Assembly: GCF_009900765.1 (NCBI RefSeq)
Contig: NZ_JAAABL010000002.1
Span: 186,001 to 250,000, forward strand
Length of the DNA stretch: 64,000 bases
Direction: 5' to 3'
DNA from: Rhodovarius lipocyclicus
Lineage (GTDB): Bacteria > Pseudomonadota > Alphaproteobacteria > Acetobacterales > Acetobacteraceae
The stretch's first letter is position 1, and every line of letters begins with the position of its first letter. Below the pieces are notes generated by a model. It made no database searches and was not told where the DNA came from. It was given only the letters and a program-made list of their open reading frames with translations. The translations under genes were made by a program, and so were the position numbers. Below, piece by piece: positions 1-64,000 of this stretch.

Positions 1-1428
1 CTTCAGCGCCATGGCGGGGCTGAGCGTGGTGCGCGGCCGCTTGCCTGGCGCCAGCGAGTTCGCCAGCCCTTCCTGTAGCCAGAACATCTGGCAGCGGCTG
101 CCCAGGCAGAAACCCAGCCCCGGCACCGCAGGCGAGGATTGCAGCCACCCGGCGGAAGGCGTGGCCGAGACCATGTTCCCCCACTGGTCGATCACATCCA
201 CATGGCAGGTGTCGCCCGAGGAGGCGCCGAGCCGCGAGACGGTGGGCTCGCCACTGCCGGCGGCGGCCTTGGCTTCCTGCGCACGGCGCACGGCGTCGGC
301 ATAGCTGGGGGCATTCGGCGCGCGGCCATTCGGGCTGCCGGGGCGGAACTCCATCGAGGCCATGTCGGTGATCAGCTTGCGGCGCTCGGCGGCATAGGCC
401 TCGCTCAGCAGCGCTTCCATCGGCACATCGACGAAATCCGGGTCGCCGCACCAGGCTTCGCGGTCCGCGAAGGCCAGCTTCTGGGCCTCGACGAACAGAT
501 GCACCAGCTCCGGCCCGTTCGGGTCCAGCGAGGCGAGGTCGAAGCCGCGCAGGATCGCCAGCGTCATCAGCATGGCCGGGCCCTGGCTCCAGGGGCCGCA
601 TTTCAGCACGGTGGTCCCGTGGAAATCGACGCTGGCGGGCTTGTCGTAGCTGGCGCGCCAGGTGGCCATGTCCTGCCCGGTCAGCACCGAGGTGTGGCGG
701 CGGCCTGAGGTATCGAGTGCCTCGAAGCTGCGGCCGAAACCGTCGATGGCCTCGGCCACGAAGCCTTCGTACCAGCAGCGGCGCGCGGCCTCGATCTGGG
801 CGATGCGGTCGCCGCCGGCGGCCTCGGCCTCGCGCAGCACGCGCTCATAGGTATCGGCCAGCAGCGGGTTGGCGAACAGCTTGCCGGGCTGCGGCCCGCC
901 ATCGCGCAGCCAGAGCTGGGCGGAGGTCGGCCAGGCTTCCTCGAACAGCGGCTTCACCGTGTTCAGCGTGGCCCGCACGCGGCCGACCATATGCGCGCCG
1001 CGACGGGCATAGCCGATGGCGTATTCCAGGATCTCGCGCGGCTTCCATGTGCCGTGGTCGCGCAGCATCAGCATCCAGGCGTCGAAGGCGCCGGGGATGG
1101 GTGCCGCCAGGAAGCCGGTGCCGGGGATCAGATCGAGGCCCAGATGATCCCGCACATGCGCGATGGTCAGGCCGGCGGGCGCGGGGCCCTGGCCGCAGAT
1201 CACCTGCTGCTGCCTGATCTTTTCGGAGTGGATGATGATGGGGCAGTCGCCGCCCGGGCCATTCAGGTGGGGTTCCACGATCTGCAGGGTGAAACCGGCG
1301 GCGGCGGCGGCGTCGAAGGCATTGCCTCCGCGCTCCAGCACTGCCATGCCGACCTGGCTGGCGATCCAGTGGGTGGAGGCGACGACACCGAAGGTGCCGG
1401 CGATCTCTGGGCGGGTGGTGAAGGCCAT
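1..1428 (-). CDS. ggt: Gamma-glutamyltransferase family protein (3' end cut by window edge)
   Basis: Ntn-hydrolase of the gamma-glutamyltranspeptidase family, which cleaves or transfers gamma-glutamyl groups of glutathione-like substrates; some members are cephalosporin or oxamate acylases. The N-terminus reads MAFTTRPEIAG and is followed by the family block VLERGGNAFDAAAAAGF and the VEPHLNGPGGD segment. Near the left part of the window the putative self-cleavage site reads SSGDTCHVDVIDQWGNM; its Thr aligns with the catalytic Thr of E. coli Ggt. No clear signal peptide is seen, so it may be cytosolic. The C-terminal small-subunit end lies beyond position 1. The start at 1428 was chosen because family homology begins within a few residues. 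It is 13 bases downstream of the esterase gene on the same strand, so probably co-transcribed. Substrate unknown. Confidence 0.88.
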   Translation of the reverse strand, partial: MAFTTRPEIAGTFGVVASTHWIASQVGMAVLERGGNAFDAAAAAGFTLQIVEPHLNGPGGDCPIIIHSEKIRQQQVICGQGPAPAGLTIAHVRDHLGLDLIPGTGFLAAPIPGAFDAWMLMLRDHGTWKPREILEYAIGYARRGAHMVGRVRATLNTVKPLFEEAWPTSAQLWLRDGGPQPGKLFANPLLADTYERVLREAEAAGGDRIAQIEAARRCWYEGFVAEAIDGFGRSFEALDTSGRRHTSVLTGQDMATWRASYDKPASVDFHGTTVLKCGPWSQGPAMLMTLAILRGFDLASLDPNGPELVHLFVEAQKLAFADREAWCGDPDFVDVPMEALLSEAYAAERRKLITDMASMEFRPGSPNGRAPNAPSYADAVRRAQEAKAAAGSGEPTVSRLGASSGDTCHVDVIDQWGNMVSATPSAGWLQSSPAVPGLGFCLGSRCQMFWLQEGLANSLAPGKRPRTTLSPAMALK

Positions 1429-1441
1429 GGGCGGGATGCTC

Positions 1442-2200
1442 TCAGGTCAGGAAGGAATCCACCAGGGCCAGGAACCCGTTCGGGTCCTCGGCGTGCACCC
1501 AGTGGCCGGTGTCCAGGCTCGCATGCTGGACGAAGGGGAAGAGTTCGGCGATGCGGTCCATGTGCTTCTCGCGCACATAGGCGCTGCGGGTGCCGCGGAT
1601 AAACAGGGTGGGGCCGGTGTAGCGAGCCCCTTCGGGCGGGGCGAAGGATTCGATGTCCGACATGCCGGCCGCTATTTCCGAGAGGCCCACACGCCAGCGC
1701 GGCATGTTGCCGTCGAAAGCGAGGTTCTGCACCAGGAAGGCCCGCACGCCTTCCTCCTCCACCGCTGGGACCAGCTGGGCCGCGGCTTCGCGCCGGGTCA
1801 TCCCGGGGCGTAGTTCCATCGCCTGCATGGCCGCGACATAGGCGCGGCTGTCGGCCCGATAGCTGGTCGGGGCGATGTCGGCGACGACTAGGCGCTCCAC
1901 CAGCTCCGGCCGTGTCAGGGCCAGCATCATGGCGATCTTGCCGCCCATGGAATGGCCGATCACCCGGGCCTGCGGAACGCCGTGCGCCGCCAGGGTTTCC
2001 GCCACATCGGCTGCCATGGAGGCGTAATCCATGCCGGGCGCATGCGCGCTGGCGCCATGGTTGCGGGCATCGAGGGCCAGCACGCGGAAGCGCTGCCCGA
2101 GCCGCTTGGCCAGCCCACCCCAATTCTGCGCTGCGCCGAACAGGCCGTGCAGCAGAACCAGCGGTTCGCCCGTGCCTGTCTCAATCGTGTTGAGGATCAT
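1442..2200 (-). CDS. Alpha/beta-fold hydrolase (YbfF-like esterase)
   Basis: 252-residue alpha/beta hydrolase. Visible are the oxyanion-hole motif LLHGLFGAAQNW (about residue 15), the nucleophile elbow VIGHSMGGK (Ser about residue 95) and a C-terminal catalytic His in DTGHWVHAEDP; the acid is probably in the FIRGTRSAY segment region. This resembles the YbfF/esterase branch rather than haloalkane dehalogenases. An in-frame start exists 20 codons upstream, but I chose the ATG at 2200. It gives the family-typical N-terminus (MILNTIETG) and overlaps the stop of the upstream exporter gene by four bases (ATGA), a sign of translational coupling. Substrate is not predictable. Confidence 0.88.
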   Translation of the reverse strand: MILNTIETGTGEPLVLLHGLFGAAQNWGGLAKRLGQRFRVLALDARNHGASAHAPGMDYASMAADVAETLAAHGVPQARVIGHSMGGKIAMMLALTRPELVERLVVADIAPTSYRADSRAYVAAMQAMELRPGMTRREAAAQLVPAVEEEGVRAFLVQNLAFDGNMPRWRVGLSEIAAGMSDIESFAPPEGARYTGPTLFIRGTRSAYVREKHMDRIAELFPFVQHASLDTGHWVHAEDPNGFLALVDSFLT

Positions 2201-3060
2201 CCCTTCGCCGCCACCATCACGCTTGCCACGATCAGGGCCCCGCCGATGACGAGATCCCACCCCATCGGCTCATGCAACCAGAATGCCGAAAGGCCAAGCC
2301 CCAGCACCGGCACCAGCAGAAAGCCAACCGAGGCGGTGACGGCATTCAGCAGCCGCCCGCTCTCGATCACGGCCCAGGTGCCGATCGGTGCGGCCACCAA
2401 ACCCACAAAGGCGGCGTGCCACATGGCGCCGGGGCCGATGCCGCCCTGCGGTTCCCGGATCAGCGCCGCCACCAGCAGCAATGAGCCTGCGATGGCGAAG
2501 CAGAACGGCAGCAGCCGCACCATCGGGGAAACCGGTGGAAAGCGCCGCGTGATCAGGATGGCGAGAGACCAGGAGAGCGATGCCGCCAGCAGCCACAAAT
2601 GCCCGGCCAGCATGTGGGGGTTCGAGGTGTCCATCGTCCAGGGGTTCAGCATGACCAGCACGCCCAGCGCGGCGAGGCCCACCGCACACCAGCGGCGCGC
2701 GGAAACCCGCTCCCCCAGCACCAGCATGGACAAGGGCACCAGCCACATCAGGGTGACGTTGCCCAGAATGGCCGTGCGCGCGGCGCCCACCATGGGCAGG
2801 GCGATGTGCGAGGCGAGGAAGAAGCCGGCCAGTTGGAAGCAGGCGATCGCCAGCATGGCGGGAATATCCCCGCGCACCGGCAGTTTGAAACGGCCGATCA
2901 TCAGCAGCACGGCGGTGCTGCCCAGTGCCGCCAGCCCGGCGCGGGAGGTAGCGAACCACACCGGCGTCGCATCCTGCAGCGCATGTTTCGAGATGGGCCA
3001 GACCCCCCCGAACAGCACCACCGAGATCAGGAGAAGCCTGAGGCCCTTGGCCTGGTTCAC
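2197..3060 (-). CDS. EamA/DMT-family transporter
   Basis: 287-residue inner-membrane protein of the drug/metabolite transporter superfamily with about ten hydrophobic segments and the two-fold EamA repeat (first half ends near [10 protein letters not shown], second begins near [12 protein letters not shown]). Such proteins usually export amino acids or small metabolites. The start is GTG at 3060 ([11 protein letters not shown]), overlapping the upstream oxidoreductase stop as GTGA; a much longer in-frame extension upstream is antisense-like and has no homology. It sits in a coupled string: quinone oxidoreductase, this gene, esterase, gamma-glutamyltransferase. The substrate cannot be read from sequence. 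Confidence 0.88.
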
Positions 3061-4073
3061 GCCACGGTCAGCATGATCTTGCCCACATGCGCGCTGCTTT
3101 CCATCAGTGCATGCGCCTCCGCCGCGCGTTCCAGCGGCAGCACGGTGTGGATGACGGGCGCCAGGTCCCCTGCCTCCAGCAGGGGCCAGACCTGCTCGGC
3201 CAGGTCCATGGCGATGCGGCCCTTCTGCGCGGTGGTGCGCGGCCGCATGGTGCTGCCGGTCACGATCAGCCGGCGCAGCATGATGGGGCGCAGATCGACC
3301 TTCTCGGCGATCGCGCCGCCCAGGAAGGCGATGATGACCAGCCTGCCATCCGTGCCCAGGCTGCGTAGGTTGCGCTGGAAATAATCGGCGCCGACCATGT
3401 CCAGCACCACGTCGCACAGCTTGCCTTCCGTCAGGCGCTTCACTTCCTCGACGAAATCCTGCTCGCGGTAGTTGATGGCGGCATCGGCGCCGAGCTTCAG
3501 GCATTCCGCGCATTTCTCGGCGGAACCCGCCGTGGCGAAGACCCGCGCGCCGAAAGCCTTGGCCAGCATGATGGCCGTGGTGCCGATGCCGGAGGTGCCG
3601 CCATGCACCAGCACTGTCTCACCCGCCTTCAGCTTGCCGTGGCCGAACAGGTTGGCCCAGACGGTGAAGAAGGTCTCGGGCAGCGCGGCGGCGCGCACCG
3701 CGTCATAGCCCTTGGGCCAGGGCAGGCATTGCGTGCCGGGGGCGGTGCAGTATTCGGCATAGGCGCCGCCATTGGTCAGGGCGCAGACCTTGTCGCCGAT
3801 CTTCCATTCCCCGGCATCGGGGCCGGTCTCCACCACCGTGCCGGCGCATTCCAGGCCGATGATCGGGCTGGCGCCGGGCGGGGGCGGATAGAGCCCCTTG
3901 CGCTGTTGCACATCCGGGCGATTCACGCCCACGGCTTCCACCCGGATCAGCACTTCATCAGGCTTGGCGGTGGGAAGGGGGCCGCGAGCGGGCGCCAGCA
4001 CCTCGGGCTCACCGCCCGAACCGTAAGTGATAAAGGTCATCTCCGCCGGCAGGGCGGCGCTGGTGCTGGACAT
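3057..4073 (-). CDS. NAD(P)H-quinone oxidoreductase (zinc-independent MDR, PIG3/QorA type)
   Basis: 338-residue medium-chain reductase without the structural zinc-binding cysteine cluster. It has the MDR N-terminal domain ([18 protein letters not shown]), the Rossmann NADPH-binding motif [16 protein letters not shown] (about residue 150), and the C-terminal stretch with [21 protein letters not shown] typical of the PIG3-like quinone oxidoreductase group. It reduces quinones or reactive carbonyls with NADPH in the cytosol. A good Shine-Dalgarno (GGAGGG) lies about seven bases before the ATG. First gene of a minus-strand operon and divergent from the binding-protein gene at 4178. Confidence 0.9.
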
Positions 4074-4177
4074 GGCTTATCCCTCCGGGATTCTGCGCAC
4101 ACCTCGCCCTGTGATGCTGATATCGTCAAGCCACGCCTTGCCCGCATGCGCGCGGGTTGCGATTGTGCAGGACAGAG

Positions 4178-5326
4178 ATGTTCCGCTCCCGCCGCCGCAA
4201 TATCCTCGCGTTACTGACCGCGCCAGCATTGGTGCGCGCTCCCTCAGCCCTCGCGCAGGGGGAGACGCGGGCGTTCGATTTTTTCCGCGCCCAGGCGGAG
4301 CCGCAGCGCGCCGCGGAGTTGCGGCTGGCGGCGGTCCTGCCCCTCTCCGGGCCCTTCTCCCTGCTGGGCGACGAAACCTGGCGTGGGTTGGAGCTGGCGG
4401 CCCAGGCGGCCGAGACCCCCATTCGCCTGACGCGCTTCGACACGCCCGATCCGGCGCAGGCGGTGGCCGAGATCCGCCGCATGCAGGGTGCGGAGAAGCC
4501 GCTGGCCATCTTCGGCTCCGTCTCCTCCGCGCTGGCGCTGGCGGCCAGCCAGGCGGCGGATTCGGCGGGCATCATGTTCTTCGAGTTGAACGCCACGGCC
4601 GATGCCATCACGGAACGCGGGCTGCGCCAGGTCTGGCGCCTGGGCACTCCGGCGCAGCATTTCGGCGTGGCGGTCGTCGAGGCGCTGAATGGCCCTCTGC
4701 GCCAGGCGGCGCATGGGCTGAAGTTGGCCATGCTGGGCGATGGCGGCGGTTCCGCTGAAAGCATCGCCGATGCCGTGCAGACTGCCTTGCAGGGGGCTGG
4801 CCTCAATCTGGCCCTGCGGTTTTCCGCCCCCGCCAGCGAGATGGCCGGTGCCGTGCAGCGCCTGCGTGCCGCGGGGGCGGAGGTCCTGCTGCACACCGGG
4901 CAGGAAGGCGACATCGCCGCCCTGTTTCGTGTGTTCCGTGAGGTGAATTGGCGCCCGAAGCTGATCCTGGGCTGCGGCGGCGCCCATGCCGTGGAGGATG
5001 CGGCCCGTGCCGCCGGGGCCGGCCATGACGGCTGCTGGGTGCTGGATGTGCCGCCCACGCCACCTGCGCACCCGTTCGTGGAGACCTATCGCCGCCGTTA
5101 TGGCGCGGCGCCGCGTTCCGGGCATTCCCTGGCGGCCTTTAGCGTGACGCAGCCGGTGCTGATGGCGCTGCGCGCGCCGGACCCGCGCGCGGCCGTGGGG
5201 GCGCTGGATGAACCCCAGGGCCGCCTGCCCAATGGCTGGGGCATCGGCTTCGATGCCCGGCAGCAGAACACCCGCGCCCGCCCCGTGCTGGCGCGCTGGG
5301 AGGATGGGCGCCTCAGCCTGCCCTGA
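4178..5326 (+). CDS. Orphan periplasmic substrate-binding protein (Leu/Ile/Val-type, Peripla_BP_6)
   Basis: 382-residue secreted binding protein. The N-terminus MFRSRRRNILALL...ALAQG is a signal peptide (possibly Tat-like RRR but lacking the full consensus). The mature part begins with the type I periplasmic-fold signature LRLAAVLPLSGPFSLLGDE and continues with IFGSVSSALALA and a late WGIGFD strand. A TTG start seven codons upstream is possible, but I chose the ATG at 4178 because AGGACAG precedes it. No permease or ATPase gene is adjacent, so partner and ligand are unknown. It could be a sensor-type or PBP-activator-like protein. The 3' end overlaps the convergent Bug gene by 14 bases. Confidence 0.82.
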   Translation: MFRSRRRNILALLTAPALVRAPSALAQGETRAFDFFRAQAEPQRAAELRLAAVLPLSGPFSLLGDETWRGLELAAQAAETPIRLTRFDTPDPAQAVAEIRRMQGAEKPLAIFGSVSSALALAASQAADSAGIMFFELNATADAITERGLRQVWRLGTPAQHFGVAVVEALNGPLRQAAHGLKLAMLGDGGGSAESIADAVQTALQGAGLNLALRFSAPASEMAGAVQRLRAAGAEVLLHTGQEGDIAALFRVFREVNWRPKLILGCGGAHAVEDAARAAGAGHDGCWVLDVPPTPPAHPFVETYRRRYGAAPRSGHSLAAFSVTQPVLMALRAPDPRAAVGALDEPQGRLPNGWGIGFDARQQNTRARPVLARWEDGRLSLP

Positions 5327-6290
5327 TGCCGGCGGCGCGCACGATGGGTTCCCATTTCGCGATCTCCCGTGTCAGGAAATCGGCGGTCGTTTCCGGGGTG
5401 GAGCCCTGTACCACCTCGATCGCCAGCTCCGCGAGCCGGTTGGCCACGGCGGGGTTGGCGAGTGCGCGATTGGTGGAGGCATTCGCGGCCTCGATGATCC
5501 GCGCGGGCGTGCCCGCGGGCGCCATCAGCATGTGCCACGTATAGGCCTCGTAACCCGCCACGCCTGATTCCTGGAAGGTCGGGATCTCCGGCGCCAAGGG
5601 GCTGCGGCGCGGGGTGGAAATGGCCAGGGCCCTGACATCCCCGCGCGCCGCATAGGGCAGGGCGGTCGCCGCCACGTCCAGGATCAGCGGAATACGGCCG
5701 GACAGGATCTCCGGCATGGCGGGGGCGGAGCCGCGGAAGGCGATGTGGTTCATGCGCAGCCCGCCCGCCATGTGCAGGAACAGCTCCGTACCCAGATGCA
5801 CCGCCCCGCCATTGCCGGAGGACGCGTAATCGTACCGTCCCGGATTGGCGCGGATCAGAGCGATGAACTCGCGGAAATCCCGCACGGGCAGGTCCTTGTT
5901 CACCAGGGCCATCAGGGGCACCTGGCCCAGCAGCGCCACCGGCGAGAAATCCGCGACCGGATCGAAGGGCAACCTGTCGAACATGGCGCGCAGCACGGCG
6001 TGGCCCACCGTGGTGTAGAGTAGGGTCTGGCCGTCCTTGGGTGCCTTGGCCACCATCTCCGTGCCCACCAGCACGCCGGAGCCGGTGCGGTTCTCCACCA
6101 CGACGCGCTGGGGCAGCTGGCGCGACATCTCCTCGGCGATCAGCCGGGCCGGGATATCCGTGGGCCCGCCAGCGGCGAAAGGCACGATCATGCGCACCGG
6201 GGTCTGGGGCCATTCGGCCGTCTGGGCCAGGGCCGGGGATATGGTGCCGGCCCCAAGCCCGGCGAGAAGCGCGCGACGCAGCACGGACAT
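5313..6290 (-). CDS. Bug-family tripartite tricarboxylate transporter receptor (orphan)
   Basis: 325-residue periplasmic receptor of the TctC/Bug family. Signal peptide MSVLRRALLAGLGAGTISPA followed by the hallmark PVRMIVPFAAGGPTDIPARL and VVVENRTGSG; length is standard. Start chosen at 6290 because AGGGAG sits just upstream; a start at 6329 would add 13 residues before the signal peptide. The membrane partners TctA/TctB are absent in the window, which is usual for the many orphan Bug proteins of betaproteobacteria and Acetobacteraceae. It is downstream of the Ugp-type ABC genes on the same strand (48-base gap), so possibly the last gene of that operon. Ligand probably a carboxylate. Confidence 0.9.
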   Translation of the reverse strand: MSVLRRALLAGLGAGTISPALAQTAEWPQTPVRMIVPFAAGGPTDIPARLIAEEMSRQLPQRVVVENRTGSGVLVGTEMVAKAPKDGQTLLYTTVGHAVLRAMFDRLPFDPVADFSPVALLGQVPLMALVNKDLPVRDFREFIALIRANPGRYDYASSGNGGAVHLGTELFLHMAGGLRMNHIAFRGSAPAMPEILSGRIPLILDVAATALPYAARGDVRALAISTPRRSPLAPEIPTFQESGVAGYEAYTWHMLMAPAGTPARIIEAANASTNRALANPAVANRLAELAIEVVQGSTPETTADFLTREIAKWEPIVRAAGIRAG

Positions 6291-6338
6291 TGCTCCCTGT
6301 TCATTTTCGGGGAGCATGAGCCGCGCCATCGGCGAGGT

Positions 6339-7397
6339 TCAAGCGGAAATGCGTTGGCCTGTCTCGCGGTCGAACACATGCAGCCAGGCGGGGTCGGGGC
6401 GCAGCATCAGTTCCCCGCTCTCCGGCACATGGCCCAGCAACTTGGCCGTCAGGGCGGTGCCATCGGCCATGCGGCCGTGGACCACGGTCTCACTGCCCAG
6501 CGGCTCCAGCAACTCCACCTGCATGGCGATGCCATCCGGGGCGGGTGCCAAATGCTCCGGCCGGATGCCCAGGGTGACCGATCTGCCCGTGGCGCCGGCG
6601 ATGGGGGCGGGCAGTGTCAGCTGAATGCCGCCATCCAGCGCCACCACCCCATCCGCCGCCATGATGCCGGGCAGCAGGTTCATCGAGGGGCTGCCGATGA
6701 AGCTGGCCACATAGGTGTCCGCCGGCTTGGCCCAGACCTCCATGGGGCTGGCCACCTGGGCGGCGCGGCCCTGGTGCATCACCATCAGGCGGTCGCCCAG
6801 CGTCATGGCCTCCACCTGGTCATGGGTGACGAACAGGGATGTGACGCCGAGGCGCCGCTGCAGGCGGCGAATTTCGGCCCGCATGGTCACGCGCAGCTTG
6901 GCGTCGAGGTTCGACAGCGGCTCATCGAACAGGAACAGGTGCGGTTCCCGCACGATGGCACGGCCCATGGCCACGCGCTGGCGCTGGCCGCCCGAAAGCT
7001 GGCGCGGCTTGCGGTCCAGCAGGTGGCCGATGTCGAGCAGTTTCGCGGCCTCGGCCACGCGGCGTTCGATCTCTGGCTTGGGCAGGCGCCGTATCTTCAG
7101 GCCATAGGCCATGTTCTGGAACACGCTCATATGCGGGTAGAGCGCGTAGTTCTGGAACACCATGGCGATGTCGCGCTCGGCGGGTTCCAGCGCGGTCACA
7201 TCGCGACCGCCGATCAGCACCTGGCCCTCGCTGGCGCTTTCGAGGCCGGAGACGATGCGCAGCAGCGTGGATTTGCCGCAGCCCGAAGCGCCGACGATGA
7301 CGATCATCTCGCCATCCGCGACTTCCAGGTCGATGCCATGCAGGACCTGGGTGGTGCCGAAACGCTTGGTGATGCCGCGCAGGCTGAGGGTGGCCAT
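6339..7397 (-). CDS. ugpC: ABC transporter ATP-binding protein, UgpC/MalK type
   Basis: 352-residue ATPase of carbohydrate-type importers (CUT1). Walker [10 protein letters not shown] (about residue 38), Q-loop in [13 protein letters not shown], signature LSGGQRQRV, Walker [17 protein letters not shown], switch His in [11 protein letters not shown], and a C-terminal TOBE-type regulatory domain (about 240-352). Energises the UgpA/UgpE permease in the inner membrane. The ATG at 7397 follows directly after the stop of the upstream ugpE gene. The gene symbol reflects family resemblance; the transported solute is not necessarily glycerol-3-phosphate. Confidence 0.93.
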
Positions 7398-8234
7398 CTA
7401 CTTCTCCGTCTCCACCAGCCCCTTGATGAACCAGCGCTGCATCAGCAGCACCACCCCCACCGGCGGCAGCAGGGCCATCACGGCGGTGGCCATGATGACG
7501 TTCCATTCGTTTTGCGAGTCGCCCCCGCCGATCATCTTGGTCAGGCCCACGATGATCGTCTCCAAGCCACGGTCGTTGATGATCAGCAGCGGCCAGAGGT
7601 ACTGGTTCCAGCCGTAGATGAACAGGATGACGAACAGGGCAGCGATGTTCGTCACCGACAGCGGCAGCACAACGTCCCGGAAGAAGCGCATGGGGCCGGC
7701 GCCGTCGATCTTCGCGGCCTCCACGAATTCCGGCGGGATGGTCAGGAAGAATTGCCGGAACAGCAGCGTGGCGGTGGCCGAGGCGATCAGCGGTATGACC
7801 AGCCCGGCCATGGTGTTCACCAGGGAAAGGTTCACCATCACCTCGAAGGTCGGGATGATCCGCACCTCCACTGGCAGCATCAAGGTGATGAAGATCGCCC
7901 AGAAGCAGATCATCCGGCCGGGGAAACGGAAGAACACGACGGCGAAGGCCGACAGCAGCGAGATCACGATCTTCCCGCCCGCGATCAGCAGCGCCATGGC
8001 CAGGGAATTGGCCAGCATGCTGACCGCCGGCGTGCCCATGTAGCGCCCGCCGCCGGCCCCCCAGGCCTGGGCGTAATTCTCCAGCGCATGGGTGCCGGGC
8101 AGCAGCGGCACGTCGCCGCGCCCGATGGTGGCGCCATCATGGGTGGAACCGATCAGCGTGATGTAGATGGGGAAGCTGAAGATCAGCACGCCCAGCACCA
8201 GCCAGACATGCGGCCAGATGTTGCGCCCCCGCAT
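7398..8234 (-). CDS. ugpE: ABC transporter permease, UgpE type
   Basis: 278-residue inner-membrane permease with six predicted helices and the cytoplasmic EAA loop EFVEAAKIDGAGPMRFFRDVVLPLS that contacts the ATPase. Starts with [19 protein letters not shown]; the ATG at 8234 shares its last-read base with the upstream stop (TGATG, one-base overlap), which decides the start over a much longer in-frame extension of no homology. Part of the ugpB-A-E-C order. Confidence 0.92.
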   Translation of the reverse strand: MRGRNIWPHVWLVLGVLIFSFPIYITLIGSTHDGATIGRGDVPLLPGTHALENYAQAWGAGGGRYMGTPAVSMLANSLAMALLIAGGKIVISLLSAFAVVFFRFPGRMICFWAIFITLMLPVEVRIIPTFEVMVNLSLVNTMAGLVIPLIASATATLLFRQFFLTIPPEFVEAAKIDGAGPMRFFRDVVLPLSVTNIAALFVILFIYGWNQYLWPLLIINDRGLETIIVGLTKMIGGGDSQNEWNVIMATAVMALLPPVGVVLLMQRWFIKGLVETEK

Positions 8235-9115
8235 CAGTAATGCACCCGGCGTTCGATGAAGCGGAACTGCACGAAGGTCAGCGCCACCACCAGCAGCATC
8301 AGGATCACGCTCTGCGCCGCCGAAGTGCCGAGGTTCAGGTTCATCACGCCATCGGTATAGGCGCGATAGATCAGGGTTTCCGTCGCCTTGCCCGGGCCGC
8401 CCTGGGTCAGGCTGTGGATCACGCCGAAGGTTTCGAAGAAGGCGTAGGTCAGATTCACCACGAGCAGGAAGAAGGCGGTGGGCGAGAGCAGCGGGAAAAT
8501 GATGGTCCAGAACCGATAGCGCGGGCTGGCGCCGTCGATGGCCGCCGCCTCCAGCACCGATTTCGGGATGGATTGCAGCCCGGCGAGGAAGAAGATGAAG
8601 TTGTAGCTGACCTGCTTCCAGGCGCTGGCCAGGATGACCAGCCCCATCGCCTGGCCGCCGTTCAGCTTGTAGTCCCAGGCAATGCCCATGGCGTTCAGCG
8701 CCCGGCCGAAGATGCCGATGTTCGGGTGGAACATGAACAGCCACAGCACCGCCGCGACAGCGGGCGCCACGGCATAGGGCCAGACCAGAAGCGTCTTGTA
8801 GGTGGTCGCGCCCCGGATGTTCCGGTCCGCCTGCACCGCCAGGAACAGCGCCGAACCGAGCGCCAGCGCCGCCACTGCCGCTGAGAAGAACAGCGTGCGG
8901 AAGGCGGCATCCAGCCAGGTGGGATCGGTGACCACCTCGATGAAATTCTCGAACCAGACGAATTCGCTGTTGAGCCCGAAGGCGTCCTCACGCAGCAGCG
9001 ATTGCCAGATGGCCTGGGCCGCCGGCCAGAAGAAGAAGATGGCCGTGACCAGCAGCTGCGGCGCGAGGAGCAGGTAGGGAACCACCACCCCCTTGAAGAT
9101 GGCGGATTGGCTCAT
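8234..9115 (-). CDS. ugpA: ABC transporter permease, UgpA type
   Basis: 293-residue permease with about six helices and the EAA loop [21 protein letters not shown]-terminus [20 protein letters not shown] is typical for UgpA. The start at 9115 forms a TGATG one-base overlap with the ugpB stop. Pairs with UgpE to form the translocation channel. In-frame sequence upstream of this start belongs to another frame of ugpB and is not part of the protein. Confidence 0.92.
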
Positions 9116-10464
9116 CAGCCGCGATTCGCCCGCTCGAAGTTGCGCAGCACCACATTGCCGCGCGTGACGGCGTTGTTCAGCGCGGCCTCGGCGGTCTGCT
9201 GGCCCTGCAGGGCGCGCTCCATTTCCTCCTGCATGATCACGCGGATCTCGACGAAGCCACCCAGGCGGATGCCGCGGGTGTTGCCCGTCATCTGCCCGCC
9301 GCCACGCAGCAATTGCTGGATGGGAATGTCGGCGCCCGGGTTCTGGGCATAGAAGCCGCTGGCGCGCACCTGCTCGAAGGCCTTCTTGGTGACGGGCAGG
9401 AAGCCGGTATCGGTGTGCCACTTCGCGGCCACCTCGGTGCTGGCCAGATGCGCGAAGAATTCGGCGATGCCGCGATTTTCGTCCGCGTTGCGGCGGGCGT
9501 TGGGGCCACGGTTCATGGCCCAGAAGGCCGCGCCACCGATGATGCTGTTGTAGGGGGCGCCCTGCACGTCCGGGCTGTAGGGCAGCATGGCCGCGCCGAC
9601 ATTCGCGGCACCGCCCGGCACTTCCCGCAGGTAACGCGCCCGCGCGCCGGAACTGGCATGGATGATCGCCGCCTGGCCGGAGGCGAATACCGCATCGCCC
9701 GCCGAATCGCGGCCGCCCCAGCGGAAGCTGCCCTCGCGGCTCATTTCCATCAGCAGCGCCAGCTGCCGGGTCATGCGCGGGTTGTTCACCTGCAGCACGG
9801 TGCCGAGCCCGCCGAAGCCATTCTCCAGCGAGGCCAAGGGCAGGTTGTGGATCGCGCTGAACTGCTCGATCTGGCACCAGGTGGGCCAGGCGGAGGAGAA
9901 GGGCATCTCATGCCCGGACGCCTTGATCTTCTGCGCCGCCTCCCGCAGCTCAGCCCAGGTCGCGGGCGGCGCGTCCGGGTTCAGGCCGGCGCGGCGGAAC
10001 GCCTCCTTATTGTAGAACATGATGGCGGTGCTGCTGTTGAAGGGCATGCCCATCATGCGGCCGTCCGGCAGGCTGTAGTAGCCTTTCACCGCCGGCAGGT
10101 AGTCCTCGAAATCAATGCTGACGCCGGTCTCCGACAGCAGCTCATGCACCGGCTTGATGGCGCGGCCGGCGGTGATCATCGTGCCGGTGCCGACCTCGAA
10201 CATCTGCACGATGTGCGGGGCGGTGCCGGCGCGGAAGGCGGCGATGGCCGCGACCATGGTTTCGGGATAGCCACCCCGATAGCTGGGCACGATACGGAAG
10301 CGGGACTGCTTCTGGTTGAAGTCGGCCGTGATTGCTTCCAGAAGGCCGCCCAGCGGCTGGGCCAGCCCATGCCAGAACTGGATCTCGACAGGTCCGCCCT
10401 GGGCAAGGGCGGGCGCGCTCAATGTCATGCCTGCGCTGGCGAGGCCGAGTGTGCGGCGCTTCAT
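9115..10464 (-). CDS. ugpB: Extracellular solute-binding protein, UgpB type
   Basis: 449-residue periplasmic binding protein (cluster B). Signal peptide [23 protein letters not shown], then [20 protein letters not shown], the usual family opening, and a [19 protein letters not shown] segment typical of UgpB-like sugar or glycerophosphodiester receptors. ATG at 10464 is preceded by GGGAGA. The gene is 72 bases downstream of the ammonia-lyase gene and has its own candidate promoter. The ligand is uncertain; UgpB-like proteins bind glycerol-3-phosphate, sugars or related polyols. Confidence 0.9.
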
Positions 10465-10486
10465 GAAAACTCTCCCGACTTTTGTT

Positions 10487-10540
10487 GGCCGCGCGGCCTT
10501 AGACCCGCGACATTGCAAAGTTATGACATATTAGCGTCAA
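10487..10540 (-). promoter_or_regulatory. Candidate ugpB promoter with a 12-base palindrome downstream
   Basis: On the minus strand a TTGACG hexamer (10535-10540) is followed 17 bases later by a poor -10, TGCAAT (10512-10517). Between this and the ribosome site lies a perfect palindrome GGCCGCGCGGCC (10487-10498), which could be an operator or just GC-rich symmetry. The -35 overlaps the stop codon of the upstream lyase gene. Confidence 0.35.
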
Positions 10541-11661
10541 CTGGGTGAAGCAGCGCCGACGAGTTCCGCATAGAGCTGCGGATCGGTGGCCCCTTCGGTG
10601 CCGAAGACCAGCACGCGGCTGTCCGGCCCCAGGCCCAGCGCGCCATCACGGCCTGCCAGCCAGGCCCCGACCAGGCCGGCCACCGCCGATTCGCCCGCCG
10701 TAATGCCAAGCCCCGCCAGGGCGCGCATCGCTTCAACCGCGGCCTTGTCCGGCACGGCCATGAAGGCGAAGGCGGCGCGCTCCAGCTCCTGCCAGGCGAG
10801 CAGGGAAGGCTCGCCGCAGGCCAGACCGGCCATGAGTGTGGGCAGATCGCCCTCGACCACGGAAAGCGCGCCGGCCTGGGCTGATTTCAGCAGGCAGGCG
10901 GCTTCGTCCGGCTCCACCACGATCAGCTTCGCATCCAGGCCCATGCTGCGCAGCTGCACGGAGACAGCGGCTGCCACGCCGCCCACACCACCCTGCACGA
11001 ACACATGGGTGGGGGGCTGGGGCAGGGCCGCCAGCGCTTCCTCCGCCATGAGGCGATAGCCTTGCATCACGTCGCGCGGCACCTCGGTATAGCCAGGCCA
11101 GGAGGTGTCGCTGACCACGTGCCAGCCGTGTTCCGCCGCCGCGCGGGAGGCTTCACGCACCGCATCGTCATAGTTGCCGGGCACTTCCCGCACATCGGCC
11201 CCATAGGCTGCGATGGCATCCCGGCGGCCCTGGCTGACCGTATCATGCACATAGATCACACATCGCGCGCCGATGTTCTGCGCCCCCCAGGCGACGGAGC
11301 GCCCGTGATTGCCATCCGTGGCGCAGGTGACGGTGATGTCGCCGGCATCCTTCTTCGCCAGCAGTTCCGCGCCTGTGGTGTGGCGGCCGTGCTTGGCCAG
11401 CTCCGATACCACCAGGCGCATCACGGCATAGGCGCCCCCCAGCGCCTTGAAGGAGCCGAGGCCGAAGCGTCCGCCTTCATCCTTGTAGTGAAGCGCGGCA
11501 AACGGGGCCGGGGGCAGCTCGCGCAGAGGAGTGGGGGCATAGCCGGGCCAGGACGTGATTTCGGCTTTCGCCCGGCGCCAGCCGCCGTCTGGCAGCACGA
11601 CCACCCCAGGGGTGCCGTGGCGCGGATTGAGAAAGAGGCTGTAAGAATGGTGTCCAATCAT
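10537..11661 (-). CDS. Diaminopropionate ammonia-lyase
   Basis: 374-residue PLP enzyme (tryptophan-synthase-beta fold) that converts 2,3-diaminopropionate to pyruvate and ammonia. Visible: the lysine motif GLGSFKALGGAYAV (PLP Lys about residue 75), the DGNHGRSVAWGAQ block, SDTSWPGYTEVPRDVMQGY, which is diagnostic for this family, and the phosphate-binding glycine loop VQGGVGGVAAAV. Slightly shorter than the roughly 400-residue E. coli YgeX. The ATG at 11661 (MIGHHSYSLFLN) was chosen over a far longer in-frame extension that overlaps the divergent dehydrogenase. It lies upstream of the ABC importer genes on the same strand, so the importer might supply a related substrate, but this is only a neighbour inference. 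Confidence 0.9.
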   Translation of the reverse strand: MIGHHSYSLFLNPRHGTPGVVVLPDGGWRRAKAEITSWPGYAPTPLRELPPAPFAALHYKDEGGRFGLGSFKALGGAYAVMRLVVSELAKHGRHTTGAELLAKKDAGDITVTCATDGNHGRSVAWGAQNIGARCVIYVHDTVSQGRRDAIAAYGADVREVPGNYDDAVREASRAAAEHGWHVVSDTSWPGYTEVPRDVMQGYRLMAEEALAALPQPPTHVFVQGGVGGVAAAVSVQLRSMGLDAKLIVVEPDEAACLLKSAQAGALSVVEGDLPTLMAGLACGEPSLLAWQELERAAFAFMAVPDKAAVEAMRALAGLGITAGESAVAGLVGAWLAGRDGALGLGPDSRVLVFGTEGATDPQLYAELVGAASPS

Positions 11662-11706
11662 GCGCCCATGGTGCGCGCGACAGGCATGAGCCGGGAAGGG
11701 GGGGAT

Positions 11707-12681
11707 ATGCACATCACGATTCTGGGTGGTGGTGGTTTTCTGGGCCGCAAGCTGGCCGCGCGGTTGGCGCGGGATGGTTCCCTGAGGGGGCAGGCTGTCA
11801 CAGGGCTGACGTTGTTCGACATCACCACGCCGCAACCGCCCACGGGCGCCGCATTTCCGGTGCGCTGCCTGGCGGGGGACGTGGCGGATGCCGCGGCGGT
11901 CGCGCAGGCGGTGCCCGCGGACACGCAGGTCGTGTTCCAATTGGCGGCTGTGGTCAGCGCGGCGGCCGAGGCGGATTTCGATCTGGGGGTGCGGGTGAAC
12001 CTGCTGGGCAGTCTGGCGCTGATCGACGCGGCGCGGCGTTGCGCGGTGCCGCCTCGCATCGTGTTCACCAGTTCCGTCGCCAGCTTTTCCGGCAGCCAGC
12101 AGGCCGAAATGCCCGACGACGCCCGGCAGATGCCACTGAACAGCTATGGCGCCGAAAAGGCCGCCGCCGAGCTGATGCTGCAGGATGCGTCGCGGCGAGG
12201 CATGCTGGACGCGGTGAATATCCGCCTGCCCACTGTGATCATCCGGCCCGGGCGGCCGAACAAGGCCGCCTCCAGCTTTGTCTCCGCGATTCTGCGCGAA
12301 CCGCTGCTGGGCCTGGAAACACCATTGCCGGTGGGTGAGGATTTCGCCCTGTGGGTCAGTTCCCCGCGGGTGGTGGTGGAATGGCTGCTGCACGCAGCCG
12401 CCATGGATACGGCGCCGCTCGGTACGGACCGGGGCATCAATCCGCCCGGCCTGACCGTGACTGTGCGAGAGATGCTGGCCGCGCTGTCGCCAGCTGAGCG
12501 GGCATTGGTGAAGCAGGAGCCTGACGCGACGGTGGCCGGAATCGTGGGGGGATGGCCCGCCCGTTTCGCTTCCGCACGGGCCCGTCGCCTGGGCTTCCAG
12601 GAGCAGGTTGGTCTGCCGGATATTGTGGCCGCGTTTCGCGAAGATGATCTGGCGGCGACCCGCGCTGAGCGCGGGCTTTAA
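11707..12681 (+). CDS. denD: DenD-like NAD-dependent epimerase/dehydratase (D-erythronate dehydrogenase family)
   Basis: 324-residue extended SDR. N-terminal Rossmann motif ITILGGGGFLGRKLA, catalytic Ser region VFTSSVASFSG and the YxxxK motif SYGAEKAAAE, followed by IRLPTVIIRPGRPNKAASSF, which is characteristic of DenD proteins that oxidise the C2 hydroxyl of D-erythronate with NAD. The ATG at 11707 follows a strong purine-rich site (GGGAAGGGGGG). Divergent from the diaminopropionate ammonia-lyase with 45 bases between. No kinase or OtnC gene of the tetronate pathway is adjacent, so the exact substrate is uncertain. Confidence 0.8.
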   Translation: MHITILGGGGFLGRKLAARLARDGSLRGQAVTGLTLFDITTPQPPTGAAFPVRCLAGDVADAAAVAQAVPADTQVVFQLAAVVSAAAEADFDLGVRVNLLGSLALIDAARRCAVPPRIVFTSSVASFSGSQQAEMPDDARQMPLNSYGAEKAAAELMLQDASRRGMLDAVNIRLPTVIIRPGRPNKAASSFVSAILREPLLGLETPLPVGEDFALWVSSPRVVVEWLLHAAAMDTAPLGTDRGINPPGLTVTVREMLAALSPAERALVKQEPDATVAGIVGGWPARFASARARRLGFQEQVGLPDIVAAFREDDLAATRAERGL

Positions 12682-12686
12682 GGCAC

Positions 12687-12717
12687 AAAAAAAGAGGGGA
12701 GGCTTTCGCCTCCCCTC
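12687..12717 (-). terminator. Rho-independent terminator of the OmpA-like gene
   Basis: Perfect 10-base stem GAGGGGAGGC (12694-12703) / GCCTCCCCTC (12708-12717) with a 4-base loop; on the minus strand it is followed by seven U (12687-12693). It lies 24 bases past the stop of the minus-strand porin gene. Confidence 0.9.
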
Positions 12718-12741
12718 CCATACTCGAAGAACTCGCCGAGA

Positions 12742-13812
12742 TTACTTGAGAACGATCTCAACGCGGCGGTTCTGCGGCTCACGCACGCCGTCGGCGGTCG
12801 GCACCAGGGGGCGGCTCTCGCCGAACGCCTGGATGACCATCTCGCTGCGGGGCACGCCACGGCGGGCGAGCTCAGCGGCAACCGACTCAGCGCGACGCAT
12901 GGACAGCGCCTGGTTGTACTGCGGCGTGCCGGAGCGGTCGGCGTGGCCGGACACTTCGATGCGCGTCGAGGACACGGTCGTGCGGGCCGTCGCGGCCTCG
13001 GCGATGATCTGGCGCGCGCGATCGGTCAGATCGGCACGGTTCCAGTCAAAGAACACGAGGTAGGTGCGAGCCACGGTCTGCACGGGGGCCGGAGCCACCG
13101 GGGCAGCCACGGGCACGGGGCGCGGGGTGTTGAACGCATAACGCAGACCGACGAGGCCGGTGTGGTTATAGTTCGTGCCCTCGGCGCGCACGGCGCGGCC
13201 GTTCAGGGTGCCGTTGATCGTCGGCTCCAGGGTGCCCATGAAGCGGTATTCGACGGTCAGGGCCAGGCCGGGGACGACGTCGCCCAGGCCGAAGGCGCCA
13301 CCGACGATGCCCTGGTAGGCGAACTGGCCGTCCGTGTCGTTCAGGCGCAGGGAAGCGCCCGTCACCGCACCGCGAACATTGCGGTACTGGGACCAGATGT
13401 AGCCAACGCCAACGCCCAGGTAGGGGCTGAAGGTGCGCGGGCTGACGCCGAAGCCGGTCAGGTCGAAGTCATACAGGGCGTTGACCATCGCGCCGTACTG
13501 ATGCACGCCGCCGCCGTTCAGACGCGAGCCACGGAAAGCGTGGTCGATCTGGTTGTAGCGGTAGTTGCCTTCGATCTCAGCGCGGAAGCCGTTGCCGAAG
13601 CCCCAGCCGATGCTGCCAACGCCGGCATAGCCGACGCGGGTCTCGGTGCGGTCACGCAGGTTCACACCCGCGCCGCGGAGGCTGTAGTTGCTGTCCTGGC
13701 GATAGTTCACGCCAGCGCCGGCACCCACATACAGGCCGGTGATCGGCTGTGCCTGCGCCGCGATCGGCAGCGACAGCATCGTCGCCGCCAGAAGCGCCTT
13801 CTTGAGGCTCAT
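12742..13812 (-). CDS. OmpA-family outer membrane protein
   Basis: 356 residues. Signal peptide MSLKKALLAATMLSLPIAAQAQ, an N-terminal eight-stranded beta-barrel domain (about 25-215, opening TGLYVGAGAGVNYRQDS), a short Pro/Ala/Val linker with PVPVAAPVAPAPVQ, and a C-terminal OmpA peptidoglycan-binding domain (about 240-356). The latter contains TRIEVSGHADRSGTPQYNQ and PQNRRVEI with the expected Asp and Arg that bind meso-DAP. Links outer membrane to cell wall. A strong site GAGGAGAG precedes the ATG. Single-gene unit with its own terminator and a 185-base upstream intergenic region in which I see no clear regulatory motif. Confidence 0.93.
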   Translation of the reverse strand: MSLKKALLAATMLSLPIAAQAQPITGLYVGAGAGVNYRQDSNYSLRGAGVNLRDRTETRVGYAGVGSIGWGFGNGFRAEIEGNYRYNQIDHAFRGSRLNGGGVHQYGAMVNALYDFDLTGFGVSPRTFSPYLGVGVGYIWSQYRNVRGAVTGASLRLNDTDGQFAYQGIVGGAFGLGDVVPGLALTVEYRFMGTLEPTINGTLNGRAVRAEGTNYNHTGLVGLRYAFNTPRPVPVAAPVAPAPVQTVARTYLVFFDWNRADLTDRARQIIAEAATARTTVSSTRIEVSGHADRSGTPQYNQALSMRRAESVAAELARRGVPRSEMVIQAFGESRPLVPTADGVREPQNRRVEIVLK

Positions 13813-13997
13813 TTCATCTCTCCTCGATGCAAACCCAAGCTGATCGCGGTGTGGAGCACCCCACGTTGCAAGGGCCCATCACTGCGTCGCTCAAACATAA
13901 CGCGATAACGCCACGATGGGCACTACCAGATCGACCATTTCCACACACTGTGACTAAAACACCACAGGGGCGGTCGGACCCCTGTCGCGAAACCTTC

Positions 13998-15095
13998 TTA
14001 GCGCATTGTCCCCTTGGCCCACAACTCATTGGCGTGGCCAAGTTTTCTGCCCTTGCGGACCTCGGTCTTGCCATACCAGTGCGGCACGACATTCTTCTGC
14101 GCGAGGAGGGGAGACCAGGCGTTGAAACCCTCTGTCCCCACCAAATTGTGCATCACGACGTCGAAATGACGTTCAGTCGTCCCGAGCGGCAAACCGGCGA
14201 CAGCGCGAATATGTTGGTCGAATTGACTGCAAGGACATGCGTCCATTGTCCAATGGCCTGAGTTGTGCGGCCTTGGCGCGATCTCGTTGCCCAGGATACG
14301 GCCATCCGGCAACGCGAACATTTCCAGGGCCATGACCCCCACGAAGCCTAACGCTTCCGCCAGGCGCGCGGCATAGCCCGTGCAAATATTCGTTTGTTCC
14401 GCGCTCAGCCGCGCGGGCAGGATGGATTGGTGCAGGATATGGTGCTGATGGATGTTCTCCACCGGCTCATAGATCGCCAACTCGCCACCCACCCCCCGCG
14501 CCAGCACGATCGAGATCTCGCGCTCGAAAGGCACGAAAGCTTCGGCGATCAGCGGGTGCGGGGCCAGATGCTCAAAGGCCGCGATGGCGTCCTCGCGGCT
14601 GCGGGCCACGGCCTGCCCCTTGCCGTCATAGCCCATACGGGTGGTCTTGAGGACGAACGGGAAGCCCAGCTTGGCGCAGGCCGTGTCGATATCGGCCAGC
14701 GATGAAACCTGTAGCCACTCGGCCACTGTGATGGAGGAGGTCTCCATCCAGGTCTTCTCGGCGATCCGGTCCTGGCAGATCAGGATGGCGTCGATGTTCG
14801 GGCGGCAATGCGGCAGGGTCGCCAGATATTCCAGCGTGGCGCGGGGAATATTCTCGAACTCGAAAGTGAGGACATCCACCTTGGCGGCGAATGCCGCGAC
14901 GGCCTCGATGTCATCAAAGGCCCCGTAAGTGACATCGGCCGCCACCTGGGCGCCGGGCGAATCCTGTTCCACCGAATAGATGTGCGGGCGATAGCCCAGC
15001 CGCTCCGCCGCCATGGCGGACATCCGGCCCAGCTGGCCGCCACCCAGAATGCCGATGGTCGAGCCAAGCGGGAGGGGCAGGTTATTGCGGGTCAT
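13998..15095 (-). CDS. purK: 5-(carboxyamino)imidazole ribonucleotide synthase PurK
   Basis: 365-residue ATP-grasp enzyme of purine synthesis that carboxylates AIR to N5-CAIR using ATP and bicarbonate. Opening [24 protein letters not shown]-grasp core [17 protein letters not shown], and [19 protein letters not shown] near the C-terminus, all PurK hallmarks. Start chosen at 15095 (MTRNNLPLP), which overlaps the purE stop by 14 bases; a start four codons upstream (MAFRM) is equally possible. Follows purE, its pathway partner. Confidence 0.94.
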
Positions 15096-15582
15096 GCGGA
15101 ACGCCATCGGTTTGCCGCGCGCGCCAGGCGGCCAGGCGCTGCGCCAGCCCGGAGTCGCCCAGCGCCAGGATGGCCGCGGCCAGCAGGGCGGCATTGATGG
15201 CGCCGGCCTTGCCGATGGCCAGCGTGCCCACCGGGATGCCGCCGGGCATCTGCACGATCGACAGCAGGCTATCCATGCCCTTGAGGGCGTGGGACTCGAC
15301 CGGCACGCCCAGCACCGGCAGGGCGGTCATGCTGGCGGCCATGCCCGGCAGGTGGGCGGCGCCGCCGGCGCCCGCGATCACCACCTTCAGGCCGCGTCCG
15401 GCCGCCGACTTGGCGTATTCCACCAGCCGGTCCGGGGTGCGGTGGGCCGAAACGACGCGGGTTTCGAAGGGAACTTCCAACTGCCGCAGCACATTCGCCG
15501 CGTGTTCCATGGTCTGCCAGTCAGATGTGCTGCCCATGATGATGCCCACGACAGGGGCATCCGTATCCGTCTTGATCGTCAC
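15082..15582 (-). CDS. purE: N5-carboxyaminoimidazole ribonucleotide mutase PurE
   Basis: 166 residues, class I PurE. The substrate-binding loop [13 protein letters not shown] and SAHRTPDRL with the conserved His are present, as is [11 protein letters not shown] and the late [10 protein letters not shown]. Converts N5-CAIR to CAIR. Starts with GTG at 15582, overlapping the ydcH stop as GTGA, so translation is probably coupled. Operon ydcH-purE-purK. Confidence 0.95.
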
Positions 15583-15782
15583 GCAGAAATATCCGGAAGG
15601 AGCTGGCTTTCCAGCCTGGCGATGTCATCCTTGAGGCGAAGCTTACGCTTCTTCAGGCGCTGGATGTGCAATTGGTCCACCACGCCATCGAGACTGCGCA
15701 TGATGACGGTGTCGAGGTCGCGATGCTCACTGCGAAGCTGGTGCAGCTGGCGCTGCAGACTCTCCCGATCAGCCAACATCAT
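15579..15782 (-). CDS. YdcH family protein (DUF465)
   Basis: 67-residue basic helical protein: [20 protein letters not shown] at the N-terminus, then [18 protein letters not shown], the DUF465 signature. Predicted coiled-coil hairpin; function unknown. The first ATG at 15782 is preceded by GGGGAG; the adjacent second ATG is an alternative. The longer in-frame upstream part (29 residues) has no family match. First gene of the purE-purK operon, a common arrangement in alphaproteobacteria. Confidence 0.88.
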
Positions 15783-15855
15783 CCAGGCTCCCCTGCGCCA
15801 CCATGCGGAGTGACACGCATGGATGACAGTGAACAAGTCCTCAAATGAACGGAAG

Positions 15856-15931
<76 letters not shown>

Positions 15932-15987
15932 GTCCGGGGCGCTTTCTACACTGGGATTCACGAATGTCCAGCCCTATCGCCGCACTG

Positions 15988-16023
15988 AAAAAATTTCCGC
16001 GCGCGGGGCAGGCATGCGGAAAT
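15988..16023 (-). terminator. Rho-independent terminator of the DUF1285-to-exporter operon
   Basis: Eight-base arms ATTTCCGC (15993-16000) and GCGGAAAT (16016-16023) with a 15-base loop; on the minus strand the hairpin runs into a stretch of six U (15988-15993). It sits 20 bases after the exporter stop at 16044. Confidence 0.8.
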
Positions 16024-16043
16024 ATGCGGCGTGCTTCAGCGGC

Positions 16044-17780
16044 CTAGCTGGCGAATGTCTGGGCCCGCACCAGCCGGGCATAGACGCCATCCGCCTCGAT
16101 CAGCGAACGGTGGGTGCCGCGCTCCACGATGCGCCCCTGGTCCATCACCAGAATGGTGTCGGCGTTCTGCACGGTGGACAGGCGATGGGCGATCACCAGG
16201 CTGGTCCGGCCCTTGCGCAGCCGGCCCAGGGCTTCCTGCACGGCGGCTTCATTGTCGGCATCCAGCGCGCTGGTGGCTTCGTCCAGCAGCAGCACGCGCG
16301 GATTGCGCAACAGGGCCCGCGCCAGGGAGATCCTCTGCCGCTGCCCGCCCGAAAGCCGGCCGCCGCCCGAGCCAAGCCGCGTCTTGTAGCCATCCGGCAG
16401 GCTGGCGATGAATTCATGCGCCTGGGCGGCGGAGGCGGCCTCGACCACCTCAGCCTCCGTCGCGCCGGGCCGGCCGCACAGGATGTTGGCCAGGGCGGTA
16501 TCGTCGAAGATCAGGCTGTCCTGCCCGACATAGGCGATGGACAGGCGCAGGCTATCCAGCGTGACCTGCCGCACATCCTGGCCATCCAGCAGGATGTGCC
16601 CGCCGCTGGCATCGAACAGGCGTGGCAGCAGCATCAGCGCGGTGGATTTGCCGGCGCCGGAGGGGCCGACCAGGGCCAGGGTGGTGCCAGGCTCCGCCGT
16701 GAAGGAGATATCCGCCAGCGCCAGCGGCTCCGATTCGGCGTAGCGGAAATTCACGTCGCGGAACTCGACCCGGCCCGGCCCTTCGGCCAGAGGCGCGGCG
16801 CCCGGGGCGGAGTTGATGCGGCGGGGCTCATCGCAGGCCTCGAACACACGGGCCAGGCCCGCCAGCCCCTCCTGCAGCACGGCATTCATCGCGCCCAGCG
16901 ACCGCACGGGGCGGGAGGCGATGAGCAGCGCGGCCACGAAGCCCGTGAACTCGCCGATCGTGCCGTAGCCCGCGGCCACCCGCCAGCCGACCAGCCCCAG
17001 CACGGCGGCCACGGTCAGCCCGCCCAGGGCCTCCAGCACCGGGTCCACCCGGGCGCGGGTCACGGCGATGGCGAACAGGGATTTGCGCAGCTCGCCGAAG
17101 GCGCCGAAAGCCCGGCGCTCCTCGATCTCCTCCAGCCCATAGGCGCGGACGACCCGCGCTCCCGCGAAGCTTTCGGTCACCAGCGCCGCTGTCTCACCAA
17201 TGCGGTCCTGCATGCCGGCGCTGGCGCGCCGGATGCGCTTGCCCAGATTCACGATCGGCCAGGCGGCGATGGGATAGAGCAGGGCCGCCATGGCCGCGAG
17301 CTGCCAGTCCAGCCACAGCATGGACCCCACCAGCCCGATCACCGTGAACACGTCCCCCAGCCCATTGAGCGCGCGGGACAGCGCATCGCGGATCACGGTG
17401 GCGTCGGTGGTGAAGCGGGAGGCCTGGCGCGCCGGGGCCCAGCGCCCGATCACGTTCAAATCCGCCCGGGTCAGGGCCGAGAACATCTTCTGCTGCAAGG
17501 TCTCGATGGCGCGCAGCACGGTGCCGTGCAGCACATACTGCTGCAGATAGAGGAAGGCGCCGCGCAGGCTCGTCACCACGATGATGGTGGGCGGCAGCAC
17601 CCAGATCACCGAGGCATCGCCCGCCGTGAAGCGGTCGAAGGCCTGCTGGATGACGATGGGATAGAGCGCCGTGATGCCCGCGAGCCCCAGCGTCGCCAGG
17701 ATCGCCAGCGCGATCCGGGATTTCAGCGGGGAGAGGACTTCCTGCCAGAGGCGGCGGAGCAATGGGAAGGTACCGTGCAT
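16044..17780 (-). CDS. ABC exporter, MsbA-like (membrane domain fused to ATPase)
   Basis: 578 residues. Six-helix transmembrane domain (about 20-310) followed by an ATPase with Walker A VGPSGAGKSTALML (about 375), signature [16 protein letters not shown], Walker B VLLLDEATSALDAD and switch His in VIAHRLSTV. Half-transporter that dimerises; the family includes lipid A flippase MsbA and multidrug exporters. The annotation as lipid exporter is not certain. Last gene of an operon starting with DUF1285; the CCA-transferase gene is 12 bases upstream. Confidence 0.9.
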   Translation of the reverse strand: MHGTFPLLRRLWQEVLSPLKSRIALAILATLGLAGITALYPIVIQQAFDRFTAGDASVIWVLPPTIIVVTSLRGAFLYLQQYVLHGTVLRAIETLQQKMFSALTRADLNVIGRWAPARQASRFTTDATVIRDALSRALNGLGDVFTVIGLVGSMLWLDWQLAAMAALLYPIAAWPIVNLGKRIRRASAGMQDRIGETAALVTESFAGARVVRAYGLEEIEERRAFGAFGELRKSLFAIAVTRARVDPVLEALGGLTVAAVLGLVGWRVAAGYGTIGEFTGFVAALLIASRPVRSLGAMNAVLQEGLAGLARVFEACDEPRRINSAPGAAPLAEGPGRVEFRDVNFRYAESEPLALADISFTAEPGTTLALVGPSGAGKSTALMLLPRLFDASGGHILLDGQDVRQVTLDSLRLSIAYVGQDSLIFDDTALANILCGRPGATEAEVVEAASAAQAHEFIASLPDGYKTRLGSGGGRLSGGQRQRISLARALLRNPRVLLLDEATSALDADNEAAVQEALGRLRKGRTSLVIAHRLSTVQNADTILVMDQGRIVERGTHRSLIEADGVYARLVRAQTFAS

Positions 17781-17792
17781 GGCAGCCGCCTA

Positions 17793-19004
17793 TCAGGCAT
17801 GGCCCGGCTTGGCGAGTTCCGCGAGCCGGAGCAGGCAGGCTTCGCGCCCGGCCTCGGCACCCTCGGCCACCCACCAGGCGCGGAGCTGTTGCAGTGTCCG
17901 GCCCATCTCCGGCCCGGCGGCGTAGCCCAGCGCCAGCAGATCCCGGCCTTGCAGGGGGAAGACCGGCACCGCGACCTGACCAAGGGCTTCGCGGATATCG
18001 GGGGGGGACAGCCCCTCGGCCTCACGCAGCCACAGCCAGGCTTCGGCGTCCGGCTGTGGATCGTGGCCGTTGCGGGCCACGGCCAGCAGGAACAGCCGCA
18101 TGCCGCGCTTGTCCACGGCGCTGGCGGGGGGCGGGATGTCCCGGCGCCGCAGCAGTTTGAGGCGGGCGGCCTCATCCCCTGAGAATTTCAGCCGGCTGGC
18201 GATGGCATGGGCGGGGGCGCCTGGCGGCAGCAGGGCCGCGAAGCGCAGCAGGGCATCGCGCGGAGCCTGGCGCCGGATCAGTTCACGCAACAGGCGCGTG
18301 TCCACGGGGGCTGCCTCGGCCAGCAGGGTCGGCCAGACGCCGCTGGCCTGCATGTGTTCCAGCGCGTCGCAAGGGTCGGGGGCTTCCAGCAACCGCTTGA
18401 ATTCCATCCAGACCCGCTCGACGGAGAGGATGCGCAGCCCGTCCAGATGGCCGGCGATGGCGGCCATGGCCTCGGCATCCGGCGCCCCTCGGCCGTAACG
18501 GGCCCAGAACCGGAAGAAGCGCAGGGAGCGCAGGTAATCTTCCCGGATCCGGGTCGCGGCATCGGCGATGAAGCGCACGCGCCCGACCCGCAGATCGGCT
18601 TGGCCCTGGAAATAGTCGAACAGATTGCCATGGGCATCCATGCTCATGGCGTTGATGGTGAAGTCCCGCCGCTCCGCGTCCTCACGCCAGTTCCGCGTCC
18701 AGGCAACCGAGGCGTGGCGCCCATCCGCCTCCACATCGCGCCGCAGCGTCGTCACTTCGACAGACGTGCCGTGCCGGACCGCGGTGACGGTGCCGTGGTC
18801 CAGTCCGGTTTCGAAAATCCGGAAGCCGGCCTGCCGCAGGCGGGTGGTGGCTTCTTCCGGCGGAAAGGCGGAACCCACATCGATGTCATGGATGGGCCGC
18901 CCGGCCAGATGGTCCCGCACGGCGCCGCCCACCACGCGGGCGCCGGGCAGGGCGGTCAGCAATTCCCGCACCACGCCTTGGCGCAGCATGGCGGGAAGGC
19001 TCAA
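17793..19004 (-). CDS. cca: CCA tRNA nucleotidyltransferase (class II)
   Basis: 403 residues. Head-domain motif VVGGAVRDHLAGRPIHDIDV with the catalytic DxD, then RRDVEADGRHASV, RRDFTINAMSMD and DYLRSLRFFRFWARYG (the RRD/RxxR nucleotide-selection motifs). Adds or repairs the 3' CCA of tRNAs. Relevant here because the tRNA-Pro gene in this window lacks a genomic CCA. The start is TTG at 19004, overlapping the Nudix stop as TTGA, with GAGGGGAG just upstream; an ATG six codons later is an alternative. Confidence 0.92.
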   Translation of the reverse strand: MSLPAMLRQGVVRELLTALPGARVVGGAVRDHLAGRPIHDIDVGSAFPPEEATTRLRQAGFRIFETGLDHGTVTAVRHGTSVEVTTLRRDVEADGRHASVAWTRNWREDAERRDFTINAMSMDAHGNLFDYFQGQADLRVGRVRFIADAATRIREDYLRSLRFFRFWARYGRGAPDAEAMAAIAGHLDGLRILSVERVWMEFKRLLEAPDPCDALEHMQASGVWPTLLAEAAPVDTRLLRELIRRQAPRDALLRFAALLPPGAPAHAIASRLKFSGDEAARLKLLRRRDIPPPASAVDKRGMRLFLLAVARNGHDPQPDAEAWLWLREAEGLSPPDIREALGQVAVPVFPLQGRDLLALGYAAGPEMGRTLQQLRAWWVAEGAEAGREACLLRLAELAKPGHA

Positions 19005-19567
19005 CGCTCCCCTCGCATGGCGGTGGCCAGATTCACCAGAATCGCGGCCGTGGCGCCCCAGATAAAATGTTTTTCATGCGGCCACACCCAGTATTCCCGC
19101 ATCCGGCCAGACCACATCTTCGATTCGCGGCGCGGGGCGGCGGGGTCCAGGATCATGCTGAGGGGGACCTCGAACACTTCCTCCACCTCGCCGGCTTCCG
19201 GCATGACTTCGAAGTCAGGCCGCACCAGCCCCACGATGGGGGTGACGCGATAGCCGGTGCCAGTGATGTGCTCCGGCAGCCGCCCGATTCGCTTCACCAG
19301 CTCCCGCGGCAGGCCGATTTCCTCCTGCGCCTCACGTAGCGCGGCCTCGTCCGGGGTTTCTCCCATCTCGATCCGCCCGCCGGGGAAGGCCACCTGCCCG
19401 GCATGGCTGGAGAGCGATTTGGTGCGCAATGTCAGCAGGATGGTGGGATCGGGCCGCGTGACCAGGGGCACCAGCACCGCCGCGGGTTTCAGCGATGGCG
19501 TCGAGTCGCTGGCGGGCAGATGCTCGCGCTGGAGCAGCGCCGTCAGCGTGGTGGGGTCGAGGTTCAA
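19001..19567 (-). CDS. Nudix CoA pyrophosphatase (NudL/Nudt7-like)
   Basis: 188 residues. Complete Nudix box G-x5-E-x7-REUxEExGU beginning at GGRIEMGETPDEAAL and ending REAQEEIGL, directly preceded by the CoA-pyrophosphatase-specific LSSHAGQVAFPGG. Hydrolyses CoA to phosphopantetheine and 3',5'-ADP. TTG start at 19567, overlapping the DUF1285 stop as TTGA, with GGGGA upstream. Same operon as cca. Confidence 0.9.
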   Translation of the reverse strand: MNLDPTTLTALLQREHLPASDSTPSLKPAAVLVPLVTRPDPTILLTLRTKSLSSHAGQVAFPGGRIEMGETPDEAALREAQEEIGLPRELVKRIGRLPEHITGTGYRVTPIVGLVRPDFEVMPEAGEVEEVFEVPLSMILDPAAPRRESKMWSGRMREYWVWPHEKHFIWGATAAILVNLATAMRGER

Positions 19568-20139
19568 GCCGCATCCCCAGGCAGATCGTCGATGGGAAAG
19601 AACACGCCTTCGCTCCAGACACCCAAGACGGATTTCCCGTCCAGTTCCTCGGAATCGGCCAGTGCGACCATCTCATAGAAGACAGAACGGCTGATCTTGG
19701 CCTCCAGCCCCGGCCGCACCGTGACATAAGGGCGGGGCTCGCGGGAGATCGGGCAGATATGGACGCTGATCGGGTGTTCGGCATCCGCCGTGACCATTTG
19801 ATCGAGATTGGTCCGGAAGCTAAGCGTCTGCTTGCCGTTATCGGCCTTCCAGAACAGTTCGACCGCGATGAAAGGCGCGTCCTCCACGCGGACAAGACCG
19901 CGCTCCACCGGCGTTTCCAGCCAGTAGGAACCATCTGCCTCACGCTTCAGTACCGAGGCGAACAGGCAGACCAGTTCTTTGCGGCCGATGGGCGAGCCTT
20001 TGTAGAACCAGGTGCCATCGCGCGCGATGAACATGTCCAGGTCGCCGCAATTCCACTTGCCATCGGGCCGCTTCAAGGGCTGCTGCCCGAGCGACGGCAG
20101 GCATCCGCCCTGCGGCATGTTGTGAAACGGGTCGGCCAA
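19564..20139 (-). CDS. DUF1285 domain protein
   Basis: 191 residues of the uncharacterised DUF1285 family: core GKWNCGDLDMFIARDGTWFYKGSPIGRKELVCLFASVL (beginning about residue 25, shown here only by its first and last parts: KWNCGDLDMFI, SPIGRKELV) and a beta-rich C-terminal half with SVHICPISREPRPYVTVRPG. No catalytic motif is evident. Start uncertain: TTG at 20139 gives an N-terminus (LADPFHNMPQGG) close to the conserved region; ATG at 20118 or a longer start at 20226 are alternatives. First gene of the minus-strand operon with Nudix, cca and exporter, and divergent from moxR. Confidence 0.8.
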   Translation of the reverse strand: MADPFHNMPQGGCLPSLGQQPLKRPDGKWNCGDLDMFIARDGTWFYKGSPIGRKELVCLFASVLKREADGSYWLETPVERGLVRVEDAPFIAVELFWKADNGKQTLSFRTNLDQMVTADAEHPISVHICPISREPRPYVTVRPGLEAKISRSVFYEMVALADSEELDGKSVLGVWSEGVFFPIDDLPGDAA

Positions 20140-20198
20140 CCTAAAATTCCTACTCAAGCTCGCTGTCTGCGAGCCAATATAGGAAGGACGCCGCCTGG

Positions 20199-21204
<1,006 letters not shown>

Positions 21205-21212
<8 letters not shown>

Positions 21213-22056
21213 CCAACTCGCCGCCGCGCAATCCCTCGCGGCCAGGCTTCCGGGCCTGCTGGTGGAGGCCGAGCGGGTGGCCTCCACAGTGATGCAGGGC
21301 AGCCACGGGCGCCGGCGCAGCGGCTCGGGCGACAGTTTCTGGCAGTATCGCCCCTTCATGCCTGGTGACCCGGTGAACCGGATCGACTGGCGGCGCTCCG
21401 CGCGCTCCGACCGGGTCTCGATCCGGGAGACGGAGTGGGAGGCGGCGCAGACGGTCGTGCTGTGGCTTGATCCGGCTTCCCGGCTGGATTGGCGCAGCCG
21501 TGCCGCCCCTGTCACCAAGCGGATGCGGGCGCAGTTGCTGGCGCTGGCGGCCGGTATCCTGCTGCTGCGCGCCGGAGAGCGCGTGCGGCTGGCCGGCGCC
21601 GAGCTTCGCAACTTCCAGGGCCGCTCTGCCATCGAGCGGCTGGCTCAGGCTATCCCCACCTATGCGTTCGACCTGGACGCGGCGGTGGTGCCGCGCCACG
21701 CACGGTTGCTGCTGATCAGTGATTTCCTGTTCGAGTTGCCCGAGGTGGCGGCGCTGATCGGCCCCGTCGCGGGCCTCGCGCCCCGGCCCGCGCTGGTTCA
21801 GGTGCTCGACCCGGCCGAAGCCCAACTTCCCTACGCCGGCCGCATCGAACTGCGTGATGCGGCCGGCGAGCACCGGGAATTGCTGCGCAACGCTTCTTCC
21901 GCCGCTGAGACCTATGCCTTGCGCTTCCAGGCGCATCAGGAAGGGCTGCGCCAGGTGGCGACGCATCTGGGCGGCACGCTGGTCACCTGCGGCACGGAGG
22001 AGGCGGCCTCTCCCGCGCTGCTGGCCATCTGGCATGCGCTGGCGAGCCAGCGATGA
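21205..22056 (+). CDS. DUF58 domain protein
   Basis: 283 residues with the DUF58 signature GRRRSGSGDSFWQYRPFMPGD and NRIDWRRSARSDRVSIRETE (about residues 35-75); a degenerate vWA-like fold follows. Partner of MoxR in most bacteria. Probable TTG start at 21205, eight bases before the moxR stop, with GAAGG upstream. Its stop overlaps the next ATG as ATGA. Confidence 0.9.
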
Positions 22057-24728
22057 GTTTCGCGGCACCTATCCTGTTGGTGGCGTTGCTTGGCCTGCCG
22101 GCGCTGTGGTGGCTGCTGCGCGTGCTGCCGCCGCAACCCCGGCGAGAGGTCTTTCCCACCCTGTTCCTGCTGCGCCGCCTGCCGGTGCAGGAGGAGACGG
22201 TGGCGCGCACGCCCTGGTACATCCTGCTGCTGCGTTGCCTGGTGGTGGCGGGGTTCATCATCGGCCTGGCCAACCCGATTCTCGGCTCGCGCGGGGTGGA
22301 AACAGCCGATGCCATCCGGCTGCTGGTGCTGGATGATGGCTGGGCCTCGGGGCTCGACTGGTCGGCCCGGCGTGCCCGGGCCCTGGCCGAGGTGGACGCG
22401 GCCGGCCGGGATGGGGCCCGGGTGGCCTTGCTGACCACGGCATTCCGCGGGCCGGATCTGCCGCCCATCGTGACGCCGCCCATGCCCGCCCCCGAATTGC
22501 GCGCCACGCTGGAGCAATTGCAGCCCAAGCCCTGGCCGCGTGACCATCAGGCCGCGGTCGCGGCCCTGGCCCCGTGGCGCAACCAACAGCGCGATCCGGT
22601 ACGCGTGACCTATCTGGCGGACGGGTTGGCCGAAGCCGGGTTGATGGACGCCCTGCGTGGTGTTGGCGAAGTCGCTGTCCGTGGTGCCTTCGGCAATCCC
22701 CGCCGTATTCTGCTGCCGCCCCGGCAGGAAGGGGAGGCGCTGGTGGTCTCCCTGGCGCAGACACCCTCCCAACTGCCGGCCGAGCGCCGCATTCTGGCCC
22801 GCACCGCGGATGGCAGGGCGGTGGGATCGGTCGCCATGCGGCTGGAACGCGGGGTTGAGACCGGCACCGCCTCGCTGCTGCTGCCCTCCGAGATCCGCAA
22901 CCAGGTCACCAGCATCGAGATCGAAGGGGACACCTCGGCTGGCAGTGTATTCCTGCTCGATGAACGTTTCCGCCGCCGCCCGGTGGGATTGCTGAGCGGC
23001 GACGCGCCCGAGGCGCAGACGCCCCTGCTGGGAGAATTCTATTATCTGGAGCGCGCCCTGCAGCCCTTCGCCGAGCTGCGGCGCGGCACGCTGGACAGCC
23101 TGCTGGCCCGCTCGCTGTCGGTGCTGTTCATTCCCGACCGCACCATCGGCTCGCCCGCCGATCAGGCCCTGATCGGCGAATGGGTGAACCGGGGCGGTGT
23201 GCTGGTGCGTTTCGCGGGCTCCGCCCTGGCGGAACGGCAGGATCCGTTGTTGCCTGTCCGCCTGCGGAATGAGCGCGCGCTGGGCGGCGGGATGAGCTGG
23301 GAGCGCCCGCAAGGGCTGGGCTCCTTCCCGGAGAATTCCCCCTTCGCCGGGCTGACGCCGCCCCAGGACGTGACCGTGGAGCGCCAGGTCCTGGCCGACC
23401 CGTCACCCAGGCTGACCGAACGCACCTGGGCCCGGCTGACCGATGGCACGCCCCTGATCACCGCCGAGACCCGGGGTGCGGGGCGCATCGTGCTGTTCCA
23501 TGTGCCGCCCACGGCGGAGTGGTCGAACCTGGCCCTGTCCGGCCTGTTCGTGCGGATGCTGCGGCTGATCGTGGCCCAGGCCAATGGCGCGGGCAACGCC
23601 TCGGAGGCCGGAGACATGCCGTTGCCGCCCAACCAGCTGCTCGACGGGTTGGGGCGGCTGGGCCGGCCGTCCGCCACGGTCGCGCCACTGAACGCGGTGG
23701 CGCAGCCCGTGCCTTCCCCGCGCAATCCTCCGGGCTGGTACGGCAATGGCAGTCTGGAGAACGGGACGCTGGTGGCACTGAACCTCGGTGGCCAGGTGCA
23801 GAAGCTGGAGCCGCTGGTACTGCCGGATGGCCAGCTGGCGCTGGAGCTGAGTGAGGCTGCGCCTGGCCGGGCCTGGGGGCCCTGGCTACTGCTGGGGGCG
23901 CTGGGCCTGCTGCTGCTCGACCTGCTGCTTTCGGCGCGGATGCGGGGCCTGCTGGGCCAGATGCGCGTGGCGGCGCTGGGCTGCACCTTGCTGCTGGCCT
24001 GTGTCCCGGGGGCGCGGGCACAGGAAGGCGGCTTCGCGAATGCGCCGCGCCTTGCCTATGTGCAGACCGGTGACGCAAGCCTGGACGATACCTTGCGGCG
24101 GGGCATGGCGGGGCTGAGCGACTATGTGAATCGCCGGACCTCCGTGACCTTGGCGGAGCCGCAGGGCGTGCAGCCGGGCCAGTCCGACCTGTCCGTGTTT
24201 CCTTTGCTCTACTGGGCCGTGACGGCCAACACGCCGGCACCCGATGCCGCGGGCCGTGCGGCACTGAATGCCTTCATGCAGAATGGTGGCATCCTGGTGC
24301 TCGACACCCGGGATGAAGGTTCGGGCGAGGGCCAATCGCCCGGTGCCCGCGCGGCGCTGCGCCGGGTCACGGCTGGGCTTGCCGTGCCGGCCCTGGCCCC
24401 GGTCGCGGAGGATCATGTGCTCCGGCGGGCCTTCTATCTGTTGAACGATCTGCCGGGCCGCTTCACCGGCGGGGTCGTCTGGGCCGCCCGGGACCAGGAC
24501 CGGGCCAATGACAGCGTCAGCCCCGTGATCATCGGCGGGCATGACTGGGCCGGGGCCTGGGCGGTGGATGACCGGGGGCAGAACCTGCATGCGGCCATCC
24601 CCGGCGGCAGTCGGCAGCGCACCCTGGCCTATCGGTTCGGCGTGAACCTCGTGATCTATGCCCTGACCGGCAACTACAAGGGCGATCAGGTGCATATCCC
24701 CGCCATTCTCGAAAGGCTGGGGAATTGA
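22053..24728 (+). CDS. Large membrane protein: BatA-type N-terminus plus DUF4159
   Basis: 891 residues. N-terminal aerotolerance-regulator (BatA) segment with two membrane helices (about 5-25 and 55-78; RREVFPTLFLLRRL between), a vWA-like periplasmic region (LLVLDDGWASGLDW near 90), further beta domains, a helix around 610-630, and a second hydrophobic stretch before GARAQEGGFANAPRL. A C-terminal DUF4159 domain runs from about 660 to 891 (RLAYVQTGDASLDDTL, GGILVLDTRDEG). Function not established; its place in a moxR-DUF58 operon suggests an envelope role with the MoxR chaperone. Confidence 0.87.
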   Translation: MSFAAPILLVALLGLPALWWLLRVLPPQPRREVFPTLFLLRRLPVQEETVARTPWYILLLRCLVVAGFIIGLANPILGSRGVETADAIRLLVLDDGWASGLDWSARRARALAEVDAAGRDGARVALLTTAFRGPDLPPIVTPPMPAPELRATLEQLQPKPWPRDHQAAVAALAPWRNQQRDPVRVTYLADGLAEAGLMDALRGVGEVAVRGAFGNPRRILLPPRQEGEALVVSLAQTPSQLPAERRILARTADGRAVGSVAMRLERGVETGTASLLLPSEIRNQVTSIEIEGDTSAGSVFLLDERFRRRPVGLLSGDAPEAQTPLLGEFYYLERALQPFAELRRGTLDSLLARSLSVLFIPDRTIGSPADQALIGEWVNRGGVLVRFAGSALAERQDPLLPVRLRNERALGGGMSWERPQGLGSFPENSPFAGLTPPQDVTVERQVLADPSPRLTERTWARLTDGTPLITAETRGAGRIVLFHVPPTAEWSNLALSGLFVRMLRLIVAQANGAGNASEAGDMPLPPNQLLDGLGRLGRPSATVAPLNAVAQPVPSPRNPPGWYGNGSLENGTLVALNLGGQVQKLEPLVLPDGQLALELSEAAPGRAWGPWLLLGALGLLLLDLLLSARMRGLLGQMRVAALGCTLLLACVPGARAQEGGFANAPRLAYVQTGDASLDDTLRRGMAGLSDYVNRRTSVTLAEPQGVQPGQSDLSVFPLLYWAVTANTPAPDAAGRAALNAFMQNGGILVLDTRDEGSGEGQSPGARAALRRVTAGLAVPALAPVAEDHVLRRAFYLLNDLPGRFTGGVVWAARDQDRANDSVSPVIIGGHDWAGAWAVDDRGQNLHAAIPGGSRQRTLAYRFGVNLVIYALTGNYKGDQVHIPAILERLGN

Positions 24729-24747
24729 CCATGCCGGAACCGCGCCC

Positions 24748-26829
24748 GTGATCCGCTCCGTCTTCCGCATCGACTTCGCACCGCTGGTGCCGGAATGGAC
24801 CCTGATGGTTGCGGCCGGGCTGGCCGTTCTGCTGGTCGGCTTCCTGTTATTCCGGCGGGCCGCGGGCACCGGCTATCGGCTGCTGGCCATCGCCGCCTGC
24901 CTGCTGGCCCTGTTCAACCCGCGCTGGGTCAGCGAGGTGCGGGAGGAGCGCCCGGATATCGCCCTGATCGTCGTCGATCGCTCCGACAGCACCCGGCTGG
25001 TGGCGAACCGCACGGCCGCCATCGACACCGCCCGGCAATGGCTGATGCAGCGGCTGGAGGGGCTGGATCGCCTGGAAACCCGCGTGGTGGAGGTGCCGGA
25101 GGAAGGCCAGCAGGGCACGAGACTGCTGCAGGCGGTGGAACTGGCCCTGGCCGAAATCCCCCGCGCCCGCCTGGCTGGCATCGTCGCCATCACCGATGGC
25201 CAGGTGCATGACGTGGCGGAGCGGGCCGCCATGTTGTCCGCCCCCTTCCATGTCCTGCTGCCCGGCCAGGCCGGTGAAATCGACCGGCGGCTGCGCCTGG
25301 TGGAGGGGCCGAGCTTCGGCATCATCGGCCGCACCGTGGACCTGCGCGTGCTGGCCGAGGATCTAGGCGTGCCGCGCGCCTCCGGCACCGCGCGGATGAC
25401 GGTGCGCATCGATGGGGGCGCGCCGCGCACGGAAAACCTCCCCCTGGGGCAGGAGCACATCATCTCCGTGCCGATCGAGCGCGGCGGGCCGACCGTGGTC
25501 GAGGCGGTGGTGGAGGAGCGGCCCGGCGAGGTCAGCACCGAGAACAACCGCCTGGTCTTTACCGTGAACGGCATCCGCGACCGGCTGCGGGTGCTGTTGG
25601 TCAGCGGAGAGCCGCATGCCGGCGAGCGCACCTGGCGGCGCCTGCTGAAATCCGACCCCGGCGTGGATCTGGTGCATTTCACCATCCTGCGCCCGCCGGA
25701 AAAGGACGACCTGACGCCGTTGAACGAGTTGGCGCTGATTGCCTTCCCGGTGCGCGAATTGTTTCACGTGAAACTTCGCGAATTCGACCTGATCATTTTC
25801 GATCGCTTCTCCAACCGCGGCATCCTGCCGCCGGCCTATCTGCGCAACATCTCGGATTACGTGCGGGCGGGCGGCGCCCTGCTGGTCTCGGTGGGGCCGG
25901 AGTTCACCGGCGGCACCAGCCTGTCCAACACGCCGCTGGGGCCCATCCTGCCGGCGCGGCCGCTGCCCGGCGGCCAGGCGTTGCTGGAAGAACCCTACCG
26001 GCCGCAGATCTCCGATATCGGCCGCCGGCACCCCGTGACCAGCGATCTGCTGGCAGGCGCCACGCCCAGCTGGGGCCGCTGGTATCGGCTGCTGCGGGCC
26101 ACGCAGAGCTCCGGCAATGCCGTGATGCAGGCGCCGAACGGCTCCCCTCTTCTGATTCTGGACCGGGTGGGTGAGGGGCGGGTGGCGCTGATGCTGTCGG
26201 ACCACATCTGGCTGTGGGCGCGCGGGCATGATGGCGGCGGGCCCCATCAGGAGTTGCTGCGCCGCCTGGCGCATTGGCTGATGCGGGAGCCGCAGCTGGA
26301 GGAGGAGGAACTGCGTGCCCGCCAGGCTGGCGGTGCCTTGCAGATCGAACACCGCACCCTGCAGGTGCCGGGACCGCGGGAATTCGAGGTCAGCGCCCCC
26401 GATGGCACCGTCACGCGCCTGCCGGCGCAGGATGACGGCCATGGTCGCAGCGTGGCGGAGCTGCAGGCCACGGCCCCGGGCATATGGCGTGTCACGGCTG
26501 GCCAGCGCGTCGCCTTCGCGGCCGTACCTCCCGGCAATCCGCAGGAATATCAGGATCTGCGCGCCTCGCCGGAACCGCTGCGTCCGGCGATGGCCAATAC
26601 GGGCGGCGCCTTCCGCTGGGTGGGGGATGGCGCGCAGATGCCGGAATTCCGACGGGTGCCCGCCGGGCGGGCCATGGCGGCCAGCAATGCCGGCGGCTGG
26701 CTGGGGCTGCGCCGGAATGAGGATCATCTGGTGACGGAGGTGCGCGCCACCTCCCTGTTGCCCCCCTGGGCCAGCCTGTTGCTGATTGCCGGCTTCACGC
26801 TGCTGGCTTGGCGCCGAGAAGGGCGCTAG
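24748..26829 (+). CDS. Large membrane protein with glutamine-amidotransferase-like fold, MoxR operon
   Basis: 693 residues beginning at a GTG (24748; MIRSVFRIDFAPLVPEWTL). Two N-terminal helices (about 15-35 and 42-55), a vWA-like strand IALIVVDRSDSTR, beta domains, then a class I amidotransferase-like domain (about 285-490, with LRVLLVSGEPHAGERTW and GGALLVSVGPEF) lacking a catalytic Cys nucleophile elbow, and a C-terminal helix. Typical last partner of alphaproteobacterial MoxR-DUF58-DUF4159 operons. Function unknown. The codons for residues 338-343 carry the parS site described separately. Confidence 0.85.
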   Translation: MIRSVFRIDFAPLVPEWTLMVAAGLAVLLVGFLLFRRAAGTGYRLLAIAACLLALFNPRWVSEVREERPDIALIVVDRSDSTRLVANRTAAIDTARQWLMQRLEGLDRLETRVVEVPEEGQQGTRLLQAVELALAEIPRARLAGIVAITDGQVHDVAERAAMLSAPFHVLLPGQAGEIDRRLRLVEGPSFGIIGRTVDLRVLAEDLGVPRASGTARMTVRIDGGAPRTENLPLGQEHIISVPIERGGPTVVEAVVEERPGEVSTENNRLVFTVNGIRDRLRVLLVSGEPHAGERTWRRLLKSDPGVDLVHFTILRPPEKDDLTPLNELALIAFPVRELFHVKLREFDLIIFDRFSNRGILPPAYLRNISDYVRAGGALLVSVGPEFTGGTSLSNTPLGPILPARPLPGGQALLEEPYRPQISDIGRRHPVTSDLLAGATPSWGRWYRLLRATQSSGNAVMQAPNGSPLLILDRVGEGRVALMLSDHIWLWARGHDGGGPHQELLRRLAHWLMREPQLEEEELRARQAGGALQIEHRTLQVPGPREFEVSAPDGTVTRLPAQDDGHGRSVAELQATAPGIWRVTAGQRVAFAAVPPGNPQEYQDLRASPEPLRPAMANTGGAFRWVGDGAQMPEFRRVPAGRAMAASNAGGWLGLRRNEDHLVTEVRATSLLPPWASLLLIAGFTLLAWRREGR
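25760..25775. other. parS: parS-like ParB-binding centromere site inside a gene
   Basis: The sequence TGTTTCACGTGAAACT matches the parS consensus TGTTTCACGTGAAACA at 15 of 16 positions and contains the full 14-base palindrome GTTTCACGTGAAAC (25761-25774). It lies in the reading frame of the membrane protein (Leu-Phe-His-Val-Lys-Leu) and forces codons TTT, AAA and CTT that are unusual in this GC-rich gene, suggesting selection on the DNA itself. ParB would load here. I saw only this copy and no parAB genes in the window. Confidence 0.88.
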
Positions 26830-26838
26830 AAGGTCGCC

Positions 26839-27504
26839 ATGCGTCTTCCTGTCATGCTCTGCGCCCTGGCCGTGATGGCTCCTTCCCTGGCGATGGCCCA
26901 AGGCCGTCTTGGCAGCGGCGGGGCGGCGCCTGGTGGCTCCGGGGCATCCGACCCACGGTTGCAGCAGCAGCAGCGGGAACGCCCGCCGGGTCTGCCCGGC
27001 CTGCTGGGGCGCCAGGCCCCGGTCATTCCGGCACAGACCCCCGGTTCGTCGATGAACCCGAACGATGCGCTGTTCGATGCCATCTCTCGCGGTGATGTGC
27101 CCGCCGCCCGCGATGCCGTGGCTCGTGGTGCCGAGACCAGCGCGCGCAACGCCCTGGGCCTGACCGCGCTCGACTCGGCCGTGGATCAGGGGCGGCCGGA
27201 GATGATCTTCTACATCCTGTCCCTGCGCGGCCCCTCCGGGCCTGGCGCCGGTGACGCGCCGGAACCGGGCCGGGCGGCTGCGCCCGCCCGGACGGGCCGT
27301 GGCCGTGAGGCCCAGCGCCCTGCCGCCTCCGCGGCTGTTCCCGCGCCCCCGGCCCCTCCGCCGCGTGCGCGGCTCTGGGCGCGCGATGGCGGTGCCGCGC
27401 GTGAGGATGTCGGCTTCCTGGGCTTCGATGCCGGGCAGGTCGGCGGGCCGCCGGCGGGAAATCCGGAACGGGAACCCACGCCCGCGCGTCGCCGTCGGGG
27501 CTGA
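26839..27504 (+). CDS. Secreted small ankyrin-repeat protein
   Basis: 221 residues. Signal peptide MRLPVMLCALAVMAPSLAMAQ, a low-complexity Gly/Gln/Pro stretch (about 25-65), one or two degenerate ankyrin repeats (about 73-125; DALFDAISRGDVPAARDAV, NALGLTALDSAVDQGRPEM), then a Pro/Ala/Arg-rich tail. Probably periplasmic; no enzymatic motif. ATG preceded by AAGG. It sits between the MoxR operon (9-base gap) and carA, so it is probably the last gene of the MoxR operon. Confidence 0.75.
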   Translation: MRLPVMLCALAVMAPSLAMAQGRLGSGGAAPGGSGASDPRLQQQQRERPPGLPGLLGRQAPVIPAQTPGSSMNPNDALFDAISRGDVPAARDAVARGAETSARNALGLTALDSAVDQGRPEMIFYILSLRGPSGPGAGDAPEPGRAAAPARTGRGREAQRPAASAAVPAPPAPPPRARLWARDGGAAREDVGFLGFDAGQVGGPPAGNPEREPTPARRRRG

Positions 27505-27565
27505 GGGAAAAAACTTCCCACGCTTCGGAAAAGGCTTGCGTTGGGAAATCTAATCCCGGTATGTC
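27505..27565 (+). promoter_or_regulatory. carA promoter region with inverted repeats
   Basis: Candidate -35 TTGCGT (27536-27541) and -10 TATGTC (27560-27565), spacing 18. The -10 ends six bases before the carA ATG, so the transcript could be nearly leaderless. An inverted repeat GGGAA-N5-TTCCC (27505-27519) begins at the stop of the upstream gene and a second GGGA-N7-TCCC (27543-27557) lies in the promoter spacer. Either could be an operator; the first could also be a weak terminator. Confidence 0.4.
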
Positions 27566-27571
27566 CGGGGC

Positions 27572-28921
27572 ATGCGCAGTGTCGAAGATATCATCTCCCT
27601 TCTCGGTGGCCCTGATGCGGCCGCCCAGCGCCTGAGCCTCGGGACCGAGGCGCTACGAAAGTGGCGCCAGGCCAAGGCCATTCCCGCCAAGCATTGGTCC
27701 GCCATCGTCGCGGCCACCGGGCTGGACTTCTCTGAGATGCCGGGGGCCGAGCAGGTTCCCGCCGTCACGGAAGTGCCCGAAGGTGCCACGGCCGCCCTGG
27801 TGCTGGCCGATGGCGCGGTGCTCTGGGGCCGTGGCTTCGGTGCCCATGGCACCCAGGTGGCCGAGATCTGCTTCAACACGGGCATGACCGGCTATCAGGA
27901 AACCCTGACCGATCCGTCCTATGCCGGGCAGATCATCACCTTCACCTTCCCGCATATCGGCAATGTCGGCACGAATGCCGAGGACGAGGAGGCGACCAAC
28001 CCCGCCGCCCGTGGCCTGGTCGTGAAGCAGGATGTGACGGAGCCCGCGAACTGGCGCGCCGTGGCCCATCTGGATGGCTGGCTGAAGCGGCATGGCGTGC
28101 CCGGCATTTCCGGCGTCGATACCCGCTCGCTCACGGCGCGGATCCGTGACCTGGGCGCGCCCAACGGCGTGCTGCACTTCCCGGAGAACGGCCGTTTCGA
28201 CATCCCGGCCTTGGTGGCTCAGGCCCGCGAATGGCCGGGGCTGGAGGGCATGGACCTCGCCAAGGACGTGACCACCCGCCAGACCTATCATTGGTCCGGC
28301 AGCACCTGGCGCTGGGGTGAGGGCTTCCAGCCCGTCCCCAGCCCGCGTTACCGCGTGGTGGCGGTGGATTACGGCGCCAAGCGCAACATCCTGCGCAGCC
28401 TGGTCGAGGTGGGTTGCGACGTGACCGTCGTGCCCGCGACCGCGACCGCCGAGGAAATCCTGCGCCATCAGCCCGATGGCGTCTTCCTGAGCAATGGCCC
28501 GGGTGACCCGGCGGCGACCGGCGTCTATGCCGTCCCCGCCATCCGGGAAGTGCTGGAGAAGAAGGTGCCGGTGTTCGGCATCTGCCTGGGGCATCAGCTT
28601 CTGGCCCTGTCGCTCGGCGCCAGCACCTACAAGATGGACCGTGGCCATCGCGGCGCGAACCAGCCGGTGAAGGACCTGACGACCGGCAAGGTGGAGATCA
28701 CCAGCCAGAACCATGGCTTCGCCGTGGATGAGGCTTCGCTGCCCGAAGGCGTGCGCGTGACCCATCGCAGCCTGTTCGACGGTTCCAACGAAGGCATCGC
28801 CAGCGATGCGCTGCCCGCCTTTTCGGTGCAGTATCACCCGGAAGCTTCGCCCGGGCCGTCCGACAGCCATTACCTGTTCACCCGCTTCGCGGAGCTGATG
28901 GACAAGAATCGCGCGGCCTGA
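27572..28921 (+). CDS. carA: Carbamoyl-phosphate synthase small subunit with HTH-like N-terminal extension
   Basis: 449 residues, against about 370-400 for a usual CarA. The normal protein begins near residue 67 (TAALVLADGAVLWGRGFG), with the glutaminase triad in VFGICLGHQLLALS (Cys) and VQYHPEASPGP (His, Glu). It hydrolyses glutamine and passes ammonia to CarB for arginine and pyrimidine synthesis. Residues 1-55 form a separate small helical domain: DIISLLGGPDAAAQRL, then ALRKWRQAKAIPAKHW and IVAATGL, which looks like a Cro/CI-style helix-turn-helix. I chose the ATG at 27572 because this domain is well formed and continuous with CarA; a start at 27737 would give the ordinary protein. An SDR gene separates it from carB. 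Confidence 0.93.
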   Translation: MRSVEDIISLLGGPDAAAQRLSLGTEALRKWRQAKAIPAKHWSAIVAATGLDFSEMPGAEQVPAVTEVPEGATAALVLADGAVLWGRGFGAHGTQVAEICFNTGMTGYQETLTDPSYAGQIITFTFPHIGNVGTNAEDEEATNPAARGLVVKQDVTEPANWRAVAHLDGWLKRHGVPGISGVDTRSLTARIRDLGAPNGVLHFPENGRFDIPALVAQAREWPGLEGMDLAKDVTTRQTYHWSGSTWRWGEGFQPVPSPRYRVVAVDYGAKRNILRSLVEVGCDVTVVPATATAEEILRHQPDGVFLSNGPGDPAATGVYAVPAIREVLEKKVPVFGICLGHQLLALSLGASTYKMDRGHRGANQPVKDLTTGKVEITSQNHGFAVDEASLPEGVRVTHRSLFDGSNEGIASDALPAFSVQYHPEASPGPSDSHYLFTRFAELMDKNRAA

Positions 28922-28957
28922 GCGCGCCAAGGACGGGGCCAGGGAAGGAACGCGGCG

Positions 28958-29707
28958 ATGTTCAATCTTGCGGGAACGGTGGCGCTCGTCACCGGCGGGA
29001 ATGGCGGCATTGGGCTCGGCATGGCCAAGGGGCTGGCCGAGCACGGCGCGCGGGTGGTCATCACCGGCCGCAACCCGACCAAGAACGCCAAGGCGCTGGC
29101 GGAACTCCCCGCCGGCAGCATCGCTATCGAACTGGACCTCTCGGCCCCTGGTGCCACGGAGCAACTGGTGGAGAAGGTGCTGGCCGATGCCGGGCGCCTC
29201 GACATCCTGATCAACAATGCCGGGATGAACATCCGCAAGCGGCCGGAGGAGATCTCCGACGCCGAATGGGCGACCATCCTGGAGATCAACCTGGGCGCGC
29301 TGATGCGGCTGACCCGGGCGGCCTATCCCTCGCTCAAGGCCTCCGGCCGCGGGCGGGTCATCAATATCGGCTCGATCCTGTCGATCTTCGGCGTCCCCTT
29401 CTCGCCGGCCTATGGGGCCAGCAAGGGGGCGGTGGTGCAGTATACCAAGTCCCTCGCCTCGGCCTGGGCCGCGGAGGGCATCACGGCCAACACCGTGCTG
29501 CCCGGCTGGATCGAGACCGAGCTGACCGACGGTGCCCGCCGCGACGTGCCGGGCCTGTACGACAAGATCCTGTCCCGCACGCCCGTCGGGCGATGGGGCA
29601 GGCCCGACGATCTGGCGGCGATCGCCGTCTTCCTGGCCAGTGAGGAAGCACGCTTCGTCACCGGCACGGCCATCCCGGTCGATGGCGGTTTCGCCTCGAT
29701 GGGCTGA
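28958..29707 (+). CDS. Short-chain dehydrogenase/reductase (glucose/gluconate type)
   Basis: 249-residue classical SDR. Cofactor motif [21 protein letters not shown] in [16 protein letters not shown], catalytic Ser in [27 protein letters not shown] with the Tyr-Lys pair, and [13 protein letters not shown] at the C-terminus. Resembles gluconate 5-dehydrogenase or 3-oxoacyl-ACP reductase relatives; substrate unknown. AGGAA precedes the ATG. It is inserted between carA and carB on the same strand. Confidence 0.9.
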
Positions 29708-29726
29708 GCCCACACCACATCCGCGC

Positions 29727-29745
29727 CGGCGCCTTCGCGCCGTTT
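29727..29745 (+). terminator. Weak terminator-like hairpin between SDR gene and carB
   Basis: Stem CGGCGC (29727-29732) / GCGCCG (29737-29742) with loop CTTC, followed by TTT. Short U-run, so it could instead be a pause or just GC symmetry. Confidence 0.4.
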
Positions 29746-29772
29746 CCTGAACACTCCTTTCCGGTAGCCCCC

Positions 29773-33018
<3,246 letters not shown>

Positions 33019-33067
33019 GCGGGCGCGCGCAGGTTTCTGACCGCCAACTCCCCTGAATGACCGGTAC

Positions 33068-33094
33068 GGGCGGGCAGGCAACTGGCCGCCCTTT
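33068..33094 (+). terminator. Possible terminator after carB
   Basis: Arms GGGCGG (33068-33073) and CCGCCC (33086-33091), 12-base loop, followed by TTT. Located between carB stop and the greA start; only a three-base T-run. Confidence 0.35.
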
Positions 33095-33119
33095 CCCATT
33101 GGTGAGAGGTGACAATACA

Positions 33120-33590
33120 GTGCAGAAGTTCCCGATCACGGCACCGGGGCTCGCGAAGCTCGAGGAAGAGCTGAAGCATTTGCGGGTGGAGGAACGCCCT
33201 GCGGTGATCCGCGCCATCGCGGAGGCGCGCGCCCATGGTGACCTTTCTGAGAATGCCGAATACCACGCGGCGCGGGAACGTCAGTCCTTCATCGAAGGCC
33301 GGATCGCGGAGCTGGAATCGATCATTCCTTCCTCCGAAGTCATCGACGTTTCCAAGTTTTCCGGGCCCCAGGTGCGCTTCGGCGCCCATGTGACCGTGGT
33401 GGACGAAGAGAGCGACGAGGAAAAGACCTATCGCATCGTTGGCCAGTATGAGGCCGACATGAAGACGAACTCGATCTCCCTCACCTCACCCTTGGCCAAG
33501 GCGCTGATGGGCAAGAAGGTGGGCGATAGCGTGGAAGTGCCGGCCCCCGGCGGCTCCCGCGCCTATGAGATCGCCGCGGTCTCCTACTGA
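33120..33590 (+). CDS. greA: Transcription elongation factor GreA
   Basis: 156 residues, the usual length. N-terminal coiled-coil with the acidic tip EARAHGDLSENAEYHAAR that enters the polymerase secondary channel, and a C-terminal FKBP-like domain with ISLTSPLAKALMGKKVGDSV. Rescues backtracked RNA polymerase by transcript cleavage. I chose the GTG at 33120 (VQKFPITAPGL), which matches the family start and follows AGAGGTG. An in-frame ATG at 33057 would add 21 unrelated residues. Confidence 0.95.
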   Translation: MQKFPITAPGLAKLEEELKHLRVEERPAVIRAIAEARAHGDLSENAEYHAARERQSFIEGRIAELESIIPSSEVIDVSKFSGPQVRFGAHVTVVDEESDEEKTYRIVGQYEADMKTNSISLTSPLAKALMGKKVGDSVEVPAPGGSRAYEIAAVSY

Positions 33591-33603
33591 TGAGGCTCGG
33601 TCA

Positions 33604-34824
33604 GTGAACCCGGCGGTGCGGACGGAGCTGAGCCTCGCCGATGTGCGGGCCGCGGCCGCGCGCATCCAGGGGGCCGTGCGGCATACGCCCACCATGGAGA
33701 TGCCCGCCGTCTCCCGCGTGGCGGGGGCGACGGTCTTTCTGAAGCTGGACAACCTTCAGGCGACGGGGGCCTTCAAGGAACGTGGGGCGGCGAACCGCAT
33801 CGCCCTGCTGACGGAGCGGGAGCGCGCGGCGGGTGTCGTCGCCATGTCCGCCGGCAACCATGCCCAGGCGGTGGCGCGCCACGCGACGCTGGCGGGTATC
33901 CGCGCCGTCATCGTGATGCCGCGTTTCACGCCCGCGACCAAGGTGCTGCGGACCGAGGCCTTCGGCGCCCATGTGGTGCTGCATGGGGAGACCCTGGCCG
34001 AAGCCGCCGCCCATGCGCATGAGCTGGCGCTGAAGGAAGGCCTGACCTTCATCCATCCCTACGACGACCCTGCCGTGATCGCCGGCCAGGGCACGCTGGC
34101 GCTGGAATTGCTGGAGGACGCGCCGGAGGTGGACATGCTGGTGCTGCCCACCGGCGGCGGCGGCTTGGTGTCGGGCTGCGCTGTCGCCGCGGCGGAGCTG
34201 CGCCCGCGGGTGAAGGTGTTCGGGGTCGAGGTCGAGGGCTATCCGGCCATGGCGCAGCGCCTGGCGGGACAGCCGGTGCATGTGGGCGGCCCGACCATCG
34301 CCGAGGGCATTGCCGTGCGCGATGTCGGCCAACTTCCGCTGCAATTGCTGCGTGAGCTGGGCGTCGAGGTGCTGGTGGTGCCTGAGCGCGCGGTGGAGCA
34401 GGCCATCGCCCTGCTGGCCGAAGGCGCCAAGGTGGTGGCGGAGGGGGCCGGTGCCGCCGGTCTCGCGGCCATCCTGGCCTTCCCGGAGCGGTTCCGGGGC
34501 CAGCGCGTCGGCACACCGGTCTGCGGGGGCAATATCGACCCGCGCATCCTGGCCAATGTGCTGCTGCGCAACCTGCTGCGCGACGGCCGCATCCTGCGCC
34601 TGCATCTGGATATTCCGGACCGGCCGGGCGTGCTGGCCGATATCGCCACCCGTGTGGCGGCGGCCGGCGGCAACGTGATCGAGGTCAGTCACCAGCGCCT
34701 GTTCGCGGCACCCAGCGTGCAGACGGCGGAGCTGGAACTGATGATCGAGGTGCGTGACAACGCCCAGAGCGAGGCCATCATCGCGGCCTTGCAGGCGGGT
34801 GACTACGTGGTGCGCCGGGGCTGA
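33604..34824 (+). CDS. ilvA: Threonine ammonia-lyase with ACT-type C-terminus
   Basis: 406 residues. PLP lysine motif NLQATGAFKERGAANR (Lys about residue 60), SAGNHAQAVA, glycine-rich phosphate loop PTGGGGLVSG, and a C-terminal single ACT-like domain (about 325-406, DIPDRPGVLADIATRVA). Deaminates threonine to 2-oxobutanoate; single-ACT members can be biosynthetic or catabolic. Start at GTG 33604, 13 bases after greA. The stop codon is the loop of a 10-base hairpin. Confidence 0.93.
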   Translation: MNPAVRTELSLADVRAAAARIQGAVRHTPTMEMPAVSRVAGATVFLKLDNLQATGAFKERGAANRIALLTERERAAGVVAMSAGNHAQAVARHATLAGIRAVIVMPRFTPATKVLRTEAFGAHVVLHGETLAEAAAHAHELALKEGLTFIHPYDDPAVIAGQGTLALELLEDAPEVDMLVLPTGGGGLVSGCAVAAAELRPRVKVFGVEVEGYPAMAQRLAGQPVHVGGPTIAEGIAVRDVGQLPLQLLRELGVEVLVVPERAVEQAIALLAEGAKVVAEGAGAAGLAAILAFPERFRGQRVGTPVCGGNIDPRILANVLLRNLLRDGRILRLHLDIPDRPGVLADIATRVAAAGGNVIEVSHQRLFAAPSVQTAELELMIEVRDNAQSEAIIAALQAGDYVVRRG

Positions 34825-34834
34825 GCCCCGGCGC
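34812..34834. terminator. Hairpin straddling the ilvA stop between convergent genes
   Basis: Perfect 10-base arms GCGCCGGGGC (34812-34821) and GCCCCGGCGC (34825-34834); the three-base loop is the ilvA stop codon TGA. No U-tract follows on either strand, so termination by this hairpin alone is doubtful, but it separates convergent ilvA and ispG. Confidence 0.45.
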
Positions 34835-34843
34835 CGCGGCTGC

Positions 34844-35977
34844 CTACTCGGCGGCCGCCTTCGCCTTTTCCGCCGCGGCGGCCGCGCGCAGCAGTTCCGC
34901 GCGCTTTTCCACCAGCTCGACCAGATGGGACACCATGTCCTCGGTGCCGGTGGTGTGGTCCTGCTTGCCGGCGGCATAGACCATGTGGCGGCCAGAGCCG
35001 CCGCCGGTCAGGCCGATATCGGTCATCAGCGCCTCACCAGGGCCATTCACCACGCAGCCGATGATGCTGAGCGTGATCGGCTCCACGATATGGGCCAGGC
35101 GATCTTCCAGGGTGGCGACGGTCTTGATGACGTCGAAACCCTGCCGCGCGCAGGAGGGGCAGGAGATCACCTTCACGCCGCGATTGCGCAGGTGCAGGGA
35201 CTTCAGCAGATCCCAGCCGACATGCACCTCTTCCTCGGGCTCCGCGCTGAGGGAGACGCGCACCGTGTCGCCGATGCCGGCCCAGAGCAGGTTGCCCAGG
35301 CCGATCGCGGATTTCACGGTACCGGCCCGGCGCCCGCCAGCCTCGGTGATGCCGATATGCAGCGGGTGGTCGCAGGCCTCGGCCAGTTGCTGATAGGCGG
35401 CGACGGCCAGGAACACGTCCGAGGCCTTCACGCTGATCTTGAACTCATGGAAATCGTTCTGCAGCAGGTGGTCGGCGTGCCACAGCGCGCTTTCCACCAG
35501 CGCATCGGGGTTGGGCTCCCCGTACTTCTCCAGCAGGTGCTTTTCCAGGCTGCCGGCATTCACGCCGATGCGGATGGCACAGCCATAGTCCCGTGCGGCC
35601 TTCACCACTTCCTTCACGCGCTCCGGGCTGCCGATATTGCCCGGGTTGATGCGCAGGCAGGCGGCGCCGGCCTTGGCGGCCTCGATGGCGCGCTTGTAGT
35701 GGAAGTGGATGTCCGCGACGATCGGCACATTCACCTCGCGCACGATCTCCGCCAGGGCGGCCGTGCTTTCCTCATCGGGGCAGGAGACGCGGACGATATC
35801 TACCCCGGCCAGCTCGCTGCGCCGGATCTGGGCGATGGTCGCCGCGGCATCCGAGGTCAGCGTGTTGGTCATGGTCTGGATCGTGATGGGCGCGTCGCCG
35901 CCCACGGCCACGGAGCCCACCTGGATCTTGCGGGACTTGCGGCGTTCGATGTGCTGATAGGGACGGTAGCTGCTCAT
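34844..35977 (-). CDS. ispG: 4-hydroxy-3-methylbut-2-en-1-yl diphosphate synthase (flavodoxin/ferredoxin)
   Basis: 377 residues. [4Fe-4S] ligand motifs [14 protein letters not shown] (two Cys, about 270) and [10 protein letters not shown] (third Cys and the Glu), plus the TIM-barrel opening [15 protein letters not shown]. Penultimate step of the MEP isoprenoid pathway. ATG at 35977 has AGGAG nine bases upstream; the in-frame extension to 36262 overlaps rodZ and lacks homology. Downstream of rodZ as in many proteobacteria. Confidence 0.96.
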
Positions 35978-36044
35978 GGCCGGCTCCTTGTGCCGTAGGC
36001 AGGAGAGATAGGATGCCCGGGCCGCCAGGCCTAGGCATCGGGTA

Positions 36045-37025
36045 TCACTGCGTCCGGGGGGCGGCGGGTGCCGCCGGGCGGGTGGCAGGCTGCTGCTGCG
36101 GCGCGGGTGCCGGGGCAGCGGGTGGGGTCGTGAAGCGGGCGCCGGGCTGCACCAAGCCGGCGCGGAACAGCACGGGGTCCAGCGGGATGGCGCGGCGCGT
36201 GCCCTGGCCGGGGGCGAAGCCCGGCTGCTGCTGCCCGTCCACCAGAACCTCGACCCCCGCAACGGACCCGAGGGTCAGCAGCAGGCCTTCGCGGTTGGGC
36301 GGTGTCCAGGTTTCACCCGCGCGCATCACGCGCTCCAGCAAGGGGGCTTGCTGGCCCGGGGCGCGCACCTGGGTCCAGACCGGCTGCGTGAAGCGCAAGG
36401 TGATGCGGCTGGCATCCGTGGGCGAAGGCGGCGGCGGGGGAGGCGGCGGCGGGGGCGGCACCACGACCGGCACCGGCACCGGCTCCGGCAGCGGCACGGA
36501 GGAGCTGGAAGCCGGCGGCGGCGGTTCCGGGGAGGTGCCTTCGCGCGCCGCGCGTTCCAGCCGGGGCGGCACGGGGGGCACCGCGTCCACGGTGCGGTCC
36601 CCGCCGCTGCTCCAGCTGTACCAGGCGCCATAGGCCGCGGCGGCCAGCAGAACGCCCACCAGGATGATGGCGCCGGAGGGGATGCCGCGTTCCGGCACCG
36701 GCTCCGGGAAGACCAGATCCTGCTTCTTCTGCACCACGGTGCCGATGGTCTCGCGGAAGCGGCGGACGAAATCCTCCGCATCCAGCCCCAGCGACGTGGC
36801 GTAGTTGCGTACAAAGCCCAGCGCATAGGCGGGGCTGGGCAGGTCTCTGACCCGCCCTTCCTCCAGCGCCAGCAGATAGACGCGCCGGATGCGAAGCACC
36901 GCGCTCATATCCTCGATGGACAATCCGGAGGAGATGCGCGCATCGCGCAACTCCTCTCCCAGCCGGGCGGCATCACCGCTCGGCATGGCTTCGGCTCGCG
37001 TGAAGCGTTTCATGGAGAAGGACAC
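36045..37025 (-). CDS. rodZ: RodZ-like membrane protein (HTH plus DUF4115)
   Basis: 326 residues. Cytoplasmic HTH_25 domain (about 18-85; [38 protein letters not shown]), one membrane helix (about 117-137; [18 protein letters not shown]), a proline-rich periplasmic linker that includes eleven consecutive Pro, and a C-terminal DUF4115 beta domain (about 205-290). RodZ links MreB to the elongasome and controls rod shape. The start may be four codons later ([10 protein letters not shown]). Tail is Pro/Ala/Gln rich. Confidence 0.85.
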
Positions 37026-37081
37026 ACCGGCATGTAGCCCATAGCTCCGATCAGGCGAAAGGGGGTCTCTCCGCGTCTCCG

Positions 37082-38086
37082 CTATGCGGTGCGGCGGGAT
37101 AGTGCTTCTTCGGCTTGCTGCAACAGTTCCTGGATGATCTCGCGCACCGGCTGCTCGGCGCCGACCATGCCGACAGACTGACCCGCCATCAGGCTGCCAT
37201 TCTCCACATCGCCGTCGATCACGGCCTTGCGCAGCGCGCCGGCCCAGAAATGCTCGATCTCAAGCTGGGCCTCGTCCTTGGTCAGTTCTTCCTTGCGGAA
37301 GCGATCGATGACGACGGCCTGGTGTTCCATGAAGCGCTGGGTGCCGGCATTGGCCAGCGCGCGCACCGGGATGACCGGGAAGCGCGGGTCGAGCTGGATC
37401 GTCGGCATCGCGTCCCGCGCGGAAGCGCGCAGGAAGGCCTTCTTGAAGTTCGGATGCGCCACGCATTCCGTGGCGCAGACGAAGCGGGTGCCGAGCTGCA
37501 CGCCAGCCGCGCCCATCTCCAGATAGCTCAGGATCGCCTCGCCCCGGCCGATGCCGCCGGCCACGAAGACCGGCACCTCCTTGATATGGGGCAGGATTTC
37601 CTGCGCCAGCACATTCAGGGACACCGGGCCGATATGCCCGCCGGCTTCGCTGCCCTCGATGACCAGCGCATCGGCGCCGGAGCGCACCAGCTTCTTGGCC
37701 AGCGCCAGGGCGGGGGCGAAGCAGATCACCTTCGCCCCGCCTTCCTTGGCGCGCTTGATGGCCGGGCCGGGCGGAATGCCGCCGGCGAAGACGATCACGG
37801 GCACCTTCGCCGCCAGGCACACTTCCACCAGCTCCATCAGCATGGGATGCATGGTGATGAGGTTCACGCCGAAGGGCTTCGTGGTCAGCGCCTGGGTGGC
37901 CGAGATTTCCTCGGCCAGACGCGGCGGTTCCATCGCGCCGCAGGCGATCACGCCGAAGGCCCCGGCGTTGGAGAGCGCGGCCACCAGGTGGCGCTCGCTG
38001 ATCCAGCTCATGGCGCCGCCCAGAATGGCGTATTCAGAGCCCAGGAAACGGGCGCCGCGTTCCATCAGGGTGGCGATGCTGGTCAT
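37082..38086 (-). CDS. Nitronate monooxygenase family protein
   Basis: 334-residue FMN TIM-barrel of the NMO/2-nitropropane dioxygenase family (FabK-like relatives). YAILGGAMSWISERHLVAALSNAG at the N-terminus is the family start; GSEAGGHIGPVSLNVLA carries the catalytic-His region and PVFVAGGIGRGEAIL the phosphate-binding strand. Oxidises nitronates, or may be a FabK-like enoyl reductase. Two bases separate its ATG from the lysC stop, so they are probably co-transcribed. Confidence 0.88.
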   Translation of the reverse strand: MTSIATLMERGARFLGSEYAILGGAMSWISERHLVAALSNAGAFGVIACGAMEPPRLAEEISATQALTTKPFGVNLITMHPMLMELVEVCLAAKVPVIVFAGGIPPGPAIKRAKEGGAKVICFAPALALAKKLVRSGADALVIEGSEAGGHIGPVSLNVLAQEILPHIKEVPVFVAGGIGRGEAILSYLEMGAAGVQLGTRFVCATECVAHPNFKKAFLRASARDAMPTIQLDPRFPVIPVRALANAGTQRFMEHQAVVIDRFRKEELTKDEAQLEIEHFWAGALRKAVIDGDVENGSLMAGQSVGMVGAEQPVREIIQELLQQAEEALSRRTA

Positions 38087-38088
38087 GG

Positions 38089-39336
38089 TCAGCCTTCCTC
38101 GGCGGCCTTCGCCGCGGGTTCAGGCCCATCGAGCCCATAGGCGGTGTGCAGGGCGCGCACCGCCAGTTCCTTGTACTCGGATGCCACCAGGACGGAGACC
38201 TTGATCTCGCTGGTGGAAATCACCTGGATATTGATGCCCTTTTCGCTCAGGGCACGGAACATGGTGGAGGCGACACCCGCGTGGCTGCGCATGCCGATGC
38301 CCACCACGGAGATCTTCACCACATTCGGGTCGGTCTGCAGGCTTTCATAACCCAGCGAACCCTTGGCCGCGTCCAGCACTTCCTTGGCGCGGGGCAGGTC
38401 GGTGCGGTTCACCGTGAAGGTCATGTCGGTCGTGCCATCGGCGCCGATGTTCTGCACGATCATGTCCACGTTCACATTGGCTTCCGCGAGCGGGCCGAAC
38501 AGGCTGGCGGCCACGCCGGGCCGGTCGGGCACACGGCGCAGGGTCACCTTCGCGTCGTCGGCCGAATAGGCGATGCCGGAGACAATCAGCTTTTCCACGA
38601 TCTCGTCCTCATCCACCACGAGGGTGCCAGGCTTGTCTTCGAAACTGCTCACGACCTGCACGCGCACCCGCTGCTTCAGCGCCATCTCGACACTGCGGGT
38701 CTGCAGGACCTTCGCGCCCACGCTGGCCAGCTCCAGCATTTCCTCGAAGGAGATGCGGTCCAGCTTGCGGGCGCGGGGAACAATGCGGGGGTCCGTCGTA
38801 TAGACGCCGTCCACATCGGTGTAGATATCACAACGGTCGGCCTTCAGGGCGGCGGCGAGCGCCACGGCCGACAGATCGCTGCCGCCGCGGCCGAGCGTCG
38901 TCACCCGGCCATCCGGCGCCACGCCCTGGAAGCCGGCCACGACCGGCACCTCGCCCTTCTGCATGGAGGCGATCAGCGCTGAGCCGTCGATGCTGTCCAC
39001 CCGGGCCTTGCCATGCGCGTCATCGGTGCGGATGGGAATCTGCCAGCCCTGCCAGGAACGCGCGGGCACGCCCAGCTTCTGCAGCGCGATGGCCAGCAGG
39101 CCGATCGTCACCTGCTCGCCGGTCGCGACCACCGCATCGTATTCCCGCGGATCATGCAGCGGGTCGAGGTCGGTGCACCATTTCACGAGTTGGTTGGTGG
39201 TGCCCGACATGGCGGAAACCACGACGGCCACCTCATTCCCGGCGTCGTGCTCGCGTTTCACGCGGTTGGCGACGTTGCGGATACGGTCCAGGTCAGCGAC
39301 GGATGTTCCGCCGAATTTCATCACGATTCTGGGCAT
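38089..39336 (-). CDS. lysC: Aspartate kinase (monofunctional, two ACT domains)
   Basis: 415 residues. Kinase opening MPRIVMKFGGTSVADLDRI, catalytic FQGVAPDGRVTTLGRGGSDLSA, YTDVDGVYTTDPRIV, and a C-terminal pair of ACT domains (about 265-405) for feedback by lysine/threonine, VTLRRVPDRPGVAASLF. First step of the aspartate-family amino acids. ATG at 39336 matches the family start. Divergent from ubiG. An in-frame open frame runs thousands of bases upstream but is antisense to other genes. Confidence 0.96.
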   Translation of the reverse strand: MPRIVMKFGGTSVADLDRIRNVANRVKREHDAGNEVAVVVSAMSGTTNQLVKWCTDLDPLHDPREYDAVVATGEQVTIGLLAIALQKLGVPARSWQGWQIPIRTDDAHGKARVDSIDGSALIASMQKGEVPVVAGFQGVAPDGRVTTLGRGGSDLSAVALAAALKADRCDIYTDVDGVYTTDPRIVPRARKLDRISFEEMLELASVGAKVLQTRSVEMALKQRVRVQVVSSFEDKPGTLVVDEDEIVEKLIVSGIAYSADDAKVTLRRVPDRPGVAASLFGPLAEANVNVDMIVQNIGADGTTDMTFTVNRTDLPRAKEVLDAAKGSLGYESLQTDPNVVKISVVGIGMRSHAGVASTMFRALSEKGINIQVISTSEIKVSVLVASEYKELAVRALHTAYGLDGPEPAAKAAEEG

Positions 39337-39390
39337 GGTCCCACTGGGGCGTATATGAGGCGGGGCACCCATAACGGCGCGGAGTTGGCC

Positions 39391-40086
39391 ATGCAAGGCA
39401 CGGTACTGGAAAGTGAGGCCACGAAGTTCAATGCGCTGGCCGGGGAATGGTGGAATCCGCGCGGCCCGATGGCCCCGCTGCACGCCATGAACACCGCCCG
39501 TACGCGCTGGGTGCTGGACCGACTGCCCCTGGGGCAGCCCCTGCGTCTGCTGGATATCGGCTGCGGCGCGGGGCTGGCGGCGGAGGCCTTCGCCCGGGCT
39601 GGCCTGCAAGTGACCGGCATGGATGCCGCCCCGGACGTGATCGAAGTGGCGCGCCAGCATGCCGAGGCCGGCGGGCTGGAGATCGACTACCGCCACGGCG
39701 GCCCGGAGGATCTGGCCGCGGGCACGGCTTTCGACGTGGTGACGGCGCTGGAGGTGATCGAGCATGTCGCCGACAAGCCCTTGTTCCTGGCCAGCCTGCG
39801 GCAATTGCTGCCGGTCGGGGGGCAGCTGTTCCTGTCCACCCTGAACCGCACCCGCAAAAGCCTGCTCATCGCGAAATATGGTGCGGAATATGTTTTGCGG
39901 CTGCTGCCCGTGGGCACGCATGACTGGCACGAATTCGTGACGCCCGCCGAGCTGAGTCGCCTGGCCCGGGAGGCCGGCTTCGCCGTCGAGGCGATTTCCG
40001 GCCTGGGGCCGCGCTTTCCCGACGGCCAGTGGCGGGCTGGCGGCGGCACCTCGGTCAACTACCTGATGGCCTGCCGGGCCGTCTGA
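39391..40086 (+). CDS. ubiG: Ubiquinone biosynthesis O-methyltransferase UbiG
   Basis: 231 residues. EATKFNALAGEWWNPRGPMAPLHAMN is the UbiG-specific N-terminus (first part ATKFNALAGEWWNP), followed by SAM motif I LLDIGCGAGLAAEAFARAG and LEVIEHVAD. Methylates both hydroxyls in ubiquinone synthesis. Chosen ATG at 39391 follows GGAG by six bases; an ATG at 39355 is in frame. Its C-terminal FVTPAELSRLAREAGF and SVNYLMACR are also typical. Confidence 0.95.
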   Translation: MQGTVLESEATKFNALAGEWWNPRGPMAPLHAMNTARTRWVLDRLPLGQPLRLLDIGCGAGLAAEAFARAGLQVTGMDAAPDVIEVARQHAEAGGLEIDYRHGGPEDLAAGTAFDVVTALEVIEHVADKPLFLASLRQLLPVGGQLFLSTLNRTRKSLLIAKYGAEYVLRLLPVGTHDWHEFVTPAELSRLAREAGFAVEAISGLGPRFPDGQWRAGGGTSVNYLMACRAV

Positions 40087-40155
40087 AACAGAAACGCCAG
40101 TATCCGCCCGTTTGCGGTCTGGCGCGGCGCAGCATGCGGTGCCAATTTCCGCGCC

Positions 40156-41616
40156 ATGCCACACATCGCCGTCGCTCGCCTTTGGTTTGAAGCCAACAGC
40201 TTCGCCCCGGAACCTGCCTCGCTGGAGGCCTTCAAGGGGCGGGAATGGATCGCCGGGGATGCGGCCCTCACCACTTATCGCGGCACGGCGACGGAGCTGG
40301 GTGGGCTGGAAGCCTTCCTGGCCGAGCGCCCGCATTGGTCGGCCACGGTGCTGCGCTGCACCTCCGCCCAGCCGGGCGGCCCGATGGAGGACCGCGCCTT
40401 CGCCACCTGGTGGGAGGAAGTCTCCGCCGGGCTGGCAAGCCGGGAATGGGATGGCGTGTATCTTTCCCTGCACGGCGCCTGCCTGACGGAAAGCGAGCCC
40501 GAGGCCGACCTGGCCATCATCCGCATGGTGCGGGGCATTGTCGGGCCGAACACGCCCATCGTCGCCAGTTTCGATTTCCACGCCAATATCTCGCCCGAGC
40601 TGGCGGGTTTGCTGGATGGTGCCTCCGCCTATCGCACCTATCCGCACACGGACATGGCGGAATGCGCCAGCCGGGCCCTGCATCTGCTGGAGCGCGCGAT
40701 CGGCGGTGAGCGGCTGCATGCCAGCATCGTGAAGCTGCCCCAGGTGCTGCACAGCTTCCACATGCGGCACCAGTCCGGCCCCATGGCCGAGGTGTGGGAG
40801 ATGGCCAAGGCGCTGGAAACGCCCGACCTGCCGGATGTCACCATTTTCGGCGGCTTCGCCTGGGGTGACAGCCCCACGGCCGGGCCCAGCGCCTTCGTCT
40901 GGGGCGTGGACCATGCCGAGGCCCGCGCCACGGCCCGCCAACTGACCGATGCCATCAAGTCCCGCTTCCCGCGCTTCGCCGTCAATCTGCCGGACACGAA
41001 GGAAGGGCTGGCCCGGGCGCTGGCGGCCCCCGAGGGGCTGGTCGCCTTGCTGGACCCGGCGGACAACCCGCTCTCCGGCGGGGCCTGCGACACACCGGAG
41101 CTGCTGCGCACCCTGGTCGATGCGAAGCTGGAGGTGGAGACGGTCTTCGCCTTTCTGCATGACCCCGCGATCGTGGCCGAGGCCACCAAGGCCGGGGAGG
41201 GCGCGCCCTTCCGCGCCAGCCTGGCCGGCCGCACCACGCCGGCTTTCGGCCCGCCCGTGCCGTTCGAGGGCGTGGTGGAGAAGCTGACCCATGGCTCCTT
41301 CCTGAATGAAGGCCCTATGGAGGCCGGCGCCCCGGTGGACCTCGGGCCCACGGCGGTGCTGCGCACCGGCAAGCTTTCGATCATCGTCACCAGCCGCAAG
41401 GAAGCCGCGGTGGATCCGGCCTTTTTCACTCTGCATGGCATCGACCTGACGCGCGTGCGGCTGCTGGCGAACAAGGCCAAGAACCATTTCCGCGCCGCCT
41501 TCCAGGGGCGCTGCAGCGCCATCGTGGAGTGCGACGCCCCCGGCCCCGCCGCGCTGGATCTGCTGCGCCTGCCCTTCCGTTACGTGCCGGAGGCCTGGCG
41601 CCATCCGGTGGGGTAG
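40156..41616 (+). CDS. M81-family metallopeptidase (MlrC-like)
   Basis: 486 residues. N-terminal MlrC domain IAVARLWFEANSFAPEPASLE, predicted metal ligands in ASFDFHANIS and TYPHTDMAECAS, then the MlrC C-terminal domain (about 290-480). Named after microcystinase C of Sphingomonas; most members have no known substrate. Immediately upstream of an aspartate dehydrogenase gene (36 bases), so it may release aspartate-containing or related amides; that is inference. Confidence 0.85.
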   Translation: MPHIAVARLWFEANSFAPEPASLEAFKGREWIAGDAALTTYRGTATELGGLEAFLAERPHWSATVLRCTSAQPGGPMEDRAFATWWEEVSAGLASREWDGVYLSLHGACLTESEPEADLAIIRMVRGIVGPNTPIVASFDFHANISPELAGLLDGASAYRTYPHTDMAECASRALHLLERAIGGERLHASIVKLPQVLHSFHMRHQSGPMAEVWEMAKALETPDLPDVTIFGGFAWGDSPTAGPSAFVWGVDHAEARATARQLTDAIKSRFPRFAVNLPDTKEGLARALAAPEGLVALLDPADNPLSGGACDTPELLRTLVDAKLEVETVFAFLHDPAIVAEATKAGEGAPFRASLAGRTTPAFGPPVPFEGVVEKLTHGSFLNEGPMEAGAPVDLGPTAVLRTGKLSIIVTSRKEAAVDPAFFTLHGIDLTRVRLLANKAKNHFRAAFQGRCSAIVECDAPGPAALDLLRLPFRYVPEAWRHPVG

Positions 41617-41652
41617 TTGGCCCGGCCGCGAACCCTGGTTAACCTCAGGGGC

Positions 41653-42465
41653 ATGAGCGAGACATACACCGTCGGAATCGTGGGCCTCGGGGCCATTGGG
41701 TTGCAACTGGCGCGCGCCCTGGATGCGGGCGTGCCCGGGCTGAAGCTGACCGCCGTGGCGGTGCGTGACGCCGAGAAGGCCCGCGCGGCCATGAAGGATT
41801 TCAAGGATCGCCCGCTGATCCTGGACATCGCGAAGCTGCCGCGTGAGTGCGACATCATCGTGGAATGCGCTCCTTCCGCCATCTTCGAGGAAGTGGCGCA
41901 TGCCGCGATCGAGGCTGGATGCGTCTTCATCCCGTCCTCCTGCGGGCAGTTGCTGCCGCGCATGCACCTGGTCGAGCGCGCGAAGGAAACCGGCGCCCGA
42001 ATCATCGTGCCGACCGGTGCGCTGCTGGGGCTGGACGCCGTGCGCGCCGCCGCCGAGGGCGATGTCGAGAGCGTGACCATCCAGACCCGCAAGCCGCCGA
42101 TCGGCCTGGAAGGCGCGCCCTATCTGGTCAAGCACAACATCCAGGTGCTGGGCGTCACCGAACCGACCCTGGTGTTCAAGGGCAATGCCTTCGACGCCGC
42201 GCAGGGCTTCCCGGCCAATGTGAATGTCGCCGCCGCGCTGGCGATGGCCGGCGTGGGGCCGGAACGCACGATGGTGGAGATCTGGGCCGATCCGGGCGTG
42301 ACCCGCAACACCCACACCATCAAGGTGGAAGCCGCCGCCGCCCGCCTGACCATGACCATCGAGAACGTGCCGAGCGAGGCGAACCCGCGCACCGGCAAGA
42401 TCACGGGCCTGTCCATCCTGGCCTGCCTGCGCGGGCTGGTCAGCACGCTGAAGGTGGGCAGCTGA
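41653..42465 (+). CDS. L-aspartate dehydrogenase (NadX-like)
   Basis: 270 residues. Rossmann opening TVGIVGLGAIGLQLARALD, catalytic IPSSCGQLLPR and IVPTGALLGLDAVRAAAEGD, TIQTRKPPIGLEGAP, and the ANVNVAAALAMAGVGP region that carries the family's conserved residues. Oxidises aspartate to iminoaspartate/oxaloacetate with NAD(P). ATG at 41653 follows CAGGGG. nadA/nadC are not adjacent, so a role in NAD synthesis is not implied by context; it follows the M81 peptidase. Confidence 0.88.
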   Translation: MSETYTVGIVGLGAIGLQLARALDAGVPGLKLTAVAVRDAEKARAAMKDFKDRPLILDIAKLPRECDIIVECAPSAIFEEVAHAAIEAGCVFIPSSCGQLLPRMHLVERAKETGARIIVPTGALLGLDAVRAAAEGDVESVTIQTRKPPIGLEGAPYLVKHNIQVLGVTEPTLVFKGNAFDAAQGFPANVNVAAALAMAGVGPERTMVEIWADPGVTRNTHTIKVEAAAARLTMTIENVPSEANPRTGKITGLSILACLRGLVSTLKVGS

Positions 42466-42492
42466 ACGGACGCCGCTTGAGGTGCCCTGTCT

Positions 42493-45400
42493 TTAACGAA
42501 AATCCCGGCTGGCGGGCAGCGTGTCCGTCAGCGTCCGGTTCCGGGCCAGTTCCGTATCGGCGGAGAGCTGGTCCAGCAGCCCGGTGCCGTCGATCAGCTT
42601 CTGCACGATCAGATGGGTGATCGGCTTTTCCACCGCTTCCTCCATCCGTTCCACCCGGCCCTCGGCGATCAGCAGCCGGGCATTGACCAGGATGTTGAGG
42701 TGGCGCGCCGCCACATCCGGATAGACCACCAGATTGGCGGTGCCGGTTTCGTCCTCGATCGTGATGAAGATCACGCCCTTGGCCGAGCCGGGGCGCTGGC
42801 GCATCAGCACCAGCCCGGCCACGCGCTTCCGCCGGCCGGCCAGTGCCGCCGTGGTCACGCAGCCCTGCCCGGCCAGGCGCCGGCGCAGCAAGGCCAGGGG
42901 ATGGCGCCGCAGGCTCAGCCCCGTCACGCTGTAATCCGTCAGGATCGCCTCGCCCTCATCCTCATCCGGCAACAGGGTGGGGGGCTCGGGCATCAGCGGC
43001 TGCTCCGCGGCCATGGCGGCCGCTGCCTCCGAGCCCAGGGCCGCGAACAGTGGCAGCCTGCGCGGGGAGCCCGTGCTGCCCCGTGCATCCCAGATGGCAT
43101 GGCGGCGGGGCGTGTCGGGAAAGGCATCGGCGGCGGCCAGGGCTTCCAGCGCCTCGGCATCCAGGCCTGAGCGCCAGGCCAGATCCTCCACGCCGCCGAA
43201 GGGCGCGCCGTTGCGGGATTGCCGCGCGGCCATGACCGACTCGGCGTCCTGCTCCTTCAAGCCCTTCACCAGCCGCATGCCCAGGCGCAGGGCCAGGCCG
43301 TTCTGTTCCAGCGAGCAGTCCCATTCGCTGGCGTTCACATCGATGGGCAGCACCGGCACGTCATGCTCGCGCGCGTCGCGGATGATCTGCGCCGGGGCGT
43401 AGAAGCCCATGGGCAGGCTGTTCAGCAGCGCGCAGGCGAAGACCGCCGGGTGGTGGCATTTCAGCCAGGCCGAGGCATAGACCAGAAGCGCGAAGCTGGC
43501 CGCATGGCTTTCGGGAAAGCCATAGCTGCCGAAGCCCTCGATCTGGGAGAACACCCGCTCGGCGAATTCCCGCACATAGCCGCGCCGGACCATGCCGCCC
43601 ACCAGCTTCTCCCGGTAGAGGTCCACCGTGCCGCGGCTCTTGAAGGTGGCCATGGCGCGGCGGAGCTGGTCCGCTTCCTCCGGCGAGAAGCCGGCGGCGG
43701 TGATGGCCAGCTTCATGGCCTGTTCCTGGAACAGCGGCACGCCCAGCGTGTTTTCCAGCACCTGCCGCAACTCGTCCGGTGGGCCGAATTCCGGGCTGGG
43801 TTCCGGGTACTCGGGTTTTTCCAGCCCCTGCCGCCGCCGCAGATAGGGATGCACCATGCCGCCCTGGATCGGCCCCGGCCGCACGATCGCCACCTGGATC
43901 ACCAGGTCGTAGAACTGTGTGGGCCGCAGCCGGGGCAGCATGTTCATCTGTGCCCGGCTTTCCACCTGGAACACGCCGACGGAGTCGGCCCGGCGCAGCA
44001 TGGCGTAGGTCTCGGGGCATTCCGGCGGCAGGCTGCGCAGCCCGTGGCGGATATGCCGGTGCTTGGCCAGCAGCGCGAAGGCGCGCCGCAGGCAGGAGAG
44101 CATGCCCAGCCCCAGCACATCCACCTTCAGCATGCCCAGCGCGTCGATGTCGTCCTTGTCCCATTCCAGCACGGTGCGGCCATCCATGGTGGCGTTGCCC
44201 ACCACGGCCAGCTCCACCAGGGGGCCGCGCGTGATGACGAAGCCGCCCACATGGGTGGCGGTGTGACGGGGGAAATCGAGCAGTTCCGTGGCCATCCGCA
44301 GCGCATGGGCCAAGGTGGGTTCTTTCAGATCCAACCCTTCCCGCGCTGCCAGATCATGCAGGTCATCCTCCCGCCCCGGGCCCCAGCTGGCCTTGGAGAG
44401 CGCCGCCGCGACCTGTTCCGGCAGGCCCATCGCCTTGCCCACCTCTCGGATCGCGCTGCGCGGGCGGTAGCGGATCAGGGTGGCGCAGATGGCCGCGCGT
44501 TCGCGCCCGTAGCGCTCATAGAGGTGCTGGATCACCTCCTCGCGCCGCTCATGCTCGAAGTCGATGTCGATATCCGGCGGCTCGCCCCGGCTGGCGGAGA
44601 TGAAGCGCTCGAACAACAGATTGTGCTTCGCCGGGTCCACAGCGGTGATGCCCAGCACATAGCAGACGGTGGAGTTCGCCGCCGAACCGCGCCCCTGGCA
44701 CAGGATGTCCTGGGCTTTGGCGAAGCGCACGATCTCATGCACGGTCAGGAAATAGGGCGCGTAGTCCAGCCGGCCGATCAGCTCCAGCTCATGGGCCAGA
44801 CGCTGCGCGATGTCGGCGGGCGGGCCGGCGGGCCAGCGCTCGGCCACGGCCTCCCGCACCCTCGCTTCCAGGGTCTCCTGCGCGGTGCGGCCGGGGTCGA
44901 GCGTTTCCTCCGGGTACTCATAGCGCAGCTGGTCCAGGCAGAAGCCGCGCGTGGCCTCCATGACCCGCAACGTGTTGGCCAGCGCGTCCGGGTAATCGGC
45001 GAACAGCTCGGCCATCTGGGCGGGGGATTTCAGGTGGCGCTCGGCGTTGGGCTCCGCGGCCGTGCCCAGGGTTTCGATGGTGCGATGCAGGCGGATCGCG
45101 CTCAACACATCGGCCAGGGCATGGCGGGCCGGGTCGTGGTAGCGCACATGGTTGGTGGCCAGCAGCCAGGCGCCGGAGGCCTCGGCGAGGGCTGCGTGAC
45201 GGGCCAGCCGTGGCCCGTCATCCCCCAGCATGGGGCAGGAGGTGGCGAGGAGCACCGGCAGCGCCAGCCACACGGCACGCGCGCGCCGCAGCGCCGCGAG
45301 GTGGGTAGCATCCGGCCGATCGGGCGGGGTAAAGGCCAGCACCCAGCCCTCGGCGGCGGCTAGCATGGCGTCGAGTGCGATCCGCTCCTCGCCTTTGGGG

Positions 45401-45723
45401 GCGCCCATCCGGGCGCTGGAGAGCAGGGCGGTCAGCCGGCCGTAGCTGGCGCGATCCGTGGGCCAGGCCAGCCATTCCGAACTATCGCTCAGCCGCAGCC
45501 GGCAACCGGGGGCGAAGGGCAGCCCCCTGGCCTTTGCCGCGCGATGTGCGCGGACCACGCCGGCCAGCCCATTGGTGTCGCACAGGCCGAAGCCAGCGTG
45601 GCCCAGATCGGCGGCGCGTGCGATCAGTTCCTCCGGGTGGGAGGCGCCGTCAAGGAAAGAGAAGTTGGAGCGCGCCGCGACCTCGGCATAGGCGGGCGTG
45701 GGGTGGACCAGCCGGAGAAGCAT
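42493..45723 (-). CDS. dnaE2: Error-prone DNA polymerase DnaE2
   Basis: 1076 residues. N-terminal PHP domain (YAEVAARSNFSFLDGASHPEEL, shown as SNFSFLDGASHP), polymerase core with GRGSAANSTVCYVLG and the catalytic PDIDIDFEHERR (Asp pair), KVDVLGLGMLSC, and a C-terminal OB-fold. Translesion polymerase working with ImuA' and ImuB in SOS mutagenesis. ATG at 45723 (MLLRLVHPTPAYAE). An exact alphaproteobacterial LexA box lies 24 bases upstream. The usual imuA-imuB genes are not next to it; an EamA exporter gene is upstream. Confidence 0.95.
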   Translation of the reverse strand: MLLRLVHPTPAYAEVAARSNFSFLDGASHPEELIARAADLGHAGFGLCDTNGLAGVVRAHRAAKARGLPFAPGCRLRLSDSSEWLAWPTDRASYGRLTALLSSARMGAPKGEERIALDAMLAAAEGWVLAFTPPDRPDATHLAALRRARAVWLALPVLLATSCPMLGDDGPRLARHAALAEASGAWLLATNHVRYHDPARHALADVLSAIRLHRTIETLGTAAEPNAERHLKSPAQMAELFADYPDALANTLRVMEATRGFCLDQLRYEYPEETLDPGRTAQETLEARVREAVAERWPAGPPADIAQRLAHELELIGRLDYAPYFLTVHEIVRFAKAQDILCQGRGSAANSTVCYVLGITAVDPAKHNLLFERFISASRGEPPDIDIDFEHERREEVIQHLYERYGRERAAICATLIRYRPRSAIREVGKAMGLPEQVAAALSKASWGPGREDDLHDLAAREGLDLKEPTLAHALRMATELLDFPRHTATHVGGFVITRGPLVELAVVGNATMDGRTVLEWDKDDIDALGMLKVDVLGLGMLSCLRRAFALLAKHRHIRHGLRSLPPECPETYAMLRRADSVGVFQVESRAQMNMLPRLRPTQFYDLVIQVAIVRPGPIQGGMVHPYLRRRQGLEKPEYPEPSPEFGPPDELRQVLENTLGVPLFQEQAMKLAITAAGFSPEEADQLRRAMATFKSRGTVDLYREKLVGGMVRRGYVREFAERVFSQIEGFGSYGFPESHAASFALLVYASAWLKCHHPAVFACALLNSLPMGFYAPAQIIRDAREHDVPVLPIDVNASEWDCSLEQNGLALRLGMRLVKGLKEQDAESVMAARQSRNGAPFGGVEDLAWRSGLDAEALEALAAADAFPDTPRRHAIWDARGSTGSPRRLPLFAALGSEAAAAMAAEQPLMPEPPTLLPDEDEGEAILTDYSVTGLSLRRHPLALLRRRLAGQGCVTTAALAGRRKRVAGLVLMRQRPGSAKGVIFITIEDETGTANLVVYPDVAARHLNILVNARLLIAEGRVERMEEAVEKPITHLIVQKLIDGTGLLDQLSADTELARNRTLTDTLPASRDFR

Positions 45724-45746
45724 AGCCCTGCATGGCGCAAGAAACC

Positions 45747-45761
45747 GAACAAATCAAGAAC
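45747..45761 (-). promoter_or_regulatory. LexA (SOS) box upstream of dnaE2
   Basis: On the minus strand GTTC-TTGATTT-GTTC, exactly the alphaproteobacterial SOS consensus GTTC-N7-GTTC, located 24 bases before the dnaE2 ATG. Direct-repeat architecture and position both fit LexA repression of dnaE2. Confidence 0.9.
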
Positions 45762-45777
45762 AACGGCAGGGCTGGCG

Positions 45778-46737
45778 TTACCGGTTGGCAGGGCTTCCGG
45801 CAGGCAGCCCTGATTCCAGCACCATGAGTTTCCGCGGCAGGCGCAGCATGCTGCTCGTCACCAGCACGCCGAACACGACCAGGGCGCAGCCCATCAACTC
45901 CGGCAGGCGGGGCGCCTCACCCAGCAGCAGCACCGCCACCAGCGTAACGGTCACGGGCGTGAGCGCGGTGACGGCCGTGGTCCGGGCCGCACCCAGATGT
46001 TTCAGCGCCAGGGTGAAGATCAGCAGCGCCAGCACCCCCGCCATCACGCCCTGGATCAGCACATGGCGCAGCAGAATGGGGGCGGGGGTTGTCTGGAGCC
46101 CTTCCAGCACGCGCCAGCCGGCCAGCGGCAGCAGCAGCGCGACCGACCAGAAGGAAACGAAAGCCGCGGCCTCCAGGCCCGTCAGGCGGCTATAGCGGAA
46201 GGCGACGGTATAGACCGACCAGGCCAGCGCGCCGGCCAGCACCAGCAGGTGCCCGCGCCAGCTGCCGCCCAGCAGATCCGTCAGCCCATGCGCCATGATG
46301 AGGGTCACACCCAGGGTGATCAGCGCCACGCCCATGATGCGGCCCCGGCTCAGCCGCTCCTTCAGCACAGTGGATGAGAGCAGCGCGATGAACAGCGGCA
46401 GGCTGCCGGTCAGCAATGGGCCGGCCTCGGCGGCGGGGGCGTAGTGCAGGCCTTCCAGCACCAGGAACTGATAGGGCAGCCCGGCACAGAGCAGGCCCAG
46501 CAATGCAAGCTTCGGTGCCTGCTTCGGGATGATCCGGAAGCGCCACCAGAAGGGAGCCAGCAGCAGCGCTGCTGTCCCGAAGCGCAGGAAAGCCAGCAGC
46601 GCGCTGTCCAGATGTCCGTTCTGCATCGCCATGCGGGAGGTGGTGATCCAGGTGGTCCAGACACCGACCGTCATCAGCGCCGCCAGCAAGCCGAGCCGTT
46701 GCGGGGCAAGGAGGGCGCTGGGGCGGATGCCGGTCAT
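45778..46737 (-). CDS. EamA/DMT-family transporter
   Basis: 319-residue membrane protein with about ten helices and two EamA repeats (first: LLAALMTVGVWTTWITTSRM; second begins near GHLLVLAGALAWSVYTVAF; ends with ALTPVTVTLVAVLLLGEAP). Typical amino-acid/metabolite exporter. Start ATG at 46737 (MTGIRPSALLAPQ) avoids 17 upstream residues without homology. Divergent from the Lrp-type regulator with a candidate operator between, so it is probably the regulated target. Confidence 0.88.
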   Translation of the reverse strand: MTGIRPSALLAPQRLGLLAALMTVGVWTTWITTSRMAMQNGHLDSALLAFLRFGTAALLLAPFWWRFRIIPKQAPKLALLGLLCAGLPYQFLVLEGLHYAPAAEAGPLLTGSLPLFIALLSSTVLKERLSRGRIMGVALITLGVTLIMAHGLTDLLGGSWRGHLLVLAGALAWSVYTVAFRYSRLTGLEAAAFVSFWSVALLLPLAGWRVLEGLQTTPAPILLRHVLIQGVMAGVLALLIFTLALKHLGAARTTAVTALTPVTVTLVAVLLLGEAPRLPELMGCALVVFGVLVTSSMLRLPRKLMVLESGLPAGSPANR

Positions 46738-46797
46738 GCGAGGCCTTACGGATGCGGGCCGGATCGGCGAATGGGGCCGGACCGGCATTGCTGCGAC

Positions 46798-46810
46798 GCA
46801 ATAATGTTGC
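46798..46810. promoter_or_regulatory. Candidate operator between EamA exporter and Lrp gene
   Basis: GCAATAATGTTGC is a near-palindrome (GCAA/TTGC arms with an inner A-T pair) and one of the few AT-rich patches in the divergent gap of about 160 bases. A plausible site for the adjacent Lrp-type protein, but no consensus match is claimed. Confidence 0.3.
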
Positions 46811-46898
46811 GCCCGGGTGTCGGGTTATTCCAAGCGTTCTCTTTCGCGCCGTAGCGTGATGTGAGGTAATGAATTTTTCTGAATCGGGGAACGAGTGC

Positions 46899-47363
46899 AT
46901 GTCTGTAACCCTGGACGACACGGATCGCCGAATCCTGACCCTGTTGCAGGAAGACGGTTCCCTGACCGTGAATGAACTGGCCCAGCGCATCGGCATGACA
47001 CCGCCGCCCTGCTGGCGCCGGGTGAAGCGGCTGAAGGAGACAGGCTGCCTGCGCCGCCAGGTCTGGCTGGTCGATGCGGCGGCGGTCGGGCTGGATGTGA
47101 CGCTCTACGTCAATGTGCAGCTTGTCGCGCATGACGTGGCTGCGACCACCAGTTTCCGTGAGCAGGTGCGCGCCCTGCCGGAAGTGGTGGAGTGCTATCT
47201 GCTGTTGGGCAACAGTGATTCGCTGCTGAAGATCATTGTCCCCAGCATCAAGTATTACGAGACTTTCTTCTACACTCGGCTTTCGCAATTGCCGGGTGTT
47301 CGCGCGGTCACCTCCAGCGTGGTGATGACCGAGATCAAGGCGACAACCAGCCTGCCTCTGTAA
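46899..47363 (+). CDS. Lrp/AsnC-family transcriptional regulator
   Basis: 154 residues. N-terminal HTH (LDDTDRRILTLLQEDGSLTV, then RIGMTPPPCWRRVKRLKETG) and C-terminal RAM/AsnC ligand domain (VTLYVNVQLV, VVECYLLLGNSDSLLKI). Octamer-forming amino-acid-responsive regulator. Start ATG at 46899 preceded by GGGGAACGAG; an ATG at 46869 would add ten residues. Divergent from an EamA exporter, a common regulator-target pair. Confidence 0.9.
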   Translation: MSVTLDDTDRRILTLLQEDGSLTVNELAQRIGMTPPPCWRRVKRLKETGCLRRQVWLVDAAAVGLDVTLYVNVQLVAHDVAATTSFREQVRALPEVVECYLLLGNSDSLLKIIVPSIKYYETFFYTRLSQLPGVRAVTSSVVMTEIKATTSLPL

Positions 47364-47380
47364 GCACTGACATGCGGATA

Positions 47381-47454
47381 TCGGGGCGGCGGGATTCGAA
47401 CCCACGACCTCCTGTACCCAAAACAGGCGCGCTACCAGACTGCGCCACACCCCG
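47381..47454 (-). tRNA. tRNA-Pro (anticodon UGG), no encoded CCA
   Basis: Minus-strand cloverleaf: acceptor CGGGGTG/CGCCCCG, D-arm GCGCAGTCTGGTAGCGC, anticodon stem CCTGT/ACAGG with loop TTTGGGT (anticodon TGG), T-arm GTGGGTTCGAATCCC. The 3' flank reads TATC, so CCA must be added after transcription by the CCA enzyme. Confidence 0.96.
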
Positions 47455-47456
47455 GA

Positions 47457-47482
47457 CTCGGGCGCAAACTAGGTGCGCCGAG
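47457..47482. other. Hairpin between sarcosine-oxidase gene and tRNA-Pro
   Basis: Arms CTC(G)GGCGCA (47457-47466) and TGCGCCGAG (47474-47482) pair over nine bases with one bulge. It lies after the solA-like stop and just before the tRNA 5' end. Could be a processing or termination structure; no U-run. Confidence 0.35.
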
Positions 47483-47504
47483 CCTGGCACGCAAGCGTGT
47501 CCCG

Positions 47505-48629
47505 TTACCGCAAACGCAGGAAGTCGATGTTGTATTTTGTCTTTCCATCTGCACTCGAAAGATCGGCGAGGACTTCGCCGATGACCGAACAGAACTTGTA
47601 TCCATGCCCTGAGCAGGGGGATGCCAGCACCACCTGCGGATAGGCGGGATGATGGTCCAGGATGAAATGTTCGTCTGGTGTGTTCGTGAAGATACAGCTG
47701 CGCAATGCCATGGTCGGCCCATTGCCGGCGGGGAAATAGCGCCCGGCGAAGGCGCGCAGCAGGGCTTCATCCGCCGCATCCACCTCCCGCCGCATCGCCT
47801 CGGCGGGCATGCACTCATCCCGATGGTGATAGCGGCCGAACTTGAAGCCGGGCACCTCCACGATGGGAAAGCCGTAATAGCGGCCTTCCTCCACCTCCAG
47901 GTTGAAGACAGGGAAGATGTCCGGTTGGAACAGGCTCGGCTTGAGCGGTTGCAGCCAGGCCAGCACCTGGCGCTCCGGCACGGCTTTGCCGACTAGCACG
48001 GGGGCGAGGTCCGCCATCCAGGCCCCGGCGGTCAGCACCAGGCGCGCGGCCTGATAACGGCCCTTGTCGGTGCTCACGGTCACGCCCTCGCCGGTGGCAC
48101 TGGCTTCCCAGCCCAGCACCTGTTCCCGGGCATGGATCTCGGCGCCGGCGGCGTGGGCGGCCATGACATGGGCGATGATGGCTTTCTCGCTCATCACGTA
48201 GCCGCCCTCGGGCTGCAGCAGGCCACGATGCGCCGCGGGCAGCCGATAGCCGGGGAAGCGGGTGTTGATCTCCGCCCCGGTCAGAACCTCATGCGGCAGG
48301 CCATGCAGTTGGGCGGATTGCAGCGCGCCCTGGAACACCTGGCTGTCCTCCGGCCCCGCGTCCAGGGAGCCATGGGTGTGCAGCACCCGTTGGCCGGTCG
48401 CGGCCTCCAGGTCCCGCCACAGCTCATAGGCCCGGCGCAGCAGCGGCACATAGGCCGGGTCCTCGTAGTAGGGTAGGCGGATGATGCGCGTGACGCCGTG
48501 GGAGGAACCCATGATGTGCGGGATGTCGAAGCGTTCCAGCCCCAGCACGCGCAAGCCGCGCCGGGCCAGATTCCACAGCGTGGCACTGCCCATGCCGCCC
48601 ACGCCCACCACGATCACATCATAGGCCAT
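47505..48629 (-). CDS. solA: Monomeric sarcosine oxidase / N-methyltryptophan oxidase family flavoenzyme
   Basis: 374 residues. FAD-binding VIVVGVGGMGSATLWNLA at the N-terminus, MGSSHGVTRIIRLPYYEDP (the RIIR region typical of MSOX/SolA), and SCIFTNTPDEHFILDHHP whose Cys corresponds to the covalent-FAD cysteine, then SPCSGHGYKF. Oxidises N-methyl amino acids such as sarcosine with oxygen, giving peroxide and formaldehyde. The gene follows the N-carbamoylsarcosine-amidase-like gene by ten bases, which favours sarcosine over N-methyltryptophan as substrate. Symbol given by family resemblance only. Confidence 0.87.
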   Translation of the reverse strand: MAYDVIVVGVGGMGSATLWNLARRGLRVLGLERFDIPHIMGSSHGVTRIIRLPYYEDPAYVPLLRRAYELWRDLEAATGQRVLHTHGSLDAGPEDSQVFQGALQSAQLHGLPHEVLTGAEINTRFPGYRLPAAHRGLLQPEGGYVMSEKAIIAHVMAAHAAGAEIHAREQVLGWEASATGEGVTVSTDKGRYQAARLVLTAGAWMADLAPVLVGKAVPERQVLAWLQPLKPSLFQPDIFPVFNLEVEEGRYYGFPIVEVPGFKFGRYHHRDECMPAEAMRREVDAADEALLRAFAGRYFPAGNGPTMALRSCIFTNTPDEHFILDHHPAYPQVVLASPCSGHGYKFCSVIGEVLADLSSADGKTKYNIDFLRLR

Positions 48630-48639
48630 GCCCAGGCTC

Positions 48640-49359
48640 CTACTCGGCGGCGGCGCGGGGTGCGTTCAGCCCGTCCAGGTAGGCGATGCAGGCATCCGTC
48701 GGTTCCACATCGCCGAACTTCGCATCCAGGTCGAACAGGTTCCAGGCCACGGCACCCGGAATCCGGTCGCCCACGCATTCCCGGGCGATGATGGTGCGGA
48801 AGCCGTCGGCGATGCCATCGCACACCGTCTCCCGCACGCAGGCGGAGGCGGTGACGCCGGTGACCACGATCGTGTCCACGCCGGCTGCGCGCAGATAGCC
48901 GGCCAGATAGGTGCCGTGGAAGGCGCTGGCCCGTTTCTTCAGAAGCACCTGTTCACCGGGAATGGGGGCGATGCGGCTGTCGATGTCCCACAGTTCCGGC
49001 TTGCTCTGCTCCACCACCTCGATGGGGATCTTGCGGTGCCACAGCCCCATGTCGGTGTTGGGGTTGTTCATATCCGTCACCTGATAGGCGGTGGTGACAT
49101 GCACCACGGGCAGCGCGTTGCGGCGGAAGGCCGCCAGCAGCTTCTGGACGTTCGGGATGACCCGGTCGTCGATCTCCTCGCAGGTGAAGGGGTTGCCCGG
49201 ACGGGTCCAGGCATTGGCCAGGTCCACATTGATCAGTGCCGGACGGCTGCCGAAGCCAATGCGGCGTTGGAAGCCGCGTGCCGCATAGATCTGGCGGGCG
49301 CGCTCGAAGGCGGCTTCGAGCGTGGCGTTGAGTTCCTTGTCGAAAATCGGGGTGGTCAT
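48640..49359 (-). CDS. Isochorismatase-fold amidohydrolase, probable N-carbamoylsarcosine amidase
   Basis: 239-residue cysteine hydrolase. Catalytic triad visible: Asp in ALINVDLANAWTRPGNPF, Lys in VLLKKRASAFHGT, Cys in VTGVTASACVRETVCDG. The N-terminal extension before RPALINVDLANAW and the ASAFHGTYLAGYLR stretch resemble N-carbamoylsarcosine amidohydrolase, which makes sarcosine, CO2 and ammonia in creatinine breakdown. Its partner downstream is a sarcosine-oxidase-like enzyme. No N-methylhydantoinase is in the window. Divergent from a LysR regulator. Confidence 0.82.
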   Translation of the reverse strand: MTTPIFDKELNATLEAAFERARQIYAARGFQRRIGFGSRPALINVDLANAWTRPGNPFTCEEIDDRVIPNVQKLLAAFRRNALPVVHVTTAYQVTDMNNPNTDMGLWHRKIPIEVVEQSKPELWDIDSRIAPIPGEQVLLKKRASAFHGTYLAGYLRAAGVDTIVVTGVTASACVRETVCDGIADGFRTIIARECVGDRIPGAVAWNLFDLDAKFGDVEPTDACIAYLDGLNAPRAAAE

Positions 49360-49430
49360 GGTCTGGCTCCGGGTTGGTGCTGGAGCATGGCGCGCCGAAC
49401 CGGGGCTAGAGAAATACTGAATATGGTCTG

Positions 49431-49454
49431 ATTGATGCCAATTGTGGTATCAAT
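49431..49454. promoter_or_regulatory. Probable LysR operator (24-base imperfect palindrome)
   Basis: Half-sites ATTGAT (49431-49436) and ATCAAT (49449-49454) are perfect inverted repeats; inner CCA/TGG (49438-49440, 49445-49447) also pair, so 9 of 12 positions are symmetric. It abuts the lysR ATG and is 72 bases from the divergent amidase ATG, the usual place for a LysR-type regulator to repress itself and activate its neighbour. Confidence 0.6.
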
Positions 49455-49458
49455 CCGC

Positions 49459-50352
49459 ATGCCGCGTTTCGAGCTCCGCCATCTCCGCTGCTTCCTGCGT
49501 GTCGCGGAGGAACTGCATTTCAGCCGCGCGGCCGAACGCCTGCACATGGCCCAGCCCGCGCTGAGCCGCACGATCCGGGAATTGGAACGGGAGGTCGGCA
49601 CGCCTTTGCTGGCCCGTACCACTCGCCAGGTGCAATTGACTGAGGCCGGGCAGGCCTTCCTGAAGGAATGCCAGGCGGGCCTGGCGCAGATCGAACTGGG
49701 GGTGGCCAAGGCCCTGCGCGCGGCCCAGGGCACCAGCGGCGAGTTGCGCGTCGCCTATATGGATTTCGCCATCAATGGCCGTTTGCCGGAGCTCGTGCGT
49801 CTGTTTCGGGAACGCCACCCCGACATCCGGCTGGAACTGCAATACATGCCTACCAGCCGCCAGCAGGCGGCGCTGCTGGAACGCCGCATCGACATCGGCT
49901 TCATGCTCGACGGGCTGAGCAACGAGGTCATGACCAGCTATCCCCTGGCCGAGGACAGCTATGTCGCACTGCTGCCGGCCACTCACCGGCTGGCCAATGT
50001 GCCCAGCCTGACCTTGCGGGACCTGGCCCAGGAGCCCTTCGTGCTGGGCACCGGCGAGGATTGGTACGGCTACCGGGAGACGATCTTCGCCATGTGCCGG
50101 CAGCGCGGCTTCTTTCCGAACATCATCCAGGAGGCATCGAGCAGCCAGGGCATTTTCGGCCTGGTAGCGGCCGGGGCTGGCGTCAGCATCTATTCCAGCT
50201 GCGTGCGCAACGTGCAGCGGCGGGGCATCGCGGTGCGGGAGATGGAGGACGTGCGCGGCACGATCGCCATCCGCGCGGTGTGGGAGAAGGACAGCCCTTC
50301 CCCCATCGTCCGGCGTTTCGCGGAGTTCCTGTTCAGCGTGTGGGGGCGCTGA
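49459..50352 (+). CDS. LysR-family transcriptional regulator
   Basis: 297 residues. N-terminal winged HTH LRHLRCFLRVAEELHFSRAA, MAQPALSRTIRELEREVG, then an effector domain (about 90-297; ELRVAYMDFAINGRLPEL). Start ATG at 49459 (MPRFELRHLRCF); a TTG/ATG nine to ten codons earlier lies within the palindrome and is less likely. Likely controls the divergent amidase-oxidase pair. The 3' end overlaps the convergent DUF192 gene by 20 bases. Confidence 0.92.
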   Translation: MPRFELRHLRCFLRVAEELHFSRAAERLHMAQPALSRTIRELEREVGTPLLARTTRQVQLTEAGQAFLKECQAGLAQIELGVAKALRAAQGTSGELRVAYMDFAINGRLPELVRLFRERHPDIRLELQYMPTSRQQAALLERRIDIGFMLDGLSNEVMTSYPLAEDSYVALLPATHRLANVPSLTLRDLAQEPFVLGTGEDWYGYRETIFAMCRQRGFFPNIIQEASSSQGIFGLVAAGAGVSIYSSCVRNVQRRGIAVREMEDVRGTIAIRAVWEKDSPSPIVRRFAEFLFSVWGR

Positions 50353-50809
50353 AGATCCGCTGCTCCACCCGGTCACCGGGGCGCAGGTTGAGGCGCTCCG
50401 CGGTGCCGGCGGCCAGTTCCAGCGTGGCGCGCACCGGCCCACGGCTGGCGATGGTATCGAGGCTGAGCGGCGTGGTCCGTTCGGCGATGCGCAGGATGCG
50501 GCCATCCTGGGTGATGAACACCATGTCCAGGCTGGTGATGGTGTTGCGCATCCACATCATGGATTCGCGCGGCTCGCCCCAGTCGAACAGCATGCCCTCA
50601 TTGGCGCCGACGCTGGGGCGGAACATCAGCCCGATCATCTGGTGCTGAGGCTCCACAGCCATTTCCACCCGGAAGGCATGGCGCGTTCCATCGCGGGTGA
50701 TGATGGTCAGCGGCTCCTCCGGCAGTTTGGGTTGCGGGCGGTCCGTGCCTGGCTCGGCTGCGGCGGGGCTGGCCAGGGCCAGAAGGAGGAGGAGGGCGCG
50801 GCGCTTCAT
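50333..50809 (-). CDS. DUF192 family exported protein
   Basis: 158 residues. Signal peptide MKRRALLLLLALASPAAAEP, then a DUF192 domain: EMAVEPQHQMIGLMFRPSVG, MLFDWGEPRESMMWMRNT, RGPVRATLELAAGTAERLN. Function unknown; often annotated as an exported small beta-barrel. ATG at 50809; the longer in-frame start at 50887 would overlap the next gene. Downstream of the deacetylase-like gene. Confidence 0.88.
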   Translation of the reverse strand: MKRRALLLLLALASPAAAEPGTDRPQPKLPEEPLTIITRDGTRHAFRVEMAVEPQHQMIGLMFRPSVGANEGMLFDWGEPRESMMWMRNTITSLDMVFITQDGRILRIAERTTPLSLDTIASRGPVRATLELAAGTAERLNLRPGDRVEQRIFSAPTR

Positions 50810-50816
50810 GCCCTCA

Positions 50817-51929
50817 TCATGCCACGGGCAGCGGATTTTGCAGCAGGGCCAGGGTTTCTTCCTGTAACGGCCCCTGACGTGGAGCATCGGCCAGAGTGGT
50901 GAACCAATGCTCTGGCGGGTTGCGGCCGGCGGCGCGATGGAAGGTCAGGGCGCGCAGCACTGCTTCCGCGGGTTCCGGCAGGCGGTCAGGCGGTTCCAGC
51001 CCGTTCAGAATGCCCCAGGCGCCGGCCCAGCAACGCGCGACGGACCAGGGATTGTACCCGCCCCCGCCCAGCAGCACGAAACGCGGCGCGGCCCGCATCA
51101 GCGCGCGCACCACGGCCCAATGCGCCTGGTTGGACATGCCGAGGCGCGAGAGCGGGTCCTCCAGGATCGCATCGGCGCCGCATTGCAGCATGATGGCCTG
51201 GGGGCGCAGGGCATCGACGATGGGCAGGATGCCGTGCTCCAGCACCGCCAGCATGTCCGAGTCGCTGGCGCCTTCGGCCAGGGGGAAGTTGCGGGCCTGG
51301 CCGCCGGCGACATCCGCGGCGGCGCCGGTGAAGGGCCAGCGCCTGCCCTCATGCACCGAGACGGTGAAGACCCGGGCCTCGTCATGGAAGGCATCCTGCA
51401 CGCCGTCGCCATGATGGGCGTCGATATCGACGTAGAGGATGTTGGTCAGCCCCGCATCCAGCCAGCTCAGCAGCCCCAGCACGGCATCGTTCACGTAGCA
51501 GAAGCCTGAGGCCCGATCGGCGCGCCCGTGATGGGTGCCGCCCCCCGGCACATGCACGATGCCGCCGCGCGCCACCGTCAGCCGCGCGGCCAGCATCACC
51601 CCGCCCGCGCTGGTGGCGGGGCGGCGGAAGATCTCGCGGTACACCGGATTGCCGTCTGCGCCGATGCGGTGGCGGTCACGGTCGGCGGGATCCACGGTCT
51701 GGCTGGCCTCGGCGCGCCGCAGGGCCGCGACATACTCCGGCGTGTGGAAGCGGATGAGTTCCTCCACGCTCGCCATCGGGCTGTCCAGGTAGCGCGCCGG
51801 GTCCATCCAGCCCAACGCCCGGATCAGGTCCAGCGCGGTGGAGACGCGGGGGATCGCCAACGGGTGCTTGGGCCCGTAGGTGGAGCGGCGATAGATCTCG
51901 CTGCCGATCAGGAGCGGGGGCATGGCCAT
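50817..51929 (-). CDS. Histone deacetylase-like amidohydrolase (AcuC type)
   Basis: 370 residues with the arginase/deacetylase fold. Metal and catalytic residues: paired His in [17 protein letters not shown], Asp and His ligands in YVDIDAHHGDGVQDAF, and the Asp in MLQCGADAI; LLGGGGYNP near the C-terminus. Removes acyl groups from lysines or polyamines, or acts like AcuC in acetoin use; the substrate is unresolved. Start at 51929 (MAMPPLLIGSEIYRR); ATG at 51923 is an alternative. Confidence 0.9.
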   Translation of the reverse strand: MAMPPLLIGSEIYRRSTYGPKHPLAIPRVSTALDLIRALGWMDPARYLDSPMASVEELIRFHTPEYVAALRRAEASQTVDPADRDRHRIGADGNPVYREIFRRPATSAGGVMLAARLTVARGGIVHVPGGGTHHGRADRASGFCYVNDAVLGLLSWLDAGLTNILYVDIDAHHGDGVQDAFHDEARVFTVSVHEGRRWPFTGAAADVAGGQARNFPLAEGASDSDMLAVLEHGILPIVDALRPQAIMLQCGADAILEDPLSRLGMSNQAHWAVVRALMRAAPRFVLLGGGGYNPWSVARCWAGAWGILNGLEPPDRLPEPAEAVLRALTFHRAAGRNPPEHWFTTLADAPRQGPLQEETLALLQNPLPVA

Positions 51930-51987
51930 CGATATGCGCCGGAAGGGCGAGCCCGCAACCCCCGGGCGCGGCAGGCGTTCCTGCCGC

Positions 51988-52377
51988 ATGGCACAGGAAC
52001 GTCTCTTTACCGGTATCGCCAAAGGGGCGGCCCGTCAGGCCGGCAGGCCCTGGGCCTTCATGCTGGCGCTGGGCATCGTTGTTGTGTGGGGCATCACCGG
52101 GCCTGTCTTTGGCTATTCGGACACCTGGCAGCTCGTGATCAACACGGGCACCACCATCGTGACGTTCTTGATGGTGTTTCTGATCCAGAATGCCCAGAAC
52201 CGGGATACCGAGGCTCTGCATATCAAGCTGGATGAGTTGATCCGCGCCACCCATCGGGCGCGGAACAGCTTCATGTCGCTGGAAGACTTGAGCGAGAACG
52301 AGCTGGCGCAGATCCGGCGCCAGCTGGAGCAGATGCAGGAGGGCTGCAAACCCGGAGAGGTGCAGCCCGCCGGTTAG
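51988..52377 (+). CDS. Low-affinity iron permease family protein
   Basis: 129 residues. Two membrane helices (about 20-42 and 48-70; WAFMLALGIVVVWGI, GTTIVTFLMVFLIQNAQNRD) followed by a helical tail with ALHIKLDELIRATHRARN, matching the bacterial low-affinity iron permease family (FET4-like). ATG at 51988 (MAQERLFTGIAK). Divergent from the deacetylase-like gene. Transport function is by homology only. Confidence 0.85.
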   Translation: MAQERLFTGIAKGAARQAGRPWAFMLALGIVVVWGITGPVFGYSDTWQLVINTGTTIVTFLMVFLIQNAQNRDTEALHIKLDELIRATHRARNSFMSLEDLSENELAQIRRQLEQMQEGCKPGEVQPAG

Positions 52378-52421
52378 ATCATCATCTGATCGGATAAAGA
52401 TGATCGTGAAAACAAATACCT

Positions 52422-52461
52422 AGAGCGGTTGCCGTGAGCCGGTGCGAACGGAAACCGCTCT
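52422..52461. repeat. 40-base hairpin, probable extragenic palindromic repeat
   Basis: AGAGCGGTT (52422-52430) pairs with AACCGCTCT (52453-52461), and inside it CCGT pairs with ACGG. AGAGCGGTT-type palindromes are, as I recall, common dispersed intergenic repeats in alphaproteobacteria; no second copy is seen here. A smaller hairpin, ATCATCT (52381-52387) / AGATGAT (52398-52404), follows the permease stop. Confidence 0.55.
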
Positions 52462-52462
52462 G

Positions 52463-52578
52463 GTGTCCTGATTCCGAAATCCCTCGGATTTCGTTCTCAG
52501 GCCACCAGCCTGTGTTTTCAGTGGCCTGCTGATCCGCTGCGTCCGCGGGAGATCCCGCGAACTTCGCGGGCAGGACAC
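52463..52578. other. Three-hairpin element closed by an outer 8-base stem
   Basis: Outer arms GTGTCCTG (52463-52470) and CAGGACAC (52571-52578) enclose three perfect stems. These are CGAAATCC/GGATTTCG (52475-52482, 52486-52493), CAGGCCAC/GTGGCCTG (52498-52505, 52521-52528), and CCCGCGAA/TTCGCGGG (52554-52561, 52563-52570). An alternative CGCGGGA/TCCCGCG (52544-52550, 52553-52559) competes with the last. The whole can fold as a cloverleaf-like structure; its right end touches the stop codon of the methylisocitrate-lyase-like gene. It could be a mobile-type repeat, a structured RNA or a transcription end signal. Confidence 0.6.
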
Positions 52579-53501
52579 TAGCTGCGCTGGGGCATGCCCG
52601 TCGGGATCACGGTCTTCACCAGGCTCGCATCCAGCTCCTCGTACTTGTGGTAGCCGATGGTCTCATACAGCTCCGCGCGGGTCTGCATGCGGCCGATGGC
52701 GTTGTGGGTGCCGCCCTCGGCCTTGATCTGGTTGTAGAGGCCTTCCATCGCCTTGTTGGCGATGCGCAGGTGCGACACCGGCCAGATCACCATGGAGTAG
52801 CCGAAATCCTGGAATTCCTGCGCTGTGAAGAAGGGCGTGCGGCCGAACTCGGTCATGTTCGCCAGCAGCTTCACGCCGGGCATGCGCTTGGCGAACTCGA
52901 TGAACATCTCACGCGTGGTCAGGGCCTCGGGGAAGATGGCGTCGGCGCCGGCATCCAGATAGCGCTTGGCGCGGTCCACGGCGGCATCCATGCCCTCGCT
53001 GGCCACGGCATCGGTGCGGGCGATGATGTACAGGTGCCGGCGGGCCTTGCGGGCGGCGGCGACCTTGGCCGCGAACTCATCCGCGCTGGCCAGCTTCTTG
53101 TCGTTCAGGTGGCCGCACTTCTTGGGCAGGTTCTGGTCTTCCAGCTGCACGGCGCCGGCGCCGGCATCCTCGAAGCAGCGGACCATGTGCATGACGTTCA
53201 GCGCCTCGCCATAGCCCGTGTCGCCATCCACCAGCGTGGGCAGCATGGAGGCGCGCGCCACCTGGCGGACATGGAAGCACACATCCTCGATGGTGATCAT
53301 GCCGAGGTCGGGCAGGCCCATGGTGGCCGACATGGCGGCGCCGGACAGGTAGAGGGCCTCGAAGCCCGCCTTCTTCGCCAGCAACGCGGCGATGCCCAGA
53401 TGCGCGCCGGGCATCTGCAGGATCTGCGGCCGCTCCAGCAGCGCGCGGAAGCGCTCGCCGGCGGGCAGATGGGGCAATTCGTCGCCGATCACATAAGGCA
53501 T
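52578..53501 (-). CDS. Isocitrate lyase/PEP mutase superfamily, methylisocitrate-lyase-like
   Basis: 307 residues. TIM-barrel with the lyase active-site motif NLPKKCGHLNDK (KKCGH, cf. KRCGH with the catalytic Cys of isocitrate/methylisocitrate lyases), DGDTGYGEALNVM for Mg binding and IIARTDAVASEG. The presence of Cys argues for a C-C lyase (methylisocitrate lyase, PrpB) rather than a phosphonomutase. ATG at 53501 (MPYVIGDELPHLP). Downstream of an antiporter gene by 19 bases; prpC/prpD are not in the window. Confidence 0.87.
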   Translation of the reverse strand: MPYVIGDELPHLPAGERFRALLERPQILQMPGAHLGIAALLAKKAGFEALYLSGAAMSATMGLPDLGMITIEDVCFHVRQVARASMLPTLVDGDTGYGEALNVMHMVRCFEDAGAGAVQLEDQNLPKKCGHLNDKKLASADEFAAKVAAARKARRHLYIIARTDAVASEGMDAAVDRAKRYLDAGADAIFPEALTTREMFIEFAKRMPGVKLLANMTEFGRTPFFTAQEFQDFGYSMVIWPVSHLRIANKAMEGLYNQIKAEGGTHNAIGRMQTRAELYETIGYHKYEELDASLVKTVIPTGMPQRS

Positions 53502-53520
53502 GGTCTCACTCCCTCGGGTT

Positions 53521-54933
53521 TCATCGGAAGAATAGCAGCGTGACGAGCACGAAGCAGGGCAGCAGGAACAAGGCAGCCCAGCCGCAATAGCCGAAGAAGG
53601 AGGGCATGCGCACCCCACCCTCCTCCACGATGGCCTTCACCATGAAGTTGGGGGCGTTCCCGATATAGGAATTGGCCCCCATGAAGACGGAGCCGCAGGA
53701 GATGGCGGTCAGCGTCAACGCCCCCTGGCCCATCAGCGCGCCGGCATCGCCTCCGGCCAGGTTGAAGAACACCAGGTAGGTCGGCGCATTGTCCAGGAAG
53801 GAAGACAGCGCGCCGGACAGCCAGAAATACACCCACGGGATCGGCGCGCCAGCGGCATCGCTGGTCAGCGCCACCAGCCCGGCAGCGGCCCCGGCAGGGC
53901 CCGCTTTCAGAATGGCCAGCACCGGGCCCATGCAGATGAAGATGGCAGCGAACAGCTTGGCCACTTCGGTCATCGCGCCCCAGGTGAAGCCATTGGCCTC
54001 CCGCAGGGCGGCGGGGGTGATGGCCACGGAGATTCCGGTGATGGCCAGAAAGGCCAGGATCGCAGCAAGCTGCTGGATCGGCATGGTTTCACCGAACAAG
54101 GAGGCGCTGCCCGGCTTCCACGCCCCCTGCATCAGCACCACGGCCACCACCCCCCCGATCAGGGCCAGGTTCACGCCGCCTTCGACACGCAGCGGCTCGG
54201 GTTCGGCGGCTGGCGGGGCAGGGCGTTCGCGGGCCCAGGCCCAGCTGTCCAGCGCATAGAACAGTGCCAGCAGGATAACGGCGCAGGTCAGGAACTCCGC
54301 CGCCAGATGCTGGGTGGGCCAGAAGAAGGACACCCCGGCCAGAAAGCCCAGATAGAGCGGTGGGTCGCCGATCGGTGTCAGGCTGCCGCCGATATTGCTG
54401 ACCAGAAAGATGAAGAACACGAAGACGTGCGTCTTGCGCCGGCGAAAGGCATTGGCCCGCAGCACCGGCCGGATCAGCACCATGGAGGCCCCGGTGGTGC
54501 CCATGACCGAGGCCAGCACCGTGCCCAGCGCCAGCAGCGCCGTGTTGGTGGCGGGCGTGCCCATCAGCCGGCCGCGCAGCAGCACGCCGCCGCCTGTCGT
54601 GTATAGTGCCAGTAGCAGGGCGATGAAGGGGATGAATTCATGTGCCGCGACATGCCGCAATTCGCTCCATGCCGTGGCGGGACCGAAGATCATGGCCATG
54701 GGCAGCAGCACCAGCGTGGCCCAGCCGGCAGCGATCTTGCCGTAGTGATGGTGCCAGACCTGACCGGCCAGCAACGGCATCAAGGCTATGGAGAGCAGGA
54801 TGCCGGCGAAGGGCAGGCCCCAGGCCAGTGAGAGCGCCGCACCATCCAGCTCTGCCGCGCCCTCTGCCGCGCCGGCGGGCGCGGACATGCCCCCGAAGAA
54901 CAGAAGCATCATGCCAGCCAGGCCGAATCTCAT
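53521..54933 (-). CDS. Sodium:proton antiporter / CitMHS-like ion transporter
   Basis: 470 residues. N-terminal signal-like helix MRFGLAGMMLLFFGGM, then about eleven further helices; conserved stretches TGASMVLIRPVLRANAFRRR, SNIGGSLTPIGDPPLYLGF and SFLDNAPTYLVFFNLAGGD. These features, especially the IGDPPLYLGF and DNAPTY blocks, fit the NhaD/arsenite-permease-like ion transporter superfamily. Could move Na+/H+ or a carboxylate. Start ATG at 54933. Same operon as the methylisocitrate-lyase-like gene. Confidence 0.8.
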   Translation of the reverse strand: MRFGLAGMMLLFFGGMSAPAGAAEGAAELDGAALSLAWGLPFAGILLSIALMPLLAGQVWHHHYGKIAAGWATLVLLPMAMIFGPATAWSELRHVAAHEFIPFIALLLALYTTGGGVLLRGRLMGTPATNTALLALGTVLASVMGTTGASMVLIRPVLRANAFRRRKTHVFVFFIFLVSNIGGSLTPIGDPPLYLGFLAGVSFFWPTQHLAAEFLTCAVILLALFYALDSWAWARERPAPPAAEPEPLRVEGGVNLALIGGVVAVVLMQGAWKPGSASLFGETMPIQQLAAILAFLAITGISVAITPAALREANGFTWGAMTEVAKLFAAIFICMGPVLAILKAGPAGAAAGLVALTSDAAGAPIPWVYFWLSGALSSFLDNAPTYLVFFNLAGGDAGALMGQGALTLTAISCGSVFMGANSYIGNAPNFMVKAIVEEGGVRMPSFFGYCGWAALFLLPCFVLVTLLFFR

Positions 54934-55042
54934 GCCTACCCCTTCCTGCTTCTGACCCCTGTTCCCAGATACGCTGGCCTTGCGGGACTTTCCAGCCAGC
55001 TCGCCCCCCCCTAAAACCCAGGTAACCAGCGGAGACATCACT

Positions 55043-55678
55043 ATGGAAATGACCGGCGAGCGCCTGATTCCGGCGCCACGTGAACAGGTCTGGGCCGCGC
55101 TGAACGACCCGGAGAAGCTCAAGACCGCCATTCCGGGCTGTGAGGTGGTGGAGAAGCAGAGCGAGACGGACATGACGGCCCGCGTGGCCCTCAAGATCGG
55201 TCCGATGGCCGCGCGCTTCACCGGCAAGGTCAAGCTGGAGAATCTGAACCCGCCCGAGAGCTACACCATCACCGGTGAAGGCAATGGCGGCGCCATGGGC
55301 TTCGCCAAGGGCGGCGCCGATGTGAAGCTGGAGTCCAAGGGCCCGAGCGAGACCTTGCTCTCCTACCAGGTGAAGGCCCAGGTGGGCGGCAAGATGGCCC
55401 AGCTCGGCGCGCGGCTGATCGATGCCACGGCCAAGCAGATGGCCGACCAGTTCTTCGACCGCTTCGCCGCCCAGCTGACGCCCGCCCCGGTGGCGGAAGC
55501 GCCGGCCGAGCCCGGCGCGGCCCCGGCCGCCGTGGCGCCCGCCCCGGCCCCGGTCGAGGCTGGCGGTATCTCCATCTTCAGCCTGATCCCGAGCGAGATC
55601 GGTGGCCTGCCGCTGCCGGCCTGGATCGGCGGCTTCCTGTTTCTGATCATCCTGTATCTGGTGTTCCTGTCCTCGTGA
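55043..55678 (+). CDS. coxG: CoxG-like SRPBCC membrane-anchored protein
   Basis: 211 residues. N-terminal CoxG/SRPBCC domain (about 1-145; MTGERLIPAPREQVWAALND, IPGCEVVEKQSETDM), an Ala/Pro linker, and a C-terminal membrane anchor (about 185-208; WIGGFLFLIILYLVFLSS). CoxG recruits CO-dehydrogenase-type molybdenum hydroxylases to the membrane. ATG at 55043 preceded by GGAGA. First gene of a six-gene operon and divergent from the antiporter. Confidence 0.9.
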   Translation: MEMTGERLIPAPREQVWAALNDPEKLKTAIPGCEVVEKQSETDMTARVALKIGPMAARFTGKVKLENLNPPESYTITGEGNGGAMGFAKGGADVKLESKGPSETLLSYQVKAQVGGKMAQLGARLIDATAKQMADQFFDRFAAQLTPAPVAEAPAEPGAAPAAVAPAPAPVEAGGISIFSLIPSEIGGLPLPAWIGGFLFLIILYLVFLSS

Positions 55679-56532
55679 GCGTCGAGGCCACGGAGGCGCT
55701 GCTCGCCTCGCAGGGCTATGTGGCCGACCGCTCCCTGGCCACCGTCGTGCATCTCAGCCTGGCCATGGGCCGCCCCCTGTTCCTGGAGGGCGAGCCCGGC
55801 ACCGGCAAGACCGAGATCGCGAAGGTGCTGGCCAAGGGGTTGGGCCGGCAGCTGGTGCGGCTGCAATGCTACGATGGGCTGGATATCTCGGCGGCGGCCT
55901 ATGAATGGAACGCCGCGCGCCAGCTCATGGCCATCCGCATGGCCGAAGGTGGCGAGAAGCCCGACATCTACGCCCGGGAATATCTGCTGGAGCGTCCGCT
56001 GCTGTCGGCCATCTCCGGCCCGCCCTCGGTGCTGCTGATCGACGAGCTGGACCGGGCGGATGAGCCTTTCGAGGCTTTCCTGCTGGAGATCCTGGCGGAT
56101 TTCCAAATCACGGTGCCGGAGCTGGGGACGATCAAGGCGGCAACCCCGCCCGTGGTCATCATCACCTCCAACCGCACGCGGGAGGTGCATGACGCCATCC
56201 GCCGCCGCTGCCTGTACCAGTGGGTGGACTACCCCGACGGTGCGCGGGAGCGCGCCATCCTGAAACTCCGCGCGCCCGAGATGCAGGATGCGCTGGCCGA
56301 TCAGGTGGTGGCCTTCGTGCAGAAGCTGCGCCAGGGGGATTACTTCAAGCTGCCCGGCGTGGCCGAGACCATCGACTGGGCCAAGGCGCTGGAGGCGCTG
56401 AACGCCAGGGAGCTGGAACCCACGGTGGTGGATGAAACCCTCGGCGTGCTGCTGAAATACCAGGACGACATCGCCAAGCTGCGCGGTGCCGAGGCGGCGC
56501 GGCTGATCGAAGAATCGCGCCCCCCGCAGTGA
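55675..56532 (+). CDS. MoxR-family AAA ATPase, CoxD-like
   Basis: 285 residues. Walker A in FLEGEPGTGKTEIAKVLA (about residue 42), Walker B VLLIDELDRADEPFEAFLLE, and ITSNRTREVHDAIRRRCLY for sensor/arginine finger. CoxD-type ATPases help insert the sulfur/copper centre of the CO dehydrogenase active site, with CoxE. GTG start at 55675 overlapping the coxG stop (GTGA). This is the second MoxR in the window. Confidence 0.92.
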   Translation: MSVEATEALLASQGYVADRSLATVVHLSLAMGRPLFLEGEPGTGKTEIAKVLAKGLGRQLVRLQCYDGLDISAAAYEWNAARQLMAIRMAEGGEKPDIYAREYLLERPLLSAISGPPSVLLIDELDRADEPFEAFLLEILADFQITVPELGTIKAATPPVVIITSNRTREVHDAIRRRCLYQWVDYPDGARERAILKLRAPEMQDALADQVVAFVQKLRQGDYFKLPGVAETIDWAKALEALNARELEPTVVDETLGVLLKYQDDIAKLRGAEAARLIEESRPPQ

Positions 56533-57788
56533 CGGAGGACCGGCGCGCGGAGCTGCGGGCGGCCACGGCCGCTTTTGCCGAGGCGTTGACGCCCCGGCCC
56601 AGCCTCACGCCGCCGCCCGGCAAGGCGCTGGCCGCCAATGTGGTGGCCTTCGCCCGCCTGCTGCGCCGGGCGGGCCTGCCCGTGGGCCCGTCGGAGACAC
56701 TGGCCGCGGCCCGCGCCCTGTCCTTGATCGATATCGGCCAGAAGGCCCAGGTGCGCGCCGCCCTGCGCGCCGTGATGGTGCATCGGCACGAGCACGCCGA
56801 GATCTTCGACACCGCCTTCGCCATCTTCTGGCGCGACCCGGAGGCCAGCCGCCACGCCGCCGCCATGGCGATGCTGGAGGGCATGAAGCCCGAGGAGAAG
56901 CCGCGCGCCGGCAGCCGCCGTATGGCCGAGGCCATGGCCGGCGATCGCCCGCCGCCCCCGCCCAAGGAACCCGAACAGCCCCCGCCGCTGCAGGATGCCT
57001 CGCTGACGGTCAGCGCGCTGGAAAAGCTCCAGACCATGGATTTCGAGGCCATGAGCGCCGCCGAACTGGCCATGGCCCGCGCCGAGATCCGCAAGCTGCG
57101 CCTGCCGCTGGATGAACGCCCGACCCGCCGCACCCGGTTGGGCAGCCGGGGAACGCGCATCGACCTGCGCGCCACTTTGCGCCGCGCCCGGCGTTCGGGG
57201 GGGGAGATCACCACCCTGGTGCGGGCCCGCCGCATCACCCGCCCGCCGCCGCTGGTGGCCATTTGCGACATTTCCGGCAGCATGGCCCGCTATGCCCAGG
57301 TGCTGCTGCATTTCCTGCATGCCGTGACCAATGACCGGGACCGTGTCTCCTGCTTCCTGTTCGGCACGCGCCTGACCAACATCACCCGCCAGTTGAAGCA
57401 CCGCGATGCCGAGGTCGCCTTCGAGATGGTGGCCAAGCTGGTGCCCGATTGGTCCGGCGGCACCCGGATCGGCGAGGCGTTGGAAAAGTTCAACAAGCTG
57501 TGGTCCCGCCGCGTGCTGGGGCAGGGCGCGGTGGTGTTGCTGATCACCGATGGGCTGGACCGGGACGGCGCCGCGGGCCTGGCCGAAGCCACGGAGCGTC
57601 TGCAGCAATCCTGCCGCAAGCTGATCTGGCTCAATCCGCTCTTGCGCTATGCGGGTTTCCAGCCGAAATCCCAAGGCATCCGCGCGATGCTGCCACATGT
57701 GCATGAGTTCCGTCCGGTCCACAGCCTGGATTCCCTCAAGCAACTGGTGGCCGCTCTCAGCGCGCGAAACAGCGGGAGGACCCGATGA
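56529..57788 (+). CDS. coxE: VWA domain protein, CoxE-like
   Basis: 419 residues. N-terminal helical CoxE region (LRRAGLPVGPSETLAAARAL), a Pro-rich linker, then a von Willebrand A domain with the metal-ion site VAICDISGSMARYAQ (MIDAS, about residue 248) and SCFLFGTRLTNITRQL. Partner of the MoxR ATPase before it. GTG start at 56529 overlapping the upstream stop (GTGA). Confidence 0.92.
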   Translation: MTEDRRAELRAATAAFAEALTPRPSLTPPPGKALAANVVAFARLLRRAGLPVGPSETLAAARALSLIDIGQKAQVRAALRAVMVHRHEHAEIFDTAFAIFWRDPEASRHAAAMAMLEGMKPEEKPRAGSRRMAEAMAGDRPPPPPKEPEQPPPLQDASLTVSALEKLQTMDFEAMSAAELAMARAEIRKLRLPLDERPTRRTRLGSRGTRIDLRATLRRARRSGGEITTLVRARRITRPPPLVAICDISGSMARYAQVLLHFLHAVTNDRDRVSCFLFGTRLTNITRQLKHRDAEVAFEMVAKLVPDWSGGTRIGEALEKFNKLWSRRVLGQGAVVLLITDGLDRDGAAGLAEATERLQQSCRKLIWLNPLLRYAGFQPKSQGIRAMLPHVHEFRPVHSLDSLKQLVAALSARNSGRTR

Positions 57789-58099
57789 GCGAGGACATTC
57801 TCTCCGTCGCCGCCGGCTGGCGTGACGCCGGCGAAGCGGTGGCGATCGCGACGGTGGTGGAAACCTGGGGCTCCAGCCCCCGGCCTCCTGGGTCACGCTT
57901 CGCCGTTTCGGAAACCGGCCGCATGGCGGGCAGCGTCTCGGGCGGCTGCATCGAGGGCGCGGTGGCAGAAGCCGCCCGCCAGACCATGCAGAACGGCGCG
58001 CCGCAACTGCTGGATTTCGGCATTTCCGATGAGATGGCCTGGGAAGTGGGCCTGGCCTGCGGTGGCAAGCTGAAGGTGTTCGTGGAGAAGCTCGGGTGA
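57785..58099 (+). CDS. XdhC N-terminal-domain protein (CoxI/CoxF-like)
   Basis: 104 residues consisting only of the XdhC_CoxI domain: AIATVVETWGSSPRPPGSRF, GSVSGGCIEGAVAEAARQ, GLACGGKLKVFVEKL. XdhC-type proteins bind and sulfurate the molybdenum cofactor before insertion into the hydroxylase. In XdhC itself this domain and a Rossmann domain are one chain; here they are two genes. ATG at 57785 overlaps the coxE stop (ATGA). Confidence 0.9.
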   Translation: MSEDILSVAAGWRDAGEAVAIATVVETWGSSPRPPGSRFAVSETGRMAGSVSGGCIEGAVAEAARQTMQNGAPQLLDFGISDEMAWEVGLACGGKLKVFVEKLG

Positions 58100-58773
58100 C
58101 ACCGGATACCCTTTCGCGTCTGCAGGCGGCCGTTGCGGCCAAGGTTCCGGTGGCGCTTTGCACGCGCCTGTCCGACGGCGCCCAGATCCTGTTCCCTGAG
58201 GATGCGGCCGAGCCCGGCCTGGCGGAGGCCGCCGCCGCGGCCCTGGCGGCCGACAAGGCCGCGAACCACGAGGGCTGGTTCATCCACCCCCACAACCCGC
58301 CGATGCGCCTGTTCATCGTGGGGGCGGTGCATGCCGGCCAAGCCATGCTGCCGATGGCCGCTGCTCTGGGTTATGCCGTGACCGTCATCGATCCGCGCCG
58401 CGCCTTCGCGACGGAGGAACGCCTGCCCGGTGTGGCCATCAGCCATGACTGGCCGGATGAAGCGATGGAAGGCCTGAAGCCCGACACCCGCACCGCCATC
58501 GTGACCCTCACGCATGATCCCAAGATCGACGATCCGGCTCTGGATGCCGCGCTGCGTAGCCAGGCCTTCTATATCGGCGCGCTGGGCAGCACCCGCACCC
58601 ATGCCAAGCGTGTGGCGCGGCTGAAGGAGCTGGGCCATGGCGACGATGCCATCGCCCGCATTCATGCCCCGGTCGGGCTGGATATCCGCGCCGTGACGGC
58701 GCCCGAAATCGCGTTGTCGATCATGGCGGAGATCGTGGCGGTGCGCCGCGGATCCCGCCTGGCTGTGCGCTGA
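58096..58773 (+). CDS. XdhC Rossmann-domain protein
   Basis: 225 residues corresponding to the XdhC C-terminal Rossmann domain: MRLFIVGAVHAGQAMLPMAAAL, VTVIDPRRAFATEERLPG, AIVTLTHDPKIDDPAL, YIGALGSTRTHAKR, GLDIRAVTAPEIALSIMAEI. Together with the 104-residue protein before it, it reconstitutes a whole XdhC-type Moco chaperone. GTG start at 58096 overlapping the upstream stop (GTGA). Confidence 0.92.
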   Translation: MTPDTLSRLQAAVAAKVPVALCTRLSDGAQILFPEDAAEPGLAEAAAAALAADKAANHEGWFIHPHNPPMRLFIVGAVHAGQAMLPMAAALGYAVTVIDPRRAFATEERLPGVAISHDWPDEAMEGLKPDTRTAIVTLTHDPKIDDPALDAALRSQAFYIGALGSTRTHAKRVARLKELGHGDDAIARIHAPVGLDIRAVTAPEIALSIMAEIVAVRRGSRLAVR

Positions 58774-60422
58774 TGCGTTTCGGCCCCACCCCGCTGGAGG
58801 ACGCCAAGGGTGCCGTGCTGGCGCACACGCTGCGTGTGCCCGGCCGCGTGCTGAAGAAGGGCACGGTGCTGCAGGAGGACGATATCGAGGCCCTGCGCGC
58901 CGCCAATCTGCGGGAAGTGGTCGCCGCCGTGATGGAAGCGGGCGATGTGCCGGAGGACGAGGCCGCCCAGCGCATCGCGGAGGCCCTGATGGCCCCGCTG
59001 ATCGTGAAGTCCCGCGCCGCGACCGGGCGGGTGAACCTGTTGGCCGATGCCCCAGGGCTGCTGGTGCTGGACACTCAGGCGATCGAGCGCCTGAACGCGC
59101 TGGACGAAAGCCTGACCATCGCCACCCTGCCGAACCACAGCCTGGTGACGGCGCGGGAAATGCTGGCGACCATCAAGGTGATCCCTTTCGCTGTTCCGGG
59201 GCCCGTGCTGCATGTGGCGGAGGCGATGCTCAAGGCGGTACCGCGCCCGGTGTTCAGCATCGCGCCGCTGCGCCCGCTGAAGGTGGGGCTGGTGATGAGC
59301 GAGTTGCCCGGCCAGAAGGAAAGCGCCATGGAGGGCGCGGTCGAGGTCACCCGCGCCCGCGTCGAAGCCCTGAACGGCACCATGCTGCCGGTGGAGCGGG
59401 TGAAGCACGAGACACCCGCCATCGCCGATGCCCTGGTCCGGCTGCGCAAGCAGGGGGCCGAGATGTTCCTGATCGCCGGGGCCTCCGCGGTGGTGGATCG
59501 GCGCGACGTGGCGCCTGCGGCCATCCAGCGTGCCGGCGGGCGGCTGATCCATTTCGGCATGCCGGTGGACCCCGGCAATCTGCTGTGCCTGGGTGCGATC
59601 GGCGATGCGCCGGCGATCGTGCTGCCCGGTTGTGCCAAAAGCCCCAAGCTGAATGGTCTGGACCTACTGCTGCACCGCCTGTTCGCCGGGCTGGAGGTCA
59701 CGGCCCGCGACGTGATGGGCATGGGCGTGGGTGGCTTGTTGAAGGAAATCAGCGAACGCCCGCTGCCGCGCGACAAGGCGCCGAACACCCCGCCCTCCCC
59801 GCACGCGCCCCGCAAGGCGCGGCAAGTGGCGGCCTTGGTGCTGGCGGCCGGACGTTCCCGCCGCATGGCCCCGCTGAACAAGCTGCTGGTCGCGGACGAC
59901 AAGGGCATCGCCATGGTGACGCGGGTGGTGGACCACGCGCTGGCCAGCCGGGCGCGGCCTGTGATCGTGGTGACAGGGCATGAACGCGACCGGGTGGAGG
60001 AAGCCCTCGCTGGCCGCCCGGTGATCTTCGCCCATGCCGAGGATTATGCGCAGGGGCTCTCCGCCAGCCTGAAGACCGGGCTGGCCGCGGTGCCGCCGAA
60101 TGCCGATGGCGTGCTGGTCTGCCTGGGCGATATGCCGCTGGTGAGCGGCACCATGATGGATCGCCTGCTCTCAGCCTTCGACCCGGAGGAAGGGCGTGCC
60201 ATCGTGCAGCCCACCTATCGGGGCAAGCAGGGTAACCCCATGCTGTGGAGCAAGGAATTCATCCCCGCCATCATGGAGGTGACCGGCGATGTCGGCGCCC
60301 GGCATCTGGTGGGCCTGCATGCGGACCGCGTTGTGGAAGTCGAAATGCCCAATGACGGTGTCTTGCGGGATTTCGATACGACGGAGGCGCTGAGAGGCGC
60401 CCCCGGCTTCAGCAAGGTCTGA
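58773..60422 (+). CDS. MoeA-like molybdopterin-binding domain fused to MobA-like nucleotidyltransferase
   Basis: 549 residues. N-terminal part (about 1-345) with MoCF/MoeA-like molybdopterin-binding features (VLAHTLRVPGRVLKKGTVL, LIAGASAVVDRRDVAP, CLGAIGDAPAIVLPGCAKSP). After a Pro linker the C-terminal NTP-transferase domain follows (about 352-549), with the nucleotide motif ALVLAAGRSRRMAPLNKLL and VCLGDMPLVSG. Likely makes the cytosine-dinucleotide form of Moco for the partner hydroxylase (MocA activity). TGATG one-base overlap with the XdhC gene. Last gene of the operon. Confidence 0.9.
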   Translation: MRFGPTPLEDAKGAVLAHTLRVPGRVLKKGTVLQEDDIEALRAANLREVVAAVMEAGDVPEDEAAQRIAEALMAPLIVKSRAATGRVNLLADAPGLLVLDTQAIERLNALDESLTIATLPNHSLVTAREMLATIKVIPFAVPGPVLHVAEAMLKAVPRPVFSIAPLRPLKVGLVMSELPGQKESAMEGAVEVTRARVEALNGTMLPVERVKHETPAIADALVRLRKQGAEMFLIAGASAVVDRRDVAPAAIQRAGGRLIHFGMPVDPGNLLCLGAIGDAPAIVLPGCAKSPKLNGLDLLLHRLFAGLEVTARDVMGMGVGGLLKEISERPLPRDKAPNTPPSPHAPRKARQVAALVLAAGRSRRMAPLNKLLVADDKGIAMVTRVVDHALASRARPVIVVTGHERDRVEEALAGRPVIFAHAEDYAQGLSASLKTGLAAVPPNADGVLVCLGDMPLVSGTMMDRLLSAFDPEEGRAIVQPTYRGKQGNPMLWSKEFIPAIMEVTGDVGARHLVGLHADRVVEVEMPNDGVLRDFDTTEALRGAPGFSKV

Positions 60423-60428
60423 AGCCCT

Positions 60429-61343
60429 TCAGGCTGGGCTGGAGCGCACCCTGCGCGCGGCCCGGTTGCGGCGCTTCGTCAGTTCCCGCCGGGCCCAGAG
60501 AATGGCGCCCGTCACCAGCAGCCCCATCATCGCCACGGAGGCGATGATGTTCAGGACGCTACCGGTCAGCCCGCCCCAATTGCCTTCATGCAGCACGCGC
60601 GGCCAGGCGGTCGGCATGCGGCGCAGGCCCTCCGCCTCGGCGCGATAGATGACGGCGGTCCCGCTATCGTCCAGCACCCGCACCAGCCTCCCACCCCCGA
60701 TGGGGCGGACAAAATCCAGCCCGTTCATGTCGTGCAGGGCGGCCACCTGCTGCAGCGTGATGGTGACGGGCAGCGGGTTGCCCTGGGCGCGCGGCGGGGG
60801 GGGCGTGAAGCTGATGCCGAAAGCTAGGGCCAGGCCCGTCAGCGGGCTGCCCACGACCAGCGGCAGCAGCACCCAGCCTGTCACCTTGTGCCAGCCGGAC
60901 AGCGTATTCCGCAGCCTCGGCCAACCCAGCAACATTCCCAGCGGTGCTAGTGCGACCATGGCGATGGTGCTCGCCGTGACCAGCCAGCCCAGGTCCAGCA
61001 ACAGGGTCTCATGCAGGCGGCGCGTGGTGCCGAAGGCGCCGGCCAGCACGCCAGGTGCGGTCGGGGCGGCGGTGGCCAGGCTGTAGGTGGTCATGCTGCC
61101 CCTGCGGCCGAGTGCCACTGTGCCGTCATAGCCCTGGATGAAGATGGGGCCGCGGGCGGCCTCGGGCCCCGCTGCATCCAGCACGGCGTTCAGCCGCTCC
61201 AGCGTGATGGTGCCGGGGGCTGTGGTCGCCTTCAGGGCGGGTTCCAGGGACAGGAACAGGCCTGTGCCGATCACCAGCAGCAGAGGGAGGGAGAAGGTGA
61301 GTGCCACCCAGCGATGCAGGCGCAGGAACAAGGGTCTGGACAT
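60429..61343 (-). CDS. PepSY-associated TM protein
   Basis: 304 residues. MSRPLFLRLHRWVALTFSLP start with a first helix, three further helices (about 130-150, 175-195, 270-290; the last SVAMMGLLVTGAILWARREL) and PepSY-type periplasmic loops. Usual members reduce or help process ferri-siderophores near TonB receptors, or bind metal. The start ATG at 61343 is chosen because a Fur-like box lies just upstream (61353-61371); an earlier in-frame ATG (61373) would lie within it. Convergent with the Mo-cofactor gene. Confidence 0.85.
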   Translation of the reverse strand: MSRPLFLRLHRWVALTFSLPLLLVIGTGLFLSLEPALKATTAPGTITLERLNAVLDAAGPEAARGPIFIQGYDGTVALGRRGSMTTYSLATAAPTAPGVLAGAFGTTRRLHETLLLDLGWLVTASTIAMVALAPLGMLLGWPRLRNTLSGWHKVTGWVLLPLVVGSPLTGLALAFGISFTPPPPRAQGNPLPVTITLQQVAALHDMNGLDFVRPIGGGRLVRVLDDSGTAVIYRAEAEGLRRMPTAWPRVLHEGNWGGLTGSVLNIIASVAMMGLLVTGAILWARRELTKRRNRAARRVRSSPA

Positions 61344-61352
61344 AGTCCGCCT

Positions 61353-61371
61353 GATATTGCGAATGACTATC
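61353..61371. promoter_or_regulatory. Candidate Fur box upstream of the PepSY gene
   Basis: GATATTGCGAATGACTATC matches the E. coli Fur consensus GATAATGATAATCATTATC at 14 of 19 positions by my alignment. It begins ten bases upstream of the PepSY ATG, overlapping the ribosome-site region, so iron-dependent repression would be expected. Confidence 0.55.
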
Positions 61372-61433
61372 ACTAGCTTATCAGGTGCGGCCTGAGCGTA
61401 ACATCCCCACCGCCCTACGTAATGGAATGTAAC

Positions 61434-62027
61434 TTATACGGCCCTGCGGGATTTCAGCGCCGCCGCCAGCGTGCCGTCATCCAGCACATCCAGCGCGCCG
61501 CCGATGGGCACGCCCTGCGCCAGCCGCGTGATCTGCACGCCGGTAGGGGCCAGGCGTTCCGCCAGCACATGCGCGGTGGCGGCGCCATCCACTGTGGCCG
61601 GCAGGGCCAGGATCACTTCCCGCGTCCTGCCTTCCGCGATGCGTGCCAGCAGGGGCTGGATGGACAGATCACCCGGGCCGGTGCCGCCCAGCGCCGAGAG
61701 CAGCCCACCCAGCACATGATACAGGCCGTGATGGGCGTGGGCGCGCTCCAGCGCCCAGAGCTCTGCGACGCCCTCCACCACGCAGATCGCATCCTGGTCC
61801 CGCGCCGGGTCTGAGCAGATGCGGCAGGGATCGGTGCTGTCCAGATTGCCGCACACCCGGCAGGGCTTCACGGCGGCGGCAGCGGCCGTGAGCGCGTCGG
61901 CCAGGGGCAGCATGCGCGCGGCTGGATCTTGCAGCATGCGCAGCACGGCGCGGCGCGCGCTGCGCCGGCCGAGCCCCGGCAGCTTCGCCAGCATGCCGAC
62001 CAGATGCTCGATGGCATCATGCCTCAT
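61434..62027 (-). CDS. recR: Recombination mediator protein RecR
   Basis: 197 residues. N-terminal HhH MLAKLPGLGRRSARRAVL, zinc finger CRVCGNLDSTDPCRIC (four Cys), Toprim domain (about 80-170; ICVVEGVAELWALE), and TRLAQGVPIGGALDVLDDGTL near the C-terminus. Loads RecA at gaps with RecFO. Downstream of the heparinase-like gene by ten bases; dnaX is not in the window. Confidence 0.96.
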   Translation of the reverse strand: MRHDAIEHLVGMLAKLPGLGRRSARRAVLRMLQDPAARMLPLADALTAAAAAVKPCRVCGNLDSTDPCRICSDPARDQDAICVVEGVAELWALERAHAHHGLYHVLGGLLSALGGTGPGDLSIQPLLARIAEGRTREVILALPATVDGAATAHVLAERLAPTGVQITRLAQGVPIGGALDVLDDGTLAAALKSRRAV

Positions 62028-62037
62028 CGCCTGGGCG

Positions 62038-63687
62038 TCAGCCTTCCGGCTGGGCCACGATGCGGTTGATCTCCCAGCCCACCGCCTCGGTGCCCGGTTC
62101 GGCGTGCAGCACGATCTGCTGGGTGCGGCGCGGCTCGGCGGCCATATAGACGCTTTCCTCCAGCGCTACGCGGGCGCCGCCGGCCACCAGCCGCCAGCCA
62201 TGGCCGGAGGGCAGGCGCATCAGCACATGGCTGCCGTCGCCCGACATGCTGGCGGTAACGCCAGGATGCAGGTGAAAGCGCACGGCCCAGGCCAGGGTCT
62301 CGGTGCCCCCGCCTGGGAGTTCGATGGAATCCTCGCCGTGCAGGTCGTCCCCGCCCTCGGCCAGATAGAGCTTGCGGCGGTGGATGGCGCCATAAGGCTT
62401 GCGGTAGCCGTCATGGGCGATGTCCAGCCAATGGGCGTGGTCGTGCTCCTGGCGGTCCACTTCCACGCGCTCGGGGCGGCGGGCCATGCCGTCCTCCCGC
62501 AGCTCGGCGGAGGAAGTGTCGGCCAGCACCAGCGTGGAATGGGCGGCGGTGGAGCGCAGGGCATCCCGCCAACTGCCATCGGTCAGCGGCAGGGCGCCGC
62601 AGTTCACGATCAGCCGGTCCCGGCCGACGGACATTTCGAACGAGGAGGTGCCGGCATGGGCGAAGCGGTCCGTGCCGCGCGGCAGGCCGGTCGCCACATC
62701 CGGGGCGCGGCCCGGGGGTGGGGCCCCGCAATCCACGATCACCAGCGTGCGGCTGCCCTGCATGCGATGAAAGCCGGTATCGGCCAGCAGCATGGGCGCG
62801 CGGCCCCGCGCCTGGCCATGGTGCAGCACCAGGTCCACCAGCGTCGCCGCTTCCTCACGCGTGCCGTTGAACAGGGCCAGCCCGCCATCCTGATGCCGGA
62901 AGAAGCGCAGCGCCTGGCAGGCGCGTTCCAGCACCAGGGCCAGCTGCGCCGGGGCATTCACCCCCGCGCCATGCAGCAGGTTCCGGATCTCGATGACATC
63001 CTGCACCGCGGCCAGATGCTGGCCGGGGCTGCGCTCCACATGGCCGCCATCAGGGTAGAATTGCCGCTCCAGCTCGCTGGGCAGCAGCCGCAGGGCGCGG
63101 CCGAGCCAGCCTTCCTCCTCCAGCGCCACGGCGGCTGCCATGGCGGCCTTGAGCGTGACGAGCGCGCCGCGATGCGCCGCCTCGGCCGGCAGCCCGGCCA
63201 GTATGGCCCGGGCATCCTGCGCCAGGCGCTGCATCAGGGCGCGGCGGAAGCCGTCATCGGCGGTGGCCGCCATGAAATCCCAATGGCCGAGCCAGGCCGA
63301 GATCCGCGCCCCGGCCACTTCCGGCGCCTGCGCCAGATCCTGGCTCGATCCATTGGCCAGCCAGTCATAGGCCAGATCCCTGGCGCGGACGCGGGCGGCA
63401 TCCGTGCCGAGCGCCCGCAGATCCCGCAGCCAGGCGAAGCCATGTGCCGCAGCGCGCCACAACAGCGGCCCGTCAGCGGGTGCCCAGCCGATGGAAGGCT
63501 GTTCGTCCACTGCCGGCAGCAGGGTGAAGGCGGAGCCAGCGATTTCGAATTCGCCCTGCACGAGGCGCGCGCCGCGCGCGGCTTCTCCGGGCCAGAGATC
63601 CTTGAAGGGGCGGGCGGGTGCCTCGGGCACTCGCAGCGGCTTCAGCCCCGCGAGCCAACGCCGTGCGTTGCGGACCAGATCCGGCAT
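62038..63687 (-). CDS. Heparinase II/III family protein
   Basis: 549 residues. N-terminal alpha-toroid region (about 1-300; ISAWLGHWDFMAATADDGFRR) and a heparinase II/III beta-sheet C-terminal domain (about 315-540; ALFNGTREEAATLVDLVLHH, HAGTSSFEMSVGRDRLIVNCG, AHSTLVLADTSSAE). Polysaccharide lyase fold; substrate not known. No signal peptide is evident. ATG at 63687. Between recR and rpe, as in many alphaproteobacteria. Confidence 0.88.
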   Translation of the reverse strand: MPDLVRNARRWLAGLKPLRVPEAPARPFKDLWPGEAARGARLVQGEFEIAGSAFTLLPAVDEQPSIGWAPADGPLLWRAAAHGFAWLRDLRALGTDAARVRARDLAYDWLANGSSQDLAQAPEVAGARISAWLGHWDFMAATADDGFRRALMQRLAQDARAILAGLPAEAAHRGALVTLKAAMAAAVALEEEGWLGRALRLLPSELERQFYPDGGHVERSPGQHLAAVQDVIEIRNLLHGAGVNAPAQLALVLERACQALRFFRHQDGGLALFNGTREEAATLVDLVLHHGQARGRAPMLLADTGFHRMQGSRTLVIVDCGAPPPGRAPDVATGLPRGTDRFAHAGTSSFEMSVGRDRLIVNCGALPLTDGSWRDALRSTAAHSTLVLADTSSAELREDGMARRPERVEVDRQEHDHAHWLDIAHDGYRKPYGAIHRRKLYLAEGGDDLHGEDSIELPGGGTETLAWAVRFHLHPGVTASMSGDGSHVLMRLPSGHGWRLVAGGARVALEESVYMAAEPRRTQQIVLHAEPGTEAVGWEINRIVAQPEG

Positions 63688-63688
63688 G

Positions 63689-64000
63689 TCAGGCGTTCCC
63701 TCCCCCCCTCAGCGCGGTGATCGCCGCGGCGTAATCCTTGGCACCAAACACGGCCGTTCCGGCCACCAGCACATCTGCGCCGGCTTCCAGGCACAAGGGT
63801 GCCGTGGTCGCGGTCACACCGCCATCCACCTCCAACGCGATATCCCTGCCGGAGGCTGCGATCATCCTGCGGATGCTGGCGATTTTCGGCAACTGGCTCT
63901 GAATGAAGGATTGCCCGCCGAAGCCGGGATTGACCGTCATCACCAGCACCAGGTCCACCAGATCCATCACATGCTCGATGGAACTGGCGGGGGTGGCGGG
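63689..64000 (-). CDS. rpe: Ribulose-phosphate 3-epimerase (5' part beyond window)
   Basis: C-terminal 103 residues visible. [21 protein letters not shown] with the phosphate-binding and catalytic-Asp region, [17 protein letters not shown] and [19 protein letters not shown] are typical. Interconverts ribulose-5-phosphate and xylulose-5-phosphate. The frame is open to position 64000; the start is off the right edge. Confidence 0.95.

Follow-up and report, generated by a model that had tools for sequence, protein, structure and literature searches.

Repeats of the CIR, Bru-RS and RIME types have been known since the 1990s, and the mechanism by which they spread has not been established. The CIR repeats of Caulobacter are said to go back to Chen and Shapiro in 2003, Bru-RS1 and Bru-RS2 of Brucella reportedly to Halling and Bricker in 1994, and the RIME elements of rhizobia—intergenic mosaic elements, to go by their name—reportedly to Osteras in 1995. 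These CcrM-associated intergenic repeats, from Caulobacter and Brucella, are described as intergenic, about 110 bp long and built of two arms and a linker, with TA at the ends, GANTC at or partly in a terminal loop, and a mobility left unexplained (PMC2229807). Bru-RS elements are palindromic repeats of 103-106 bp, suspected to be hot spots for an insertion sequence with a YTAR target (PMC2266754, PMC10800456). Two other kinds of element bear on what follows. One is the REP or GTAG-tagged palindromes that go with RAYT, of which a survey reports the CGTC class missing from Acetobacteraceae (PMC3733652). The other includes IS630, which prefers TA in CTAG (Tenzen and Ohtsubo 1991, as cited in PMC2170065), and MITEPsy1, which is small, carries no gene and duplicates CTAG or YTAA (PMC3189936).

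Here, we have concerned ourselves with one short structure: what is a 116-base, strongly folded sequence doing between two convergent genes? An initial annotation of the window (the whole stretch of DNA that was analysed, 64,000 nucleotides) had picked it out at 52463-52578 as a cloverleaf-like element that could be a non-autonomous repeat, a structured RNA or an attenuating switch. We argue that it is a copy of a small element, both mobile and repeated, of acetic-acid-type bacteria, a new relative of known alphaproteobacterial repeats and not a new riboswitch. More specifically, we take it to be, with good probability, a palindromic repeat of MITE-like and non-autonomous kind, two hairpins with an A-rich linker, which inserts at the TA of a CTAG-like target and in doing so comes to be seated on stop codons.

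The arms are as exact as was claimed. The outer repeat GTGTCCTG/CAGGACAC (52463-52470/52571-52578) encloses the stems CGAAATCC/GGATTTCG, CAGGCCAC/GTGGCCTG (52498-52505/52521-52528) and CCCGCGAA/TTCGCGGG (52554-52561/52563-52570), and the competing pairing CCGCGGGA/TCCCGCG is there as well. The impression of an order beyond random also survives, for on either strand the folding energy lies beyond that of every one of 200 dinucleotide-shuffled sequences (z -4.4 for plus, -6.6 for minus). The limits need widening: the arms do lie within 52463-52578, but the natural element, which we call B, is the 122 nt from 52460 to 52581 on the minus strand, with CTAG-like sequence at both ends. Its arm 1, CTAGTGTCCTGC...GCAGGCCACTG, occupies 52519-52581; its arm 2, CTGGTGGCC...GGACACCAG, an inverted repeat, occupies 52460-52508; and between them (52509-52518) lies a linker, AAAACACAGG in this copy and AAAACAAAGG in the consensus of the aligned copies, all on the minus strand.

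Element B is not alone. Through one CTAG-like junction at 52460-52463, a degenerate CTAG that reads CTGG on one strand and CCAG on the other, it is fused to a second two-hairpin repeat, element A, on the plus strand at 52374-52463, with the plan TTAG-arm-linker-CTAG-arm-CTGG. The fused pair fills the space from one stop codon to the other where two genes converge, a position that the initial annotation had right. On one side is a low-affinity iron permease gene (PF04120; 51922-52377, plus strand, with a putative start from the ORF list), whose TAG stop at 52375-52377 lies in the outer TTAG end of A. On the other is a methylisocitrate-lyase-like gene of the PEP_mutase/ICL family (52578-53501, minus strand). 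That the structure ends on a stop codon had been noticed, and so it does: the TAG of the lyase-like gene, 52578-52580, is contained in the terminal CTAG of B at 52578-52581 on the minus strand. At gathering thresholds, Rfam models matched only two tRNAs in the whole window, and a search of a plasmid collection returned one weak match, to element A only.

Is the fold then a cloverleaf? In the window copy, the same arms can also form two separate hairpins, one at 52519-52581 and one at 52460-52508, joined by the A-rich linker, and the apical stems are common to both folds. When 16 copies are compared, 97.5% of cells are paired and 10 pairs are doubly changed under the two-arm fold, against 95.3% and 8 under the cloverleaf. 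Across 76 distinct copies, the two-arm fold pairs 95.8% of cells, with both sides changed in 24 of 42 pairs and 191 double-change cells against a shuffle mean of 57, a count reached in none of 500 shuffles. Because this larger alignment was itself fitted to the two-arm fold, the helices that tell the two folds apart weigh most. The basal helix of arm 2 shows double changes in 9 of its 11 pairs (52 cells), the outer helix of the cloverleaf in 2 pairs (5 cells). The central helix of the cloverleaf gave not one compensated pair; of the 76 copies, 38 fail to pair at 58-104 and 29 at 61-101. The window copy adds a case of its own: inside arm 2, CTGGTG and CACCAG have changed together and still pair, at the cost of the outer stem. 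The comparison of copies thus supports two hairpins on the minus strand, joined by a linker, as the favoured fold, and leaves the cloverleaf unsupported; given the distinguishing helices and the CTGGTG/CACCAG change, it is best read as a by-product of arm feet that are alike in sequence. In another copy (L184, G137:C27), arm 2 has gone from CTAGTG/CACTAG to CTACTG/CAGTAG, so that pairing is kept while the very sequence of the terminus is altered.

Copies are dispersed. A DNA search found the 124-base element at nine places in the window's own genome, six of them full length, and in 8 of 60 genomes of a sample of relatives that includes this genome. A covariance model, R1, built from 16 copies, reached 60 of 200 sampled genomes of the family, and a 289-genome sample of the class added no more than 6 others; the copies are related to each other, so these counts are not independent, and the genomes under G handles are drafts. 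Even the distant copies (e.g., L314, L318, L322 and L323) share the layout CTAGTGT-arm-linker-CTAGTGT-arm-CTAG, their arms differing considerably in sequence. Among members from other alphaproteobacterial families we noted distant relatives of 165-170 nt (L318, L319, L321 and L322) with two long arms that start with CTAGTGT or nearly so, the second arm carrying GATTCCGAA/TTCGGAATC. The copy count and covariance model that had been proposed as checks therefore gave dispersed copies and compensatory changes in place of a single-copy sequence. A chance or mutational palindrome, present once and without function, has essentially no probability left: copies in tens of genomes, and their covariation, refute it.

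The same copies speak to the proposal of a cis-acting structured RNA or attenuating switch, in which alternative stems would control a flanking gene. The fold is indeed strong, the cloverleaf and the two hairpins are mutually exclusive in the window copy, and the pairs show a single-strand asymmetry, to which we return. Against this, copies sit at or past the ends of genes in many and different flanks, and we saw no fixed placement beside any one functional kind of gene, as a riboswitch or attenuator would have; the orthologous locus of Rhodovarius crocodyli lacks the element; and the cloverleaf central helix is the helix without compensatory change and with two pairs often broken. In the window, moreover, the element lies 3' of both convergent genes, and a search for intrinsic terminators gave only two weak candidates, both on the plus strand, and none on the minus strand. 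We consider a switch very improbable.

How did the element arrive? The nearest named relative at the window locus is R. crocodyli (97% protein identity), which puts the host among the Acetobacteraceae, close to Rhodovarius. The orthologous locus of R. crocodyli has neither A nor B: the convergent genes overlap in their stops, TGATCA, with nothing between them, where the window has about 200 bases. Such empty sites, all of them comparisons with related species and not with strains, are clearest at three other loci. Two copies of the element (L018 against its empty relative L220, and L003 against L273) and a solo arm (L125 against L282) lie between two CTAGs where the relative has a single GTAG or CTAG. 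Because the empty relatives show one (C/G)TAG and the filled loci two, insertion, as read from these alignments, duplicates either TA or CTAG, the two not being told apart. Four further junctions (L117, L184, L181 and L186) have empty sites that are not clean enough to define a duplication, and at L117, L186 and the window the relatives carry TGA and not TAG, so that a duplication there assumes stop-codon turnover. Own-genome and relatives' copies, empty sites and target duplication support the suggestion of a non-autonomous repeat. B has these features of a MITE: inverted termini, no coding capacity (at 122 nt it is too short for a transposase gene) and a target-site duplication against an empty site (L018, L003 and L125).

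Stop codons are where many copies sit. On the left side, the coding stop falls exactly at the element's terminal TAG in 21 of 42 copies (one of them TAA), a set defined by a high-GC3 coding stop anywhere from 200 bases upstream to inside the element, with stops called by ORF length and GC3 and not from curated gene models. On the right side, the coding stop falls exactly at the terminal TAG position in 8 of 29 copies (one TGA). The remaining stops are scattered, with no further position used more than twice. Both window genes end within element ends, the lyase-like gene in B and the iron permease gene in the outer end of A. As the first base of the element after TA is G, a copy that goes in at the TA of a stop restores TAG.

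We picture an element that moves, or once moved, by entering a CTAG-like target at its TA and leaving either TA or CTAG duplicated, with the enzyme presumably supplied in trans. A copy landing in a stop codon's TA would regenerate TAG and, because the stop is rebuilt and the upstream protein stays intact, stop codons would be a tolerated and often used site, with the hairpins left in the 3' untranslated region.

Once there, might the hairpins do something? Neutral mutation in double-stranded DNA should leave G-U and A-C mismatches in equal numbers. Read on the minus strand, the copies have 131 G-U cells and 43 A-C cells (one near-constant U-G pair excluded); counted by column, the excess is 27 to 5 (p about 1e-4, with columns taken as independent). 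Because this excess departs from neutral equality, the fold appears to be constrained as a single strand in the minus orientation, either as RNA or as DNA read by an enzyme; hairpin recognition or a role of the RNA could be the reason. We also considered sense-strand C-to-T deamination as the source of the G-U excess and rejected it, since A-to-G change in A-U pairs gave rise to many of the G-U cells. Of the claim of a structured RNA, then, the structural constraint stands, on the minus-strand two-hairpin fold, for a single strand that may be RNA or DNA.

It is possible, but in our view rather unlikely, that the hairpins are kept for a role at mRNA 3' ends (exonuclease protection or transcription end), in the manner of REP sequences and after insertion; this would be compatible with a mobile origin. 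The G-U excess lies on the sense strand, as this role would have it, the structured strand in the window is the sense strand for the lyase-like gene, and among stop-seated copies the structured strand is sense in 21 and antisense in 8 (p 0.024). That bias is weak, and part of it could come from what adjoins the copies on the right, element A for example. Most copies, besides, are not stop-seated, their presence among relatives is sporadic, the two terminator-like sites have weak tails and lie on the plus strand, and a transposase recognising one DNA strand would produce the same asymmetry.

Which enzyme, then, could have moved the repeat? By analogy with the CTAG preference of IS630 and the duplications made by MITEPsy1, the simplest mover would be a DDE enzyme acting in trans. 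We found no parent insertion sequence with TAGTGTCCTG ends in the host genome or the relatives searched, and no IS630-type DDE_3 gene (PF13358) in the host genome; in four relatives, the DDE_3 genes have no TAGTGTCC ends, and convergent CTAGTGTCCTG ends at 0.7-3 kb do not occur. One genome, G105, has IS630-type transposase genes adjoining B copies (L254, about 850-1030; L270; L271). The insertion sequence at L254 was examined as a parent and set aside, as it appears to have inserted at, and to begin from, a B copy's terminal CTAG and is thus a neighbour, much as has been reported for IS711 and Bru-RS. A REP-like element moved as single-stranded DNA, by a hairpin-recognising RAYT or an IS200-type Y1 transposase, would account for the imperfect palindromes, the tetranucleotide foot (CTAG, in some copies GTAG), the modular solo and double units and the strand asymmetry; we nevertheless judge it improbable, as the host genome, at 98.9% completeness, has no Y1 (PF01797) transposase or RAYT gene and the target duplication that we see is unexpected under such a mechanism.

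Element A and its kin show how such pieces combine. A DNA search places the 90 bases adjoining B at more than ten places in the host genome. A complete A (L008, about 1456-1565) has two hairpins, a GTGAAAACAAATAG linker, CTAG junctions and GAATC in the loop of arm 1; compared with it, the window A has a shortened arm 1, part of which is lost. About 24 of 78 B copies have their right CTAG in common with a CTAGAGC element, so that junctions shared as in the window recur in many copies of relatives. Single arms of B occur alone at L125, L128 and, judged by end spacing, G023:C85. The repeats, in other words, are a modular family joined at CTAG. One genome (G095, L160-L173) is crowded with mosaics of CTAG-joined hairpins: its CTAGTGTCCTG ends number 67 when only perfect ones are counted, and CTAGAGC repeats of several families adjoin one another. 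Elsewhere (L178, about 601-738; L203; L202) the linker or arm 1 is tandemly duplicated, which suggests slippage or recombination between arms.

What does one more family of repeats teach us? It contributes many covarying copies, empty sites pointing to TA or CTAG duplication, insertions that peak right on stop codons and a structure constrained on one strand; the mover of such repeats, and a role at mRNA ends, become directly testable. It also carries a warning: in Alphaproteobacteria, a strong fold between genes can turn out to be a repeat of this sort where a riboswitch might have been suspected. A bolder thought, which we hold to be doubtful, is of a widespread alphaproteobacterial family of two-hairpin elements that prefers TAG stops and rebuilds them, is moved by an undescribed enzyme and is selected as sense-strand 3' UTR structure. 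If that were true, the family would supply ready-made gene ends across genomes.

Set beside the systems with which we began, B shares with REP/RAYT palindromes a short tetranucleotide foot on a palindrome, high copy number and an intergenic position, and differs in being longer, in having two arms and a target duplication and in a host genome without a Y1 transposase. With elements of the IS630 and IS5 types it shares insertion at CTAG, duplicating TA (IS630 type) or four bases (MITEPsy1), but no parent insertion sequence with its ends turned up. Arms joined in mosaics at CTAG would resemble RIME elements, a likeness by description only. Element A aligns end to end with the full Rfam model RF02600, the Brucella sRNA BASRCI27, as hairpin, GAAAACAAA linker and hairpin, at 26.1 bits against a gathering threshold of 59.8 (E 6e-4); this below-threshold match, which concerns A and not B (B has no RF02600 match of its own), would place A near the Bru-RS, CIR and RIME repeats. 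Among 14 controls the same model matches Caulobacter vibrioides and no other, so the link to CIR by sequence is indirect, CIR1-4 having been compared by description only. Full A copies also have GAATC in the arm 1 loop (L008). Element A works like repeats of the CIR/Bru-RS type and probably belongs with them. B resembles the CIR in its two arms, each a long inverted repeat, and their linker, its TA termini, occurrence in several alphaproteobacterial genera, size (122 nt against about 110 bp), many copies and intergenic position. Unlike the CIR, it has matching outer ends, and its GANTC, found in 55 of 78 copies where 28 would be expected, lies in the stem of arm 2 (50 of 78) and not in a terminal loop. 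Element B works like the CIR and Bru-RS repeats and, because its GANTC sits in a stem, we do not file it as a CIR.
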